A DNA stretch of 41,003 nucleotides from an uncultured Pelagibacteraceae bacterium. GTDB lineage: Bacteria; Pseudomonadota; Alphaproteobacteria; Pelagibacterales; Pelagibacteraceae. The DNA lies in NCBI GenBank assembly GCA_902603925.1, contig CACKWQ010000008.1, forward strand, positions 1-41,003, read 5' to 3'. The notes beneath the pieces are model-generated. The model had not been told where the DNA came from, ran no database searches, and saw only the letters and a program-made list of their open reading frames with translations. Shown piece after piece: positions 1 through 41,003 of the stretch (within the stretch, counting starts at the first letter, position 1; each line of letters begins with the position of its first letter). Both the position numbers and the translations under genes were made by a program.

Positions 1-753
1 TATTTAGCTGAAAATTATGTGCCAGTCATTTTAAAAAACTCAGAGAGTTATAGCCATATTGTGAGTGCAGCAAATACCTTTGGTAAAAATTTAATGCCGA
101 GAGTAGCTGCAAATCTTGATGTATCTCAGGTGAGTGACATTATTAAAGTAATTGATTCTGAAACCTTTTTAAGACCAATTTATGCTGGGAATGCTTTTGC
201 GACTGTAAAGAGCAACGACAAAATAAAATGTGTAACGGTTAGACCAACTTCTTTTGAACCAGCACCATCAACTGGAGGATCTGCAGAAATAGTTAAAGCA
301 GATGCTGAAGAGGAATTTTCATACACTAAGTTTATCAAAAAAGAAGAAGTTAAATCGGATCGACCTGAACTAGGAACGGCAAGAATTGTGGTTTCTGGAG
401 GCAGAGGTTTACAAAGTGGCGAAAACTTTAAACTTATAACTGCTGTAGCTGATAAGTTAAATGCTGCTATTGGAGCATCTAGAGCTGCAGTCGATGCAGG
501 TTATATTACGAATGATCATCAAGTGGGGCAAACAGGTAAAGTGGTAGTTCCTGATTTATATATTGCGGTCGGAATTTCAGGCGCAATTCAACACTTAGCA
601 GGAATGAAAGAAAGCAAAGTTATTGTTGCTATAAATAAAGATGGAGAGGCGCCAATATTTAGCATTGCTGATTACGGTTTAGAGGCTGATCTTTTTGAAG
701 CATTACCTCAATTTTTAGAAGAACTGAACAAATTAAACACTATACAAAAATAA
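1..753 (+). CDS. etfA: Electron transfer flavoprotein alpha subunit, 5' end outside window
   Basis: EtfA carries the FAD of the ETF heterodimer, which takes electrons from acyl-CoA and other flavoprotein dehydrogenases. The frame is open from base 1, so the gene starts upstream; the GTG at 19 is internal. About 250 of the usual ~310 residues are present. The N-terminal part contains the PRVAA stretch typical of the family. The C-terminal FAD domain has VVSGGRGLQSGENF, then GASRAAVDAG, HQVGQTGK and AVGISGAIQH, in the canonical order. ETF-ubiquinone oxidoreductase follows 21 bases later, so the two steps of the electron route are co-located. etfB probably lies upstream, outside the window. Confidence 0.95.
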   Translation, partial: YLAENYVPVILKNSESYSHIVSAANTFGKNLMPRVAANLDVSQVSDIIKVIDSETFLRPIYAGNAFATVKSNDKIKCVTVRPTSFEPAPSTGGSAEIVKADAEEEFSYTKFIKKEEVKSDRPELGTARIVVSGGRGLQSGENFKLITAVADKLNAAIGASRAAVDAGYITNDHQVGQTGKVVVPDLYIAVGISGAIQHLAGMKESKVIVAINKDGEAPIFSIADYGLEADLFEALPQFLEELNKLNTIQK

Positions 754-774
754 CAAATATTGTAAAAAAAAAAC

Positions 775-2394
775 ATGACTAGAGAAGTTATGGAATATGA
801 CGTTGTTATTGTTGGAGCAGGTCCTTCGGGACTATCCTCAGCAATTAAATTAAAACAATTAAATCCTGAAATTAATGTCTGTATTTTAGAAAAAGCTTCG
901 GAAATTGGAGCCCATATTTTATCAGGAAATGTTTTTGAGACTAGAGCTCTAGATGAATTAATTCCAAATTGGAAGGAAATTAATAATCCTATTAAAACAA
1001 AAGTTACCAAAGAAAAATTTTTATTTTTAGGAAAAAAAAAATCTTTTAGTTGGCCGACTTGGCTTCTCCCCAAGGTCCAGCAAAATCATAATAATTATAT
1101 TATTAGTCTTGCTAACTTATGTAGATGGTTAGCAGAACAAGCGGAAGCGTTAGGTGTTGAAATTTTCCCTGGTTTTCCAGCGAGCGAGGTTATTTTTAAT
1201 GATGATGGATCAGTTAAAGGTGTTGCTACCCAAGATATGGGAATAGACAAAGCTGGAAATAAAAAAGATACTTTCGAGTCTGGAATTGAATTACATGCTA
1301 AAGTTACAGTTTTTGCCGAAGGTTGCAGAGGACATCTAGGAAAACAATTAATTAAAAAATATGAATTAGATAAAGGTAAAAATCCACAACAATATGGGAT
1401 TGGATTAAAAGAAATTTGGGAAATAGACGAAAAGCAGCATGAGGAAGGATTGGTGATGCATACTGCAGGATGGCCATTAGATAAGAATACTTATGGTGGT
1501 AGTTTTATGTATCATGCAGAAAATAAACAAATTTTTTTAGGATATGTAATTGGACTTGACTATAAGAATCCGCACCTTTCACCTTTCGATGAATTCCAAA
1601 GATTTAAAACACATCCTGCGATAAAAAAATTTATTGAAGGAGGAAAAAGAATCTCTTATGGCGCAAGAGCATTAATCGAGGGTGGAATTCAAAGTTTACC
1701 AAAAATGTATATGCCTGGTGCTTTATTGATTGGTTGTGATGCGGGCACATTAAATATGCCAAAGATCAAAGGATCCCATACCGCTATGAAAAGTGGGATG
1801 ATTGCAGCTGAAGCAATTATTGAGTGTTTAAATGAAAGTAAAGACTTATCAATTTATGAGGAAAAATTTAAAAAAAGTTGGGTGCACAAAGAACTTTATG
1901 AAGCAAGAAATGTTAAACCTAGTTTTAGTTGGGGTTTAATTTTGGGAATTATATTTACTGGAATAGATCAAATACTTTTTAGAGGCAAACTTCCTTTCAC
2001 TTTAGAACATAAACACGCAGATCATGAGGCCCTATTACCAGCTGATAAGATGCCTAAAATTCAGTATCCTAAACCAGACAATGTAATTACATTTGATAAA
2101 ACTAGTTCTGTTTACCTGACAGGAACAAATCATACCGACAACCAACCGGTTCATTTACATCTAAAAGACCCTGAATTACCTATAAAATATAACCTGGAAA
2201 AATATGATGAAGCTGCTCAAAGATATTGTCCAGCAGGTGTATATGAAATTCAAAAAGAGAACAATATTCAAAAATTTGTTATCAATTCTCAAAATTGCAT
2301 ACATTGTAAAACTTGCGATATCAAAGAACCATCACAAAACATAAATTGGGTTACACCAGAAGGTGGGGGCGGTCCGAAATATGGAAATATGTAA
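775..2394 (+). CDS. etfD: Electron transfer flavoprotein-ubiquinone oxidoreductase
   Basis: This 539-residue flavoprotein takes electrons from reduced ETF and passes them to ubiquinone at the inner membrane. It opens with the Rossmann FAD motif VIVGAGPSGLSSA just after residue 10. Near the C-terminus are four cysteines, at about 485, 508, 511 and 514 (CPAGVYE and CIHCKTC), that fit the single 4Fe-4S cluster of the family. The end GGGGPKYGNM is also family-typical. Length is normal. ATG 775 is used; ATG 790 is an alternative start that would remove five residues. It follows etfA in the same direction and ends one base before a convergent gene, with no room for a terminator. Confidence 0.95.
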   Translation: MTREVMEYDVVIVGAGPSGLSSAIKLKQLNPEINVCILEKASEIGAHILSGNVFETRALDELIPNWKEINNPIKTKVTKEKFLFLGKKKSFSWPTWLLPKVQQNHNNYIISLANLCRWLAEQAEALGVEIFPGFPASEVIFNDDGSVKGVATQDMGIDKAGNKKDTFESGIELHAKVTVFAEGCRGHLGKQLIKKYELDKGKNPQQYGIGLKEIWEIDEKQHEEGLVMHTAGWPLDKNTYGGSFMYHAENKQIFLGYVIGLDYKNPHLSPFDEFQRFKTHPAIKKFIEGGKRISYGARALIEGGIQSLPKMYMPGALLIGCDAGTLNMPKIKGSHTAMKSGMIAAEAIIECLNESKDLSIYEEKFKKSWVHKELYEARNVKPSFSWGLILGIIFTGIDQILFRGKLPFTLEHKHADHEALLPADKMPKIQYPKPDNVITFDKTSSVYLTGTNHTDNQPVHLHLKDPELPIKYNLEKYDEAAQRYCPAGVYEIQKENNIQKFVINSQNCIHCKTCDIKEPSQNINWVTPEGGGGPKYGNM

Positions 2395-2395
2395 T

Positions 2396-2782
2396 TTAGG
2401 ATAGATCTAACGCGTATTTTTTTAAAACATCAATTGGAATCAGTTTTAGTGTGTTTTGATGTGTTCTTTTCAAAAAAATAGGACATCCTTTGCCTGCTTC
2501 TACTGCTCTAGCATACCAACTAGCACATACACACCACTTATCTCCATCTTTTAAACCTGGAAATCCATATTCCGGATGAGGCGTTATTAAATCATTACCT
2601 GAAACTTTACACCATTCTAAAAATTCATTATTTACTTTTGCACAAACCGTATGTACTCCTCTGTCATTTTCGTCTGTGTTGCAACATCCATCTCTAAACC
2701 AACCAGTTAAAGGATTTTTAGAACACTCTTCCAAGTCTTCTCCTAATACATTTTTTTGTTTTTTTTTATTATCCATAAACAT
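2396..2782 (-). CDS. DUF2237 family protein
   Basis: A 128-residue protein resembling the widespread DUF2237 family of unknown function. The family-like parts are NVLGEDLEEC, GWFRDGCCNT, the GVHTVCA segment, and then TPHPEYGFPGLKDGDKWCVC and a Trp/Ala-rich stretch ending GCPIFLKRTH. Eight cysteines are present, several in conserved positions, which suggests metal binding or redox, but no activity is known to me. The start overlaps the upstream gene by 14 bases; a second ATG two codons inside (2774-2776) would shorten the overlap. It is the last gene of a minus-strand group hisI - 2OG oxygenase-like - DUF2237. Confidence 0.8.
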   Translation of the reverse strand: MFMDNKKKQKNVLGEDLEECSKNPLTGWFRDGCCNTDENDRGVHTVCAKVNNEFLEWCKVSGNDLITPHPEYGFPGLKDGDKWCVCASWYARAVEAGKGCPIFLKRTHQNTLKLIPIDVLKKYALDLS

Positions 2783-3404
2783 TATAAATTTTTTGATCTA
2801 TCAATGCATTGAAAGATATAGAGCGTCTTTCCTCATTTGAATTTTTAAAAGGGAAAACATTATGCATTAAATAATTTGGAAAAAGATAAAAATCACCTAC
2901 AACAGGTTTAATATTTAATGTTGAGTGACTTAAAAACATTCGTGATCCATGTATCAATTGTAAACTACCACCTCTATATTCTTTCGATGTTTTTTTTTGA
3001 ACATGTTTTCCTAGAATTTTGGGCACCTTAAGAAAACCAGCACCTGAAATGTGTCCACCATGCCAATGAGTTGGATTATATTCATTTTCAAATTGTCTAA
3101 CTACCCATGAATTTAAAACTTTAAATTTTTTGATATTCATATTAGTTTCTGAATTTATCCATTTAATAGTTGTATCTTTTAAAAATTTTTCCCACCCCGA
3201 ACTTTTCATAAAACTTTTTTCTAATTTAAATTCTTGAGTTACATCACCAACTAAACTTTCACCGTAATTAAGTTTAGAAAATTTTTTTTTATTTTTAGTT
3301 ATATTGTCTATATAATTATTAAGTTGATTTAATATCTTCTTTGGAATCTTAACTTTTAAAACTGACGGACCAAATCTTTTTATAATTTTATGTTTTCCAG
3401 TCAT
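2769..3404 (-). CDS. Putative 2OG-Fe(II) oxygenase
   Basis: A 211-residue soluble protein with the look of the 2-oxoglutarate/Fe(II) dioxygenase fold. In the middle is THWHGGHISGAGFLKVP (His113, His115, His118), then RGGSLQLIHG, then GDFYLFPNYLMHNVFPF with His181, and an arginine pair (193-194) before SISFNALI. The HWHxGxxxSG start, the P-x-x-L-x-H segment and the terminal R-x-S-x-SFN match the oxygenase family often annotated as TIGR02466-like. The substrate is unknown. It lies 8 bases after hisI and overlaps the DUF2237 gene, so the three are probably one transcript. The family call is by motif recognition only. Confidence 0.65.
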   Translation of the reverse strand: MTGKHKIIKRFGPSVLKVKIPKKILNQLNNYIDNITKNKKKFSKLNYGESLVGDVTQEFKLEKSFMKSSGWEKFLKDTTIKWINSETNMNIKKFKVLNSWVVRQFENEYNPTHWHGGHISGAGFLKVPKILGKHVQKKTSKEYRGGSLQLIHGSRMFLSHSTLNIKPVVGDFYLFPNYLMHNVFPFKNSNEERRSISFNALIDQKIYNVYG

Positions 3405-3412
3405 TATTAGAT

Positions 3413-3880
3413 TTAAATTTTTGTTGGATTTGGTTGACCCTTATAGACTTTCTCAGGGTCAAACCTTTTTTCTTTTTCTTCAAAATTCATTTTCACATTT
3501 CTTCCGTTTTCAATTTTACCTAGTGGTACAGATCTATAAAAACATGATCTATATCCCACATGGCAGCTAGATCCGCTACCAATATCTACGCTCATCCAAA
3601 CCGTATCTTGATCGTCATCTATTCTTAATTCTTTAATATTTTGAACAAATCCACTCGTCTTTCCTTTATGCCAAATCTGTTTTCTCGACCTACTCCAGTA
3701 ATGTGCTTCTTTCGTCTCAATTGATAATTTTAGAGCTTCCATATTCATATAACCATGCATCAATACCTCTTTAGTATTAGCGCATGTTGTCACAACCGGT
3801 ATAAGGCCATCGTTATCGAACTTCGGTGATAGAAGGTTTCCTTCTTCAATTTCAACAACATTTTCTCTTTTCTTAAACAT
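3413..3880 (-). CDS. hisI: Phosphoribosyl-AMP cyclohydrolase
   Basis: HisI opens the purine ring of phosphoribosyl-AMP, the third step of histidine synthesis. The 155 residues carry MHGYMNMEAL (41-50), AHYWSRSRKQIWHKGKTSG (59-77) and SCHVGYRSCF (105-114), the diagnostic motifs. There is no fused HisE domain. The metal-binding segment reads DDDQD (88-92), not the DCDxD of many homologues, so the zinc-ligand cysteine between the first two aspartates is replaced by Asp; the other two cysteines (106, 113) remain. I believe this variant occurs in other alphaproteobacteria. It is the first gene of a minus-strand group and is divergent from folE, with about 75 bases between. Confidence 0.93.
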   Translation of the reverse strand: MFKKRENVVEIEEGNLLSPKFDNDGLIPVVTTCANTKEVLMHGYMNMEALKLSIETKEAHYWSRSRKQIWHKGKTSGFVQNIKELRIDDDQDTVWMSVDIGSGSSCHVGYRSCFYRSVPLGKIENGRNVKMNFEEKEKRFDPEKVYKGQPNPTKI

Positions 3881-3954
3881 AATTAGCTTTCATAGCATAT
3901 TTGGTAATATATTAAATATTTTAAAAATATGAATTTATATATATAACCTCCGTG

Positions 3955-4563
3955 ATGAAATCTGAAAAAAACAAAATTGTAAATTTTAAGGACACCTCAA
4001 AGATATCTGACAAAGAAGCTGAAGAGGCAATCACAAAGATACTAACCTGGATGGGAGAAGATGCATCAAGAGAGGGCTTGATTGAAACACCTAAAAGGGT
4101 AATCAAAGCTTTCAAAGAATATTTTAAAGGTTATCAAGAAGATCCACACAAGATACTAGATAAAACATTTGGCGATGTAGATGGTTATGATGATATGGTT
4201 GTCCAAAAAAATATCTCTGTTCAAAGCCATTGTGAACATCATATGGCACCTATTATTGGTAAAGCTCACGTTGCCTACATTCCTAATCAAAGAGTAGTAG
4301 GATTGAGTAAACTTGCAAGAGTTGTTGAGGTTTTTTCTAAAAGACTTCAAACCCAAGAAAGGTTAACAATGCAAATTGCAAAAACTCTTATGGAGTCACT
4401 GGATGCAAAAGGTGTAGCAGTAACTATAGACTCAACTCACCAGTGTATGACAATGCGTGGCATTAAAAAAGAACAAGCTACAACAGTTACTAATTATTAT
4501 CTAGGTCAGTTCAAAGAAGATCTAAGCTATCAAAATAGATATTTGCGATTCATAAGTAAATAA
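3955..4563 (+). CDS. folE: GTP cyclohydrolase I
   Basis: FolE converts GTP to 7,8-dihydroneopterin triphosphate, the first step of tetrahydrofolate synthesis. The zinc site is visible: HCEHH (Cys93, His96 counting from this start) and THQCMTMRG (Cys164). PNQRVVGLSKLARVVEVF and RLQTQERLT are the standard active-site segments. The product is 202 residues, typical for the family. The frame could also open at the GTG directly before (3952), but ATG 3955 is preferred. No clear Shine-Dalgarno is seen. The pab genes further along (23087-25588) supply the other folate branch. acuI follows after 19 bases. Confidence 0.95.
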   Translation: MKSEKNKIVNFKDTSKISDKEAEEAITKILTWMGEDASREGLIETPKRVIKAFKEYFKGYQEDPHKILDKTFGDVDGYDDMVVQKNISVQSHCEHHMAPIIGKAHVAYIPNQRVVGLSKLARVVEVFSKRLQTQERLTMQIAKTLMESLDAKGVAVTIDSTHQCMTMRGIKKEQATTVTNYYLGQFKEDLSYQNRYLRFISK

Positions 4564-4582
4564 TATTTAATATAATTTTAAA

Positions 4583-5584
4583 ATGCCAAATAAATTCAAA
4601 GCTATAGTTATAAATAATCAAAACGATAATTTTACTAGGGAAATAAAAGAATTAGATATAGATTTTTTAAAAGACGGCGAAATTCTTGTTAAAGTAGATT
4701 ATTCTGATCTTAATTTTAAAGACGCAATGATTTTAAAAAATGGAGGAATGCTTGTTAAAGAATATCCAAGAATTCCAGGGATTGACTTTTCAGGGACTGT
4801 AGCAGAGAGCAATGATGAAGAGTTTAAGAAAGGTGACAAAGTTATTTTAACTGGATGTAGAGTTGGTGAACTTTTCCATGGTGGTTATTCTCAGTACGCT
4901 AAAGTCAAAAAAGAATTTTTAATTAAATGTCCAGATGGAATAAGCACAAAACAAGCAATGATTCTTGGAACAGCAGGGCTCACAGCTTTGTTGTGTGCAT
5001 TCTCTGTCAAAGCTAGAGAGGAACTTTTATTACAAAGTAAAGTTAAGGATGTTTTAGTTACTGGTTCAACTGGTGGGGTTGGGATGGTTGCTGTTATGGT
5101 TTTGTCAAAAATGGGTATTAATGTTACAGCAATTACAGGCAAACTAGAAAAAGAGAGTTATCTTAAGGAATTAGGAGCTAAAAACGTTTTAAATCGTAAA
5201 GAATTTGAGGGCGAAGCCAAAATGCTTGATAAAGGGACCTGGGATGGTGTTGTCGATACAGTTGGTGGCAATATATTATCTAATGCAATTGCACAAACTA
5301 AACCAAAAGGGATAGTTGCAATTTGTGGTAACGCGAGTGGAAATAAATTAAATACATCTGTAATCCCATTTATTTTGAGAGCTGTAAAACTTTGGGGTGT
5401 AGACTCTGTAAACATTAGTAAAAAAAGAAAAGAATTCGTTTGGGGAGAATTTTCAGCTTTAATTGATTTTAATATACTTGAAAAATCAATAAAAACAGTT
5501 GGTTTAGAGGAATTATTAGATACATATCCCCATATGTTAGAGGGCAAACTATCCAACAAAATTCTAGTTGATGTTAACAAATAA
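4583..5584 (+). CDS. acuI: Acryloyl-CoA reductase-like MDR oxidoreductase (YhdH/AcuI family)
   Basis: A 333-residue medium-chain dehydrogenase/reductase of the YhdH/AcuI group. In marine alphaproteobacteria AcuI reduces acryloyl-CoA to propionyl-CoA with NADPH, which detoxifies acrylate made from DMSP. Visible signs are YSDLNFKDAMILK and PGIDFSGTV in the N-terminal domain, GELFHGGYSQYA, and the nucleotide-binding loop VTGSTGGVGMVAV near 160. The structural zinc cysteine cluster of classical alcohol dehydrogenases is absent, as expected. The stop overlaps the start of a LysR gene by one base (TAATG), so they are co-transcribed and the regulator may act on this function. The exact substrate is inferred from the family. 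Confidence 0.8.
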   Translation: MPNKFKAIVINNQNDNFTREIKELDIDFLKDGEILVKVDYSDLNFKDAMILKNGGMLVKEYPRIPGIDFSGTVAESNDEEFKKGDKVILTGCRVGELFHGGYSQYAKVKKEFLIKCPDGISTKQAMILGTAGLTALLCAFSVKAREELLLQSKVKDVLVTGSTGGVGMVAVMVLSKMGINVTAITGKLEKESYLKELGAKNVLNRKEFEGEAKMLDKGTWDGVVDTVGGNILSNAIAQTKPKGIVAICGNASGNKLNTSVIPFILRAVKLWGVDSVNISKKRKEFVWGEFSALIDFNILEKSIKTVGLEELLDTYPHMLEGKLSNKILVDVNK

Positions 5585-6474
5585 TGGATTGGGATAAGTT
5601 AAAAATTTTTCATGCAGTAGCAGAGGCAGGTAGTTTTACTAGCGCCACAGTAATTCTAAACTTAAGTCAATCAGCAATTAGCCGTCAAATTCAGTCTCTA
5701 GAAGACGATTTAAAAGTTAAGTTGTTCGAGAGACATGCTAGAGGTCTTACTTTAACTGAAAATGGAGAGTATGTTTATAAAACAGCACATGAAGTTATTA
5801 GCAAATTGAAAGAAGTTGAGACAACTTTAAGTGATAAAAAAGATAAGCCAAGTGGAAAAATAGTTGTTACCACAGTTATGAGTTTTGGTACAACATGGTT
5901 AACACCAAGAATACAAGAGTTTATGGATCTAAACCCAGAAATAGAGGTAGAATTAGTCTTTGATAATAAAGAGTTGGATTTAAGCACAAGACAAGCCGAT
6001 ATAGGTATTTTTATGAGAAGACCAAAACAATTAAATTACATCCAAAAAAAACTTATAGATATTAATTATCATATTTACGGTTCACCAAGATATCTAGAAA
6101 AACATGGCTATCCAAAAACAATAAATGATTTAAACAAACATAAATTCATATCTTTCGGAAAAGGTGCGCCTTCACCAGTTTATAATCCTGACTGGGCATT
6201 AAAATTGGGCATGAAAGACAATAAAAGACGTAAAACTTGTATGAGAGTAAATAGTGTTTATGGTCTCTTACTTGCTGTTCAAAGTGGAGTTGGTCTTGCA
6301 GCATTACCAGATTATATTACAGTCAAACAGCCAAATATTGTAAAAATATTACCAAATGTAGAGGGACCAATTACTGAGGCCCATTTTGTTTACCCTGCAT
6401 CGCTAAAAAATGTTGCTAGAATCACAGCATTTAGAAACTTTTTATACAGTAAAATCCAAGAGTGGGAATTTTAA
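5584..6474 (+). CDS. LysR family transcriptional regulator
   Basis: A 296-residue LysR-type regulator. The N-terminal winged helix-turn-helix spans about residues 1-60 (HAVAEAGSFTSATVILNLSQ, then SAISRQIQSLEDDLKVKLFE and LTLTENG). The rest is a periplasmic-binding-like effector domain starting near GKIVVTT (residue 95). Length is normal. The start is fixed by the one-base overlap with the acuI stop. Possible targets are its own operon (folE/acuI) or the iron operon that begins 130 bases downstream; LysR genes often control a neighbour, but the sequence does not show which. The effector is unknown. Confidence 0.9.
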   Translation: MDWDKLKIFHAVAEAGSFTSATVILNLSQSAISRQIQSLEDDLKVKLFERHARGLTLTENGEYVYKTAHEVISKLKEVETTLSDKKDKPSGKIVVTTVMSFGTTWLTPRIQEFMDLNPEIEVELVFDNKELDLSTRQADIGIFMRRPKQLNYIQKKLIDINYHIYGSPRYLEKHGYPKTINDLNKHKFISFGKGAPSPVYNPDWALKLGMKDNKRRKTCMRVNSVYGLLLAVQSGVGLAALPDYITVKQPNIVKILPNVEGPITEAHFVYPASLKNVARITAFRNFLYSKIQEWEF

Positions 6475-6521
6475 TTAATTAGGAAAAACTAATAAAACAG
6501 GGTATTTTGCTGCTTTAATAT

Positions 6522-6542
6522 TGCAAATAATTATCATTTGCA
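6522..6542. promoter_or_regulatory. Fur-like 21-bp palindromic operator upstream of the iron operon
   Basis: TGCAAAT (6522-6528) and ATTTGCA (6536-6542) form an inverted repeat. The whole 21 bases is a palindrome around 6532 with one mismatched pair. A looser second palindrome follows at about 6540-6568 (TTGCATTGA ... TCAATTAC). The AT-rich pattern with TGCAAAT arms resembles Fur-family operators of alphaproteobacteria. It lies 63 bases before the ATG of an iron(III)-binding protein, so iron-dependent repression is the likely role. This is inference from form and place. Confidence 0.6.
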
Positions 6543-6604
6543 TTGAGAATAATAATCAATTACAAAGCTATAAATATAAAATTTAATAAAATAAAGGAGG
6601 GTAA

Positions 6605-7624
6605 ATGAAACTACTAAACACAATAGCGATAATCTTTTCGCTTTTGCTAGGTTCTGCATTTGCAAATGAGGTTAATGTATATAGTGCAAGACACTATGAT
6701 AGCGACATTCAACTTTATCAGAAATTTACTGCAAAAACAGGAATCAAAGTAAATGTTGTATCCGGAAAATCGGGAGCTCTAGAAAAAAGAATTATTGAAG
6801 AGGATGGAGGAACAGCAGATCTTTATATCACTGCAGATGCTGGAAGGCTTGGCGCTTTTAAATCCAAGGGAATGTTACAAGGTGGACTTACATCTGATGC
6901 AATTAAATCAGCTGTGCCAAAAAACTTTAGAAGTTCACACTGGGTAGGAATTGCGAAAAGAGCAAGAATAGTTTATTACGCACCCGAAAGAGTAACTGGT
7001 GCTGAACTAACAGGTTTAACTTACGAAAGTTTAGCCGATCCTAAGTGGAATGGACGACTTGTAATAAGAAAATCAAATAACATTTATAATCAATCTCTTG
7101 TAGCATCATTAATTAAAAATAATGGTAAAAAATCTACTGAAGCATGGGCAGAAGGTGTTGTAACTAATATGGCAAGAACACCCAAAGGTAACGACAGAGC
7201 TCAAATTATGGCTGTAGCTGCTGGAGAGGCAGATATAGCGGTAGCAAATACTTATTATTTAGCTTTGATGTTGTCAGGTAAAAAGGGAGCAGAGCAACAA
7301 GAGGCTGCAAAAAAAGTAAAACCTTTTTTTCCAAATCAAGATGGAAGAGGCACACACATGAATATAAGTGGAGCTGGTTTAGTTAAGGGTGCACCAAATA
7401 AAGCAAATGCAATTGCATTGGTGGAATTTCTACTAAGTAAGGAAGCTCAACAGCATATTGTTAATAATACTTTTGAGTATCCAATGATTGCAGGGGTTTC
7501 GCCTCATGAATTAGTTGTGAATATGGGATTAGATTTTAAACAAGATTTAAAGACTAGCGTTAAGTCCTATGGAAAAAATCAAGCAGCAGCAGTAGCGGCC
7601 ATGACTGGAGCTGGTTGGAAGTAG
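6605..7624 (+). CDS. Iron(III) ABC transporter periplasmic binding protein
   Basis: A 339-residue solute-binding protein of the FbpA/FutA/IdiA type that captures ferric iron in the periplasm. It has an N-terminal signal peptide (about residues 1-20, ending SAFA before NEVNVYSARHYDSD). The opening VNVYSARHYDSD, the segment SGKSGALEKRI, and ANTYYLALML with the paired tyrosines that ligate iron in this family are present. An excellent ribosome site (AAAGGAGGG, about 6593-6601) fixes the ATG. It is the first gene of an operon with a small Cys protein, a fused permease and an ATPase, under a Fur-like palindrome. In AT-rich marine oligotrophs the binding protein is usually the most strongly expressed member. 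Confidence 0.92.
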   Translation: MKLLNTIAIIFSLLLGSAFANEVNVYSARHYDSDIQLYQKFTAKTGIKVNVVSGKSGALEKRIIEEDGGTADLYITADAGRLGAFKSKGMLQGGLTSDAIKSAVPKNFRSSHWVGIAKRARIVYYAPERVTGAELTGLTYESLADPKWNGRLVIRKSNNIYNQSLVASLIKNNGKKSTEAWAEGVVTNMARTPKGNDRAQIMAVAAGEADIAVANTYYLALMLSGKKGAEQQEAAKKVKPFFPNQDGRGTHMNISGAGLVKGAPNKANAIALVEFLLSKEAQQHIVNNTFEYPMIAGVSPHELVVNMGLDFKQDLKTSVKSYGKNQAAAVAAMTGAGWK

Positions 7625-7625
7625 T

Positions 7626-7799
7626 ATGAAAACTGACAAAAAAGAATTTGTTCAAGAAATTGATTATAATAAGTCTTCTAAGGGATGCTCACCGTGTGCT
7701 TTAGAGTGTGAAAAAATCAACAAAAGAATAAATAAAAGAAATTTGTCTGAAATTGAAACCGAGAGGATTCCGCAAGTGCTCAAAGTATTCGATTTCTAA
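7626..7799 (+). CDS. 57-residue protein with CxxCxxxC motif in the iron operon
   Basis: A short frame starts at ATG 7626, two bases after the stop of the iron-binding protein, and ends with TAA at 7797-7799. The product is charged and soluble, with no signal peptide or membrane segment. It carries GCSPCALECEKINKR, giving cysteines at 21, 24 and 28, then a Lys/Arg/Glu-rich tail ending VLKVFDF. The tight coupling, the clean frame and the clustered cysteines support a real gene. Three cysteines in this spacing could bind iron or a cluster, or act in redox. I do not recognise a named family, and a link to iron handling is inference from position. Confidence 0.6.
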   Translation: MKTDKKEFVQEIDYNKSSKGCSPCALECEKINKRINKRNLSEIETERIPQVLKVFDF

Positions 7800-7814
7800 T
7801 TAATTTCTCTTTTC

Positions 7815-7849
7815 GCGCCTACAATACAGGGTCTCCTTGTTGTGGGCGC
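7815..7849 (+). other. Strong intercistronic hairpin inside the iron operon
   Basis: GCGCCTACAA (7815-7824) pairs with TTGTGGGCGC (7840-7849) over ten positions, one of them a G-T wobble, around a 15-base loop. It is strikingly GC-rich for this genome. No T-run follows, so it is not a classical terminator. It sits between the binding-protein/small-protein pair and the permease (ATG 7878). The likely role is an mRNA stabiliser or processing site that keeps the binding-protein message more abundant than the permease part. Confidence 0.6.
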
Positions 7850-7877
7850 TCAAACTTTCAGTTATAAATAATATAAT

Positions 7878-9500
7878 ATGAAAAGTTTAAATATTTGGTA
7901 TTTTAGTAGTTTTATAATTTCTATACTTGTAATAATCCCGGTCCTCACCGTCTTTACAAGTTTTTTTCAGAGTACTAGTGATTATATTGAACTTCTTCAA
8001 AATACTTTTTTATATGATTACATTTATAATTCTGCAGCTTTACTCCTAGGAGTTTTATCTCTAACATTTATCATTGGTGTTGGTTGTGCGTATTTGGTAT
8101 CTTTTTATAAATTCCCAGGAGTTAATTTTTTTAAATGGTCATTAATTTTAGGTTTTGCAGTCCCACCTTATATATATGCATACTCACTTACAGCTTTTTT
8201 TGAAAACTATGGAACAGCTTATACATTACTAAAATCATTATTTGGCGAAGGGAATTACAATTCCCTAATACCTAAATTTGATGGAATGATCGGTGCAATT
8301 TTGTCCATATCATTCTCAATTTATGCATATGTTTATATATTAACAAGGGCATCATTTTATTTTCAGTCACATAACTTAATCGAGCTCGGAAAAAACTTAG
8401 GTTTCTCAAAAATGAAATCATTATTCAATATTATAATACCATCAGCGAGACCAGCAATTGTTGCTGGTCTCTCTTTAGTTGCAATGGAAACACTCTCAGA
8501 TTTTGGGGCTGTTGATTTTTTTAGTATTAATACATTAACAACTGCAATCTATAACTCATGGCTCTCATTTGATGATTTAGTTTTTTCAAATCAACTTTCA
8601 TTTTATCTTTTAATATTTATTTTTGCTCTTTTTATTTTAGAAAACCTATCCCGAAAAAATGCAAAATATCATTCACCAATTCAAGGCGGGATTAAAGTTA
8701 AGCAAAAAATTAAACTTAAAGGAATTAATTCTCTATTTGCTTTTTCAATCTGTTTTTTGATTTTTTTTCTAAGTTTTATTTTTCCAGTTGGTCAAATGTT
8801 ATATTGGACAATCATATATCCTAAAAATTTATTCGATTTAAACTTTATATCACTACTAATTAATACTGTATTACTTGTTTCTCTATCCTCAGTGGCATTA
8901 ATTGTTTTTTCTTTTATTTCTAATTACGGCAATAGAATTGCTAAAAGTAAAACATTAAATTTTTTAACAACAATATCCATATCAGGATATGCACTACCAG
9001 GAATAATCCTTGCCGTAGCATATATTACTTTTGTTGCTTGGTTTGATGAAACAATTATTAATTTTTTTGAGATCAAATCTATTAAAAAAATATTTATTGG
9101 TTCAATACTTGGACTTGTAATTGCTTATTTTGTAAGATTTTATTCTTTGTCATGTAACGGCCTTAAATCAAGCTATGAAAAATTAAATAAATCTGTTGAT
9201 GAAAGTTCATATTTGGCAGGGTATTCAAAATCAAAAACCTTTTTTAAAGTTCATATTCCATATCTAAAAAGTTCTATTTTTTTTGTTTTTATTTTAATTT
9301 CATTAGAAATTATAAGAGAGTTGCCTATTACTTTAATTTTAAGACCTTTTAATTTTGAAACTTTTGCTACAACTGCTTATATTTATGCATCACAAGATTT
9401 GCTTGAAGCTGCGGCTGTACCATCATTGTTTTTAGTATTAACTGCAACCCTTTTTATTTTAATAATATCAAGATATATTCTTTCAGAAAATTATGAGTAG
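7878..9500 (+). CDS. Iron(III) ABC transporter permease (fused two-domain)
   Basis: A 540-residue inner-membrane protein of the FbpB/FutB/SfuB type, with about twelve hydrophobic segments in two halves. Each half has a binding-protein-dependent permease domain. The first half carries the EAA-like loop around LIELGKNLGFSKMKSLFNII; the second carries ESSYLAGYSKSKTFFKVHIP. Such a fused permease forms the whole channel for ferric iron transport. A linker of charged residues separates the halves near 270. The stop overlaps the ATPase start by 8 bases, so translation is coupled. The start ATG 7878 lies after the intercistronic hairpin; the SD is weak. Confidence 0.9.
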   Translation: MKSLNIWYFSSFIISILVIIPVLTVFTSFFQSTSDYIELLQNTFLYDYIYNSAALLLGVLSLTFIIGVGCAYLVSFYKFPGVNFFKWSLILGFAVPPYIYAYSLTAFFENYGTAYTLLKSLFGEGNYNSLIPKFDGMIGAILSISFSIYAYVYILTRASFYFQSHNLIELGKNLGFSKMKSLFNIIIPSARPAIVAGLSLVAMETLSDFGAVDFFSINTLTTAIYNSWLSFDDLVFSNQLSFYLLIFIFALFILENLSRKNAKYHSPIQGGIKVKQKIKLKGINSLFAFSICFLIFFLSFIFPVGQMLYWTIIYPKNLFDLNFISLLINTVLLVSLSSVALIVFSFISNYGNRIAKSKTLNFLTTISISGYALPGIILAVAYITFVAWFDETIINFFEIKSIKKIFIGSILGLVIAYFVRFYSLSCNGLKSSYEKLNKSVDESSYLAGYSKSKTFFKVHIPYLKSSIFFVFILISLEIIRELPITLILRPFNFETFATTAYIYASQDLLEAAAVPSLFLVLTATLFILIISRYILSENYE

Positions 9501-10548
9501 AAATTTTTTAGAAATTAAAAACGTAAACTTTAAAATTGACGAAGATATTAAAGTTAGAAATATGTCATTTAACATAGAAAAAAAAGGAGATATTGTTTGT
9601 CTTCTTGGACCATCGGGAATTGGCAAAACTACAATTTTAAGATCAATAGCTGGCTTAGAGCAAATAAATAAAGGTATTATTAAACTTAAATCAAAAATTA
9701 TATCTTCTGAAAAAATTAATGTTGAGCCTGAGGATAGGAATATATCCCTAGCTTTTCAAGAAAACTCACTTTTTCCACATTATACAGTTGAAAAGAATAT
9801 ATATTTTGGGGTCGAAAAAAAAAAAAATAATAGGGGCCTAGATCCTAGAAAAATTATAAAAATACTTAATATTGGCAATCTTCTTACAAAATATCCACAT
9901 GAAATAAGTGCTGGGGAAGCACAAAGAGTTTCTTTAACAAGATCATTGGTTTCAAATCCGGACTTACTTTTGTTAGATGAGCCGCTCTCAAATATAGATG
10001 AAAATTTTAAAGAAGAAATACAAATAAAACTTAAACAAATACTAAAACAACATAGGATTACTACTATAATTGTAACACATGACTCCAACGAAGCATTTTA
10101 TTTAGCTGATAAATGTGGAATTATTTTAGACGGAAAATTAAAGCAATTCGATGAACCTTATAACGTTTATCATTCTCCGAACTCTATAAGTGTTGTAAAA
10201 TTTTTGAATAGGGGCGTTCTAGTTCCAGCTAAAGTTACGGGTGAGTTCACTTTAGAAAATGAAGATCTAGGATTAATCAAAGGGAATTTTGTAAATATTC
10301 ACAAAGTAGGATCTGAAGTAAAATTATTATTACAGCCAGAAGACCTTGAGCACGATGATACAAGTAACTTACAATTAGAGGTAGTAGATAAAAAATTTAA
10401 AGGATCTAGTTTTATTTATACATTAAAAACTAACAGTCAAAAGTTAATTTCAGTTTTCGTTCATTCACATCATATTCATCAGCATCAAATCAAAGATAGA
10501 TTTGGCATAAAAAAACCAATTCATATTAAGCATTTAGTTTGTTTTTAA
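9493..10548 (+). CDS. Iron(III) ABC transporter ATP-binding protein
   Basis: The 351-residue ATPase of the iron importer. Walker A is GPSGIGKT (39-46), the Q-loop is AFQENSLFPHYTV, Walker B is LLLLDEP (158-164) and the switch His is in VTHDSNEAF. The signature reads ISAGEAQR (138-145) where most relatives have LSGGQxQR, an unusual but conservative form. The C-terminal ~120 residues form the accessory TOBE-type domain of FbpC/PotA-like ATPases, ending with several histidines (HSHHIHQHQ). It overlaps the permease gene by 8 bases. The next gene starts after a riboswitch and is a separate unit. Confidence 0.9.
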   Translation: MSRNFLEIKNVNFKIDEDIKVRNMSFNIEKKGDIVCLLGPSGIGKTTILRSIAGLEQINKGIIKLKSKIISSEKINVEPEDRNISLAFQENSLFPHYTVEKNIYFGVEKKKNNRGLDPRKIIKILNIGNLLTKYPHEISAGEAQRVSLTRSLVSNPDLLLLDEPLSNIDENFKEEIQIKLKQILKQHRITTIIVTHDSNEAFYLADKCGIILDGKLKQFDEPYNVYHSPNSISVVKFLNRGVLVPAKVTGEFTLENEDLGLIKGNFVNIHKVGSEVKLLLQPEDLEHDDTSNLQLEVVDKKFKGSSFIYTLKTNSQKLISVFVHSHHIHQHQIKDRFGIKKPIHIKHLVCF

Positions 10549-10595
10549 AAAATAGAGAAAAAGCTTTAAAAAAATTTATTAATAAATATAATGAT

Positions 10596-10662
10596 TATAT
10601 GGGGTGTCGAAAGACTGAGATCAAACCCAATGAACCTGTCCGGTAATTCAGAAAGGGATATG
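10596..10662 (+). promoter_or_regulatory. TPP riboswitch (THI element) controlling thiV translation
   Basis: The conserved parts of a thiamine pyrophosphate aptamer are present in order: GGGGTG (10601), CTGAGA (10615-10620), AACCCAATGAACCTG (10624-10638), GGTAATTC, and AAAGGGA (10652-10658). The P3 arm is minimal (GTC-GAAA-GAC). The closing helix can form between TTATAT near 10595-10600 and ATATG at 10658-10662. That helix contains the ribosome site AGGGA and the first base of the GTG start, so ligand binding should block translation directly. No terminator hairpin is present. Confidence 0.93.
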
Positions 10663-12092
10663 TGGATAAAATAAACTTATTAAATCAATCTACATCAATA
10701 ATACTTACAATTATTATTTGTTTGCTTTTTATTATTATCGGAATTTTTTATTCTAAAAAATTTAAGGGGATAAATAATTATTTAGTAGCCAATAGAAGCG
10801 TAGAAACATTCTCTCTTACAACAAGCCTAATTGCATCTGCTCTCGGAGCATGGATTCTATTTGGACCTGCATCAGCTGCTACCTGGGGAGGAATTGGAGC
10901 TGTAATAGGCTATTCATTAGGAACTGCATTGCCATTGTTTATTTTAATTTATTTAGGTAAAAATTTTAGAAAATCATTTCCCAACTGTAAATCGTTAATA
11001 GAGGTAATCAGATTACGTTTTGGCAATAAGCTTTTTAAATTAATCTTAATCTTATCTATGTTTTATATGACAATTTTTTTAATAGCAGAAGTTACTGCTG
11101 TATCGATTTTACTTAATTATATTTCTGATACAGATCTATGGATAACCGCTTTAATTGTTATTGTGAGTTCTCTTTTATATACATTATACGGTGGTTTGAG
11201 AGCTTCAATATTTACAGACAATATACAATTTATTGTATTTGGATTATTGCTTTTAATTGCCTACTTCTATTTAACTTCTTTTAACTCTAATACATTCAGT
11301 TTTGAGTATATTAAATCAAATAAACCTATTTTATTAAGCTCAAATTATTTACCTAATTTCACTGCTGGACTTACGTTTTTCATCGCTGTTGCAGCAACAA
11401 ATTTGTTCCATCAAGGCAATTGGCAAAGAGTATATGCAGCAAAAAATAATAAAGTTTTAAAAAAAAGTTTAATTATTTCTTTTATAATAATAATACCAGT
11501 TGTGTTTATGATGGGCTTTAGTGGATTAATAGCCATATCTCAAAACTCAGAGGTTATTCCAGATCTTGCTTTTTTTTATTTATTGTTAAAAGATAATACA
11601 GTTATTTTGTCTGTAATAATTATTTTCTTAGCAATTTCTTTAACTGTTAGCAGTATAGATACATTAATTAATGCTATTTCTAGTTTAATAATTGTTGATG
11701 TAAATAGAGTGTTTAAATTTAGAGGTCACTTCAAAAAACTTTCAAACATATTTATAATTTTTTTATCAATAATAACTTTTCTAGTTGCATCAAAAGGACT
11801 AAGTATACTATACCTATTTTTGCTTGCAGATTTATTTTGTTGTGCAGCGGTATTAAGTGTATTTTATGGATTTTACTCTAAGTCATTCAATGAAAAAAAA
11901 GCTTACATCTCAATCATTGTTGGTTTGATTGCAGGTATATTATTTTTTCCATCGCCAGATTTTTCAAAGTCTTTGCTAGTTGGAATCATCATGCCAGTTG
12001 ATTTTTTCCCAGTCTTTGTGTCACAGTCTTTGTTATTTTTGTCTTTTTTATTTGCAACATTTGTTCCTATTGTCACTTGGAAATTAAAGTAA
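10662..12092 (+). CDS. thiV: Sodium:solute symporter, thiamine-precursor (HMP) uptake
   Basis: A 476-residue integral membrane protein of the sodium:solute symporter family with about 13 hydrophobic segments. Family marks are LIASALGAWILFGPASAATW in the second helix region, YGGLRASIFTDNIQF, and HQGNWQRVYAAKN. SAR11 bacteria lack synthesis of the thiamine pyrimidine and import it; a symporter called ThiV behind a TPP riboswitch is the proposed HMP carrier. Here the riboswitch runs into the start codon, which supports this assignment. The start is GTG 10662; an ATG at 10660 is in another frame and meets a stop after four codons. Substrate identity is from literature knowledge and context. Confidence 0.85.
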   Translation: MDKINLLNQSTSIILTIIICLLFIIIGIFYSKKFKGINNYLVANRSVETFSLTTSLIASALGAWILFGPASAATWGGIGAVIGYSLGTALPLFILIYLGKNFRKSFPNCKSLIEVIRLRFGNKLFKLILILSMFYMTIFLIAEVTAVSILLNYISDTDLWITALIVIVSSLLYTLYGGLRASIFTDNIQFIVFGLLLLIAYFYLTSFNSNTFSFEYIKSNKPILLSSNYLPNFTAGLTFFIAVAATNLFHQGNWQRVYAAKNNKVLKKSLIISFIIIIPVVFMMGFSGLIAISQNSEVIPDLAFFYLLLKDNTVILSVIIIFLAISLTVSSIDTLINAISSLIIVDVNRVFKFRGHFKKLSNIFIIFLSIITFLVASKGLSILYLFLLADLFCCAAVLSVFYGFYSKSFNEKKAYISIIVGLIAGILFFPSPDFSKSLLVGIIMPVDFFPVFVSQSLLFLSFLFATFVPIVTWKLK

Positions 12093-12110
12093 AATGATTA
12101 TTATAAAGTA

Positions 12111-13220
12111 ATGTTAAATATTTTAATACCATTTTTAATACTAATATTAGTTGTCGTTTTTATTCACGAGTATGGTCACTATTATTTCGCGAAAAAATAT
12201 GGTGTTGGAGTCACAGATTTTTCAATTGGTTTTGGTAAAGAATTATTTGGTTGGAATGATAAATCCGGTACAAGGTGGAAAGTTTGTCTTTTACCTCTTG
12301 GTGGATATGTAAAATTTTTTGGGGATAGAAATGTATTCTCTCAAAAAGACCATGAAGAAGTTCTAAAAAAATACAGCAATGAAGACCAAAAAAAATTATT
12401 TATATTAAAACCTTTATATCAACGATCGCTTATCGTCTTTGGTGGCCCACTTGCAAATTTTTTGTTAGCTATATTAATTTTTACCTCAATCTATATGTTT
12501 GTAGGAAAAGATTTTACTCCAGCAGTTATTGACGAAGTTCAAAAAAATAGTCCAGCAGAAGCTGCTGGTATTATTAAAAATGATGTCATTCTTGAAATTG
12601 ATGGTAGTAAAGTTAAAAGTATTTTAGATGTTTCCAAACTCATAAGCTTGTCAACTAGCGAGTTTGTAGACTTTAAAGTTTCAAGATATGATCAAAATAT
12701 ATTATTAAAAGTAAAACCAAACATAATAATTGCAGATGATGGTTTAGGTAATAATGTGAAGAAAAGGATTATTGGTATTAAGCTTTCACCTTTCAATAAT
12801 GAAATCAATCATGTAAAATTAGGACCTGTTAATGCAATATATCACTCTATAAACGAGGTTTATTTCGTAACTACATCTACATTAAAATATATGGGATCAA
12901 TTATAATGGGTTCAGGAGATAGTTCCCAGCTTGGCGGCCCCATAAGAATTGCTAAAATTACAGGACAGGTAGCTGAATTTGGATTGGTACCCTTTTTAAG
13001 TATAATGGCTTATATTTCAATAAGCCTTGGATTAATCAATCTATTTCCAATACCATTATTAGATGGAGGACATTTAATGTTTTATGCGTTTGAAAAAATA
13101 TTAGGAAGACCTTTAAGTCAAAAAACTCAAGAGGGTTTTTTTCGAATCGGGATGTTTTTATTGTTATTTTTAATGTTTTTCGCAACATTTAATGACCTTA
13201 AAGATTTAGGTCTATTTTAA
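12111..13220 (+). CDS. rseP: Site-2 membrane zinc metalloprotease RseP family
   Basis: A 369-residue intramembrane protease. The zinc motif HEYGH (19-23) lies in the first transmembrane helix, and the second ligand segment PIPLLDGGHL lies near residue 325. A single PDZ domain occupies about 125-205 (PAEAAGIIKNDVILEIDGSKV). About four membrane helices are seen. Members cut anti-sigma factors or signal-peptide remnants in the inner membrane. In many proteobacteria rseP sits with dxr and bamA; here it lies after thiV and before the HU gene, so that arrangement is not kept. The gap to thiV is 18 bases, so read-through from the thiV transcript is possible. Confidence 0.92.
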   Translation: MLNILIPFLILILVVVFIHEYGHYYFAKKYGVGVTDFSIGFGKELFGWNDKSGTRWKVCLLPLGGYVKFFGDRNVFSQKDHEEVLKKYSNEDQKKLFILKPLYQRSLIVFGGPLANFLLAILIFTSIYMFVGKDFTPAVIDEVQKNSPAEAAGIIKNDVILEIDGSKVKSILDVSKLISLSTSEFVDFKVSRYDQNILLKVKPNIIIADDGLGNNVKKRIIGIKLSPFNNEINHVKLGPVNAIYHSINEVYFVTTSTLKYMGSIIMGSGDSSQLGGPIRIAKITGQVAEFGLVPFLSIMAYISISLGLINLFPIPLLDGGHLMFYAFEKILGRPLSQKTQEGFFRIGMFLLLFLMFFATFNDLKDLGLF

Positions 13221-13265
13221 AGGATTTTTAAATAATCAAAAAAGCTAGCAAAATCAGTACTTTTT

Positions 13266-13293
13266 TTGACACTATATATTGTATCATTTTAAT
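13266..13293 (+). promoter_or_regulatory. Candidate sigma-70 promoter for the HU gene
   Basis: TTGACA (13266-13271) is a perfect -35 hexamer. A TTTAAT-like -10 lies 16 bases further (13288-13293). The HU start codon is at 13372, leaving a leader of about 70 bases. In so AT-rich a sequence the -10 is uncertain; the -35 match is the stronger evidence. Confidence 0.35.
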
Positions 13294-13371
13294 TTTATAA
13301 CACTAAAAAAAAGCTTGAAATATCAATGATTTTGTTAAGTATGACAATTAACCTTTAAAACCGGAGCTAAA

Positions 13372-13647
13372 ATGAACAAAAAACAATTAGTGGCTAAATT
13401 GGCTGGTTCTTTAAACCAAAGTAAAGCTGACGCTGAGCGTACTTTTGATACTATTACCAACACAATACTGGATGCCTTAAAAGGAGACGATTCAGTAAAA
13501 ATTGCGGGTTTTGGTACTTATAAAGTAGCTAAAAGAAAAGCTCGAATTGGAAGAAATCCAAGAACTGGAGAACAAATCCAAATTGCAGCATCTCAAAAGG
13601 TAAAATTTTTACCTGCTAAAGCACTTAAAGAGATATTCAATAAATAA
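13372..13647 (+). CDS. hup: HU family DNA-binding protein
   Basis: A 91-residue histone-like protein that binds and bends DNA as a dimer. It has the N-terminal two-helix body (NKKQLVAKLAGSLNQSKADA), then VKIAGFGTYKV and the DNA-arm signature RKARIGRNPRTGEQI (about 55-69), followed by VKFLPAKALKEIFNK. Length and sequence are canonical. It has its own likely promoter and a downstream hairpin, so it is probably monocistronic. Such genes are strongly expressed in small genomes, where HU is often the main nucleoid protein. Confidence 0.96.
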   Translation: MNKKQLVAKLAGSLNQSKADAERTFDTITNTILDALKGDDSVKIAGFGTYKVAKRKARIGRNPRTGEQIQIAASQKVKFLPAKALKEIFNK

Positions 13648-13654
13648 CCACTTT

Positions 13655-13690
13655 AACAACCCTAGGCATATATTTGTGACTAGGGTTGTT
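13655..13690 (+). terminator. Hairpin downstream of the HU gene
   Basis: AACAACCCTAG (13655-13665) pairs perfectly over 11 bases with CTAGGGTTGTT (13680-13690), with a 14-base loop. It begins 7 bases after the HU stop. The T-run expected of an intrinsic terminator is missing, so it may instead protect the 3' end of an abundant mRNA or terminate weakly. Confidence 0.6.
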
Positions 13691-13785
13691 ACTATATGCA
13701 TATACCGCATACCTATTTTTCATTAAAAACGATTCCGCTCCAATTTATTTAAAATTATAAAACCCTTTTTAACAACGGAGGTTAA

Positions 13786-15081
13786 ATGGGGAAATTTTTT
13801 AAAAAATTTATCACGCCTACGATTAGTTTCGTGCTCCTAATGAGTATGACTAGCGTTGGTATGGCAGAATCAACTGTTTCTGCTGAAGTGGGTTTTATAT
13901 TTAATACATTCCTATTCTTAATGTGTGGATTCCTAGTCATGTTTATGGCGTGTGGGTTCGCAATGTTAGAGTCGGGAATGGTAACATCAAAAAGTGTTGC
14001 AGTAATTTGCGCAAAAAACATAGGTTTATTTTCAATTGCAGGAATTATGTTCTGGATGGTTGGATATAACTTAGCATATGGTATTCCAGAAGGTGGGTAT
14101 ATAGGATCATTTACACCATGGTCGGACGCTAGTGCGGTAGATACTGGCTATGCAGACGGATCAGACTGGTATTTCCAAATGGTGTTCTGTGCAACGACAT
14201 GTTCAATTGTTTCAGGTACTTTAGCTGAAAGAATTAAACTATGGCCATTCTTTTTATTTGCAGCAATATTAGCTGGAATTATATATCCAATTGTAATGGG
14301 TTGGCAGTGGGGTGGAGGCTGGTTAGCTTCTGCTGGATTCTCTGACTTTGCAGGCTCAACATTAGTTCACTCAACTGGTGGAGCAGCGGCATTAGCTGGA
14401 GCATTATTACTTGGTCCAAGACTTGGAAGATTTACAAAGTCGGGCGCTGGTCCAGTAAAACCTTTTGCGGCTTCTTCAATACCCTTAGTCACAGTTGGAG
14501 TATTTATTCTATGGCTGGGTTGGTTTGGATTTAATGGCGGATCACAACTTGCAATGGGATCATTTGATGATGCGGTAGCAGTTTCAAATATTTTCATAAA
14601 TACTAACTTAGCAGCTTGTGGCGGTGTATTAGCAGCAGCTGCAGTAACAAGACTTTCTGGTAAAACAGACGTTATCCAAATGTTAAATGGAGCAATAGGT
14701 GGACTTGTTGCGATTACAGCAGAACCTTTAATGCCATCTCCAATAGCAGCTATATTAATTGGTGGTGTTGGTGGTATCATTGTGGTTTATGGAACAAAGC
14801 TTTTATTTGCTTTAAAAATCGATGATGTCGTAGGTGCAATTCCTGCTCACTTATTTGCAGGTATTTGGGGAACATTAGCTGTTCCGATTACAAATCCGGA
14901 CACAAATTTTGGTGCTCAATTTTTAGGAGTTGTTTCAATCAATGCATTTGTATTTGTAGTATCGTTCATAGTTTGGGCGATTATGAAAAATACAATGGGT
15001 ATTAGATTAAGCAAAGAAGCTGAGATGAAAGGTACCGATGTATCTGAAACTGGAGTTATAGCTTACGCAATAAGAGACTAA
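13786..15081 (+). CDS. amtB: Ammonium transporter (Amt/Rh family)
   Basis: A 431-residue ammonium channel with eleven predicted helices after an N-terminal signal-like segment (residues 1-27, ending GMAES). Family motifs include FNTFLFLMCGFLVMFMACGF with the ensuing AMLESG, DWYFQMVFCATTCSIVSGT with AERI after it, the STGGAAALAGALLLGPR region and WFGFNGGSQL. A good ribosome site (GGAGG, about 13777-13781) precedes the ATG. No glnK lies beside it, unlike in many bacteria. Nitrogen-dependent control would be expected; a 12-base perfect palindrome TATATGCATATA at 13693-13704 lies in the leader but its role is unknown. A strong terminator follows. Confidence 0.96.
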   Translation: MGKFFKKFITPTISFVLLMSMTSVGMAESTVSAEVGFIFNTFLFLMCGFLVMFMACGFAMLESGMVTSKSVAVICAKNIGLFSIAGIMFWMVGYNLAYGIPEGGYIGSFTPWSDASAVDTGYADGSDWYFQMVFCATTCSIVSGTLAERIKLWPFFLFAAILAGIIYPIVMGWQWGGGWLASAGFSDFAGSTLVHSTGGAAALAGALLLGPRLGRFTKSGAGPVKPFAASSIPLVTVGVFILWLGWFGFNGGSQLAMGSFDDAVAVSNIFINTNLAACGGVLAAAAVTRLSGKTDVIQMLNGAIGGLVAITAEPLMPSPIAAILIGGVGGIIVVYGTKLLFALKIDDVVGAIPAHLFAGIWGTLAVPITNPDTNFGAQFLGVVSINAFVFVVSFIVWAIMKNTMGIRLSKEAEMKGTDVSETGVIAYAIRD

Positions 15082-15103
15082 TAAATATATTTCTCTCCCT
15101 CAT

Positions 15104-15135
15104 AAAGGCCCCTGTAAAAAGGGGCCTTTTTTTTT
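15104..15135 (+). terminator. Intrinsic terminator after amtB
   Basis: AAAGGCCCC (15104-15112) pairs over nine bases with GGGGCCTTT (15121-15129), with loop TGTAAAAA, followed by an unbroken T tract to 15135. It is the clearest intrinsic terminator in the window. The A-rich 5' side of the stem could also serve the convergent gene that ends at 15134, but with a shorter U tract. Confidence 0.92.
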
Positions 15136-16120
15136 AATTTTCTTCCCAAATTTTTTTGTAGTCAATAAAAGGCGATAACCCATAACTTGAATTGATGTTT
15201 GCCATGTGAATTGAAAGACTTTTTATAGGCGAGATACATATTTCTCTCTGATAAATCTCATTCAAATATTTTTCAAAAGGATTATGTCTATCAACACAAT
15301 TTTTTTCGAAATTATCCCAATATTTATTAAGTAAATGCTTGCTGGTTAGAAATGTACATAATGTCTTATATACCGTTCTCCAATGTTGTTTATCTCCAAT
15401 TAATACATTAGCTTTTTCATTATTCATATATAAATAAGGATAATCTGATGGACATATAAATATATCTTTATCTAACTGAGATGAAATACGTTCATATGTT
15501 TTCACTACTTCTATTATCATATTTTCAAGATGTATATAATCATCTTCGATAAAAAAGATTAGATCTTTGCCAATTTCTTTTCCAATATGAAATGATGTTA
15601 ACAGTGAAGATAAATTTGAAAAAGTTTCTTTTGTCTTTTGATCTTTAATTTGATCTTTATATTTTGCAATATCGTGCTTAACTAACTCACAGTTAATATT
15701 ACTATCATAAACAATCTTTTCAATTTTTGCTAGGTTTTCTGGTTTGGAATAATCATCTAAAATTATTAATTTTATATCTAAAGTTTGCAAAACATTATTT
15801 GATAATTCTATACTTTTAATTAGAGATCTTAATGACTTTTCAACATATACAATTTTTTTTTCTTCGAAAATTCTTTTTTTGTTTTGGTCCCAAATCTCAA
15901 TATTGCTATTCGTTCTAAAAATGATTAACAATGATTTTACTTTTCTACTTATTTCCACTTCACCTAGCGGCAATACAATTGAATTTTTGTTAAATGTACT
16001 TAAATCCTCATTTAATTCTTTTTTCAAAGTGGGAGATACGAAATTATTTTGGTCAATAATTTCATACCCAAGAATTCGTGAGATTTTAACAAATATTTTT
16101 TTTAGAGTGTTTTTTGTCAT
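15134..16120 (-). CDS. Glycosyltransferase-like protein (GT-A fold)
   Basis: A 328-residue protein without a signal peptide or membrane helix. Two acidic motifs suggest a GT-A nucleotide-sugar fold: IILDDYSKPENL (119-130), the usual start region of family 2-type enzymes, and IEDDYIHLENM (190-200), a D-x-D-like metal site. The first ~100 residues are not family-typical. A donor or acceptor cannot be named. It stands alone between the amtB terminator and a divergent rhodanese gene. Such single glycosyltransferase-like genes in SAR11 are often strain-variable; here that is only a suspicion. Confidence 0.6.
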   Translation of the reverse strand: MTKNTLKKIFVKISRILGYEIIDQNNFVSPTLKKELNEDLSTFNKNSIVLPLGEVEISRKVKSLLIIFRTNSNIEIWDQNKKRIFEEKKIVYVEKSLRSLIKSIELSNNVLQTLDIKLIILDDYSKPENLAKIEKIVYDSNINCELVKHDIAKYKDQIKDQKTKETFSNLSSLLTSFHIGKEIGKDLIFFIEDDYIHLENMIIEVVKTYERISSQLDKDIFICPSDYPYLYMNNEKANVLIGDKQHWRTVYKTLCTFLTSKHLLNKYWDNFEKNCVDRHNPFEKYLNEIYQREICISPIKSLSIHMANINSSYGLSPFIDYKKIWEEN

Positions 16121-16147
16121 ATAATTTAATATAATAATTACATTAAT

Positions 16148-16534
16148 ATGAATATCAAATCACCTCAAACTCTTATTTTAGAAGCGTCGAAAGAAATTAA
16201 AACAATTTCAGCTAAAGAGGCACTGAATTTATCTAAAAACAATAAGTGCAATTTAATCGATCTTAGAGAAGAAAGCGAACTTAATAACTCAGGAGCTATT
16301 GAAAACTCTTCTCATATTCCTAGAGGTTTATTAGAATTTACTTTAAATGCTAATAGCCCATTAATTCAGAATAATATTATCGACATCAAAAAGGATATTG
16401 TTTTATTTTGTGCCGCAGGAGGAAGATCTGCATTAGCCGCAAAGACACTAAAGGATATGGGTTTTAAAAACATATCTCATGTAGAAGGTGGATTTGGTGC
16501 AATGGAACGTGAAGGTTTCAAAATAAAAAAATAA
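16148..16534 (+). CDS. Rhodanese-like sulfurtransferase
   Basis: A 128-residue single-domain rhodanese. NLIDLREESEL (35-45), then GAIENSSHIPRG (49-60), and the active-site loop LFCAAGGRSALAA (86-98) with the catalytic Cys88 match the family; a Cys-x-x-Gly-x-R-S loop carries a persulfide during catalysis. The end VEGGFGAMEREGF is typical as well. The sulfur donor and acceptor are unknown. It is convergent with a membrane protein gene that ends two bases later and divergent from the glycosyltransferase-like gene. No signal peptide is present, so it is cytoplasmic. Confidence 0.9.
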   Translation: MNIKSPQTLILEASKEIKTISAKEALNLSKNNKCNLIDLREESELNNSGAIENSSHIPRGLLEFTLNANSPLIQNNIIDIKKDIVLFCAAGGRSALAAKTLKDMGFKNISHVEGGFGAMEREGFKIKK

Positions 16535-16535
16535 C

Positions 16536-17009
16536 TTAATCTATTAAATTAAATCTCTTTGCAGAAATAATTCTTATTAACCAATAAATAAACATTCCTA
16601 GCGGACCAACAAAATATGTAACGACAAGTGGAAGGAAAACAATATATTTTGAAATATTAAATTTTTGGCTATCTTTCAGAATCCAACATCCACAAAATAA
16701 ATTAACTGCTAAAAAATGTATCCAAAATAAAATTAAAAAAGAGCTGTCTGAAAATAGATTTTGAATCTCATCTATACCTAAATATAAATTAAAATTTTGT
16801 AGAAAATTGTAATCGGTAAAAAAAAATATATAAAATAAATATGAATATACTAAAGTAAAAATAAACGTTGGAAAAATAGAAGTAATAGCAAAGCTACATA
16901 TTTTAGAATTTGGAAAAAAAATAAGAGTAAACCAGAATGGTAATACCCCAAAGTTTAACCATAAATATATCATATCTAATGTAAAAAAAGATGAAATTTC
17001 TTCGATCAT
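16536..17009 (-). CDS. ABA4-like (DUF4281) membrane protein
   Basis: A 157-residue protein with about four hydrophobic segments. The second half fits the ABA4-like/DUF4281 family: FWIHFLAVNLFCGCWILKDS, then VFLPLVVTYFVGPLGMFIYW with IR directly after. In plants ABA4 acts in neoxanthin formation; in bacteria the function is not established, though membership near carotenoid or light genes has been noted. Nothing in the neighbourhood here points to pigments. It is divergent from recX, with 28 bases between start codons. Confidence 0.65.
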   Translation of the reverse strand: MIEEISSFFTLDMIYLWLNFGVLPFWFTLIFFPNSKICSFAITSIFPTFIFTLVYSYLFYIFFFTDYNFLQNFNLYLGIDEIQNLFSDSSFLILFWIHFLAVNLFCGCWILKDSQKFNISKYIVFLPLVVTYFVGPLGMFIYWLIRIISAKRFNLID

Positions 17010-17037
17010 ATGTATTTATACTATAATACATCTGATT

Positions 17038-17601
17038 ATGATTCCTAACAAAAATAAAAGAAAATCATTAGAAGTCACAGTAGAGGAAATGCGTAATTTT
17101 TCTTACGCTTACATTGAAAAATATTCACCATCTAAACAGCAGTTGAAGACTTATTTACTTAAAAAATATTTAAAGCTTAAATCACCAAATATTAATAAAA
17201 ATAATATAAAAGATCTCATTGATGTCGTTCTAGAGGACCTTGAAAAATCAAAATTTATTAATGATAAGTTTTATTCAAACTCTAAAGCAAAAAGCCTAAT
17301 ACAAAAGGGTAGTTCAATTAATAAAATAAGATATTACCTATTAAACAAAGGTATTAAGGATAAATTTATCAATGATACTATTGAAAAAATTAAAGATGAA
17401 AATGAGGATCAAGATTTTTTTTCGGCGATTAAAATATGCAAAAAAAAGAGGATTGGACCTGCAAGAGATGAGAATAATAGACCTTTGTTCTATAAAAAGG
17501 ATCTTGGGATTTTAGCAAGGTCAGGCTTTGATTTTGAAACATCGAAAAGGGTTATGGATATTGAAAAAGAGGAATATATTAAAATTATTAATCTTTTGTG
17601 A
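17038..17601 (+). CDS. recX: Regulatory protein RecX
   Basis: A 187-residue, very Lys-rich protein with the helical repeats of RecX, which inhibits RecA filament growth. Recognisable parts are AYIEKYSPSKQQLKTYLLKK, DVVLEDLEKSKFINDKFYSN, KGSSINKIRYYLLNKGI, and RIGPARDE followed by KKDLGILARSGFDFE. recA is not adjacent. The last 14 bases overlap the 3' end of a small antisense-strand gene (17588-17737). Sequence divergence in this family is high, but the order of motifs is clear. Confidence 0.85.
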   Translation: MIPNKNKRKSLEVTVEEMRNFSYAYIEKYSPSKQQLKTYLLKKYLKLKSPNINKNNIKDLIDVVLEDLEKSKFINDKFYSNSKAKSLIQKGSSINKIRYYLLNKGIKDKFINDTIEKIKDENEDQDFFSAIKICKKKRIGPARDENNRPLFYKKDLGILARSGFDFETSKRVMDIEKEEYIKIINLL

Positions 17602-17737
17602 TTTTTTCTTTATTTTTTTCCTCTAAATAATATTGAATTTTATTTTTAATATAATTTTTTACAAAAACAAATACCAAAAGTCCAAAAATACTTACAGAAA
17701 CAACTATGATTAAAATTATTCTTAAAGTTTCATCCAT
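17588..17737 (-). CDS. 49-residue single-TM protein downstream of cysQ
   Basis: On the minus strand, ATG at 17737-17735 follows the cysQ stop after one base, and the frame runs to TAA at 17588-17590. The product is MDETLRI, then a hydrophobic helix of about 20 residues (ILIIVVSVSIFGLLVFVFV), then a Lys/Glu-rich tail. A tight join to cysQ and a clean membrane-anchor design support a real gene. I do not recognise a family. It overlaps the end of recX by 14 bases. Confidence 0.5.
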   Translation of the reverse strand: MDETLRIILIIVVSVSIFGLLVFVFVKNYIKNKIQYYLEEKNKEKITKD

Positions 17738-17738
17738 G

Positions 17739-18512
17739 CTATAATTGACTACCCCTTCTTAATATTAAACTCGGATTTTTGAAACCTTTTTTACCATAAT
17801 ATATTTCCTTATTATCAAAATCTGTAATTATGCCACCGGCATTTCTCAATATGGCATGTCCTGCTGCAATATCCCATTCTGATGCTCTAGGTTCGGCTAT
17901 GTATAAGTCAAATTCACTTGCAGCTATTACACAAAATTTAAGAGAACTTTTCATTTTAGTGAATTCAGTTACCCCAAATTTATTATGATAATCTAAAATA
18001 ATTGGCTTTAGGTTTTCAGAATAAGAAACTGCTTTTACTTCTCCAACTTGAGTTTTTTTCTTACAATCTAATTTTTTTTTAATATTCCTTGAAATTTCAT
18101 AACTATCTCCAACCTCAAAGGTATAAAATAATCTATCCTTAGCAGGGGCATAAATTATTCCAATTTCTGGTTTTGCGTTTAGAATTAAAGCAGCATTTAA
18201 TGTAAATTCTTCTCCATCATTAACATAATCATAGGTTCCATCAATTGGATCTATTAGCCAAAAATCTTTTAAATTATTATTATCTTTATTTAAAATACTT
18301 TCTTCAGAAACAATTGGTATATCCCGCGTTATCTCTTTAATTTTTGAGGTTAGTAGCTTATTTACCTCTGTATCCCCATTGGTGACTGGTGTATTGTCAT
18401 CTTTTATCTCTTTTTTTAATCCTTTTTTTCTAAGCTCAATAGACAAATTTCCTGCAATCAAAAATGTGTCCAGCAAACTCTCAGTAATTTTCCTTTTTTT
18501 ATTTTTATCCAT
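17739..18512 (-). CDS. cysQ: 3'(2'),5'-bisphosphate nucleotidase CysQ / inositol monophosphatase family
   Basis: A 257-residue Mg-dependent phosphatase. Metal ligands are visible in VSEES (68-72), LIDPIDGTYDYV (86-97) and EWDIAAGHAILRNAGG near 213. The form DPIDGTxxY and the D-N-T-P-V-T-x-x-D start match CysQ better than SuhB. CysQ removes 3'-phosphoadenosine 5'-phosphate, left over from PAPS-dependent reactions, and recycles it to AMP. This fits a cell with active APS chemistry (aprBA, 26480-28806). It overlaps the DUF3553 gene by 8 bases at its start and is followed by a 49-residue membrane protein. Confidence 0.85.
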   Translation of the reverse strand: MDKNKKRKITESLLDTFLIAGNLSIELRKKGLKKEIKDDNTPVTNGDTEVNKLLTSKIKEITRDIPIVSEESILNKDNNNLKDFWLIDPIDGTYDYVNDGEEFTLNAALILNAKPEIGIIYAPAKDRLFYTFEVGDSYEISRNIKKKLDCKKKTQVGEVKAVSYSENLKPIILDYHNKFGVTEFTKMKSSLKFCVIAASEFDLYIAEPRASEWDIAAGHAILRNAGGIITDFDNKEIYYGKKGFKNPSLILRRGSQL

Positions 18513-18678
18513 CTTCTATCTTTTCTAGATTAATATTTTTTGCGTTAATAACTAATTTACCCATATTTTCGAAATTGACTGTTACCTTTTCATTAATAAT
18601 TGATTGAACGTGCCCGATACCCCAATCTTTTCTTAGGGGATTTAACACTTTGTCCCCTGGTTCAAAATCTAAAATCAT
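18505..18678 (-). CDS. DUF3553 family small protein
   Basis: A 57-residue protein read from ATG at 18678-18676 to TAA at 18505-18507. The pattern FEPGDKVLNPLRKDWGIGHV followed by QSIINEKVTVNFENMGK is that of the DUF3553 family, small one-domain proteins with a predicted SH3-like/CarD-like barrel seen in alphaproteobacteria. Their function is not established. The stop overlaps the cysQ start by 8 bases, so it heads a minus-strand operon DUF3553 - cysQ - 49-residue TM protein. mnmA is divergent, with about 40 bases between. Confidence 0.8.
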   Translation of the reverse strand: MILDFEPGDKVLNPLRKDWGIGHVQSIINEKVTVNFENMGKLVINAKNINLEKIEDG

Positions 18679-18720
18679 TTAATTTAACTTATAATATAAA
18701 TAAGTATAAATACCATAAAT

Positions 18721-19839
18721 ATGAATTTTAAATTGAACTCATTAGGCATAGATAAGGATCCTAAGGATACCAAAGTAGTAGTTGCCATGTCGGGAGGAGT
18801 GGACTCATCAACTGTTGCAGGAATGATGAAAAAAGAGGGATACGATGTTCTAGGAATTACTTTAAAGTTATATGATAGCAATAAAGAGGTGGCACAATCT
18901 AAGCAATGCTGTTCAGGACAAGATATAATGGACGCAAAAAGAGTAGCGCACCAATTAAATATTCAGCATAAGGTCTTATATTATCAGAATAAGTTTAAAC
19001 AAGGCGTTATTGATAATTTTGTTGATAGTTATTTAAAGGGAGAGACCCCAATACCTTGTGTGCAATGCAATAAAACTGTTAAATTTAATGATTTGTTTAA
19101 TGAATGCAAAAATCTAAATGCCGATGCTCTAGTTACTGGACACTATGTAAAGAGTGTAACCGAAAATAAGGAGACCAACATGTATAGAGCCATAGATGTG
19201 AATAGAGACCAAAGTTATTTTTTGTTTAATACAACGAGAGAACAACTTAATTATTTGAGGTTTCCATTAGGAAATCTTCTAAAAAATCAAACGAGGCAGA
19301 TTGCTAAAGAACTTAATTTGAATGTTGCTGAAAAACCAGACAGTCAAGACATATGTTTTGTTCCTAATGGTGATTATGTATCAGTAATAGAAAAATTTAG
19401 ACCGGAGTCTCTTAGAAAGGGTAATATAAAAAGTACAAATGGTAAGGTTTTGGGTGTTCACGACGGAATTATTAACTTTACCATTGGCCAAAGGAGAGGA
19501 ATTAAAATTGCAGACACAAATCCTCTTTATGTAATAGATATTCTACCAGAAAAGAATGAAATTATAGTCGGTTACAAGGATGAACTGATAAAAAAAGATA
19601 TAATACTTAAAGATTTGAATTTGCTAGTACCAACCAAAATTTTTGATAACGAAATATTAGTAAAGATAAGATCTACCGGTAGATTGATTAAAGCAAAATT
19701 AAATATTAAAAACTCTTTTGGAAACCTAAGAATTTTTGAAGATGAATATGGAATTTCTCCAGGACAAGCATGTGTTTTTTACTCAAAAGATGTATATGGA
19801 TATAAGGTGCTAGGTGGTGGGTGGATTACGAAAAATTAG
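18721..19839 (+). CDS. mnmA: tRNA-specific 2-thiouridylase MnmA
   Basis: MnmA thiolates U34 of tRNA-Lys, -Glu and -Gln. The PP-loop SGGVDSS (24-30) binds ATP. The catalytic cysteines are in PIPCVQCN (Cys113) and [10 protein letters not shown] (Cys212). Further motifs are [22 protein letters not shown] and SPGQACVFY. The 372 residues are the family length. It stands alone in the plus direction and its stop overlaps, by 4 bases, the end of a convergent membrane protein gene. Confidence 0.96.
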
Positions 19840-20543
19840 TTTTTTTTCCACATAAGGTAAGTCAACAAATAAAAACTAATTACACCTACAAAATAATTCC
19901 ATTCAAGCGCGTGTTTGAAAAATTTTAGATTGAAACCAAAAAAATCATTACCAGGTAAACTTATTATTGGAATACTAATCACTGCTACCATAATCAAAAT
20001 TGATATAAGTAGTATTTTGATAAATAAAATTTTGGTATTAATATAGTTAGAAATTTTATCTCTGAAAGAATACAATGTAGCCACTAAATAGGCCTGAGCG
20101 ACTATTTCAAAAATAATAAAGATTAACATTATTACTCTTCTAAAAAGTTTATATAAGTCGTAATCAAACTTTATGCCAAGAAAAATAGAATGAATAATTA
20201 GACACACTGCGGAACCTACTCCAAAAAAAACAAATTTTTTTGTAAATTTATGAGTACCGTGTATCTCATTAACTATAGATCGATTAAATAACCAATACCT
20301 AATTAAAAGATATGAAGTAACAAACATTGCAGGTTTAAATATCAGATACGTAGGAAATACCCTTGCTGTTCTACTTATAGATGCGCCGCCATCGAAATAT
20401 GGAAATGTATTGTGTAAAATATCCTCTTTATTTGGAAATAATCCATGGAACTCAGTTATTAGTATAAGACATGCGTTAACTGCAAAGAATGGGACTATAA
20501 AAATCCAAAGACTCATGGATCTTACTTTAAATATATTGTCCAT
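19836..20543 (-). CDS. Six-TM membrane protein, Frag1/DRAM/Sfk1-like
   Basis: A 235-residue protein with about six hydrophobic helices. [20 protein letters not shown] after the first helix and a final helix preceded by [15 protein letters not shown] recall the Frag1/DRAM/Sfk1 group of eukaryotic and bacterial membrane proteins, whose hallmarks are an F-P-x-I/F-S/D-x-G-A loop and a late E-W. The bacterial members have no known job. The assignment is by general resemblance and is tentative. It follows a 27-residue basic protein gene by 12 bases, probably on the same transcript. Confidence 0.5.
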
Positions 20544-20555
20544 TTTGAGATTTAT

Positions 20556-20639
20556 TTATTTCTTTTTATTCTTTTTTCTAGCTCTTCTTTTTTTAGAGCC
20601 CATTTTTCTTCGACCTCTATGTTTTTTAGGATACCCCAT
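20556..20639 (-). CDS. 27-residue highly basic protein, possible ribosomal/RNA-associated
   Basis: The minus strand has ATG at 20639-20637 with a good ribosome site (GAGGTAAT) just before it, and a frame of 27 codons ending TAA at 20556-20558. The product begins MGYPKKHRGRRKMGSK and continues with alternating Arg and Lys; almost two thirds of residues are Lys or Arg. Composition and size recall small ribosomal proteins such as bTHX, and the RRKM...KKRRARKK pattern is like the C-terminus of mitochondrial mS38/COX24. No family can be claimed from sequence alone. Confidence 0.55.
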   Translation of the reverse strand: MGYPKKHRGRRKMGSKKRRARKKNKKK

Positions 20640-20715
20640 TATTACCTCATTTATATAATTTTATTGACTTATTTCACGGATATAGCATTGTCGATAACAC
20701 ATATCAAATTTAATT

Positions 20716-21891
20716 ATGAAAAAATCTCTTAGGACATACTTAAAGCATACTTCTAAGGACTTTTACAATCGTTCAGTAAACCCACCAATAGTCAGAGCAT
20801 CAACTATAATTTTTAAGACAATGAAAGATTTAAGAGAACTACAAAAAAAAAAACTTAAAAATCCTAGAGGTGGACATTATGAGTATGGAAGACAAGGCAC
20901 ATCTACAGTGTATGAACTTGAAAAAATTTTAACTAATTTAGAAGAATGTTACCATGTTTTTTTAACTTCATCAGGATTTGGATCAGTTTTTTTAGCTATT
21001 TTTAGTATTTTAAGACCTGGTGATGAAATTTTAGTTTCCGATCCTGTATACAGCCCAACTAGAGCCCTTACTCAAGATTTTTTAAAAGAGTTTCAAATAA
21101 AAACGATTTTTTATGACCCTAGAAATTTAAATTCTATAAACAAAAACATAACAAAAAAAACAAAAATGATTTACGTTGAGAATCCAGGTAGCAATACTTT
21201 TGAATTTCAAGATTTAAAAAAAATAATATCTATTGCTAAAAGAAAAAAAATTATTACAGCTATGGATAATACTTGGGCTACACCATACTTTTTTAAACCT
21301 ATTAAATTAGGTTTTGATATGTCTATAGTATCTGCAACTAAATATTACTCTGGTCATTCTGATGTAATGGGTGGTAGCCTAGCGGTAAATAAGAAGGTTT
21401 TTAAAAATGTTTTAAAGACACAAAATATGACTGGACTTAGATTGAGTCCTGATGATGCATATTTAATTATGAGAGGGCTTAGAACATTAGATGTAAGGCT
21501 AGATACCCACCAAAAAAATGCTAATTTAATCGCTCATTTTTTAGCAAAGTATAAAAAAATAAAAGTTCTTTATCCTTATATAAAAAGTTCAAAATCCTAC
21601 AAAATGTGGAAAAAATACTATCATGGATCAACCGGATTAATGGGTCTTAAAATTAAAGCTAAGAAAAAAAGCATGGTAGACAAGTTTGTAAATTCACTTA
21701 ATTTTTTTGGTCATGGATATAGTTGGGGTGGTTTCGAAAGTTTAGCCATGCACCAGGAAATAAGAGAGCAAGGAGATAGGAAATTTTTTAATCTAGACAA
21801 AAATAATTATTTAGTAAGACTTCATATAGGCTTAGAGGATCCTAATGATCTTATAAAGGATCTTAAAAAATCTCTAAAGCATATAAAATGA
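20716..21891 (+). CDS. metC: Cystathionine beta-lyase
   Basis: A 391-residue PLP enzyme of the Cys/Met metabolism family, which cleaves cystathionine to homocysteine, pyruvate and ammonia. The PLP lysine is Lys209 in SATKYYSGHSDVMGG. Other marks are YEYGRQGTST (55-64), the SSGFGS loop and LRTLDVRLDTHQKNA. GYSWGGFESL near the end is the beta-lyase form. Many SAR11 cells lack assimilatory sulfate reduction and depend on reduced sulfur, so trans-sulfuration genes matter. The stop overlaps the start of an MFS gene by 4 bases (ATGA). I looked for a SAM-responsive leader upstream and found none. Confidence 0.9.
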   Translation: MKKSLRTYLKHTSKDFYNRSVNPPIVRASTIIFKTMKDLRELQKKKLKNPRGGHYEYGRQGTSTVYELEKILTNLEECYHVFLTSSGFGSVFLAIFSILRPGDEILVSDPVYSPTRALTQDFLKEFQIKTIFYDPRNLNSINKNITKKTKMIYVENPGSNTFEFQDLKKIISIAKRKKIITAMDNTWATPYFFKPIKLGFDMSIVSATKYYSGHSDVMGGSLAVNKKVFKNVLKTQNMTGLRLSPDDAYLIMRGLRTLDVRLDTHQKNANLIAHFLAKYKKIKVLYPYIKSSKSYKMWKKYYHGSTGLMGLKIKAKKKSMVDKFVNSLNFFGHGYSWGGFESLAMHQEIREQGDRKFFNLDKNNYLVRLHIGLEDPNDLIKDLKKSLKHIK

Positions 21892-22994
21892 TTAAAGAAA
21901 ATTTCTTTCAAAGTCGTCTAGCGCTAATTACTTTAGTATCAGCATGTTTGGTAGTTTTAGTATCCTTAAGTGTTAGACAAGTATTTGGAATGTTTTTCAT
22001 GGATTTTAATATTGATTTAGGTATTTCTAATACTGAATTTGGACTAGCAATTGGAATTCAAATGCTTGGCTGGGGTCTTTCAGGTCCAATATTTGGGGCT
22101 ATCGCAGACAAATATGGTGGACATAAAGCAATTATATTGGCATTTATATTTTACATTCTTGGAGTATACTTTCTTTACGCTGGACCAAATACTGGAATGT
22201 ACTTTCAGATAAGTTTGGGAGTTTTAGTTGGAATAGGTTGTGGTGGGACAGCAATAAGTATTCCAATGTCTATAGTTGGAAAACACTTTCCTTTATCTAA
22301 TAGAACCATTGCTATGAGCTTAGTTACTGCAACAGGCTCATTTGGTTATTTTATATCGCCTTTATTCACCAATTATTCTTTAGAAAATAATGGATGGGAA
22401 GGGACTCTTTTTTATTTTATTATTTTCTTAAGTATAGGAATGTTTATTGCTTTTTTTGTGAGGTCTCCTTCAATCACTACAATTAATGAAAGAGATAATG
22501 ATCAAGACACTTGGGGTGCTTTAAAAGAGGCTTTTAACAATAAAAGTTATTTGCTTTTAATATCAGGATTTTTTGTATGTGGTTTTCATATTACACTTGT
22601 AGGAACACATGTGCCAAAATATGTAATAGATCGAGGTTTAGATGATTGGACTGCAGCTATGATTTTGTCATTAATAGGTTTTTTTAATATATTTGGTTCC
22701 TTGCTTAGTGGCTATTTATCAACAAAAATTAGTAAAAAAAACATTCTAAGTGCTATTTATTTGATGAGGGGCATATCAATTTCTATGTTTATATTCTTAC
22801 CTCCTAGTTTTATTACTTCTATTATATTTGGTGCGAGTTTTGGTTTTCTTTGGCTTTCTACTGTCCCAGCAACAAGTGGTATAGTAGCACACATCTTTGG
22901 AACTAAATATTTAGGTTTATTATATGGATTAGTTTTTTTAAGCCATCAAATAGGTTCATTTTTTTGGAGCTTACTTAGGTGGTTTATTTTATGA
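21888..22994 (+). CDS. MFS transporter, frame broken near the C-terminus
   Basis: A major facilitator protein of the OFA/nitrate-like layout with about eleven helices before the break. The motif GAIADKYGGHKAI lies after helix 2. The frame as read gives 368 residues and ends at TGA 22992-22994 inside what should be the last helix. One base less in the T7 tract at 22959-22965 would restore GAYLGGLFYDLYGSYDYAW and a normal C-terminus ending at 23109 (407 residues in all). It overlaps metC by 4 bases, which suggests a link to sulfur amino acid or organic acid transport. Substrate unknown. Confidence 0.8.
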   Translation: MIKENFFQSRLALITLVSACLVVLVSLSVRQVFGMFFMDFNIDLGISNTEFGLAIGIQMLGWGLSGPIFGAIADKYGGHKAIILAFIFYILGVYFLYAGPNTGMYFQISLGVLVGIGCGGTAISIPMSIVGKHFPLSNRTIAMSLVTATGSFGYFISPLFTNYSLENNGWEGTLFYFIIFLSIGMFIAFFVRSPSITTINERDNDQDTWGALKEAFNNKSYLLLISGFFVCGFHITLVGTHVPKYVIDRGLDDWTAAMILSLIGFFNIFGSLLSGYLSTKISKKNILSAIYLMRGISISMFIFLPPSFITSIIFGASFGFLWLSTVPATSGIVAHIFGTKYLGLLYGLVFLSHQIGSFFWSLLRWFIL

Positions 22995-23109
22995 TTTGTA
23001 CGGCTCTTATGACTATGCGTGGTATTTGGCAATTGCATTATCTATTTTTGCAGGTTTAATACATTTACCAATTAGAGAGAAACCAGTTGAAAGAATTCAA
23101 AAAGCATAA
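22959..23109 (+). pseudogene. Frameshifted C-terminal part of the MFS transporter
   Basis: From the T7 run at 22959-22965 the sequence continues in the next frame as an intact, family-like end: GGLFYDLYGSYDYAWYLAIA, a final helix, then HLPIREKPVERIQKA and TAA at 23107-23109. The high quality of this tail argues that the break is recent, a sequence error, or a slippage site. The tail overlaps the pabB start by 23 bases. Confidence 0.75.
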
Positions 23110-24301
23110 ATTTAAATTTAGTCCTTATTTAGAAAGACTATATCAGTCTGATGAGCCTTTAATAGTTTATAAAGTAGATGATGGGTATAATATTTACACT
23201 CATTTTTCTAAAAAAATTATTTTAACAAATAAAAACATTAATAAATTTTTTAAATCATTTGATAAAAAAAAATATAAAAAAGAAACGGATACAATGATTG
23301 GTTTTTTTGGCTATGAAATATTATGCAATCTAATAGGTCTAAAAATCATTAATCAAAAAAAAAGTAATTTCTATAAAGGCATTTTTTATAAACCAGAGAC
23401 TGTTATAAAAATTAGAGATAATATAAAAATAGTATCAAATTTAAAAAATATAAAATCAAGATCAAATTTTCAAAAAACACAAATATCAAGCCCATTTAAA
23501 TTAAATATAAAATTTTCTAAATATCAAAAAATATTTAATTTTTTTTCAAAAAAAATAAGGGAGGGTGAAACGTATCAAATTAAAATTTGCACTAAATATA
23601 GAAATAAATCAAAAATAAATCCAATTAATTTTTTTTGGAGGTTAATGAAAGTTAATTCGTCTCCAGAAGCATTTATGATTAAAGATAAAGATTATTCAAT
23701 AGTAAGTTGCTCGCCTGAAACTTTAATCAATAAAAAAGGCTCTAATATAGTTACAAAGCCAATTGCTGGGACTTTAAAAAAGCTAAATGGATTAAATAAA
23801 CAGAAGGCTTTAAAATTTTTTAAACATAATATTAAAGAAACCAAAGAGCATAACATGATTGTTGACATGGAGAGGAGTGATTTGTCTAAAATTTGTAGGC
23901 CAGGAAGTGTAAAAATTTTGAAAAAGAAGTTTGTTGAAGAATACAAGCATTTATTCCATTATGTAACTTTAGTTAAAGGAAAATTGATAAATAAGATTAC
24001 TATAAAAGACATTATAAAAGCGATGATGCCAGGTGGTTCAGTAATCGGTTGTCCAAAAATTCGAACTTTGGAACTTTTAAACAATCAAGAAAACGAAGAT
24101 AGAAATATTTATACAGGGAGCTTTGGCTATATCAAGTTTAATAAGGATATGAGGTTTAATATTATCATAAGATCAATCTTAAATTATAAAAATTTATCAG
24201 AAATTTCGGCAGCATCTGGTGTAGTTTTGGATAGCACTGCCAAAAAAGAATTTAATGAAAATTATATAAAAGCTAAATCATTGTTGGAGTTATTTAAATG
24301 A
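23087..24301 (+). CDS. pabB: Aminodeoxychorismate synthase component I (chorismate-binding)
   Basis: A 404-residue enzyme of the PabB/TrpE family that aminates chorismate on the p-aminobenzoate route. IREGETYQIKIC, SSPEAFM, SCSPETL, the IVDMERSDLSKICRPG segment, PGGSVIGCPKIRT and YTGSFGYI are family motifs. At the catalytic loop it has PIAGT (225-229), where E. coli PabB has PIKGT; this form is shared with TrpE. The adjacent pabC-like gene favours pab over trp. The start appears to be TTG 23087, which overlaps the MFS tail by 23 bases. The stop overlaps pabA (ATGA). Confidence 0.85.
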   Translation: MKEFKKHKFKFSPYLERLYQSDEPLIVYKVDDGYNIYTHFSKKIILTNKNINKFFKSFDKKKYKKETDTMIGFFGYEILCNLIGLKIINQKKSNFYKGIFYKPETVIKIRDNIKIVSNLKNIKSRSNFQKTQISSPFKLNIKFSKYQKIFNFFSKKIREGETYQIKICTKYRNKSKINPINFFWRLMKVNSSPEAFMIKDKDYSIVSCSPETLINKKGSNIVTKPIAGTLKKLNGLNKQKALKFFKHNIKETKEHNMIVDMERSDLSKICRPGSVKILKKKFVEEYKHLFHYVTLVKGKLINKITIKDIIKAMMPGGSVIGCPKIRTLELLNNQENEDRNIYTGSFGYIKFNKDMRFNIIIRSILNYKNLSEISAASGVVLDSTAKKEFNENYIKAKSLLELFK

Positions 24302-24855
24302 TATATATTATTGATCATCAAGACTCATTCACATGGAATGTTGTTCACCAATTTAAAAAATTTGATAATGTTCATTGTTCTAATTATTTTGATATAAATA
24401 AGAAAATTTTAGATAGCTCTGATACAATTGTGTTATCACCTGGACCTGGTGCTCCAAGAGATTATCCGCAAACATCAAAAATTTATAAATATTTCAAGGG
24501 AAAGAAAAAAATTATTGGTATTTGTCTAGGATATCAACAAATACTCTTTAATGAGAGAGGAAAAATTATTCAACAAAAAGAAATATATCATGGATATCAA
24601 TCTAAAGTTAAAGTTACAAACAATAGTAAGGTATTTAAAAAAAATAAAGTTTTTAAGGTTGGAAGATATCACTCTTTAAAATTAAAAGAGCCCTTTAAGT
24701 CAGATACATTAAGTATTACAATGCGATGTAGCAAAACAAATATACCTATGGCTTTCGAAGATATAAGAAATAAAATTTATGGTTTTCAATTTCATCCTGA
24801 ATCTTTCCTAACTGAAAATGGTGACTTTATTATTAAAAAAATCTTATCTAATTAA
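24298..24855 (+). CDS. pabA: Aminodeoxychorismate synthase glutamine amidotransferase component
   Basis: A 185-residue class I glutamine amidotransferase that feeds ammonia to PabB. The catalytic triad is visible: Cys76 in GICLGYQQIL, and His166 and Glu168 in FQFHPESF. LSPGPGAPRDY lies at 47-56. The nucleophile-elbow has Tyr in place of the common His (GICLGYQ), a frequent variant. It overlaps pabB by 4 bases and pabC by 38 bases, so the three are translated together. Residue use is rich in Lys and Ile like its neighbours. Confidence 0.9.
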   Translation: MIYIIDHQDSFTWNVVHQFKKFDNVHCSNYFDINKKILDSSDTIVLSPGPGAPRDYPQTSKIYKYFKGKKKIIGICLGYQQILFNERGKIIQQKEIYHGYQSKVKVTNNSKVFKKNKVFKVGRYHSLKLKEPFKSDTLSITMRCSKTNIPMAFEDIRNKIYGFQFHPESFLTENGDFIIKKILSN

Positions 24856-25588
24856 TTCTTTAAAAGAAGTTCCGTTCAATGACTTGTGGGGGAACCATGG
24901 TGTGTTTACCACTATGAGAGTTATAGGCAAACCATTGAAAGTTATTTTTTTAAAAAATCATTTAAATAATTTGATTAAATCTACAAAAAGTTACAAAATC
25001 TTTAAAAAAGATTTAAATTTAAAATTATTAAAAATTTTAAAGATTAATTTGTATAAAAGTCAAAAATATAATCATTTATTAAGACTAGCTATAAATAAAA
25101 ATTTAATTTCTATATCGATAAGAAAACGTCCTACACCTATCAAAAATTTTAAATTAAAATTATTGAATTATAAAAGACAGAATCCAGAATATAAGAATTT
25201 AAAGTATAACTTTATTTTAAAAAATATGAAAAAGATTGATAATAAATCATCTGATTTAGTATTAATTCATAATAATAAAATCTATGAAACTGGAACTGCA
25301 AACTTGATTTTTGTTAAAAACAACAAAATATACTCTCCAAAGGAAAATTTTTATAAAGGAATAACTCTTAAATTTTTAAATAAAAAATTAAGAATAAATT
25401 TTATTGATATCCATTTAAAGAATCTTAAAGTATATGATGAAATAATATTAGTTGGTTCAGGAAAAGGAGTAATCTCTGTAAATAAGATTCAAGGTGTGAA
25501 TTGGAGAAGAAAGAGCCTAAAATACTACAATATTATGAATAATTATTATAAAAAAGCTGTTACTAAGTGTCCAAGATATTACAGTTGA
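24818..25588 (+). CDS. pabC: Aminotransferase class IV, probable 4-amino-4-deoxychorismate lyase
   Basis: A 256-residue fold-type IV PLP protein. GVFTTMRVIGKPL near residue 30, LKYNFILKNMKKID with the likely PLP lysine, YETGTANLIFVKNNKIYSP and KGITLKFL match the PabC/IlvE group. It would split aminodeoxychorismate to p-aminobenzoate and pyruvate, which completes the set with pabB and pabA. The sequence is divergent and extremely Lys/Asn rich. ATG 24818 gives a 38-base overlap with pabA; the true start could be slightly downstream at a non-ATG codon. The enzyme call rests mainly on operon context. Confidence 0.75.
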   Translation: MVTLLLKKSYLINSLKEVPFNDLWGNHGVFTTMRVIGKPLKVIFLKNHLNNLIKSTKSYKIFKKDLNLKLLKILKINLYKSQKYNHLLRLAINKNLISISIRKRPTPIKNFKLKLLNYKRQNPEYKNLKYNFILKNMKKIDNKSSDLVLIHNNKIYETGTANLIFVKNNKIYSPKENFYKGITLKFLNKKLRINFIDIHLKNLKVYDEIILVGSGKGVISVNKIQGVNWRRKSLKYYNIMNNYYKKAVTKCPRYYS

Positions 25589-25647
25589 TCTATTAATTTA
25601 ACTATATTACAAATTTAGAACTATTTTAAATTGCGGAGGTTCAATCA

Positions 25648-26448
25648 GTGTTTTTAACAAATCCATTTTATATACTTTCAGAAAGCGTTGCACCAATATT
25701 TATGCAAATATTCGTAATATTGATGATTGCATTGATTGTTTTGGGTACAGTGATGGATATTGTTCACAAAAAAAATGTCAAATACTTTTTTGATAATGCA
25801 AAGAAAGCAAAAAAAAATGCTACTAAATCTTTGTCAGCAGGCGAAAGAATAAAAGTTTTATCAAAAACAGTTGTAAGTGATATAGCAACTACATCTGAAC
25901 TTGGTGCTGGTAAAAGGAGACTCGCACATGTAATGGGTATGTATGGCACAATTTTATTTTGGGTCGCTACAGTTGCGATGGTATTCATGTATACGAGCCC
26001 AAACTCAACAACACCAAATATATGGCCTATATTATGGCACGGTGGAGCAATACTAACTGTCTTAGGTGGATGTTGGTTTTGGTTTTTTCTAAGAGTTGAT
26101 GTTTATTCAGAAGCACAACCATGGTACAGAATAATTAAAGCAGATTTGTTCGTTTTAGCTTTGATTGCTACTTCACTTTTTGGATTGATATGGTCTTACC
26201 TACAAAACTTAGATCTAGGAAACAGATGGGATGATAAAGTTTTTTTAGTTTTTTACATTGTTGCGAACTTGATTCTATTTGGTGGAGTGTATTGGTCCAA
26301 GTTTGCTCATATGTTTTATAAACCTGGGGCTGCAATTCAAAAAAATCTTGCAGAAGCAGATGGATCTAGAGATAATTTACCTCCAGAAGCTGATGGACCT
26401 GAGCAATTTGGCCTAGGTATAAAAAGAGAAGAGCCAAAACACTATTAA
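25648..26448 (+). CDS. aprM: Adenylylsulfate reductase membrane anchor AprM
   Basis: A 266-residue membrane protein with about five helices, directly before aprB and aprA. In several sulfur-oxidising bacteria and in SAR11, AprM takes the place of the QmoABC complex and is thought to move electrons from AprBA to quinone. Histidines in or near helices (AHVMGMYG, LWHGGA, FAHMFYKPG) could bind heme, which I infer only. The C-terminal 40 residues are soluble and acidic. The start is GTG 25648 with a strong ribosome site (GGAGG at 25635-25639). It begins the sulfur operon; 59 bases separate it from pabC. Confidence 0.8.
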   Translation: MFLTNPFYILSESVAPIFMQIFVILMIALIVLGTVMDIVHKKNVKYFFDNAKKAKKNATKSLSAGERIKVLSKTVVSDIATTSELGAGKRRLAHVMGMYGTILFWVATVAMVFMYTSPNSTTPNIWPILWHGGAILTVLGGCWFWFFLRVDVYSEAQPWYRIIKADLFVLALIATSLFGLIWSYLQNLDLGNRWDDKVFLVFYIVANLILFGGVYWSKFAHMFYKPGAAIQKNLAEADGSRDNLPPEADGPEQFGLGIKREEPKHY

Positions 26449-26479
26449 TATGTTATTAGGAAAGGAATATTTATAAATT

Positions 26480-26950
26480 ATGTCAACTTTTGTATACATG
26501 ACTAGATGCGATGGATGTGGACACTGTGTGGATATATGCCCATCAGATATAATGCACATTGATGAGAACATTAGAAGAGCAAAAAATATAGAACCAAATT
26601 TTTGTTGGGAGTGTTACTCGTGCGTTAAAGCATGTCCAAATCACGCAATTGATGTGAGGGGTTATGCAGACTTTGCTCCGATGGGGCACAGCGTTAGAGT
26701 TAGAAGAGAAGAAGAAAAGGGAAAAATTTCATGGAGAATTAAGTTTAGAAATGGAACTGAAAAAAATTTTGTTTCGCCAATTACAACTAAACCTTGGGGT
26801 AAGCATATACCAAAACTTTCTGAGGGCGACACACCTAATCAAGGAGAGATGCAATCTCAAATTCTTTATAACGAACCAAATGGTTTGAATACAAATAAAG
26901 ATTTACCAACTATTAATAAAGATACCTTTAAAAAAGGAGTTTATTATTAA
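26480..26950 (+). CDS. aprB: Adenylylsulfate reductase beta subunit
   Basis: The 156-residue iron-sulfur subunit of APS reductase. Two 4Fe-4S clusters are shown by CDGCGHCVDICP (Cys10, 13, 16, 20) and CWECYSCVKACP (Cys42, 45, 48, 52). It links the FAD of AprA to the electron acceptor. The later SVRVRREEEKGKISWRIKFR and the Pro-rich tail that wraps the alpha subunit are family features. The stop overlaps the aprA start by one base (TAATG). In this context (no dsr genes seen, sulfite-releasing enzymes next door) the complex most likely runs in the direction sulfite to APS. Confidence 0.95.
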   Translation: MSTFVYMTRCDGCGHCVDICPSDIMHIDENIRRAKNIEPNFCWECYSCVKACPNHAIDVRGYADFAPMGHSVRVRREEEKGKISWRIKFRNGTEKNFVSPITTKPWGKHIPKLSEGDTPNQGEMQSQILYNEPNGLNTNKDLPTINKDTFKKGVYY

Positions 26951-28806
26951 TGGCAAAACATAAAACTATTTTTGAAGATTGCGATATATTAGTTGTTGGT
27001 GGTGGAATGGCCGGCACAGGTGCAACATTTGAAGCAAGACATTGGGGAAGAGATTTAAAGATAGTTTGTGTAGAAAAAGCTAATATCGATAGAAGTGGAG
27101 CGGTAGCTCAGGGCCTATATGCAATTAATTGTTATATGGGTATGCAGTGGAATGAAAATCAACCCGAAGATCACGTTAGATATGCAAGAAACGACCTAAT
27201 GGGCCTTGTCAGAGAAGATCTAGGATATGATATGGCAAGACACGTTGACTCAACAGTACATATGTTTGACGAATGGGGTCTTCCGATGATGAAAAATAAA
27301 GAGGGAAGATATCAGCGTGAGGGAAAATGGCAAATAATGATACACGGGGAGAGTTACAAGCCAATTGTTGCAGAAGCAGCAAAAAAATCAGCAGATAAAG
27401 TTTATAACAGAATTATGATTACTCATCTTCTAAAAGATGAAAGTAAAGAAAATAGAATTGGTGGTGCAGTAGGCTTTAACATGAGAACAGGGGACTACCA
27501 TGTTTTCAGGGCTAAAGCAGTTATTATATGCGCAGGTGGGGCATCACATATTTTTAAACCTAGAGCAGTCGGAGAAGGAATGGGTAGAACGTGGTATGCA
27601 CCTTGGAGTAATGGATCAGCTTATGCTCTGCCTATAGCTGTTGGAGCTAAAATGACACAAATGGAAAATAGAATTGTTCTTTGTAGATTTAAAGATGGGT
27701 ACGGACCAGTTGGTGCATATTTTTTGCATTTAAAAACTTATACTCAAAATGCCAATGGTGAGAATTATGAAAAAAAATGGTATGATCAAACTAAGGGTTT
27801 AGTGGGCGAATATATTGATCATCATCCAACTCCTACTTGTTTGAGGAACCACGCATTCATTCAAGAGATGGCTGCAGGAGGTGGACCAATTCATATGGTT
27901 ACAAAAGAAGCATTTCAAGATCCGCATCTTGAAACAGTTGGATGGGAAAACTTTTTAGGTATGACTGTGGGTCAAGCAGTTGTATGGGCCTCTCAAAATA
28001 TTGATCCAAAATATACAAACCCTGAGCTAACAACATCTGAGCCGTATGTAATGGGATCACACGCAACTTGCTCAGGCGCATGGGTAAGCGGACCTGAAGA
28101 CATTGCTCCAGATGAATATTTTTGGGGTTATAATAGGATGACAACGGTTGATGGTCTTTTTGGCGCTGGGGATACGGTTGGAGGTAGTGCTCATAAATTT
28201 TCTTCAGGATCATTTACAGAGGGAAGACTTGCAGCAAAAGCAGCTGTTAAATACATACAAGATAAGAAAGCTAATGGAATAGATGTTTCTGAAAATCAAT
28301 ATAACAATCTTAAAGAGGTTATTTACAAACCACTTGAAAACTATACTGTTGGAAGAAATGAGATAACTGGGGGGACGGTATCTCCAAGCTATATTTCACC
28401 AATTCAAGGACTGCAAAGGTTGCAAAAAATTATGGATGAATATTGTGGTGGATTATCAAACAATTATATGACTAATGAAAATCTTCTAAAAAAAGGACTG
28501 GAGCTATTAGATTGGTTACAAGAGGATCTAGAGCACGTTGCGGCAGAGGACTATCACCAATTAATGAGAGCTTGGGAGCTTAAACATAGAGCTATAACTT
28601 CTCAGTGTGTTACAGAGCATACTTTGTTTAGAAAAGAGACTAGATGGCCTGGATATTATTACAGAGGGGATCATATGAAATTAGATGATGAAAATTGGCA
28701 TTGTTTAACAGTCTCTAAACGTGACTCTGAGTCAGGCAAGTTTGAATTCGAGAAAAAGCCAGTATACCATATAATTGACGAAAAAGAGAAGAAGCAAGCG
28801 TCTTAA
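26950..28806 (+). CDS. aprA: Adenylylsulfate reductase alpha subunit
   Basis: The 618-residue FAD subunit, which interconverts sulfite plus AMP and adenosine 5'-phosphosulfate. The dinucleotide fold is LVVGGGMAGTGATFEAR near residue 15; EKANIDRSGAVAQGLYAINC follows, then TPTCLRNHAF and GSHATCSGAWVSGPED, and GLFGAGDTVGGSAHKFSSGS, all typical of AprA. Length is normal. It is coupled to aprB and followed after 14 bases by an uncharacterised gene. Sat (ATP sulfurylase), the usual next step to sulfate, is not in the window. The direction of the reaction is inferred from the surrounding xsc and suyAB. Confidence 0.96.
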   Translation: MAKHKTIFEDCDILVVGGGMAGTGATFEARHWGRDLKIVCVEKANIDRSGAVAQGLYAINCYMGMQWNENQPEDHVRYARNDLMGLVREDLGYDMARHVDSTVHMFDEWGLPMMKNKEGRYQREGKWQIMIHGESYKPIVAEAAKKSADKVYNRIMITHLLKDESKENRIGGAVGFNMRTGDYHVFRAKAVIICAGGASHIFKPRAVGEGMGRTWYAPWSNGSAYALPIAVGAKMTQMENRIVLCRFKDGYGPVGAYFLHLKTYTQNANGENYEKKWYDQTKGLVGEYIDHHPTPTCLRNHAFIQEMAAGGGPIHMVTKEAFQDPHLETVGWENFLGMTVGQAVVWASQNIDPKYTNPELTTSEPYVMGSHATCSGAWVSGPEDIAPDEYFWGYNRMTTVDGLFGAGDTVGGSAHKFSSGSFTEGRLAAKAAVKYIQDKKANGIDVSENQYNNLKEVIYKPLENYTVGRNEITGGTVSPSYISPIQGLQRLQKIMDEYCGGLSNNYMTNENLLKKGLELLDWLQEDLEHVAAEDYHQLMRAWELKHRAITSQCVTEHTLFRKETRWPGYYYRGDHMKLDDENWHCLTVSKRDSESGKFEFEKKPVYHIIDEKEKKQAS

Positions 28807-28820
28807 AAACACTCAGCATT

Positions 28821-29171
28821 ATGAGCTTACTTGATAAGTCTGATGATGAAATCATTAAAATAGCTGATCCTATGTGGTCAAATCTTGTAAAATGTTCCAA
28901 CATTAAAGATTATGGAGGTTTCACAAGAGATTTTTCTTCACAAATGCTTTACGGAGCTAATGAGGTCGAACTAGGAAAGCAGTGGGCAAATAATGAACTA
29001 ATTTCAACTCTATCAGAGGACTGTAAGGCCTTTGGCTGTTTAAGAAGAGGTGATTATGTGACTGTGCTTTACAAGCAGACTAGTACTAAAACACCAGGTG
29101 ACTTTCTAGGAAGAATTGTGCTGGGCGAGGAAGGTGGAGAGATAAAAGTTTTTGGAGCTACAATTTTTTAA
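28821..29171 (+). CDS. Uncharacterised 116-residue protein of the apr operon
   Basis: A soluble protein with no signal peptide. The N-terminal half is helical (IIKIADPMWSNLV, GGFTRDFSSQML, GKQWANNELISTL); the C-terminal half has several predicted strands (DYVTVLYKQTS, GDFLGRIVLG, GEIKVFGATIF). This helix-then-sheet plan recalls the NTF2/SnoaL-like fold, but I do not recognise the family. Two or three cysteines (residues 25, 68, 73) are present. It lies 14 bases after aprA and in front of a small membrane protein and a sulfite exporter, so a role in sulfite/APS handling is a reasonable guess. Confidence 0.7.
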   Translation: MSLLDKSDDEIIKIADPMWSNLVKCSNIKDYGGFTRDFSSQMLYGANEVELGKQWANNELISTLSEDCKAFGCLRRGDYVTVLYKQTSTKTPGDFLGRIVLGEEGGEIKVFGATIF

Positions 29172-29224
29172 ATTTTTATAAAATTTCACTTGCTAAGATT
29201 CGAAACTGGGTGTAGTGAGCTGTT

Positions 29225-29371
29225 ATGCTTAATAAATTTAATAAAAATATAACAAACTTTTTTAAGCAAATTCCAAATTTATCTACAATAATTAATACAA
29301 AACTCCTTATCTATTTCGGATTAGCTGCTTACTGGAGTGTCATGCTATTAGGTACATTTATTAATCTATAA
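29225..29371 (+). CDS. 48-residue single-TM protein between the apr genes and the exporter
   Basis: ATG 29225 opens a 48-codon frame to TAA at 29369-29371. The first half is basic (LNKFNKNITNFFKQIPN), the second is a membrane helix (LLIYFGLAAYWSVMLLGTFI). An in-frame stop at 29216 limits the start. It fits a gap that would otherwise be 244 bases without a gene. It has no clear ribosome site, so confidence is moderate. A partner of the exporter that follows after 43 bases, or of AprM, is possible. Confidence 0.5.
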   Translation: MLNKFNKNITNFFKQIPNLSTIINTKLLIYFGLAAYWSVMLLGTFINL

Positions 29372-29414
29372 TTTCGAAAATCATTATATTGACTTTAATT
29401 TATTAGAGGAATAA

Positions 29415-30500
29415 TTGTTGTCTATGGATTTCTTTCTTCCAATTGCAGAAGTATATGTAAGTCTTCCATTCATTTTTTTTTTAAGTTTCATTGTTGGAAT
29501 TTTATCTGGCTTATTTGGAGTTGGTGGAGGTTTTTTAATGACCCCTTTTTTAATTTTTTTAGGCATTCCCCCTGCATATGCAGTTCCAAATGAAGCAAAT
29601 AACATATTAGGAACATCGGTTTCTGGGTCAACAACACATTATTTAAAAGGCACTTTGGATTATAAAATGGGTTTTATGATAGTGATTGGGGGAGCAGTTG
29701 GTACCATTCTAGGAATAATTACTTTTACTTATTTTAAGGATATTGGTAAAATAAATATCGTTATCTCATTAGCATACATGTACATTCTTGCTATAATAGG
29801 AACTTTAATGTTAGTTCAAGGTGTCTCCGAAATTGATAGAGCTAGAAGAAAAGTAGTTGTCAGAAAAAAATTACATTCACATTATTGGATACATGGTCTT
29901 CCCTTAAGAATGCGATTTAAGAAATCAAAATTATATGAGAGTGTTTTTACACCCGTGTTGATGGGGTTAATTGTAGGCTTTATTGCAGCTATTATGGGTA
30001 TAGGAGGGGCGTTTATTTTAGTACCTGCGATGATTTATATAATTGGGATGCCGACTAATCTAATTCCTGGAACTTCTTTGTTTGTTACGATTTTTATAAG
30101 TGCAATTGTAACTGTACTACATGCCTTTAATTATGGGTCAATTGATTTAATTTTGGTCACAGTTTTAATTTTAGGTTCAATTTTAGGTGTACAGTTTGGT
30201 CAAAAAATAAGTGAAAGAGTTGATAGTTCTGAATTCAAAGCAATACTTGCAATACTATTATTATTGGTAGGTATAGCTATAGCATACGATACATTTTTCG
30301 CAGAAGATGCAATAAATAGTGTGGCTAGATCAGCGCCGGATAAACTTAATTGGTTATCACAGTGGGTAAAAGATTTTCAAAAAGAACAACCATTTAGTTA
30401 TGGAATGGCTTCAGTTGTCTTAGCACTTGGTCTAGGGGTGGGCGCAGCAATGATAAGACATTTTTTCTCTAGGATTAAAAAGAAAGCCGAACAATCTTAA
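29415..30500 (+). CDS. TauE/SafE-family sulfite (sulfur oxyanion) exporter
   Basis: A 361-residue membrane protein of the TSUP (DUF81) family with about nine helices in two homologous halves. [20 protein letters not shown] opens the first half and [20 protein letters not shown] opens the second. TauE-type members export sulfite made during taurine and sulfonate breakdown. Position fits: downstream of aprMBA, facing suyAB and near xsc. A ribosome site AGAGGA (29405-29410) suits a TTG start at 29415 or 29418 better than ATG 29424, which would lie 13 bases away. The stop overlaps the suyB stop region by 4 bases. Confidence 0.85.
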
Positions 30501-31663
30501 GCACTTCTATAAAGCTTAGTCATAACAAATTCCCTATGACCTAAAGCTTCAGCGCAAGTAAGTCTGCCATTAGCAACTCGGATAGTAGCTTTTATTAGTT
30601 CATCTCCCGCTTGATCTAAGTTCATTTGTCTTGATAAAATTTTGGATACATTAACATCTATATGCTCACTCATAGTTTTTGCTGTGAGTGGATTTGCTGT
30701 TAATTTAATAACTGGTTCAATTGGATTTCCTATTATATTTCCCTGTCCAGTTGGAAACAAATGAATATTAAATCCTCCAGCTGCTTGCAAGGTAACACAT
30801 TCAGCAGCAGCAGATGAGGTATCCATAAAATATAATCCCTTTCCCTTACTTGGTTCCTCAGCAGGTTCTAAAACATCAATAAATTTTAAATTACCAATTT
30901 TTTGAAAATTTCCGAATGCTTTTTCCTCAATAGTTGTTAAACCGCCGGCAATATTACCTGCGGTTGGTTGGCTTTCTGACAAATCGTCTGTTGCTTCTTT
31001 TAAAATAAAATCGTTATATGAATTCCAAGTTTTCATAAACTTTTTCTCTGCCTCCGGTGTTTTACCTCTTTTTGCGCATACTGTTTCTGCCCCGGTTAAC
31101 TCAGATGTTTCTCCAAAACATAAATGAACACCAAATGGTTCTAGTTTTTCCATTAAATTTCCAACTGTTGGATTTGACGCAAGTCCAGAAGTAGTATCAG
31201 ACTCTCCACACTTTACTGATATCCATAAATCACTCATTGGACATTCTTCTCTATGTTTTTCAGAAGCCCACATTGAAAACTCTTGAGCTTTCTTAGATAC
31301 TTTTGCAATAGTATCAATGTCACCAACACCCTCTATACTAAATCCCTCTACTGGCTTACCAGTTTTTGCAATTGCATCTACAATTCTTTTTGTCCACTTG
31401 GGCTCAATACCAATTACAATTACTGCTGCAACATTTGGATTTTTTCCAGTACCAATCATAGTTCTAAAATGTAGTTCTAGGTCAGCTCCAAATTGCAGCC
31501 TTCCATAAGAATGTGGTAATGCGATCGTTCCTTTTATATTATTTGCAACAGCTTCAGCGCATGCATTTGATATATCATCAACAGGCAATATAATTACATG
31601 GTTTCTAGTACCCGCCCTACCATTTTCTCTTTTATAACCTAAAAAACTTTTTGGAATTTCCAT
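30497..31663 (-). CDS. suyB: (2R)-sulfolactate sulfo-lyase beta subunit (UxaA family)
   Basis: A 388-residue protein of the altronate dehydratase/UxaA C-terminal family. It begins [20 protein letters not shown] and has [33 protein letters not shown] and [13 protein letters not shown], which are strongly conserved in this family. With the SAF-domain gene just upstream it matches SuyAB, which splits (R)-3-sulfolactate to pyruvate and sulfite. The separate small alpha gene and the xsc, apr and exporter genes around argue for sulfolactate and against a hexonate substrate. One base separates it from suyA. Confidence 0.8.
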
Positions 31664-31664
31664 A

Positions 31665-31952
31665 TTACCACTTCTTAGTTTTCACATTATGAACATGAAC
31701 ATGTTCACCTTTTTTAATAGCCTTTACAACTTTTCCAATGTCATGACCATATTTGATTATAGCATCTCCCTCACTTAAATCTGTCATAGCAATTTTATGA
31801 CCTAAAGGTATCTCGTTTTTTGATTGAATCTTTGTTGAATCATCATTTTCCATTATCCAACAATTACAGTCTTGATTTGGTATTATCTTCTCAATAACAA
31901 CAACCCCTACATTGTCTTTTTTGTTGTGAATTATAATATCTGTACCTGTCAT
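31665..31952 (-). CDS. suyA: (2R)-sulfolactate sulfo-lyase alpha subunit (SAF domain)
   Basis: A 95-residue SAF-domain protein. [20 protein letters not shown] followed by [20 protein letters not shown] and HNVK is the classical SAF signature shared with the N-terminus of altronate and galactarate dehydratases. Together with SuyB it forms the lyase for 3-sulfolactate. It is divergent from xsc with 88 bases between starts, so both sulfonate branches may share a control region. The alternative, a two-gene hexonate dehydratase, is less likely given the neighbours. Confidence 0.8.
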
Positions 31953-31969
31953 TGTGACGATTTCTTTAT

Positions 31970-31997
31970 TTGAAATTTTTGTAATCTTATATATTAA
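31970..31997 (+). promoter_or_regulatory. Candidate xsc promoter in the suyA-xsc divergent gap
   Basis: TTGAAA (31970-31975) and TATTAA (31992-31997) with a 16-base spacer lie 44 bases before the xsc ATG. The gap 31953-32040 must also hold the suyA promoter in the other direction. No obvious operator palindrome was seen. In so AT-rich a sequence such hexamers arise often by chance. Confidence 0.3.
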
Positions 31998-32040
31998 TCC
32001 CGTTGTATTAAAATTAAATTTTTAAAAAAGATATTAGATA

Positions 32041-33822
32041 ATGACTAAAATGACAACAGAAGAGGCTTTTATCAAAGTCCTTCAAATGCATGGAATTGAG
32101 CACGCGTTTGGTATTATTGGATCTGCGTTTATGCCGATTTCTGATTTATTTCCAAAAGCAGGAATTACCTTTTGGGATGTTGCTCACGAAACAAATGGTG
32201 GATTAATTGCAGATGGTTACACAAGATCGACTGGAAAAATTTCAATGGTCATTGCGCAAAATGGTCCAGGTATCACTGGACTTGTTACACCAATCAAAAC
32301 TGCATATTGGAATCATACACCTTTATTATTAGTAACTCCACAAGCAGCAAATAAAACTATGGGACAAGGTGGATTTCAAGAAGTAGAGCAAATGAATTTA
32401 TTTAAAGACATGGTTTGTTATCAAGAGGAAGTTAGAGATCCATCTAGAATGGCAGAAGTTTTAAATAGAGTTATTGAAAAGGCAATAAGAGGATCTGCAC
32501 CTGCTCAGATAAATGTTCCAAGAGATTATTGGACACAAGTTATTGATGTTGAACTTCCTCCAATTGTAAGATTTGAAAGGCAAGGCGGTGGAAAAGAAGC
32601 AATAGATAAAGCTGCAAAATTGCTTTCGGATGCAAAATTTCCAGTAATATTGTCAGGTGCGGGAGTTGTCATTGGTGATGCAATTAGTGAATGCAAAAGT
32701 TTAGCAGAAAAATTGGATGCACCAGTTTGCAATGGATACCAACACAATGATAGCTTTCCAGGAAGCCATCCTTTAGCAGTAGGACCTCTTGGATACAACG
32801 GATCAAAAGCTGCGATGCAATTAATTTCAAAAGCAGATGTAGTTTTAGCACTTGGCACAAGATTAAATCCCTTTTCTACATTACCAGGTTATGGAATTGA
32901 TTACTGGCCAAAAGACGCAAGTATTATTCAAGTAGATATGAATCCGGATAGAATTGGATTAACAAAAAAAGTTACAGTTGGAATAGCTGGAGATGCTAAG
33001 CAGGTTGCGCAACAAATCTATGAAAAACTATCAGCGAACGCCGGTGATAATGGTAGAGAGGAAAGAAAAAATTTAATTCATCAAACAAAATCAGCATGGC
33101 TTCAAACACTGACAAGTCTTGATCATGAGGATGATGATCCAGGAACGGTTTGGAACAAAGAAGCAAGAGAAAGAGATAAAGATAGAATGTCACCGAGACA
33201 AGCTTGGAGAGCAATACAAGCTGCAATGCCTGATGACGCAATTATATCAAGTGACATTGGAAATAATTGTGCAATAGGAAATGCTTATCCAATGTTTGAA
33301 AAGCCTAGAAAATATTTAGCACCAGGCTTATTTGGGCCATGTGGTTATGGTTTTCCATCTATCTTAGGAGCAAAGATTGGTTGTCCAGATACACCAGTAA
33401 TTGGTTTTGCGGGTGATGGAGCTTTTGGAATAAGCATGAATGAAATGAGTTCATGCGCTAGAGAAGAATGGCCAGCAATTACAATGGTAATATTTAGAAA
33501 TTATCAATGGGGAGCAGAAAAAAGAAATTCTATATTATGGTTTGATGACAATTTTATTGGTACAGAGCTTGACCCTGAACTAAGTTATGCAAAAGTTGCT
33601 AATGCTTGTGGTCTAAAAGGAGTTACGGTTAAAACAATGGAGGAGACAACTAAAGCGATAAAACAATCCTGCGAGGATCAAAAGAAGGGAGTTACAACTT
33701 TTATTGAGATTATTTTAAATCAAGAGTTGGGTGAACCCTTTAGAAGAGACGCTATGAAAAAACCTGTTCAAGTTGCTGGTATTAAAAAAGAAGACATGAA
33801 GCCGCAAAAATCTTTAGTTTAA
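32041..33822 (+). CDS. xsc: Sulfoacetaldehyde acetyltransferase
   Basis: A 593-residue thiamine diphosphate enzyme that converts sulfoacetaldehyde and phosphate into acetyl phosphate and sulfite, the central step in taurine and isethionate breakdown. The N-terminal ThDP glutamate is in WDVAHETNGGLIADGYTRST. NGPGITGLVTPIKTAYWNHT is highly typical of Xsc. The ThDP/Mg motif GFAGDGAFGISMNEMSSC lies near residue 460 with IFRNYQWGAEKRN after it. Length is that of Xsc. Because ThDP is its cofactor, its activity depends on thiamine precursor import (thiV). The stop overlaps the end of a convergent peroxiredoxin gene by 4 bases. Confidence 0.95.
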   Translation: MTKMTTEEAFIKVLQMHGIEHAFGIIGSAFMPISDLFPKAGITFWDVAHETNGGLIADGYTRSTGKISMVIAQNGPGITGLVTPIKTAYWNHTPLLLVTPQAANKTMGQGGFQEVEQMNLFKDMVCYQEEVRDPSRMAEVLNRVIEKAIRGSAPAQINVPRDYWTQVIDVELPPIVRFERQGGGKEAIDKAAKLLSDAKFPVILSGAGVVIGDAISECKSLAEKLDAPVCNGYQHNDSFPGSHPLAVGPLGYNGSKAAMQLISKADVVLALGTRLNPFSTLPGYGIDYWPKDASIIQVDMNPDRIGLTKKVTVGIAGDAKQVAQQIYEKLSANAGDNGREERKNLIHQTKSAWLQTLTSLDHEDDDPGTVWNKEARERDKDRMSPRQAWRAIQAAMPDDAIISSDIGNNCAIGNAYPMFEKPRKYLAPGLFGPCGYGFPSILGAKIGCPDTPVIGFAGDGAFGISMNEMSSCAREEWPAITMVIFRNYQWGAEKRNSILWFDDNFIGTELDPELSYAKVANACGLKGVTVKTMEETTKAIKQSCEDQKKGVTTFIEIILNQELGEPFRRDAMKKPVQVAGIKKEDMKPQKSLV

Positions 33823-34283
33823 ATATTTTTTAGTTCATCCAATACCGCTTTAGCATGATCTTTTACTCGTACATTTGACCATATTTTGTGGATTTTGCCT
33901 TTCGAATTAATCAAAAAAGTTGATCTAATAACCCCTTTAAATTTTTTTCCTAAAAAAGATTTCATCCCCCATACGCCATATTTTTTAATAACTAATAACT
34001 TTTCATCAGACAACAAATCAAATTTTAACTTATATTTTTTCTTAAATTTTAAATGACTTTCTATACTGTCTTTAGATATACCCAAAACTATTGTATTTTT
34101 TTTGTTAATCATTGAGTTAAGCTTACTAAAGTCTTTAGATTCTAGAGTGCAACCTGGCGTATCATCTTTTGGATAGAAATACAGAATTATATTTTTCTTT
34201 TTTACCTTGTTTAGTTGGAAAATGTTTCCACTTGTACTAATTAGTTTAAAATTAGGAGCTTTCTCATTTATTTTTAATTTCAT
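33819..34283 (-). CDS. bcp: Peroxiredoxin, Bcp/PrxQ type, without resolving cysteine
   Basis: A 154-residue thiol peroxidase. YFYPKDDTPGCTLESKDFS holds the peroxidatic Cys45. The position of the resolving cysteine in E. coli Bcp (Cys50) is Lys here, and the protein has no other cysteine that I see, so it should act as a 1-Cys enzyme with an external thiol. KYGVWGMKSFLGKKFKGVIR and STFLINSKGKI are the usual later motifs. It removes hydroperoxides in the cytoplasm. A small periplasmic protein gene lies 10 bases upstream on the same strand. Confidence 0.9.
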   Translation of the reverse strand: MKLKINEKAPNFKLISTSGNIFQLNKVKKKNIILYFYPKDDTPGCTLESKDFSKLNSMINKKNTIVLGISKDSIESHLKFKKKYKLKFDLLSDEKLLVIKKYGVWGMKSFLGKKFKGVIRSTFLINSKGKIHKIWSNVRVKDHAKAVLDELKNI

Positions 34284-34293
34284 TAAAGCACAA

Positions 34294-34527
34294 TTAGCTT
34301 GCTAAGAGATTTAATGCCTCATTTAACAATTTTTCAGAATTTGCATGATCACCATCCAAATGTGCTTTTTCACCCGCATCTCTTAACTTTTGAACTTTAG
34401 ACTTTAGATTATCATCGCTAATATCTTTTATTTTAGTGTCTAATTTGTTCCATAGCATTGGACATGATCCTGCGAAAGATGACGTGCTGAATAAAACCAA
34501 AAAGAATATTTGTAAGTATTTCTTCAT
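34294..34527 (-). CDS. Small secreted protein, 77 residues
   Basis: A short exported protein. The first 19 residues form a signal peptide (MKKYLQIFFLVLFSTSSFA) with likely cleavage before GSCPMLWNKLD. The mature ~58 residues are helical: DTKIKDISDDNLKSKVQKLR, then AGEKAHLDGDHANSEKLLNE. A C-P-x-x-x-x-x-L-D start followed by LRDAGEKAHLDGDH resembles small conserved periplasmic proteins in other proteobacteria whose role is unknown. It lies in front of bcp on the same strand. Confidence 0.7.
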   Translation of the reverse strand: MKKYLQIFFLVLFSTSSFAGSCPMLWNKLDTKIKDISDDNLKSKVQKLRDAGEKAHLDGDHANSEKLLNEALNLLAS

Positions 34528-34630
34528 ATCAGTATTGAATTTATAACTTTTTGAGATATTTAATAGGTCAACAATGTCACAAGTGTTAAAATATACTTAA
34601 AAAAAAATAATAAAATTTGTATTTTAAAAT

Positions 34631-35086
34631 ATGAGACGAAAATTTTTAAAAGTTTTGTTAAATTCATTTAGTATATTAATTATTTATCCATATACTTTAA
34701 TTTACGCAGCTACAAAAAAAATAATTAATAAAAATTTAACTGAAGAACAAAAAGAAATTTTATTTAATGAAGGTACTGAAAAACCATTCACTAGTGCACT
34801 ACTTCAAGAAAATAGAAAGGGTTTTTACCACTGTGCAAATTGTGGAAATAAATTGTTTAGCTCTGAGGCTAAATTTGATAGTGGGACTGGTTGGCCATCA
34901 TTTTCTGAAGCCTTACCCGGTGCTTTTAAAACAAAAATAGATTATGCATTTGGGATGAAAAGAACAGAATATCATTGTGCAAAATGTGGAGCTCATCACG
35001 GACATGTATTTAATGATGGACCATCTGAAACAGGTAAAAGATTTTGTAACAATGGTCTTTGCTTGATATTTAAACCATCAACATAA
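34631..35086 (+). CDS. msrB: Exported methionine-R-sulfoxide reductase B
   Basis: A 151-residue MsrB with an N-terminal export signal. MRRKFLK followed by a hydrophobic stretch to about residue 26 matches a twin-arginine (Tat) signal, so the enzyme probably works in the periplasm. The structural zinc is held by Cys68/Cys71 and Cys116/Cys119. The catalytic Cys139 is in KRFCNNGLCLIF, and Cys144 occupies a place where most homologues have Ser. DSGTGWPSF and GMKRTEYHC are canonical. It repairs oxidised methionine. A small secreted protein gene follows one base after its stop. Confidence 0.92.
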   Translation: MRRKFLKVLLNSFSILIIYPYTLIYAATKKIINKNLTEEQKEILFNEGTEKPFTSALLQENRKGFYHCANCGNKLFSSEAKFDSGTGWPSFSEALPGAFKTKIDYAFGMKRTEYHCAKCGAHHGHVFNDGPSETGKRFCNNGLCLIFKPST

Positions 35087-35087
35087 A

Positions 35088-35444
35088 ATGAGAAAAATCC
35101 TTATTATTTCTATTTTCATCTCTGTTATTCTTAATAGTTTGGTACTAGCAGAAAATTTAGAATGTGAAAACGAAAAGACTAACGAAACACTAAACATATT
35201 TTACGATTTTGAAAAAATAGAGATTGAGGGAAAGAAATTTACCAATATTTTTGTTTTTGGCAATGGTATGTCCGCTGAATATCTTGAATATAAAAGTCTC
35301 TTTTTGGGATTTGGCAAAACCTTAGATGAAAAGTGGGAAATAGATATTGAATTAAGAAATCCTAAATCAGTTGTTTTAACTAAGTTTAAATATTATGCAA
35401 ATGAGCCAAAAAAGATAAGTGAGAACAAATATTTGTGTAATTAA
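35088..35444 (+). CDS. Secreted protein of unknown function
   Basis: A 118-residue protein with a clear signal peptide (about 1-21, ending LVLA before ENLECENEK). The mature part is predicted mostly beta and has one cysteine near each end (Cys26 and Cys117), which might form a disulfide in the periplasm. I do not recognise a family. The start lies one base after the msrB stop, so the two are co-translated and it may share a periplasmic role. A copy of the hairpin repeat follows 8 bases after the stop. Confidence 0.65.
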   Translation: MRKILIISIFISVILNSLVLAENLECENEKTNETLNIFYDFEKIEIEGKKFTNIFVFGNGMSAEYLEYKSLFLGFGKTLDEKWEIDIELRNPKSVVLTKFKYYANEPKKISENKYLCN

Positions 35445-35454
35445 AATGATAAGG

Positions 35455-35468
35455 GGCGTTCTGTTGCC
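35455..35468 (+). repeat. Hairpin repeat, copy A
   Basis: The 14-base core GGCGTTCTGTTGCC is identical in three places (35455, 36126, 36411). In copy A it is flanked by G and C, so that GGGC and GCCC pair around the loop GTTCTGTT. It starts 10 bases after the stop of the secreted protein gene. Confidence 0.8.
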
Positions 35469-35608
35469 CGGCATTAGATACAAAATAGCATATTTACTTA
35501 CTTATTGAAACCACTTCATTGCAAACTTCATTGTCAGAATGACTTATTTTCTTTTTAGTTGGTTTTTTTGATCTAACACTTCGTTGTAAAATTGATTAAA
35601 ATTAATTT

Positions 35609-36121
35609 ATGAAAAAAAATATAGAATTTAAAAGATTTGTTAATAAAAAAGCAGATCCAGAAGAACTTAAAATTGTTAAATCATTATCTAAAAAATTTTT
35701 TCTTTATTTAAACAAAAAAGAAACAGTTGAAAAATTAAAGTCCTTTCACACTTTAGGCAATAGTAGTCAAAAAATTCAAGATGTATTTATAAGTCATTTA
35801 AAAGAATTAGGGTTTGAAAGTGAAAAGAAAGGTTTATTTAAAAATTATAATTCTCAACTCAGACCTGATTATTATAAAAAATTAAAAAAAAGTGGCATAA
35901 TTCTTGAAGTTGAAAGAGGCAAAACTTTAAAAAATAATATGGATTTGTTAGATGTTTGGAAGTGCCATATATGTAAAGAAGCGAACCATTTATTTTTAGT
36001 TATACCAAAAGATGTTAGTCATACTCCAAATTGTTTTAATTATAGTTCAAAAAGACTTGGACTTTTTTTTTTAAAAGAGAACTATATTAATATAGATAGT
36101 TTAACTATTTATGGATATTAA
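35609..36121 (+). CDS. Possible PD-(D/E)XK nuclease-like protein, orphan
   Basis: A 170-residue basic, soluble protein. The core QLRPDYYKKLKKSGIILEVE and RGKTLKNNMDLLDVWKCHIC has an acidic residue after Pro (RPD, Asp87), a strand, and E-x-E (Glu100, Glu102) with Lys105 close by. This is the order seen in PD-(D/E)XK nucleases such as restriction enzymes. A CHIC pair (119-122) follows. No methyltransferase gene is near, so a classical restriction-modification pair is not seen. It lies between repeat copies A and B; B starts 5 bases after its stop. The fold call is inference from motif order. Confidence 0.5.
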   Translation: MKKNIEFKRFVNKKADPEELKIVKSLSKKFFLYLNKKETVEKLKSFHTLGNSSQKIQDVFISHLKELGFESEKKGLFKNYNSQLRPDYYKKLKKSGIILEVERGKTLKNNMDLLDVWKCHICKEANHLFLVIPKDVSHTPNCFNYSSKRLGLFFLKENYINIDSLTIYGY

Positions 36122-36125
36122 AAGT

Positions 36126-36139
36126 GGCGTTCTGTTGCC
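36126..36139 (+). repeat. Hairpin repeat, copy B
   Basis: Identical 14-base core to copies A and C. The flanking bases are T and A, so the inner stem is TGGC/GCCA, a compensated change relative to copy A. The outer bases AGTG (36123-36126) can instead pair with CACT (36145-36148). Confidence 0.8.
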
Positions 36140-36152
36140 AGGTACACTTAAC

Positions 36153-36398
36153 CTACCATAATCCCAGATAATCAGAAGTTAACCACGCCGCAAAGTACAT
36201 AACAAGACACAGGGGCATCATAACAATAATATACATTATTATTTGAACTAAAAAATATGGGATTTTTAAACTCAAAAGTGCTTTTTCAAATTTTCCAATT
36301 AAATTGTCAGTCTTTTTATTTTTAGATAACAAATCAATTGCACCTATAAGCATAACTACGAATATTAAAAAACCTAAGATCGCTTTAAATGTTAACAT
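36153..36398 (-). CDS. Small two-helix membrane protein
   Basis: An 81-residue protein with two hydrophobic segments (about 4-24 and 48-75) separated by a basic loop (LSKNKKTDNLIGKFEKALLS). No family recognised. No clear ribosome site lies before ATG 36398. It sits between repeat copies B and C on the minus strand; copy C lies 9 bases upstream of its start codon. Its real status is likely but not certain. Confidence 0.5.
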   Translation of the reverse strand: MLTFKAILGFLIFVVMLIGAIDLLSKNKKTDNLIGKFEKALLSLKIPYFLVQIIMYIIVMMPLCLVMYFAAWLTSDYLGLW

Positions 36399-36410
36399 AT
36401 TTTTATAGGG

Positions 36411-36424
36411 GGCGTTCTGTTGCC
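36411..36424 (+). repeat. Hairpin repeat, copy C
   Basis: Identical 14-base core to copies A and B, followed by AGGT as in copy B. GGGG (36408-36411) can pair with CCCC (36430-36433); the matching positions in copy B are AGTG and CACT, so the outer pairing is preserved although the bases differ. Confidence 0.8.
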
Positions 36425-36447
36425 AGGTGCCCCAGACCCCATTGAGA

Positions 36448-36639
36448 TTATAATTTATTCGACCGTTTTCTTATATGTCCCAATACTTTTCCAGAGTTTT
36501 TTCCTGATTTAATAACGTATCCACTAGTACCATTACCATTTGTGTCTACTGTTTTAAAGTTTCGGAACAATAATTGATTTAGCCTAGCATTTTTTGAGCC
36601 TCGGCTAAACGAACTAAGAACTCTGTGCATTCTTTTCAT
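36448..36639 (-). CDS. Small basic protein, 63 residues
   Basis: A Lys/Arg/Ser-rich protein with no membrane segment: MKRMHRVLSSFSRGSKNARL, then a NFKTVDTNGNGTSG stretch and a KVLGHIRKRSNKL end. A strong ribosome site (AAGGAGAG) just before ATG 36639 supports translation. No known family. It lies upstream of repeat copy C on the minus strand. The leader on its transcript contains two small hairpins (36677-36693 and 36702-36718). Confidence 0.5.
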   Translation of the reverse strand: MKRMHRVLSSFSRGSKNARLNQLLFRNFKTVDTNGNGTSGYVIKSGKNSGKVLGHIRKRSNKL

Positions 36640-36676
36640 ACACTCTCCTTGTTTGTTTTCCCAAAACTCGCTTTTA

Positions 36677-36718
36677 ACCGATGCGAAATCGGTCTCTTTA
36701 TTACCATGAGATATGGTA
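36677..36718 (-). other. Tandem hairpins in the leader of the 63-residue gene
   Basis: ACCGAT/ATCGGT (36677-36682 with 36688-36693) and TACCAT/ATGGTA (36702-36707 with 36713-36718) each form a perfect 6-base stem with a 5-base loop. They lie 38 to 79 bases before the start codon of the minus-strand gene. The rest of the 205-base gap to the cupredoxin gene is AT-rich with nothing clear. Confidence 0.4.
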
Positions 36719-36844
36719 TCTTAACGATATATTTAAATTTTTTAATATTCAATTGAAATCTTATCAATAAATTAAACAAAATATTCAATAAAATGCGCTC
36801 TTTTTATCACTTCACTATATTTAAAATTTTAATAAATTTTAATT

Positions 36845-37342
36845 ATGAAAAAAATTATTTTATTTTTTTTATTTATACCTAATTTAGTTTTTGCCGGTTC
36901 AATGAAAATGATAGGCGAAAAGGGAAATTTATCAGAGGTTACTAAAGTAATTGAAATAAAAATGTATGACAACTTTTATGAACCAGATATTATAAACGTC
37001 AAAAAAGATGAAACAGTAAAATTTGTAGTTAAAAATCTTGGAGAATTAGTTCATGAATTTAATATAGCCACAAAAGAAATGCACATTAAACATCAACCTG
37101 AAATGTTAAAAATGGTTGGTATGGAAATACTTTTAGGAGACAGAATAGATATGAAAAAAATGAAGGAGGCTGCAAAAACTGATCATGCCATGGCCCATTC
37201 TCACTCAAACAGTGTTTTACTAGAACCAAAAGATAGTGCTGAACTAATATGGAAATTTACAACCAATGCAAAGCTTGAGGCTGCATGTAATGTACCAGGT
37301 CATTACCAAACTGGTATGATTGCAAAACTAAATATAAATTAA
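36845..37342 (+). CDS. Periplasmic cupredoxin-like copper protein
   Basis: A 165-residue exported protein. Signal peptide 1-17 (ending LVFA). The domain has the type I copper ligands His70 (LVHEFN), Cys148, His153 and Met158 in ACNVPGHYQTGM, the plastocyanin/azurin pattern. An insert with many Met and His residues (MHIKHQPEMLKM, HAMAHSHS at 79-121) could bind additional copper. It may act in electron transfer or periplasmic copper handling. It stands alone, convergent with the ABM-domain gene. Confidence 0.85.
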   Translation: MKKIILFFLFIPNLVFAGSMKMIGEKGNLSEVTKVIEIKMYDNFYEPDIINVKKDETVKFVVKNLGELVHEFNIATKEMHIKHQPEMLKMVGMEILLGDRIDMKKMKEAAKTDHAMAHSHSNSVLLEPKDSAELIWKFTTNAKLEAACNVPGHYQTGMIAKLNIN

Positions 37343-37343
37343 T

Positions 37344-37646
37344 TTATAAAACTTTTTCAAAACCTTCAAAATTTGGAGCTCCAATATATAAATCTTTATG
37401 TTGACCGGCATTTTTATGAGCAAGCCTAAAAGATTCAGATTTTGTCCAATTAATAAAATCCTCTTTTGAATTCCAAATACTATGCGAAGCAAATAAAGTG
37501 TGATCTTCTTTTTCTTCACCCTTTACTAAGTTGAAATTTTTAAAACCAGGAACATTTTCCAAAAATGAATCTCTATTTTTCCATACATTGACAAAATCAT
37601 TTTCTTTTCCTTTGACTATTTTAAATCTATTCATTGCTACAAACAT
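37344..37646 (-). CDS. Antibiotic biosynthesis monooxygenase (ABM) domain protein, heme-oxygenase-like
   Basis: A 100-residue single ABM/ferredoxin-like domain. The pattern MNRFKIVKGKENDFVNVWKN with VPGFKNFNLVKG and INWTKSESFRLAH matches the IsdG/HmoA branch of the family, in which a F..W..SE.F..AH segment holds the heme-contact His. A good ribosome site (GGAGG) precedes the start. Members cleave heme or act as small monooxygenases; either is possible. Iron release from heme would suit the iron-starved context, but no heme uptake genes are seen. Confidence 0.75.
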   Translation of the reverse strand: MFVAMNRFKIVKGKENDFVNVWKNRDSFLENVPGFKNFNLVKGEEKEDHTLFASHSIWNSKEDFINWTKSESFRLAHKNAGQHKDLYIGAPNFEGFEKVL

Positions 37647-37654
37647 TTTTCCTC

Positions 37655-37778
37655 CTATAGTTTACCTATTCCGAAAAAAGCACCCGCAATTATTATTAAC
37701 CAGATTATTCCCTTAATAAAAAAAAATGAGAAGCCGCCAATTAATAAATACTTTTTTAATTTTTTTTTTTAACATCAT
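37655..37778 (-). pseudogene. Small TM protein frame interrupted at an A11 tract
   Basis: On the minus strand, ATGATG at 37778-37773 is followed by a run of eleven A (37770-37760). With ten A the frame would read MMLKKKLKKYLLIGGFSFFF and a second hydrophobic part to a stop at 37655-37657, a 40-residue membrane protein. As given, the frame is shifted at once. It may be a real small gene with an assembly or slippage error; it may also be chance. The ABM gene starts 8 bases after its stop. Confidence 0.35.
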
Positions 37779-37818
37779 CAATAATTAACATTTATTTAAC
37801 TTTGTAAAATGCGATTTT

Positions 37819-38616
37819 TTAGTTCAATATTGTCATTGGATCTAGCCGTGTTTGAAACCAATTAACTCTAAAATCGAGATGTGGACCTGTAGATCTACCA
37901 GTAGAACCAACGGTTCCTATGATATCACCTTGATTAATTTCATCTCCAACATCAACAAGAACTTGTTCAAGATGGGAGTAAATTGTTGAAATACCATGGC
38001 CATGATCCATAATTATGGTACCGCCTGTGTAATATAAATCGTCTTCCGCCATGGTTACAACCCCTGAACCAGAAGATTTTATTTTTGTTCCTTTTTTTGC
38101 AGCTATATCTATTCCATAATGTGGCCATTTGGGTTTACCATTTAAAATTCTTTGACTACCGTAAACTCCAGTTACAATACCTTTCACAGGCATTATGAAT
38201 TGATTTTTAAAAAAAATTAAATCGGAATTAATTGCTCTTGCTATACCGATTTTTTTATTTTCCTCTTTAATTCTATTATAAACTTCTTCAGGAGGGGTTA
38301 CTTTTTTCTCATCTAGGCCATCAATCCGCTGAATTTGATATTTTCGTTTATAAATTCTTTTAACTACTTTGATTTTTTCATTATTTAGAATTTTAGTAAT
38401 AACAATATCTAACTTTCTATCTCTATCAATTCCAAAAACAAACGACCCATCCTTTGAAACTTTAATGCTTTTTTTATCAATAAGTATTTTTGATCCTGGC
38501 TCAGTTTTACCTACAATAAAATGACCCTGGATAAATTTTCCATTAAACTCGATTGCATAAGAATTTTGGATTAAAAAAAAAAATAATACTAAAGATTTGA
38601 TTATCTTGCTGTCCAT
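37819..38616 (-). CDS. M23 family (LytM-type) peptidase
   Basis: A 265-residue exported protein. Signal peptide 1-21. The C-terminal LytM domain shows HYGIDIAA (His166, Asp170), YSHL (His215) and GPHLDFR (His246). In most M23 enzymes the last motif is HxH; here the second His is Asp248, a variant seen in other proteobacteria, so zinc binding may differ. It probably cuts peptidoglycan cross-links or guides an amidase. The start overlaps the SDR gene by 16 bases. It ends the minus-strand operon GMC - TerC - SDR - M23. Confidence 0.88.
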   Translation of the reverse strand: MDSKIIKSLVLFFFLIQNSYAIEFNGKFIQGHFIVGKTEPGSKILIDKKSIKVSKDGSFVFGIDRDRKLDIVITKILNNEKIKVVKRIYKRKYQIQRIDGLDEKKVTPPEEVYNRIKEENKKIGIARAINSDLIFFKNQFIMPVKGIVTGVYGSQRILNGKPKWPHYGIDIAAKKGTKIKSSGSGVVTMAEDDLYYTGGTIIMDHGHGISTIYSHLEQVLVDVGDEINQGDIIGTVGSTGRSTGPHLDFRVNWFQTRLDPMTILN

Positions 38617-39368
38617 CCACCATCGACCAATAAAGATGTACCCGTAATCATCGACGCAGCATCAGATGCTAAAAAAACTACAGCGGAGGCTACATCCGAT
38701 AGTTCTGCAAATCTACCTAGAGGTATATTATTTAGTACTTCTTTTTTAAATTTTTTACTTTTAAAGAATTTACTTGTCATTGGTGTCACAACAAATGTGG
38801 GAGCTACAGTATTTACTCTAATATTATTTTTAGCAAGATCTATAGACATACTTTTTGTTAAACCTTCAATACCAAATTTAGTCATATTATATACACTTCT
38901 AATCGGTCCACCAACATGTCCCATTTGAGAGGACATATTAATTATAGATCCACCTACTTTATTTCTATTTTTAAGCTTTATCATTTTTATGGCGCATAAT
39001 TGCGCAAGATTGAATGTTGCAATTGAATTTAATTTTACAATATATTCCATATCTTTAGTTTTCACTTTAGTAAAATGTGATGGTATATTGTTTCCAGCGT
39101 TATTAACCAAAATATCGATTCTATTTAAACTATTAATTATTTTTTTTATTTCAGAGTAATTTGTTACATCACATGCAAAGCTTTTACATTTTACTTTAAA
39201 TTTTTTGATTATTTTTGATACGTTATTTAAATCTTTTTGTGTTCTACTTATTATAACTAGATTTACTCCTGCTTCTGCTAATGCAATAGCGCAAGCTTTT
39301 CCAAGGCCTTTACCCGCTCCCGTTACTACAGCTGTTTTATTTTTTAAGTTATATTTTTTTAAAAACAT
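38601..39368 (-). CDS. SDR family oxidoreductase
   Basis: A 255-residue classical short-chain dehydrogenase. TGAGKGLG (16-23) binds NAD(P), NNAGNN follows at 89-94, and the catalytic residues are Ser147, Tyr160 and Lys164 (YNMTK). The C-terminal LVDGGWTAR is standard. FabG-like in form but the substrate is unknown. It may act with the GMC oxidoreductase upstream, for example on a shared alcohol. It is one base after the terC gene and overlaps the M23 peptidase by 16 bases. Confidence 0.9.
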   Translation of the reverse strand: MFLKKYNLKNKTAVVTGAGKGLGKACAIALAEAGVNLVIISRTQKDLNNVSKIIKKFKVKCKSFACDVTNYSEIKKIINSLNRIDILVNNAGNNIPSHFTKVKTKDMEYIVKLNSIATFNLAQLCAIKMIKLKNRNKVGGSIINMSSQMGHVGGPIRSVYNMTKFGIEGLTKSMSIDLAKNNIRVNTVAPTFVVTPMTSKFFKSKKFKKEVLNNIPLGRFAELSDVASAVVFLASDAASMITGTSLLVDGGWTAR

Positions 39369-39369
39369 T

Positions 39370-39948
39370 TTATATGAATAGCTTTAAATCTGTATAAATC
39401 AAATCAATTGCTACTATTAATATTGCAAATAATCCAAGCCAAGCAATCCATTTATACTTTTTTATCCATTGCGATATTAGATTTGCAGCAACTGCCATCA
39501 AGGCTATAGATAAAACAAGACCAAAAATTAAAAGATAATAGTGATCTTTTGCTGCTCCTGCTACTGCCAAAACGTTATCTAAACTCATTGTAACATCTGC
39601 AATTATTATTGTAACAATTGCTCTAAAAAAACTTGTACTTTTTATTTTTGGCCCTTTTATTCCATCGGGCTTACTTCTTACGACATCAACATATAGTTTA
39701 TAACAAACATAAAGTAGCAACACTCCACCAATCAACCTTAAACCGGATATTTGTAATAAGTAGGCTGTAATTAATGTAAAAATTATTCTTAAAATAATTG
39801 CTGCACCAATCCCCCAAAATATTATTTTTTTTCTTTGATCAGACTGAAATTGAGACGCAACCATCCCAATAATAATTGCATTATCACCAGCCAGTACTAA
39901 ATCTAATAAAATTATTTGTATAAAAATTAAAATCTGTTCAGTTAACAT
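39370..39948 (-). CDS. TerC family integral membrane protein
   Basis: A 192-residue protein with six or seven helices. The motifs LVLAGDNAIIIGMV (helix 1) and DVTMSLDNVLAVAGAA hold acidic residues that may bind metal ions. It belongs to the short YjbE/TerC form. Relatives take part in manganese export and metal loading of exported proteins, but the specific function here is not shown. It overlaps the GMC gene by one base (TAATG). Confidence 0.88.
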   Translation of the reverse strand: MLTEQILIFIQIILLDLVLAGDNAIIIGMVASQFQSDQRKKIIFWGIGAAIILRIIFTLITAYLLQISGLRLIGGVLLLYVCYKLYVDVVRSKPDGIKGPKIKSTSFFRAIVTIIIADVTMSLDNVLAVAGAAKDHYYLLIFGLVLSIALMAVAANLISQWIKKYKWIAWLGLFAILIVAIDLIYTDLKLFI

Positions 39949-41003
39949 TAACTGTTCAATATCATATCAGCACCCTTTTCGGCAATCATAATGGTTGGAG
40001 CATTTGTATTCCCCGAAGTGATATTTGGCATAATTGAAGCATCTATAACTCTCAAACTATCAATTCCTTTTACTCTTAGATCATCAGAAACAACCGACTG
40101 ATCATCATTACCCATTTTACAGGTGCCAACAGGATGAAATATTGTTTGAGCAAAATGACTACAAGCCTTTACAATTTCCTCGCCATCCTGAATATGAAAA
40201 CCTGGTCTAAACTCCTCAGGTTCATATTTTTTAAATTCATCAGACTCCATTACAATTTTTCTTATTAATTTAATTCCATCTGCAGCAACTTTTCTATCTT
40301 CGTCTGTTGATAGATAATTCATTTTAATTTTTGGATAATCCCTCGAGTCTGCGCTTACAATATTTATTTCACCCCTACTTGTAGGTCTTATATTTGCGAC
40401 TGTTGGTGTAAAGGCATCAAAGTTGTGTAGATTTGCTCCTCCAAGTTTATCAGTACTAATAGGCTGAATATGAAACTGTAGGTTTGGTGTTTCTCTTTTT
40501 TCATCGCTTTTTGCAAAACCACATAGTTGGCTCGCACCCATTGTCATAGGACCTTTTCTTGCAAAAGCAAACTCTAGTCCGATCATAAGCCTACCAAAAA
40601 TACTATTAATTTTCTTGTTAAGTGTTTTTATATTTTTAACCTTATAAACAGGTCTAAACATCAAATGATCTTGAAGATTTTTTCCGACTCCTTTTAAATC
40701 CATTTCTATATTTATACCCAAATTTTTTAGTTTTGAAGCATCTCCGACCCCAGAGGTCTGTAATATTTGTGGACTCCCTATAGAGCCAGCACTTAAAATG
40801 ATTTCTTTGTTAGCTTTAGCTAATAATTCTTTATCTTTTTTAATATAACTAACACTAACGGCTTTGTTGTTTACAAAATTTATTTTTTGAACATGGCATT
40901 TTGTTTCAATCTTAAGATTTTTGTCATTTTTAATTGGATTTAAATATCCAACTGCCGCACTACATCTTAATCCATTCCTTTCTGTTACCTGAAAATAACC
41001 GCA
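39948..41003 (-). CDS. GMC family oxidoreductase (choline dehydrogenase-like), 5' end outside window
   Basis: The C-terminal 350 residues of a GMC flavoenzyme; the frame is open to the window edge and the start is beyond. IILSAGSIGSPQILQTSGVG is GMC signature 2. The substrate domain and FAD-binding end follow: HFAQTIFHPVGTCKMG with a likely catalytic His, then DASIMPNITSGNTNAPTIMI with the partner Asn. BetA (choline to betaine aldehyde) is a common member in marine bacteria, but other alcohols cannot be excluded. A reading from an internal TTG at 40721 would give only the last 257 residues. Confidence 0.88.
   Translation of the reverse strand, partial: CGYFQVTERNGLRCSAAVGYLNPIKNDKNLKIETKCHVQKINFVNNKAVSVSYIKKDKELLAKANKEIILSAGSIGSPQILQTSGVGDASKLKNLGINIEMDLKGVGKNLQDHLMFRPVYKVKNIKTLNKKINSIFGRLMIGLEFAFARKGPMTMGASQLCGFAKSDEKRETPNLQFHIQPISTDKLGGANLHNFDAFTPTVANIRPTSRGEINIVSADSRDYPKIKMNYLSTDEDRKVAADGIKLIRKIVMESDEFKKYEPEEFRPGFHIQDGEEIVKACSHFAQTIFHPVGTCKMGNDDQSVVSDDLRVKGIDSLRVIDASIMPNITSGNTNAPTIMIAEKGADMILNS

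Follow-up and report, generated by a model that had tools for sequence, protein, structure and literature searches.

A conserved SAR11 gene block linking sulfonate lyases to a lineage I-type APS reductase, with candidate genes for ATP sulfurylase-free removal of APS

The window, that is, the whole stretch of DNA analysed here (41,003 nucleotides), comes from an uncultured Pelagibacteraceae (SAR11) bacterium and carries an APS reductase gene set next to genes of probable sulfonate dissimilation (Table 1). All of the genes named in the preliminary description of this DNA were found as intact ORFs in one contiguous block (25648-33822), and the layout it gave was also recovered: the two lyase units are divergent, with 88 bp between suyA and xsc, and the exporter gene is convergent to suyAB, with a 4-nt overlap between tauE and suyB. 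The genes aprM, aprB, aprA and orf116 follow one another at spacings of +31, -1 and +14 nt, and suyA and suyB are 1 bp apart. No tRNA and no Rfam match was found in the window. An ORF similar to the possible 48-residue protein was present in 18 of 46 testable gaps among relatives, the gaps of 20 other loci being too short to be included, and in 8 of 66 gaps under a stricter pattern; with so few of the 46 gaps holding it, this ORF is weakly supported.

Table 1. Features of the gene block in the window
Feature	Position	Strand	Description
aprM	25648..26448	+	GTG start; membrane protein, putative AprBA anchor/electron conduit
aprB	26480..26950	+	APS reductase beta subunit with 2x[4Fe-4S]; of the SOB lineage I type
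aprA	26950..28806	+	FAD alpha subunit of APS reductase
orf116	28821..29171	+	Orphan, 116 aa, perhaps NTF2/cystatin-like, aprA-linked
ORF, 48 aa	29226..29372	+	Possible single-TM protein, uncertain
tauE/safE-family permease (TSUP)	29415..30500	+	Putative sulfite exporter
suyB	30497..31663	-	Probable (R)-sulfolactate sulfo-lyase large subunit; GD_AH domains
suyA	31665..31952	-	Probable sulfolactate sulfo-lyase small subunit; 95 aa
xsc	32041..33822	+	Sulfoacetaldehyde acetyltransferase

AprB and AprA exceeded the cut-offs of TIGR02060 (189 vs. 136 bits) and TIGR02061 (987 vs. 642 bits), and residues 9-610 of AprA matched the structures 1jnr and 2fja. Xsc lay above the curated cut-off of TIGR03457 (974.6 vs. 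676.4 bits) and matched PRK07525 with 1041 bits, while the permease matched PF01925 (E 5e-45, 154 vs. 32.6 bits), with sulfite as its putative cargo. AprM showed weak kinship with the membrane parts of QmoC and TcuB. SuyA weakly matched the N-terminal part of galactarate dehydratase, and the family search placed SuyB in the broad UxaA/galactarate dehydratase family only. Its closest matches, at 60-70% identity, are encoded on 13 plasmids, after which identity drops to 39.5%; two of these plasmid regions were inspected, one with hpsN and hpsO and the other with a putative sulfate exporter. The suyAB pair is probably a sulfolactate sulfo-lyase, an assignment based on comparison with these plasmid proteins rather than with a characterised SuyAB sequence.

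Aligned with 1jnr_B and 3gyx_B (A. fulgidus and D. gigas), the AprB of the window is missing the 5-residue loop of these two proteins, and an acidic stretch of it is longer by 2 inserted residues. This is the pattern given for SOB lineage I in PMC2211403, from which the proposed role of AprM is also taken: an AprB without the loop after Cys13 and with an acidic-rich insert between strands 8 and 9. The aprM gene lies directly before aprBA, and no qmo gene is present, as judged from the neighbourhood. In an AprA tree with the lineage II-like L280, L281 and L282 left out and no named reference sequence included, the window grouped with AprM-linked outgroups, apart from SRB-type enzymes and at a long distance from the tree's one lineage II row, the sat-linked AprA of genome G383. 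A grouping with reductive enzymes, which the preliminary description had named as one outcome that would count against it, was thus not seen. The AprB of the window, devoid of the sulfate-reducer loop and paired with AprM, thus matches SOB lineage I, which is oxidative.

Conservation was assessed around 72 aprA loci of relatives, each taken with as much as 9 kb of flanking DNA in either direction. The block genes recurred at high frequency: aprM in 71 of the 72, always upstream of aprB, orf116 in 70, tauE and suyB in 65 each, xsc in 64 and suyA in 61. Part of the absences come from contigs that break off within the block (L036, L080, L100), and the one locus without aprM and aprB (L101) begins within aprA; four others (L043, L067, L092, L097) have different genes at the expected place of suy and xsc. 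Because orf116, tauE, suyB, suyA and xsc recur around aprA in most of these loci, the linkage of the block is not due to chance, and the adjacency of apr to xsc and suyAB on which the preliminary description had staked its reading is kept in most relatives. The presence of xsc tracks that of apr: in 39 apr-negative relatives, a subset of the 75 genomes without a full aprA, xsc was present in three, each of which is partial or begins at the end of a contig.

The linked arrangement, together with the extra genes in it, had been put forward as the noteworthy part; the arrangement is real and conserved in the 72 loci but less surprising than supposed, as the coupling of SAR11 sulfonate lyases with AprBA, with Sat mostly lacking, has already been published (PMC10356861, PMC12636525). 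The published accounts, in which Tpa/Xsc is coupled to AprAB (PMC10356861) and aprAB, suyAB and xsc are core or near-core SAR11 genes (PMC12636525), concern the same organism group, enzymes, proposed direction and lack of Sat. In contrast, contiguity, orf116, a HIT protein, a YeiH-like exporter and a sink for APS go unmentioned in the available text of both papers, and 'synten', 'histidine triad' and 'sulfate exporter' are absent from the main text of PMC12636525. A further comparison is 'Ca. Taurinisymbion ianthellae' (tauABC, tpa, xsc, aprAB, qmoAB, sat), which likewise oxidises sulfite from sulfonates via APS, but uses Qmo and Sat where SAR11 uses AprM, mostly without Sat (PMC10356861). With the lineage I aprMBA found in sulfur oxidisers, Allochromatium among them, the block shares its gene order, an AprB without the SRB loop and the insert in the acidic stretch (PMC2211403), and differs from it in its sulfonate-lyase neighbours, the absence of a linked sat and the added orf116 and HIT genes.

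Counted as PF01747, a type that does not include the two-gene heterodimeric ATP sulfurylase CysDN, Sat was detected in only 8 of the 148 genomes of the family. Among the 47 apr-positive relatives at least 90% complete, it was present in 4 and absent from 43; the window genome (G000, 63% complete) gave zero matches. The PF01747 component of the Apr-Sat pathway of sulfite oxidation was thus found neither in the window genome nor in most near-complete apr-positive relatives. Nineteen of 20 other aprA-bearing alphaproteobacterial genomes do have PF01747, and in 15 of these the gene is no more than 5 kb away from aprA. The preliminary description had expected APS removal to be encoded elsewhere; read as sat, this expectation was not supported, and sat, linked or unlinked, was rejected as the APS remover of most relatives. 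Since nearly all of the genomes are without this ATP sulfurylase, APS would have to be drawn off by another route. As regards CysDN, Table 3 of PMC5069961 lists, among seven strains, cysD in HIMB59 and cysN in HTCC7211 and HIMB59, HTCC7211 being an aprA strain. Of the sat copies detected, that of G146 neighbours an APS kinase-like gene at a distance of some 8 kb from apr.

The use of sulfonates for carbon and energy, the passage of electrons to quinone and the export of sulfite are read here from what is known of the protein families. Xsc would convert sulfoacetaldehyde, from taurine or isethionate, to sulfite and acetyl phosphate, and SuyAB would convert (R)-sulfolactate, from DHPS or sulfolactate, to sulfite and pyruvate. 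AprBA docked on AprM, with orf116 as a partner, would then join sulfite to AMP; this would yield APS and deliver two electrons to quinone, and TauE would export surplus sulfite. In most relatives an Fhit-like HIT protein of the block itself would split APS with phosphate (to ADP and sulfate) or with water (to AMP and sulfate), and in some the sulfate would leave through a YeiH-like exporter. We are confident that the module is real and that AprBA works in the oxidative direction, the direction itself being inferred, and consider it fairly probable that the block is a sulfonate-dissimilation module in this full sense, Sat-free removal of APS included.

The HIT gene was detected inside the block in 49 of the 72 loci, as counted by tblastn because ORF clustering missed one copy; 48 copies were called as ORFs, with 34 lying upstream of aprM and 14 downstream, adjoining suyB. 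Among 80 named loci, whose genomes partly overlap those of the 72, both pabC and aprM were found in 63, with HIT between them in 53. The count is 53 and not 54 because the HIT gene near the window-like block of L157 pairs with an HNH gene and was rejected as apr-linked. In g1, the HIT gene could be tied to pabC instead of aprM. All 50 genomes carrying this HIT are apr-positive, a co-occurrence that is not independent of linkage because the gene sits in the block. In G116 and G118, the joint absence of HIT and apr may reflect an assembly gap. The two block positions correspond to separate clades of the HIT tree, and a single clade for both was disfavoured (AU p = 0.036) in a test that was run with the tree already seen and with the rows reduced to 43; HIT was probably recruited into the block twice. 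The label HNHadj of two tree rows (G528, G031) is unproven, their neighbour being a 335-residue gene without a Pfam match. A third case is G383, with HIT directly before xsc and beside a lineage II aprBA; because this genome has sat as well, its HIT is not a Sat substitute.

The protein of the relatives belongs to the HIT superfamily by motif and fold, with a PF01230 match (E 3e-18) and HCHIH as its HxHxH motif. The nearest neighbour of its structural model (pLDDT 75) was Fhit (Z 14.2, 1.9 A over 104), tied with Ap4A phosphorylase (Z 13.6, 3.1 A over 110), and a histidine-triad protein of C. albicans (12.9) and the HINT1/hinT rows (Z at most 12.1) scored lower. Fhit is reported to split APS, and certain HIT proteins to be APS hydrolases and phosphorylases (PMC7072326). 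Because HIT enzymes can act in this way, the protein is proposed as an APS phosphorylase or hydrolase that would replace Sat; that it is the APS-removing enzyme where present is a possibility that we raise tentatively, from context and from these known activities. Members of the same subfamily also occur as fusions with, or neighbours of, HNH endonuclease genes, near unrelated genes and on viral contigs, and is therefore not specific to APS. More doubtful is the complete route from organosulfonates to sulfate, in which AprMBA would make APS, a HIT protein taken in at least twice from a mobile subfamily would phosphorolyse it to ADP and sulfate, saving one high-energy bond without pyrophosphate, and orf116 would be a new component added to this lineage I branch.

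Reactions of this kind have been described elsewhere: Bruser in 2000 reportedly dealt with an ADP sulfurylase (adenylylsulfate:phosphate adenylyltransferase) of Thiobacillus denitrificans, and Guranowski in 2010 is said to have found Hint4 and DcpS to act on APS. These enzymes represent the same reaction type, APS and phosphate to ADP and sulfate, or hydrolysis to AMP, whereas the role of the SAR11 HIT is read from genome context. The literature searched yielded no HIT protein from bacteria with a link to AprBA, and the HIT gene at two block positions and the YeiH-like exporter (PF03601, a putative sulfate exporter) in some loci, 15 of the 72, are new here. Rein in 2005 reportedly described the SuyAB of Paracoccus together with a sulfate exporter. 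In the Paracoccus sulfolactate region CP038201, suyAB does lie by a putative sulfate exporter, with a SuyB about 70% identical to that of the window, but unlike in the SAR11 block no apr gene is among the 12 annotated features of that stretch. SAR11 bacteria rank with the most abundant cells of the sea. The block bears on the fate of APS from sulfonate sulfite in these cells, most of which are without Sat, and no sulfate excretion from taurine has been demonstrated in cultured SAR11 according to the available text of PMC10356861. The HIT gene, orf116 and the YeiH-like exporter offer concrete candidates; if HIT does split APS, the energy yield would be different, and the sulfur of taurine and DHPS would pass directly into the sulfate of seawater.

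As a universal companion of apr, HIT was rejected: 23 of 73 apr-positive genomes, that of the window included, are without it, and an apr-linked copy was not found in the window genome or the five nearest relatives searched. These genomes keep a distant housekeeping HIT (best E 1e-6 in G000) or have HIT copies elsewhere. The lack of an apr-linked copy in the window clade suits the published view of SAR11 AprBA as sulfite detoxification (PMC5069961), in which AprBA and TauE would only hold sulfite low while the sulfonate carbon is used, and general HIT or other hydrolases would hydrolyse APS with no energy step after AprBA. We regard this as somewhat unlikely, as AprM in 71 of the 72 loci suggests that the electrons are used; the strong purifying selection reported for aprAB (PMC12636525) also speaks against it, though compatible with detoxification too.

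It is improbable that APS is instead phosphorylated to PAPS, with the module feeding sulfotransferases without ATP sulfurylase. Table 3 of PMC5069961 has cysC in the same strains as aprA, and PF01583 matches occur in 77 of the 148 family genomes, with two in G000; but many are partial (about 4-90 of 152) and lie in short P-loop proteins, most are not tied to apr, and several near-complete apr-positive genomes have none (G004, G025, G032, G081, G112, G114). The catabolic flux of sulfite would probably exceed the need as well. This sink was rejected on the partial matches and their mostly missing tie to apr.

There is a similarly slight chance that a small HxGH nucleotidyltransferase acts as an atypical relative of ATP sulfurylase in function, making ATP and sulfate from APS and pyrophosphate. 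In 22 of the 72 loci it is the gene immediately before aprM; it has the motifs GRWQPxHxGH and ISATKIR, occurs in 66 of 73 apr-positive genomes, G000 included, and in some genomes is fused to an APS-kinase-like P-loop domain. Its Pfam match (CTP_transf_like) is only borderline, however, no PDB relative was found, and an HxGH-type motif is common to NMN and cytidylyl transferases. Because it is also present in 18 apr-negative genomes, we keep it as a mere rival to the HIT protein.

For orf116, neither Pfam nor NCBIfam gave a match, no PDB sequence matched better than E 0.24, phage records had none, and the only match on viral contigs was a partial one of 30 residues where a contig ends. Its model (pLDDT 72.6, below 50 for residues 27-45) perhaps has an NTF2/cystatin-like cone fold, with a best Foldseek E of 0.01 and VIA Z of at most 7.9; since all structure neighbours are below Z 8, the fold is a hint only. 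The gene adjoins aprA in 70 of the 72 relatives, as it does in two genomes from a second alphaproteobacterial family, and we propose a role as a partner of AprBA; as aprA has no such neighbour in the remaining 18 of the 20 outgroup genomes, it is not a general AprBA subunit. The same adjacency could be taken to mean that orf116 is the protein that removes APS, or that it serves AprBA as a third, catalytic subunit, but this is very unlikely given those 18 genomes, the weakly supported fold and the presence of both orf116 and sat in G340 and G432, and we know of no NTF2 protein that splits APS. Least likely is a reductive AprBA making sulfite from APS: the enzyme is reversible (PMC5069961), but almost all relatives are without sat to make APS, AprB is of the lineage I type and paired with AprM, and the neighbouring genes themselves would release sulfite.

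Open reading frames and curated models bore out the genes, order and coordinates (25648-33822) of the preliminary description, with SuyB named by similarity and context because its sole NCBIfam match was galactarate dehydratase. The contig belongs (as C8) to a genome of 0.84 Mb, 63% complete, and gene spacing in the block is operon-like, with a 31-nt gap between aprM and aprB, an overlap of 1 nt between aprB and aprA, a gap of 14 nt between aprA and the orphan 116-aa gene (orf116), an overlap of 4 nt for tauE-suyB, a gap of 1 nt for suyB-suyA, and 88 nt between the divergent suyA and xsc. The peroxiredoxin and MsrB genes past xsc occur likewise in the near relatives L156 and L157, and in none of the 72 relatives' apr loci within the stretch fetched (up to 9 kb per side).

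Features of the window and its genome (G000)
Sequence	Feature	Position	Strand
Window	aprM, aprB, aprA, 116-aa ORF, possible 48-aa ORF, tauE, in that order	within 25648-33822	+
Window	suyB, suyA, after tauE	within 25648-33822	-
Window	xsc, last gene of block	up to 33822	+
Window	pabB-pabA-pabC	23087-25588	
Window	peroxiredoxin and MsrB genes, directly past xsc	33819-35086	
G000 contig C9	HxGH nucleotidyltransferase	19576-19947	
G000 contig C1	HxGH nucleotidyltransferase	54321-54674	

AprA scored above the cut-off in 73 of the 148 family genomes drawn, the window genome counted, and the other 72 loci were compared with up to 9 kb on either side. The synteny that the preliminary description had proposed to look for was conserved, with aprM and aprB each in 71/72 loci, orf116 in 70/72, tauE and suyB each in 65/72, suyA in 61/72 and xsc in 64/72; some absences are contig ends, and four loci (L043, L067, L092, L097) hold different genes at the expected suy/xsc site. 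Among 39 apr-negative relatives searched, xsc was matched in three, all partial or beginning at a contig end. Based on the retention of the block and the rarity of xsc without apr, we concluded that the sulfite-producing and sulfite-consuming genes travel together. Earlier papers already describe Tpa/Xsc followed by AprAB in SAR11 (metaproteomics cited in PMC10356861), AprBA as a sulfite remover (PMC5069961), the core or near-core status of aprAB, suyAB and xsc in Pelagibacteraceae (PMC12636525), and SAR11 DHPS dehydrogenases (PMC11131964). In the open-access main texts searched, we found no published report of the contiguous block, of a histidine-triad (HIT) gene beside apr, or of orf116.

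AprBA did not fall among reductive enzymes. When aligned with its A. fulgidus and D. gigas counterparts, the window AprB lacks their five-residue loop and carries two extra residues within an acidic stretch, a combination that PMC2211403 gives as the signature of sulfur-oxidiser lineage I. The window AprA clusters with AprM-linked alphaproteobacterial enzymes, far from G383, the only lineage II row in the tree, whose apr locus has sat and a gene judged by eye to be QmoA-like. A reductive direction is unlikely because there is no sat to supply APS, and we infer that AprBA would oxidise sulfite, as the preliminary description held, with AprM transferring the electrons onward.

Of the 148 family genomes, 8 have a match for ATP sulfurylase (Sat; PF01747). 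The preliminary description had APS removal encoded elsewhere, which fails for a PF01747 sat, present in only four of the 47 apr-bearing family genomes at least 90% complete, and stands only if another enzyme serves. SAR11 is thus the exception for this type of Sat, rare in its apr-bearing members yet present in 19 of the 20 aprA carriers among other alphaproteobacteria (from a draw of 385 genomes), in 15 of them no more than 5 kb from aprA. According to PMC10356861, most SAR11 are missing ATP sulfurylase; Table 3 of PMC5069961 lists cysN in HTCC7211, and cysD and cysN together in HIMB59 only. One of the few SAR11 with sat (G146:C5 115059-125539) has it roughly 8 kb away from apr, next to a gene resembling APS kinase. 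The sole outgroup genome with aprMBA and no PF01747 match, G464, showed neither HIT nor orf116 beside aprA (locus L296).

In 49 of the 72 relatives' loci the block also encodes a HIT-domain protein (roughly 130 AA), on the apr strand between pabC and aprM in the window's genus and on the suy strand directly downstream of suyB in two other genera. It lay between pabC and aprM in 53 of 63 named loci showing both genes, from genomes partly shared with the 72-locus set. Family-wide, this HIT occurred in 50 genomes, all 50 apr-bearing (the G010 copy lies away from the block), and in genus g4 in 10/22 apr-bearing versus 0/20 apr-negative genomes (Fisher p 6e-4, kinship ignored); since the gene sits inside the block, co-occurrence and synteny count as a single line of evidence. 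The tree separated the upstream from the downstream HITs with support, and the downstream group also took in two further HITs of g1-type genomes. A single clade was mildly rejected (AU p 0.036, tested after the tree was seen), which suggests that the block acquired a HIT gene twice. In G383, which also has sat, a 50% identical HIT directly precedes xsc beside the lineage II aprBA.

By structure comparison, the HIT model (pLDDT 75, with residues 113-133 unreliable) comes closest to Fhit, at Z 14.2 and 1.9 A over 104 residues; Ap4A phosphorylase is level with it (Z 13.6), and the HINT1/hinT entries score 12.1 or less. Fhit releases AMP from APS (PMC7072326), and a reference title therein names Hint4 and DcpS as hydrolases and phosphorylases acting on APS. 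On these grounds HIT could replace Sat as the remover of APS where it is present, a tentative assignment to which we give somewhat less than even weight. This HIT is absent from 23 of 73 apr-bearing genomes, including that of the window, and the five nearest window relatives searched had no apr-linked copy and a distant housekeeping HIT instead; two of the five also carry a HIT copy elsewhere. The subfamily occurs in other settings too, beside unrelated genes and on viral contigs. It is fused to an HNH domain in L319 (7920-8909) and adjoins HNH endonuclease genes in L157 (16666-17999) and L318 (7813-9201), the domains being PF13395/PF01844; these and the viral-contig relatives possibly serve in defence or mobile elements.

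A putative sulfate exporter (PF03601, YeiH-like; the one protein scanned fell below the TIGR00698 cut-off) lies between tauE and suyB in 15 of the 72 loci, and one likewise adjoins suyAB in Paracoccus.

Orf116 follows aprA directly in 70 of the 72 relatives, and its closest named relatives (best 80 of 506) are from uncultured Pelagibacteraceae at 92% identity. It matched nothing in Pfam or NCBIfam and had no notable PDB sequence match. Two genomes of another alphaproteobacterial family also carry it beside aprA, at 50% identity; since the remaining 18 outgroup genomes have aprA without adjacent orf116, the gene marks one branch. The AprA of one of the two, G432, is with that of G148 sister to SAR11 AprA (fork 93), on a long branch of unsure placement. 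With modest confidence, the orf116 model appears NTF2/cystatin-like, and the simplest reading is a partner protein of AprBA with a role in its structure or assembly.

Between an MFS gene and aprM, where the window has pab genes, relatives carry pab (35 loci), a CADD-family gene (31), neither (6) or both (0). The one CADD-family protein scanned scored 304 bits against a TIGR04305 cut-off of 200. Apparently, the p-aminobenzoate route for folate has been exchanged at this single locus. An HxGH nucleotidyltransferase gene (124-130 AA) lies directly upstream of aprM in 22/72 loci (e.g. L062) and elsewhere adjoins, or is fused with, an APS-kinase-like P-loop protein. A small cytochrome c gene (PF13442 in L055) lies in or beside the block in L046, L055, L074 and L080, and in three of the four its neighbour is a SET-domain gene (L046 copy, PF00856). 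Downstream of orf116/tauE, a homocysteine S-methyltransferase-like gene is found in eight loci (L055, L056, L067-L069, L074, L076, L080), the L055 copy matching PF02574.
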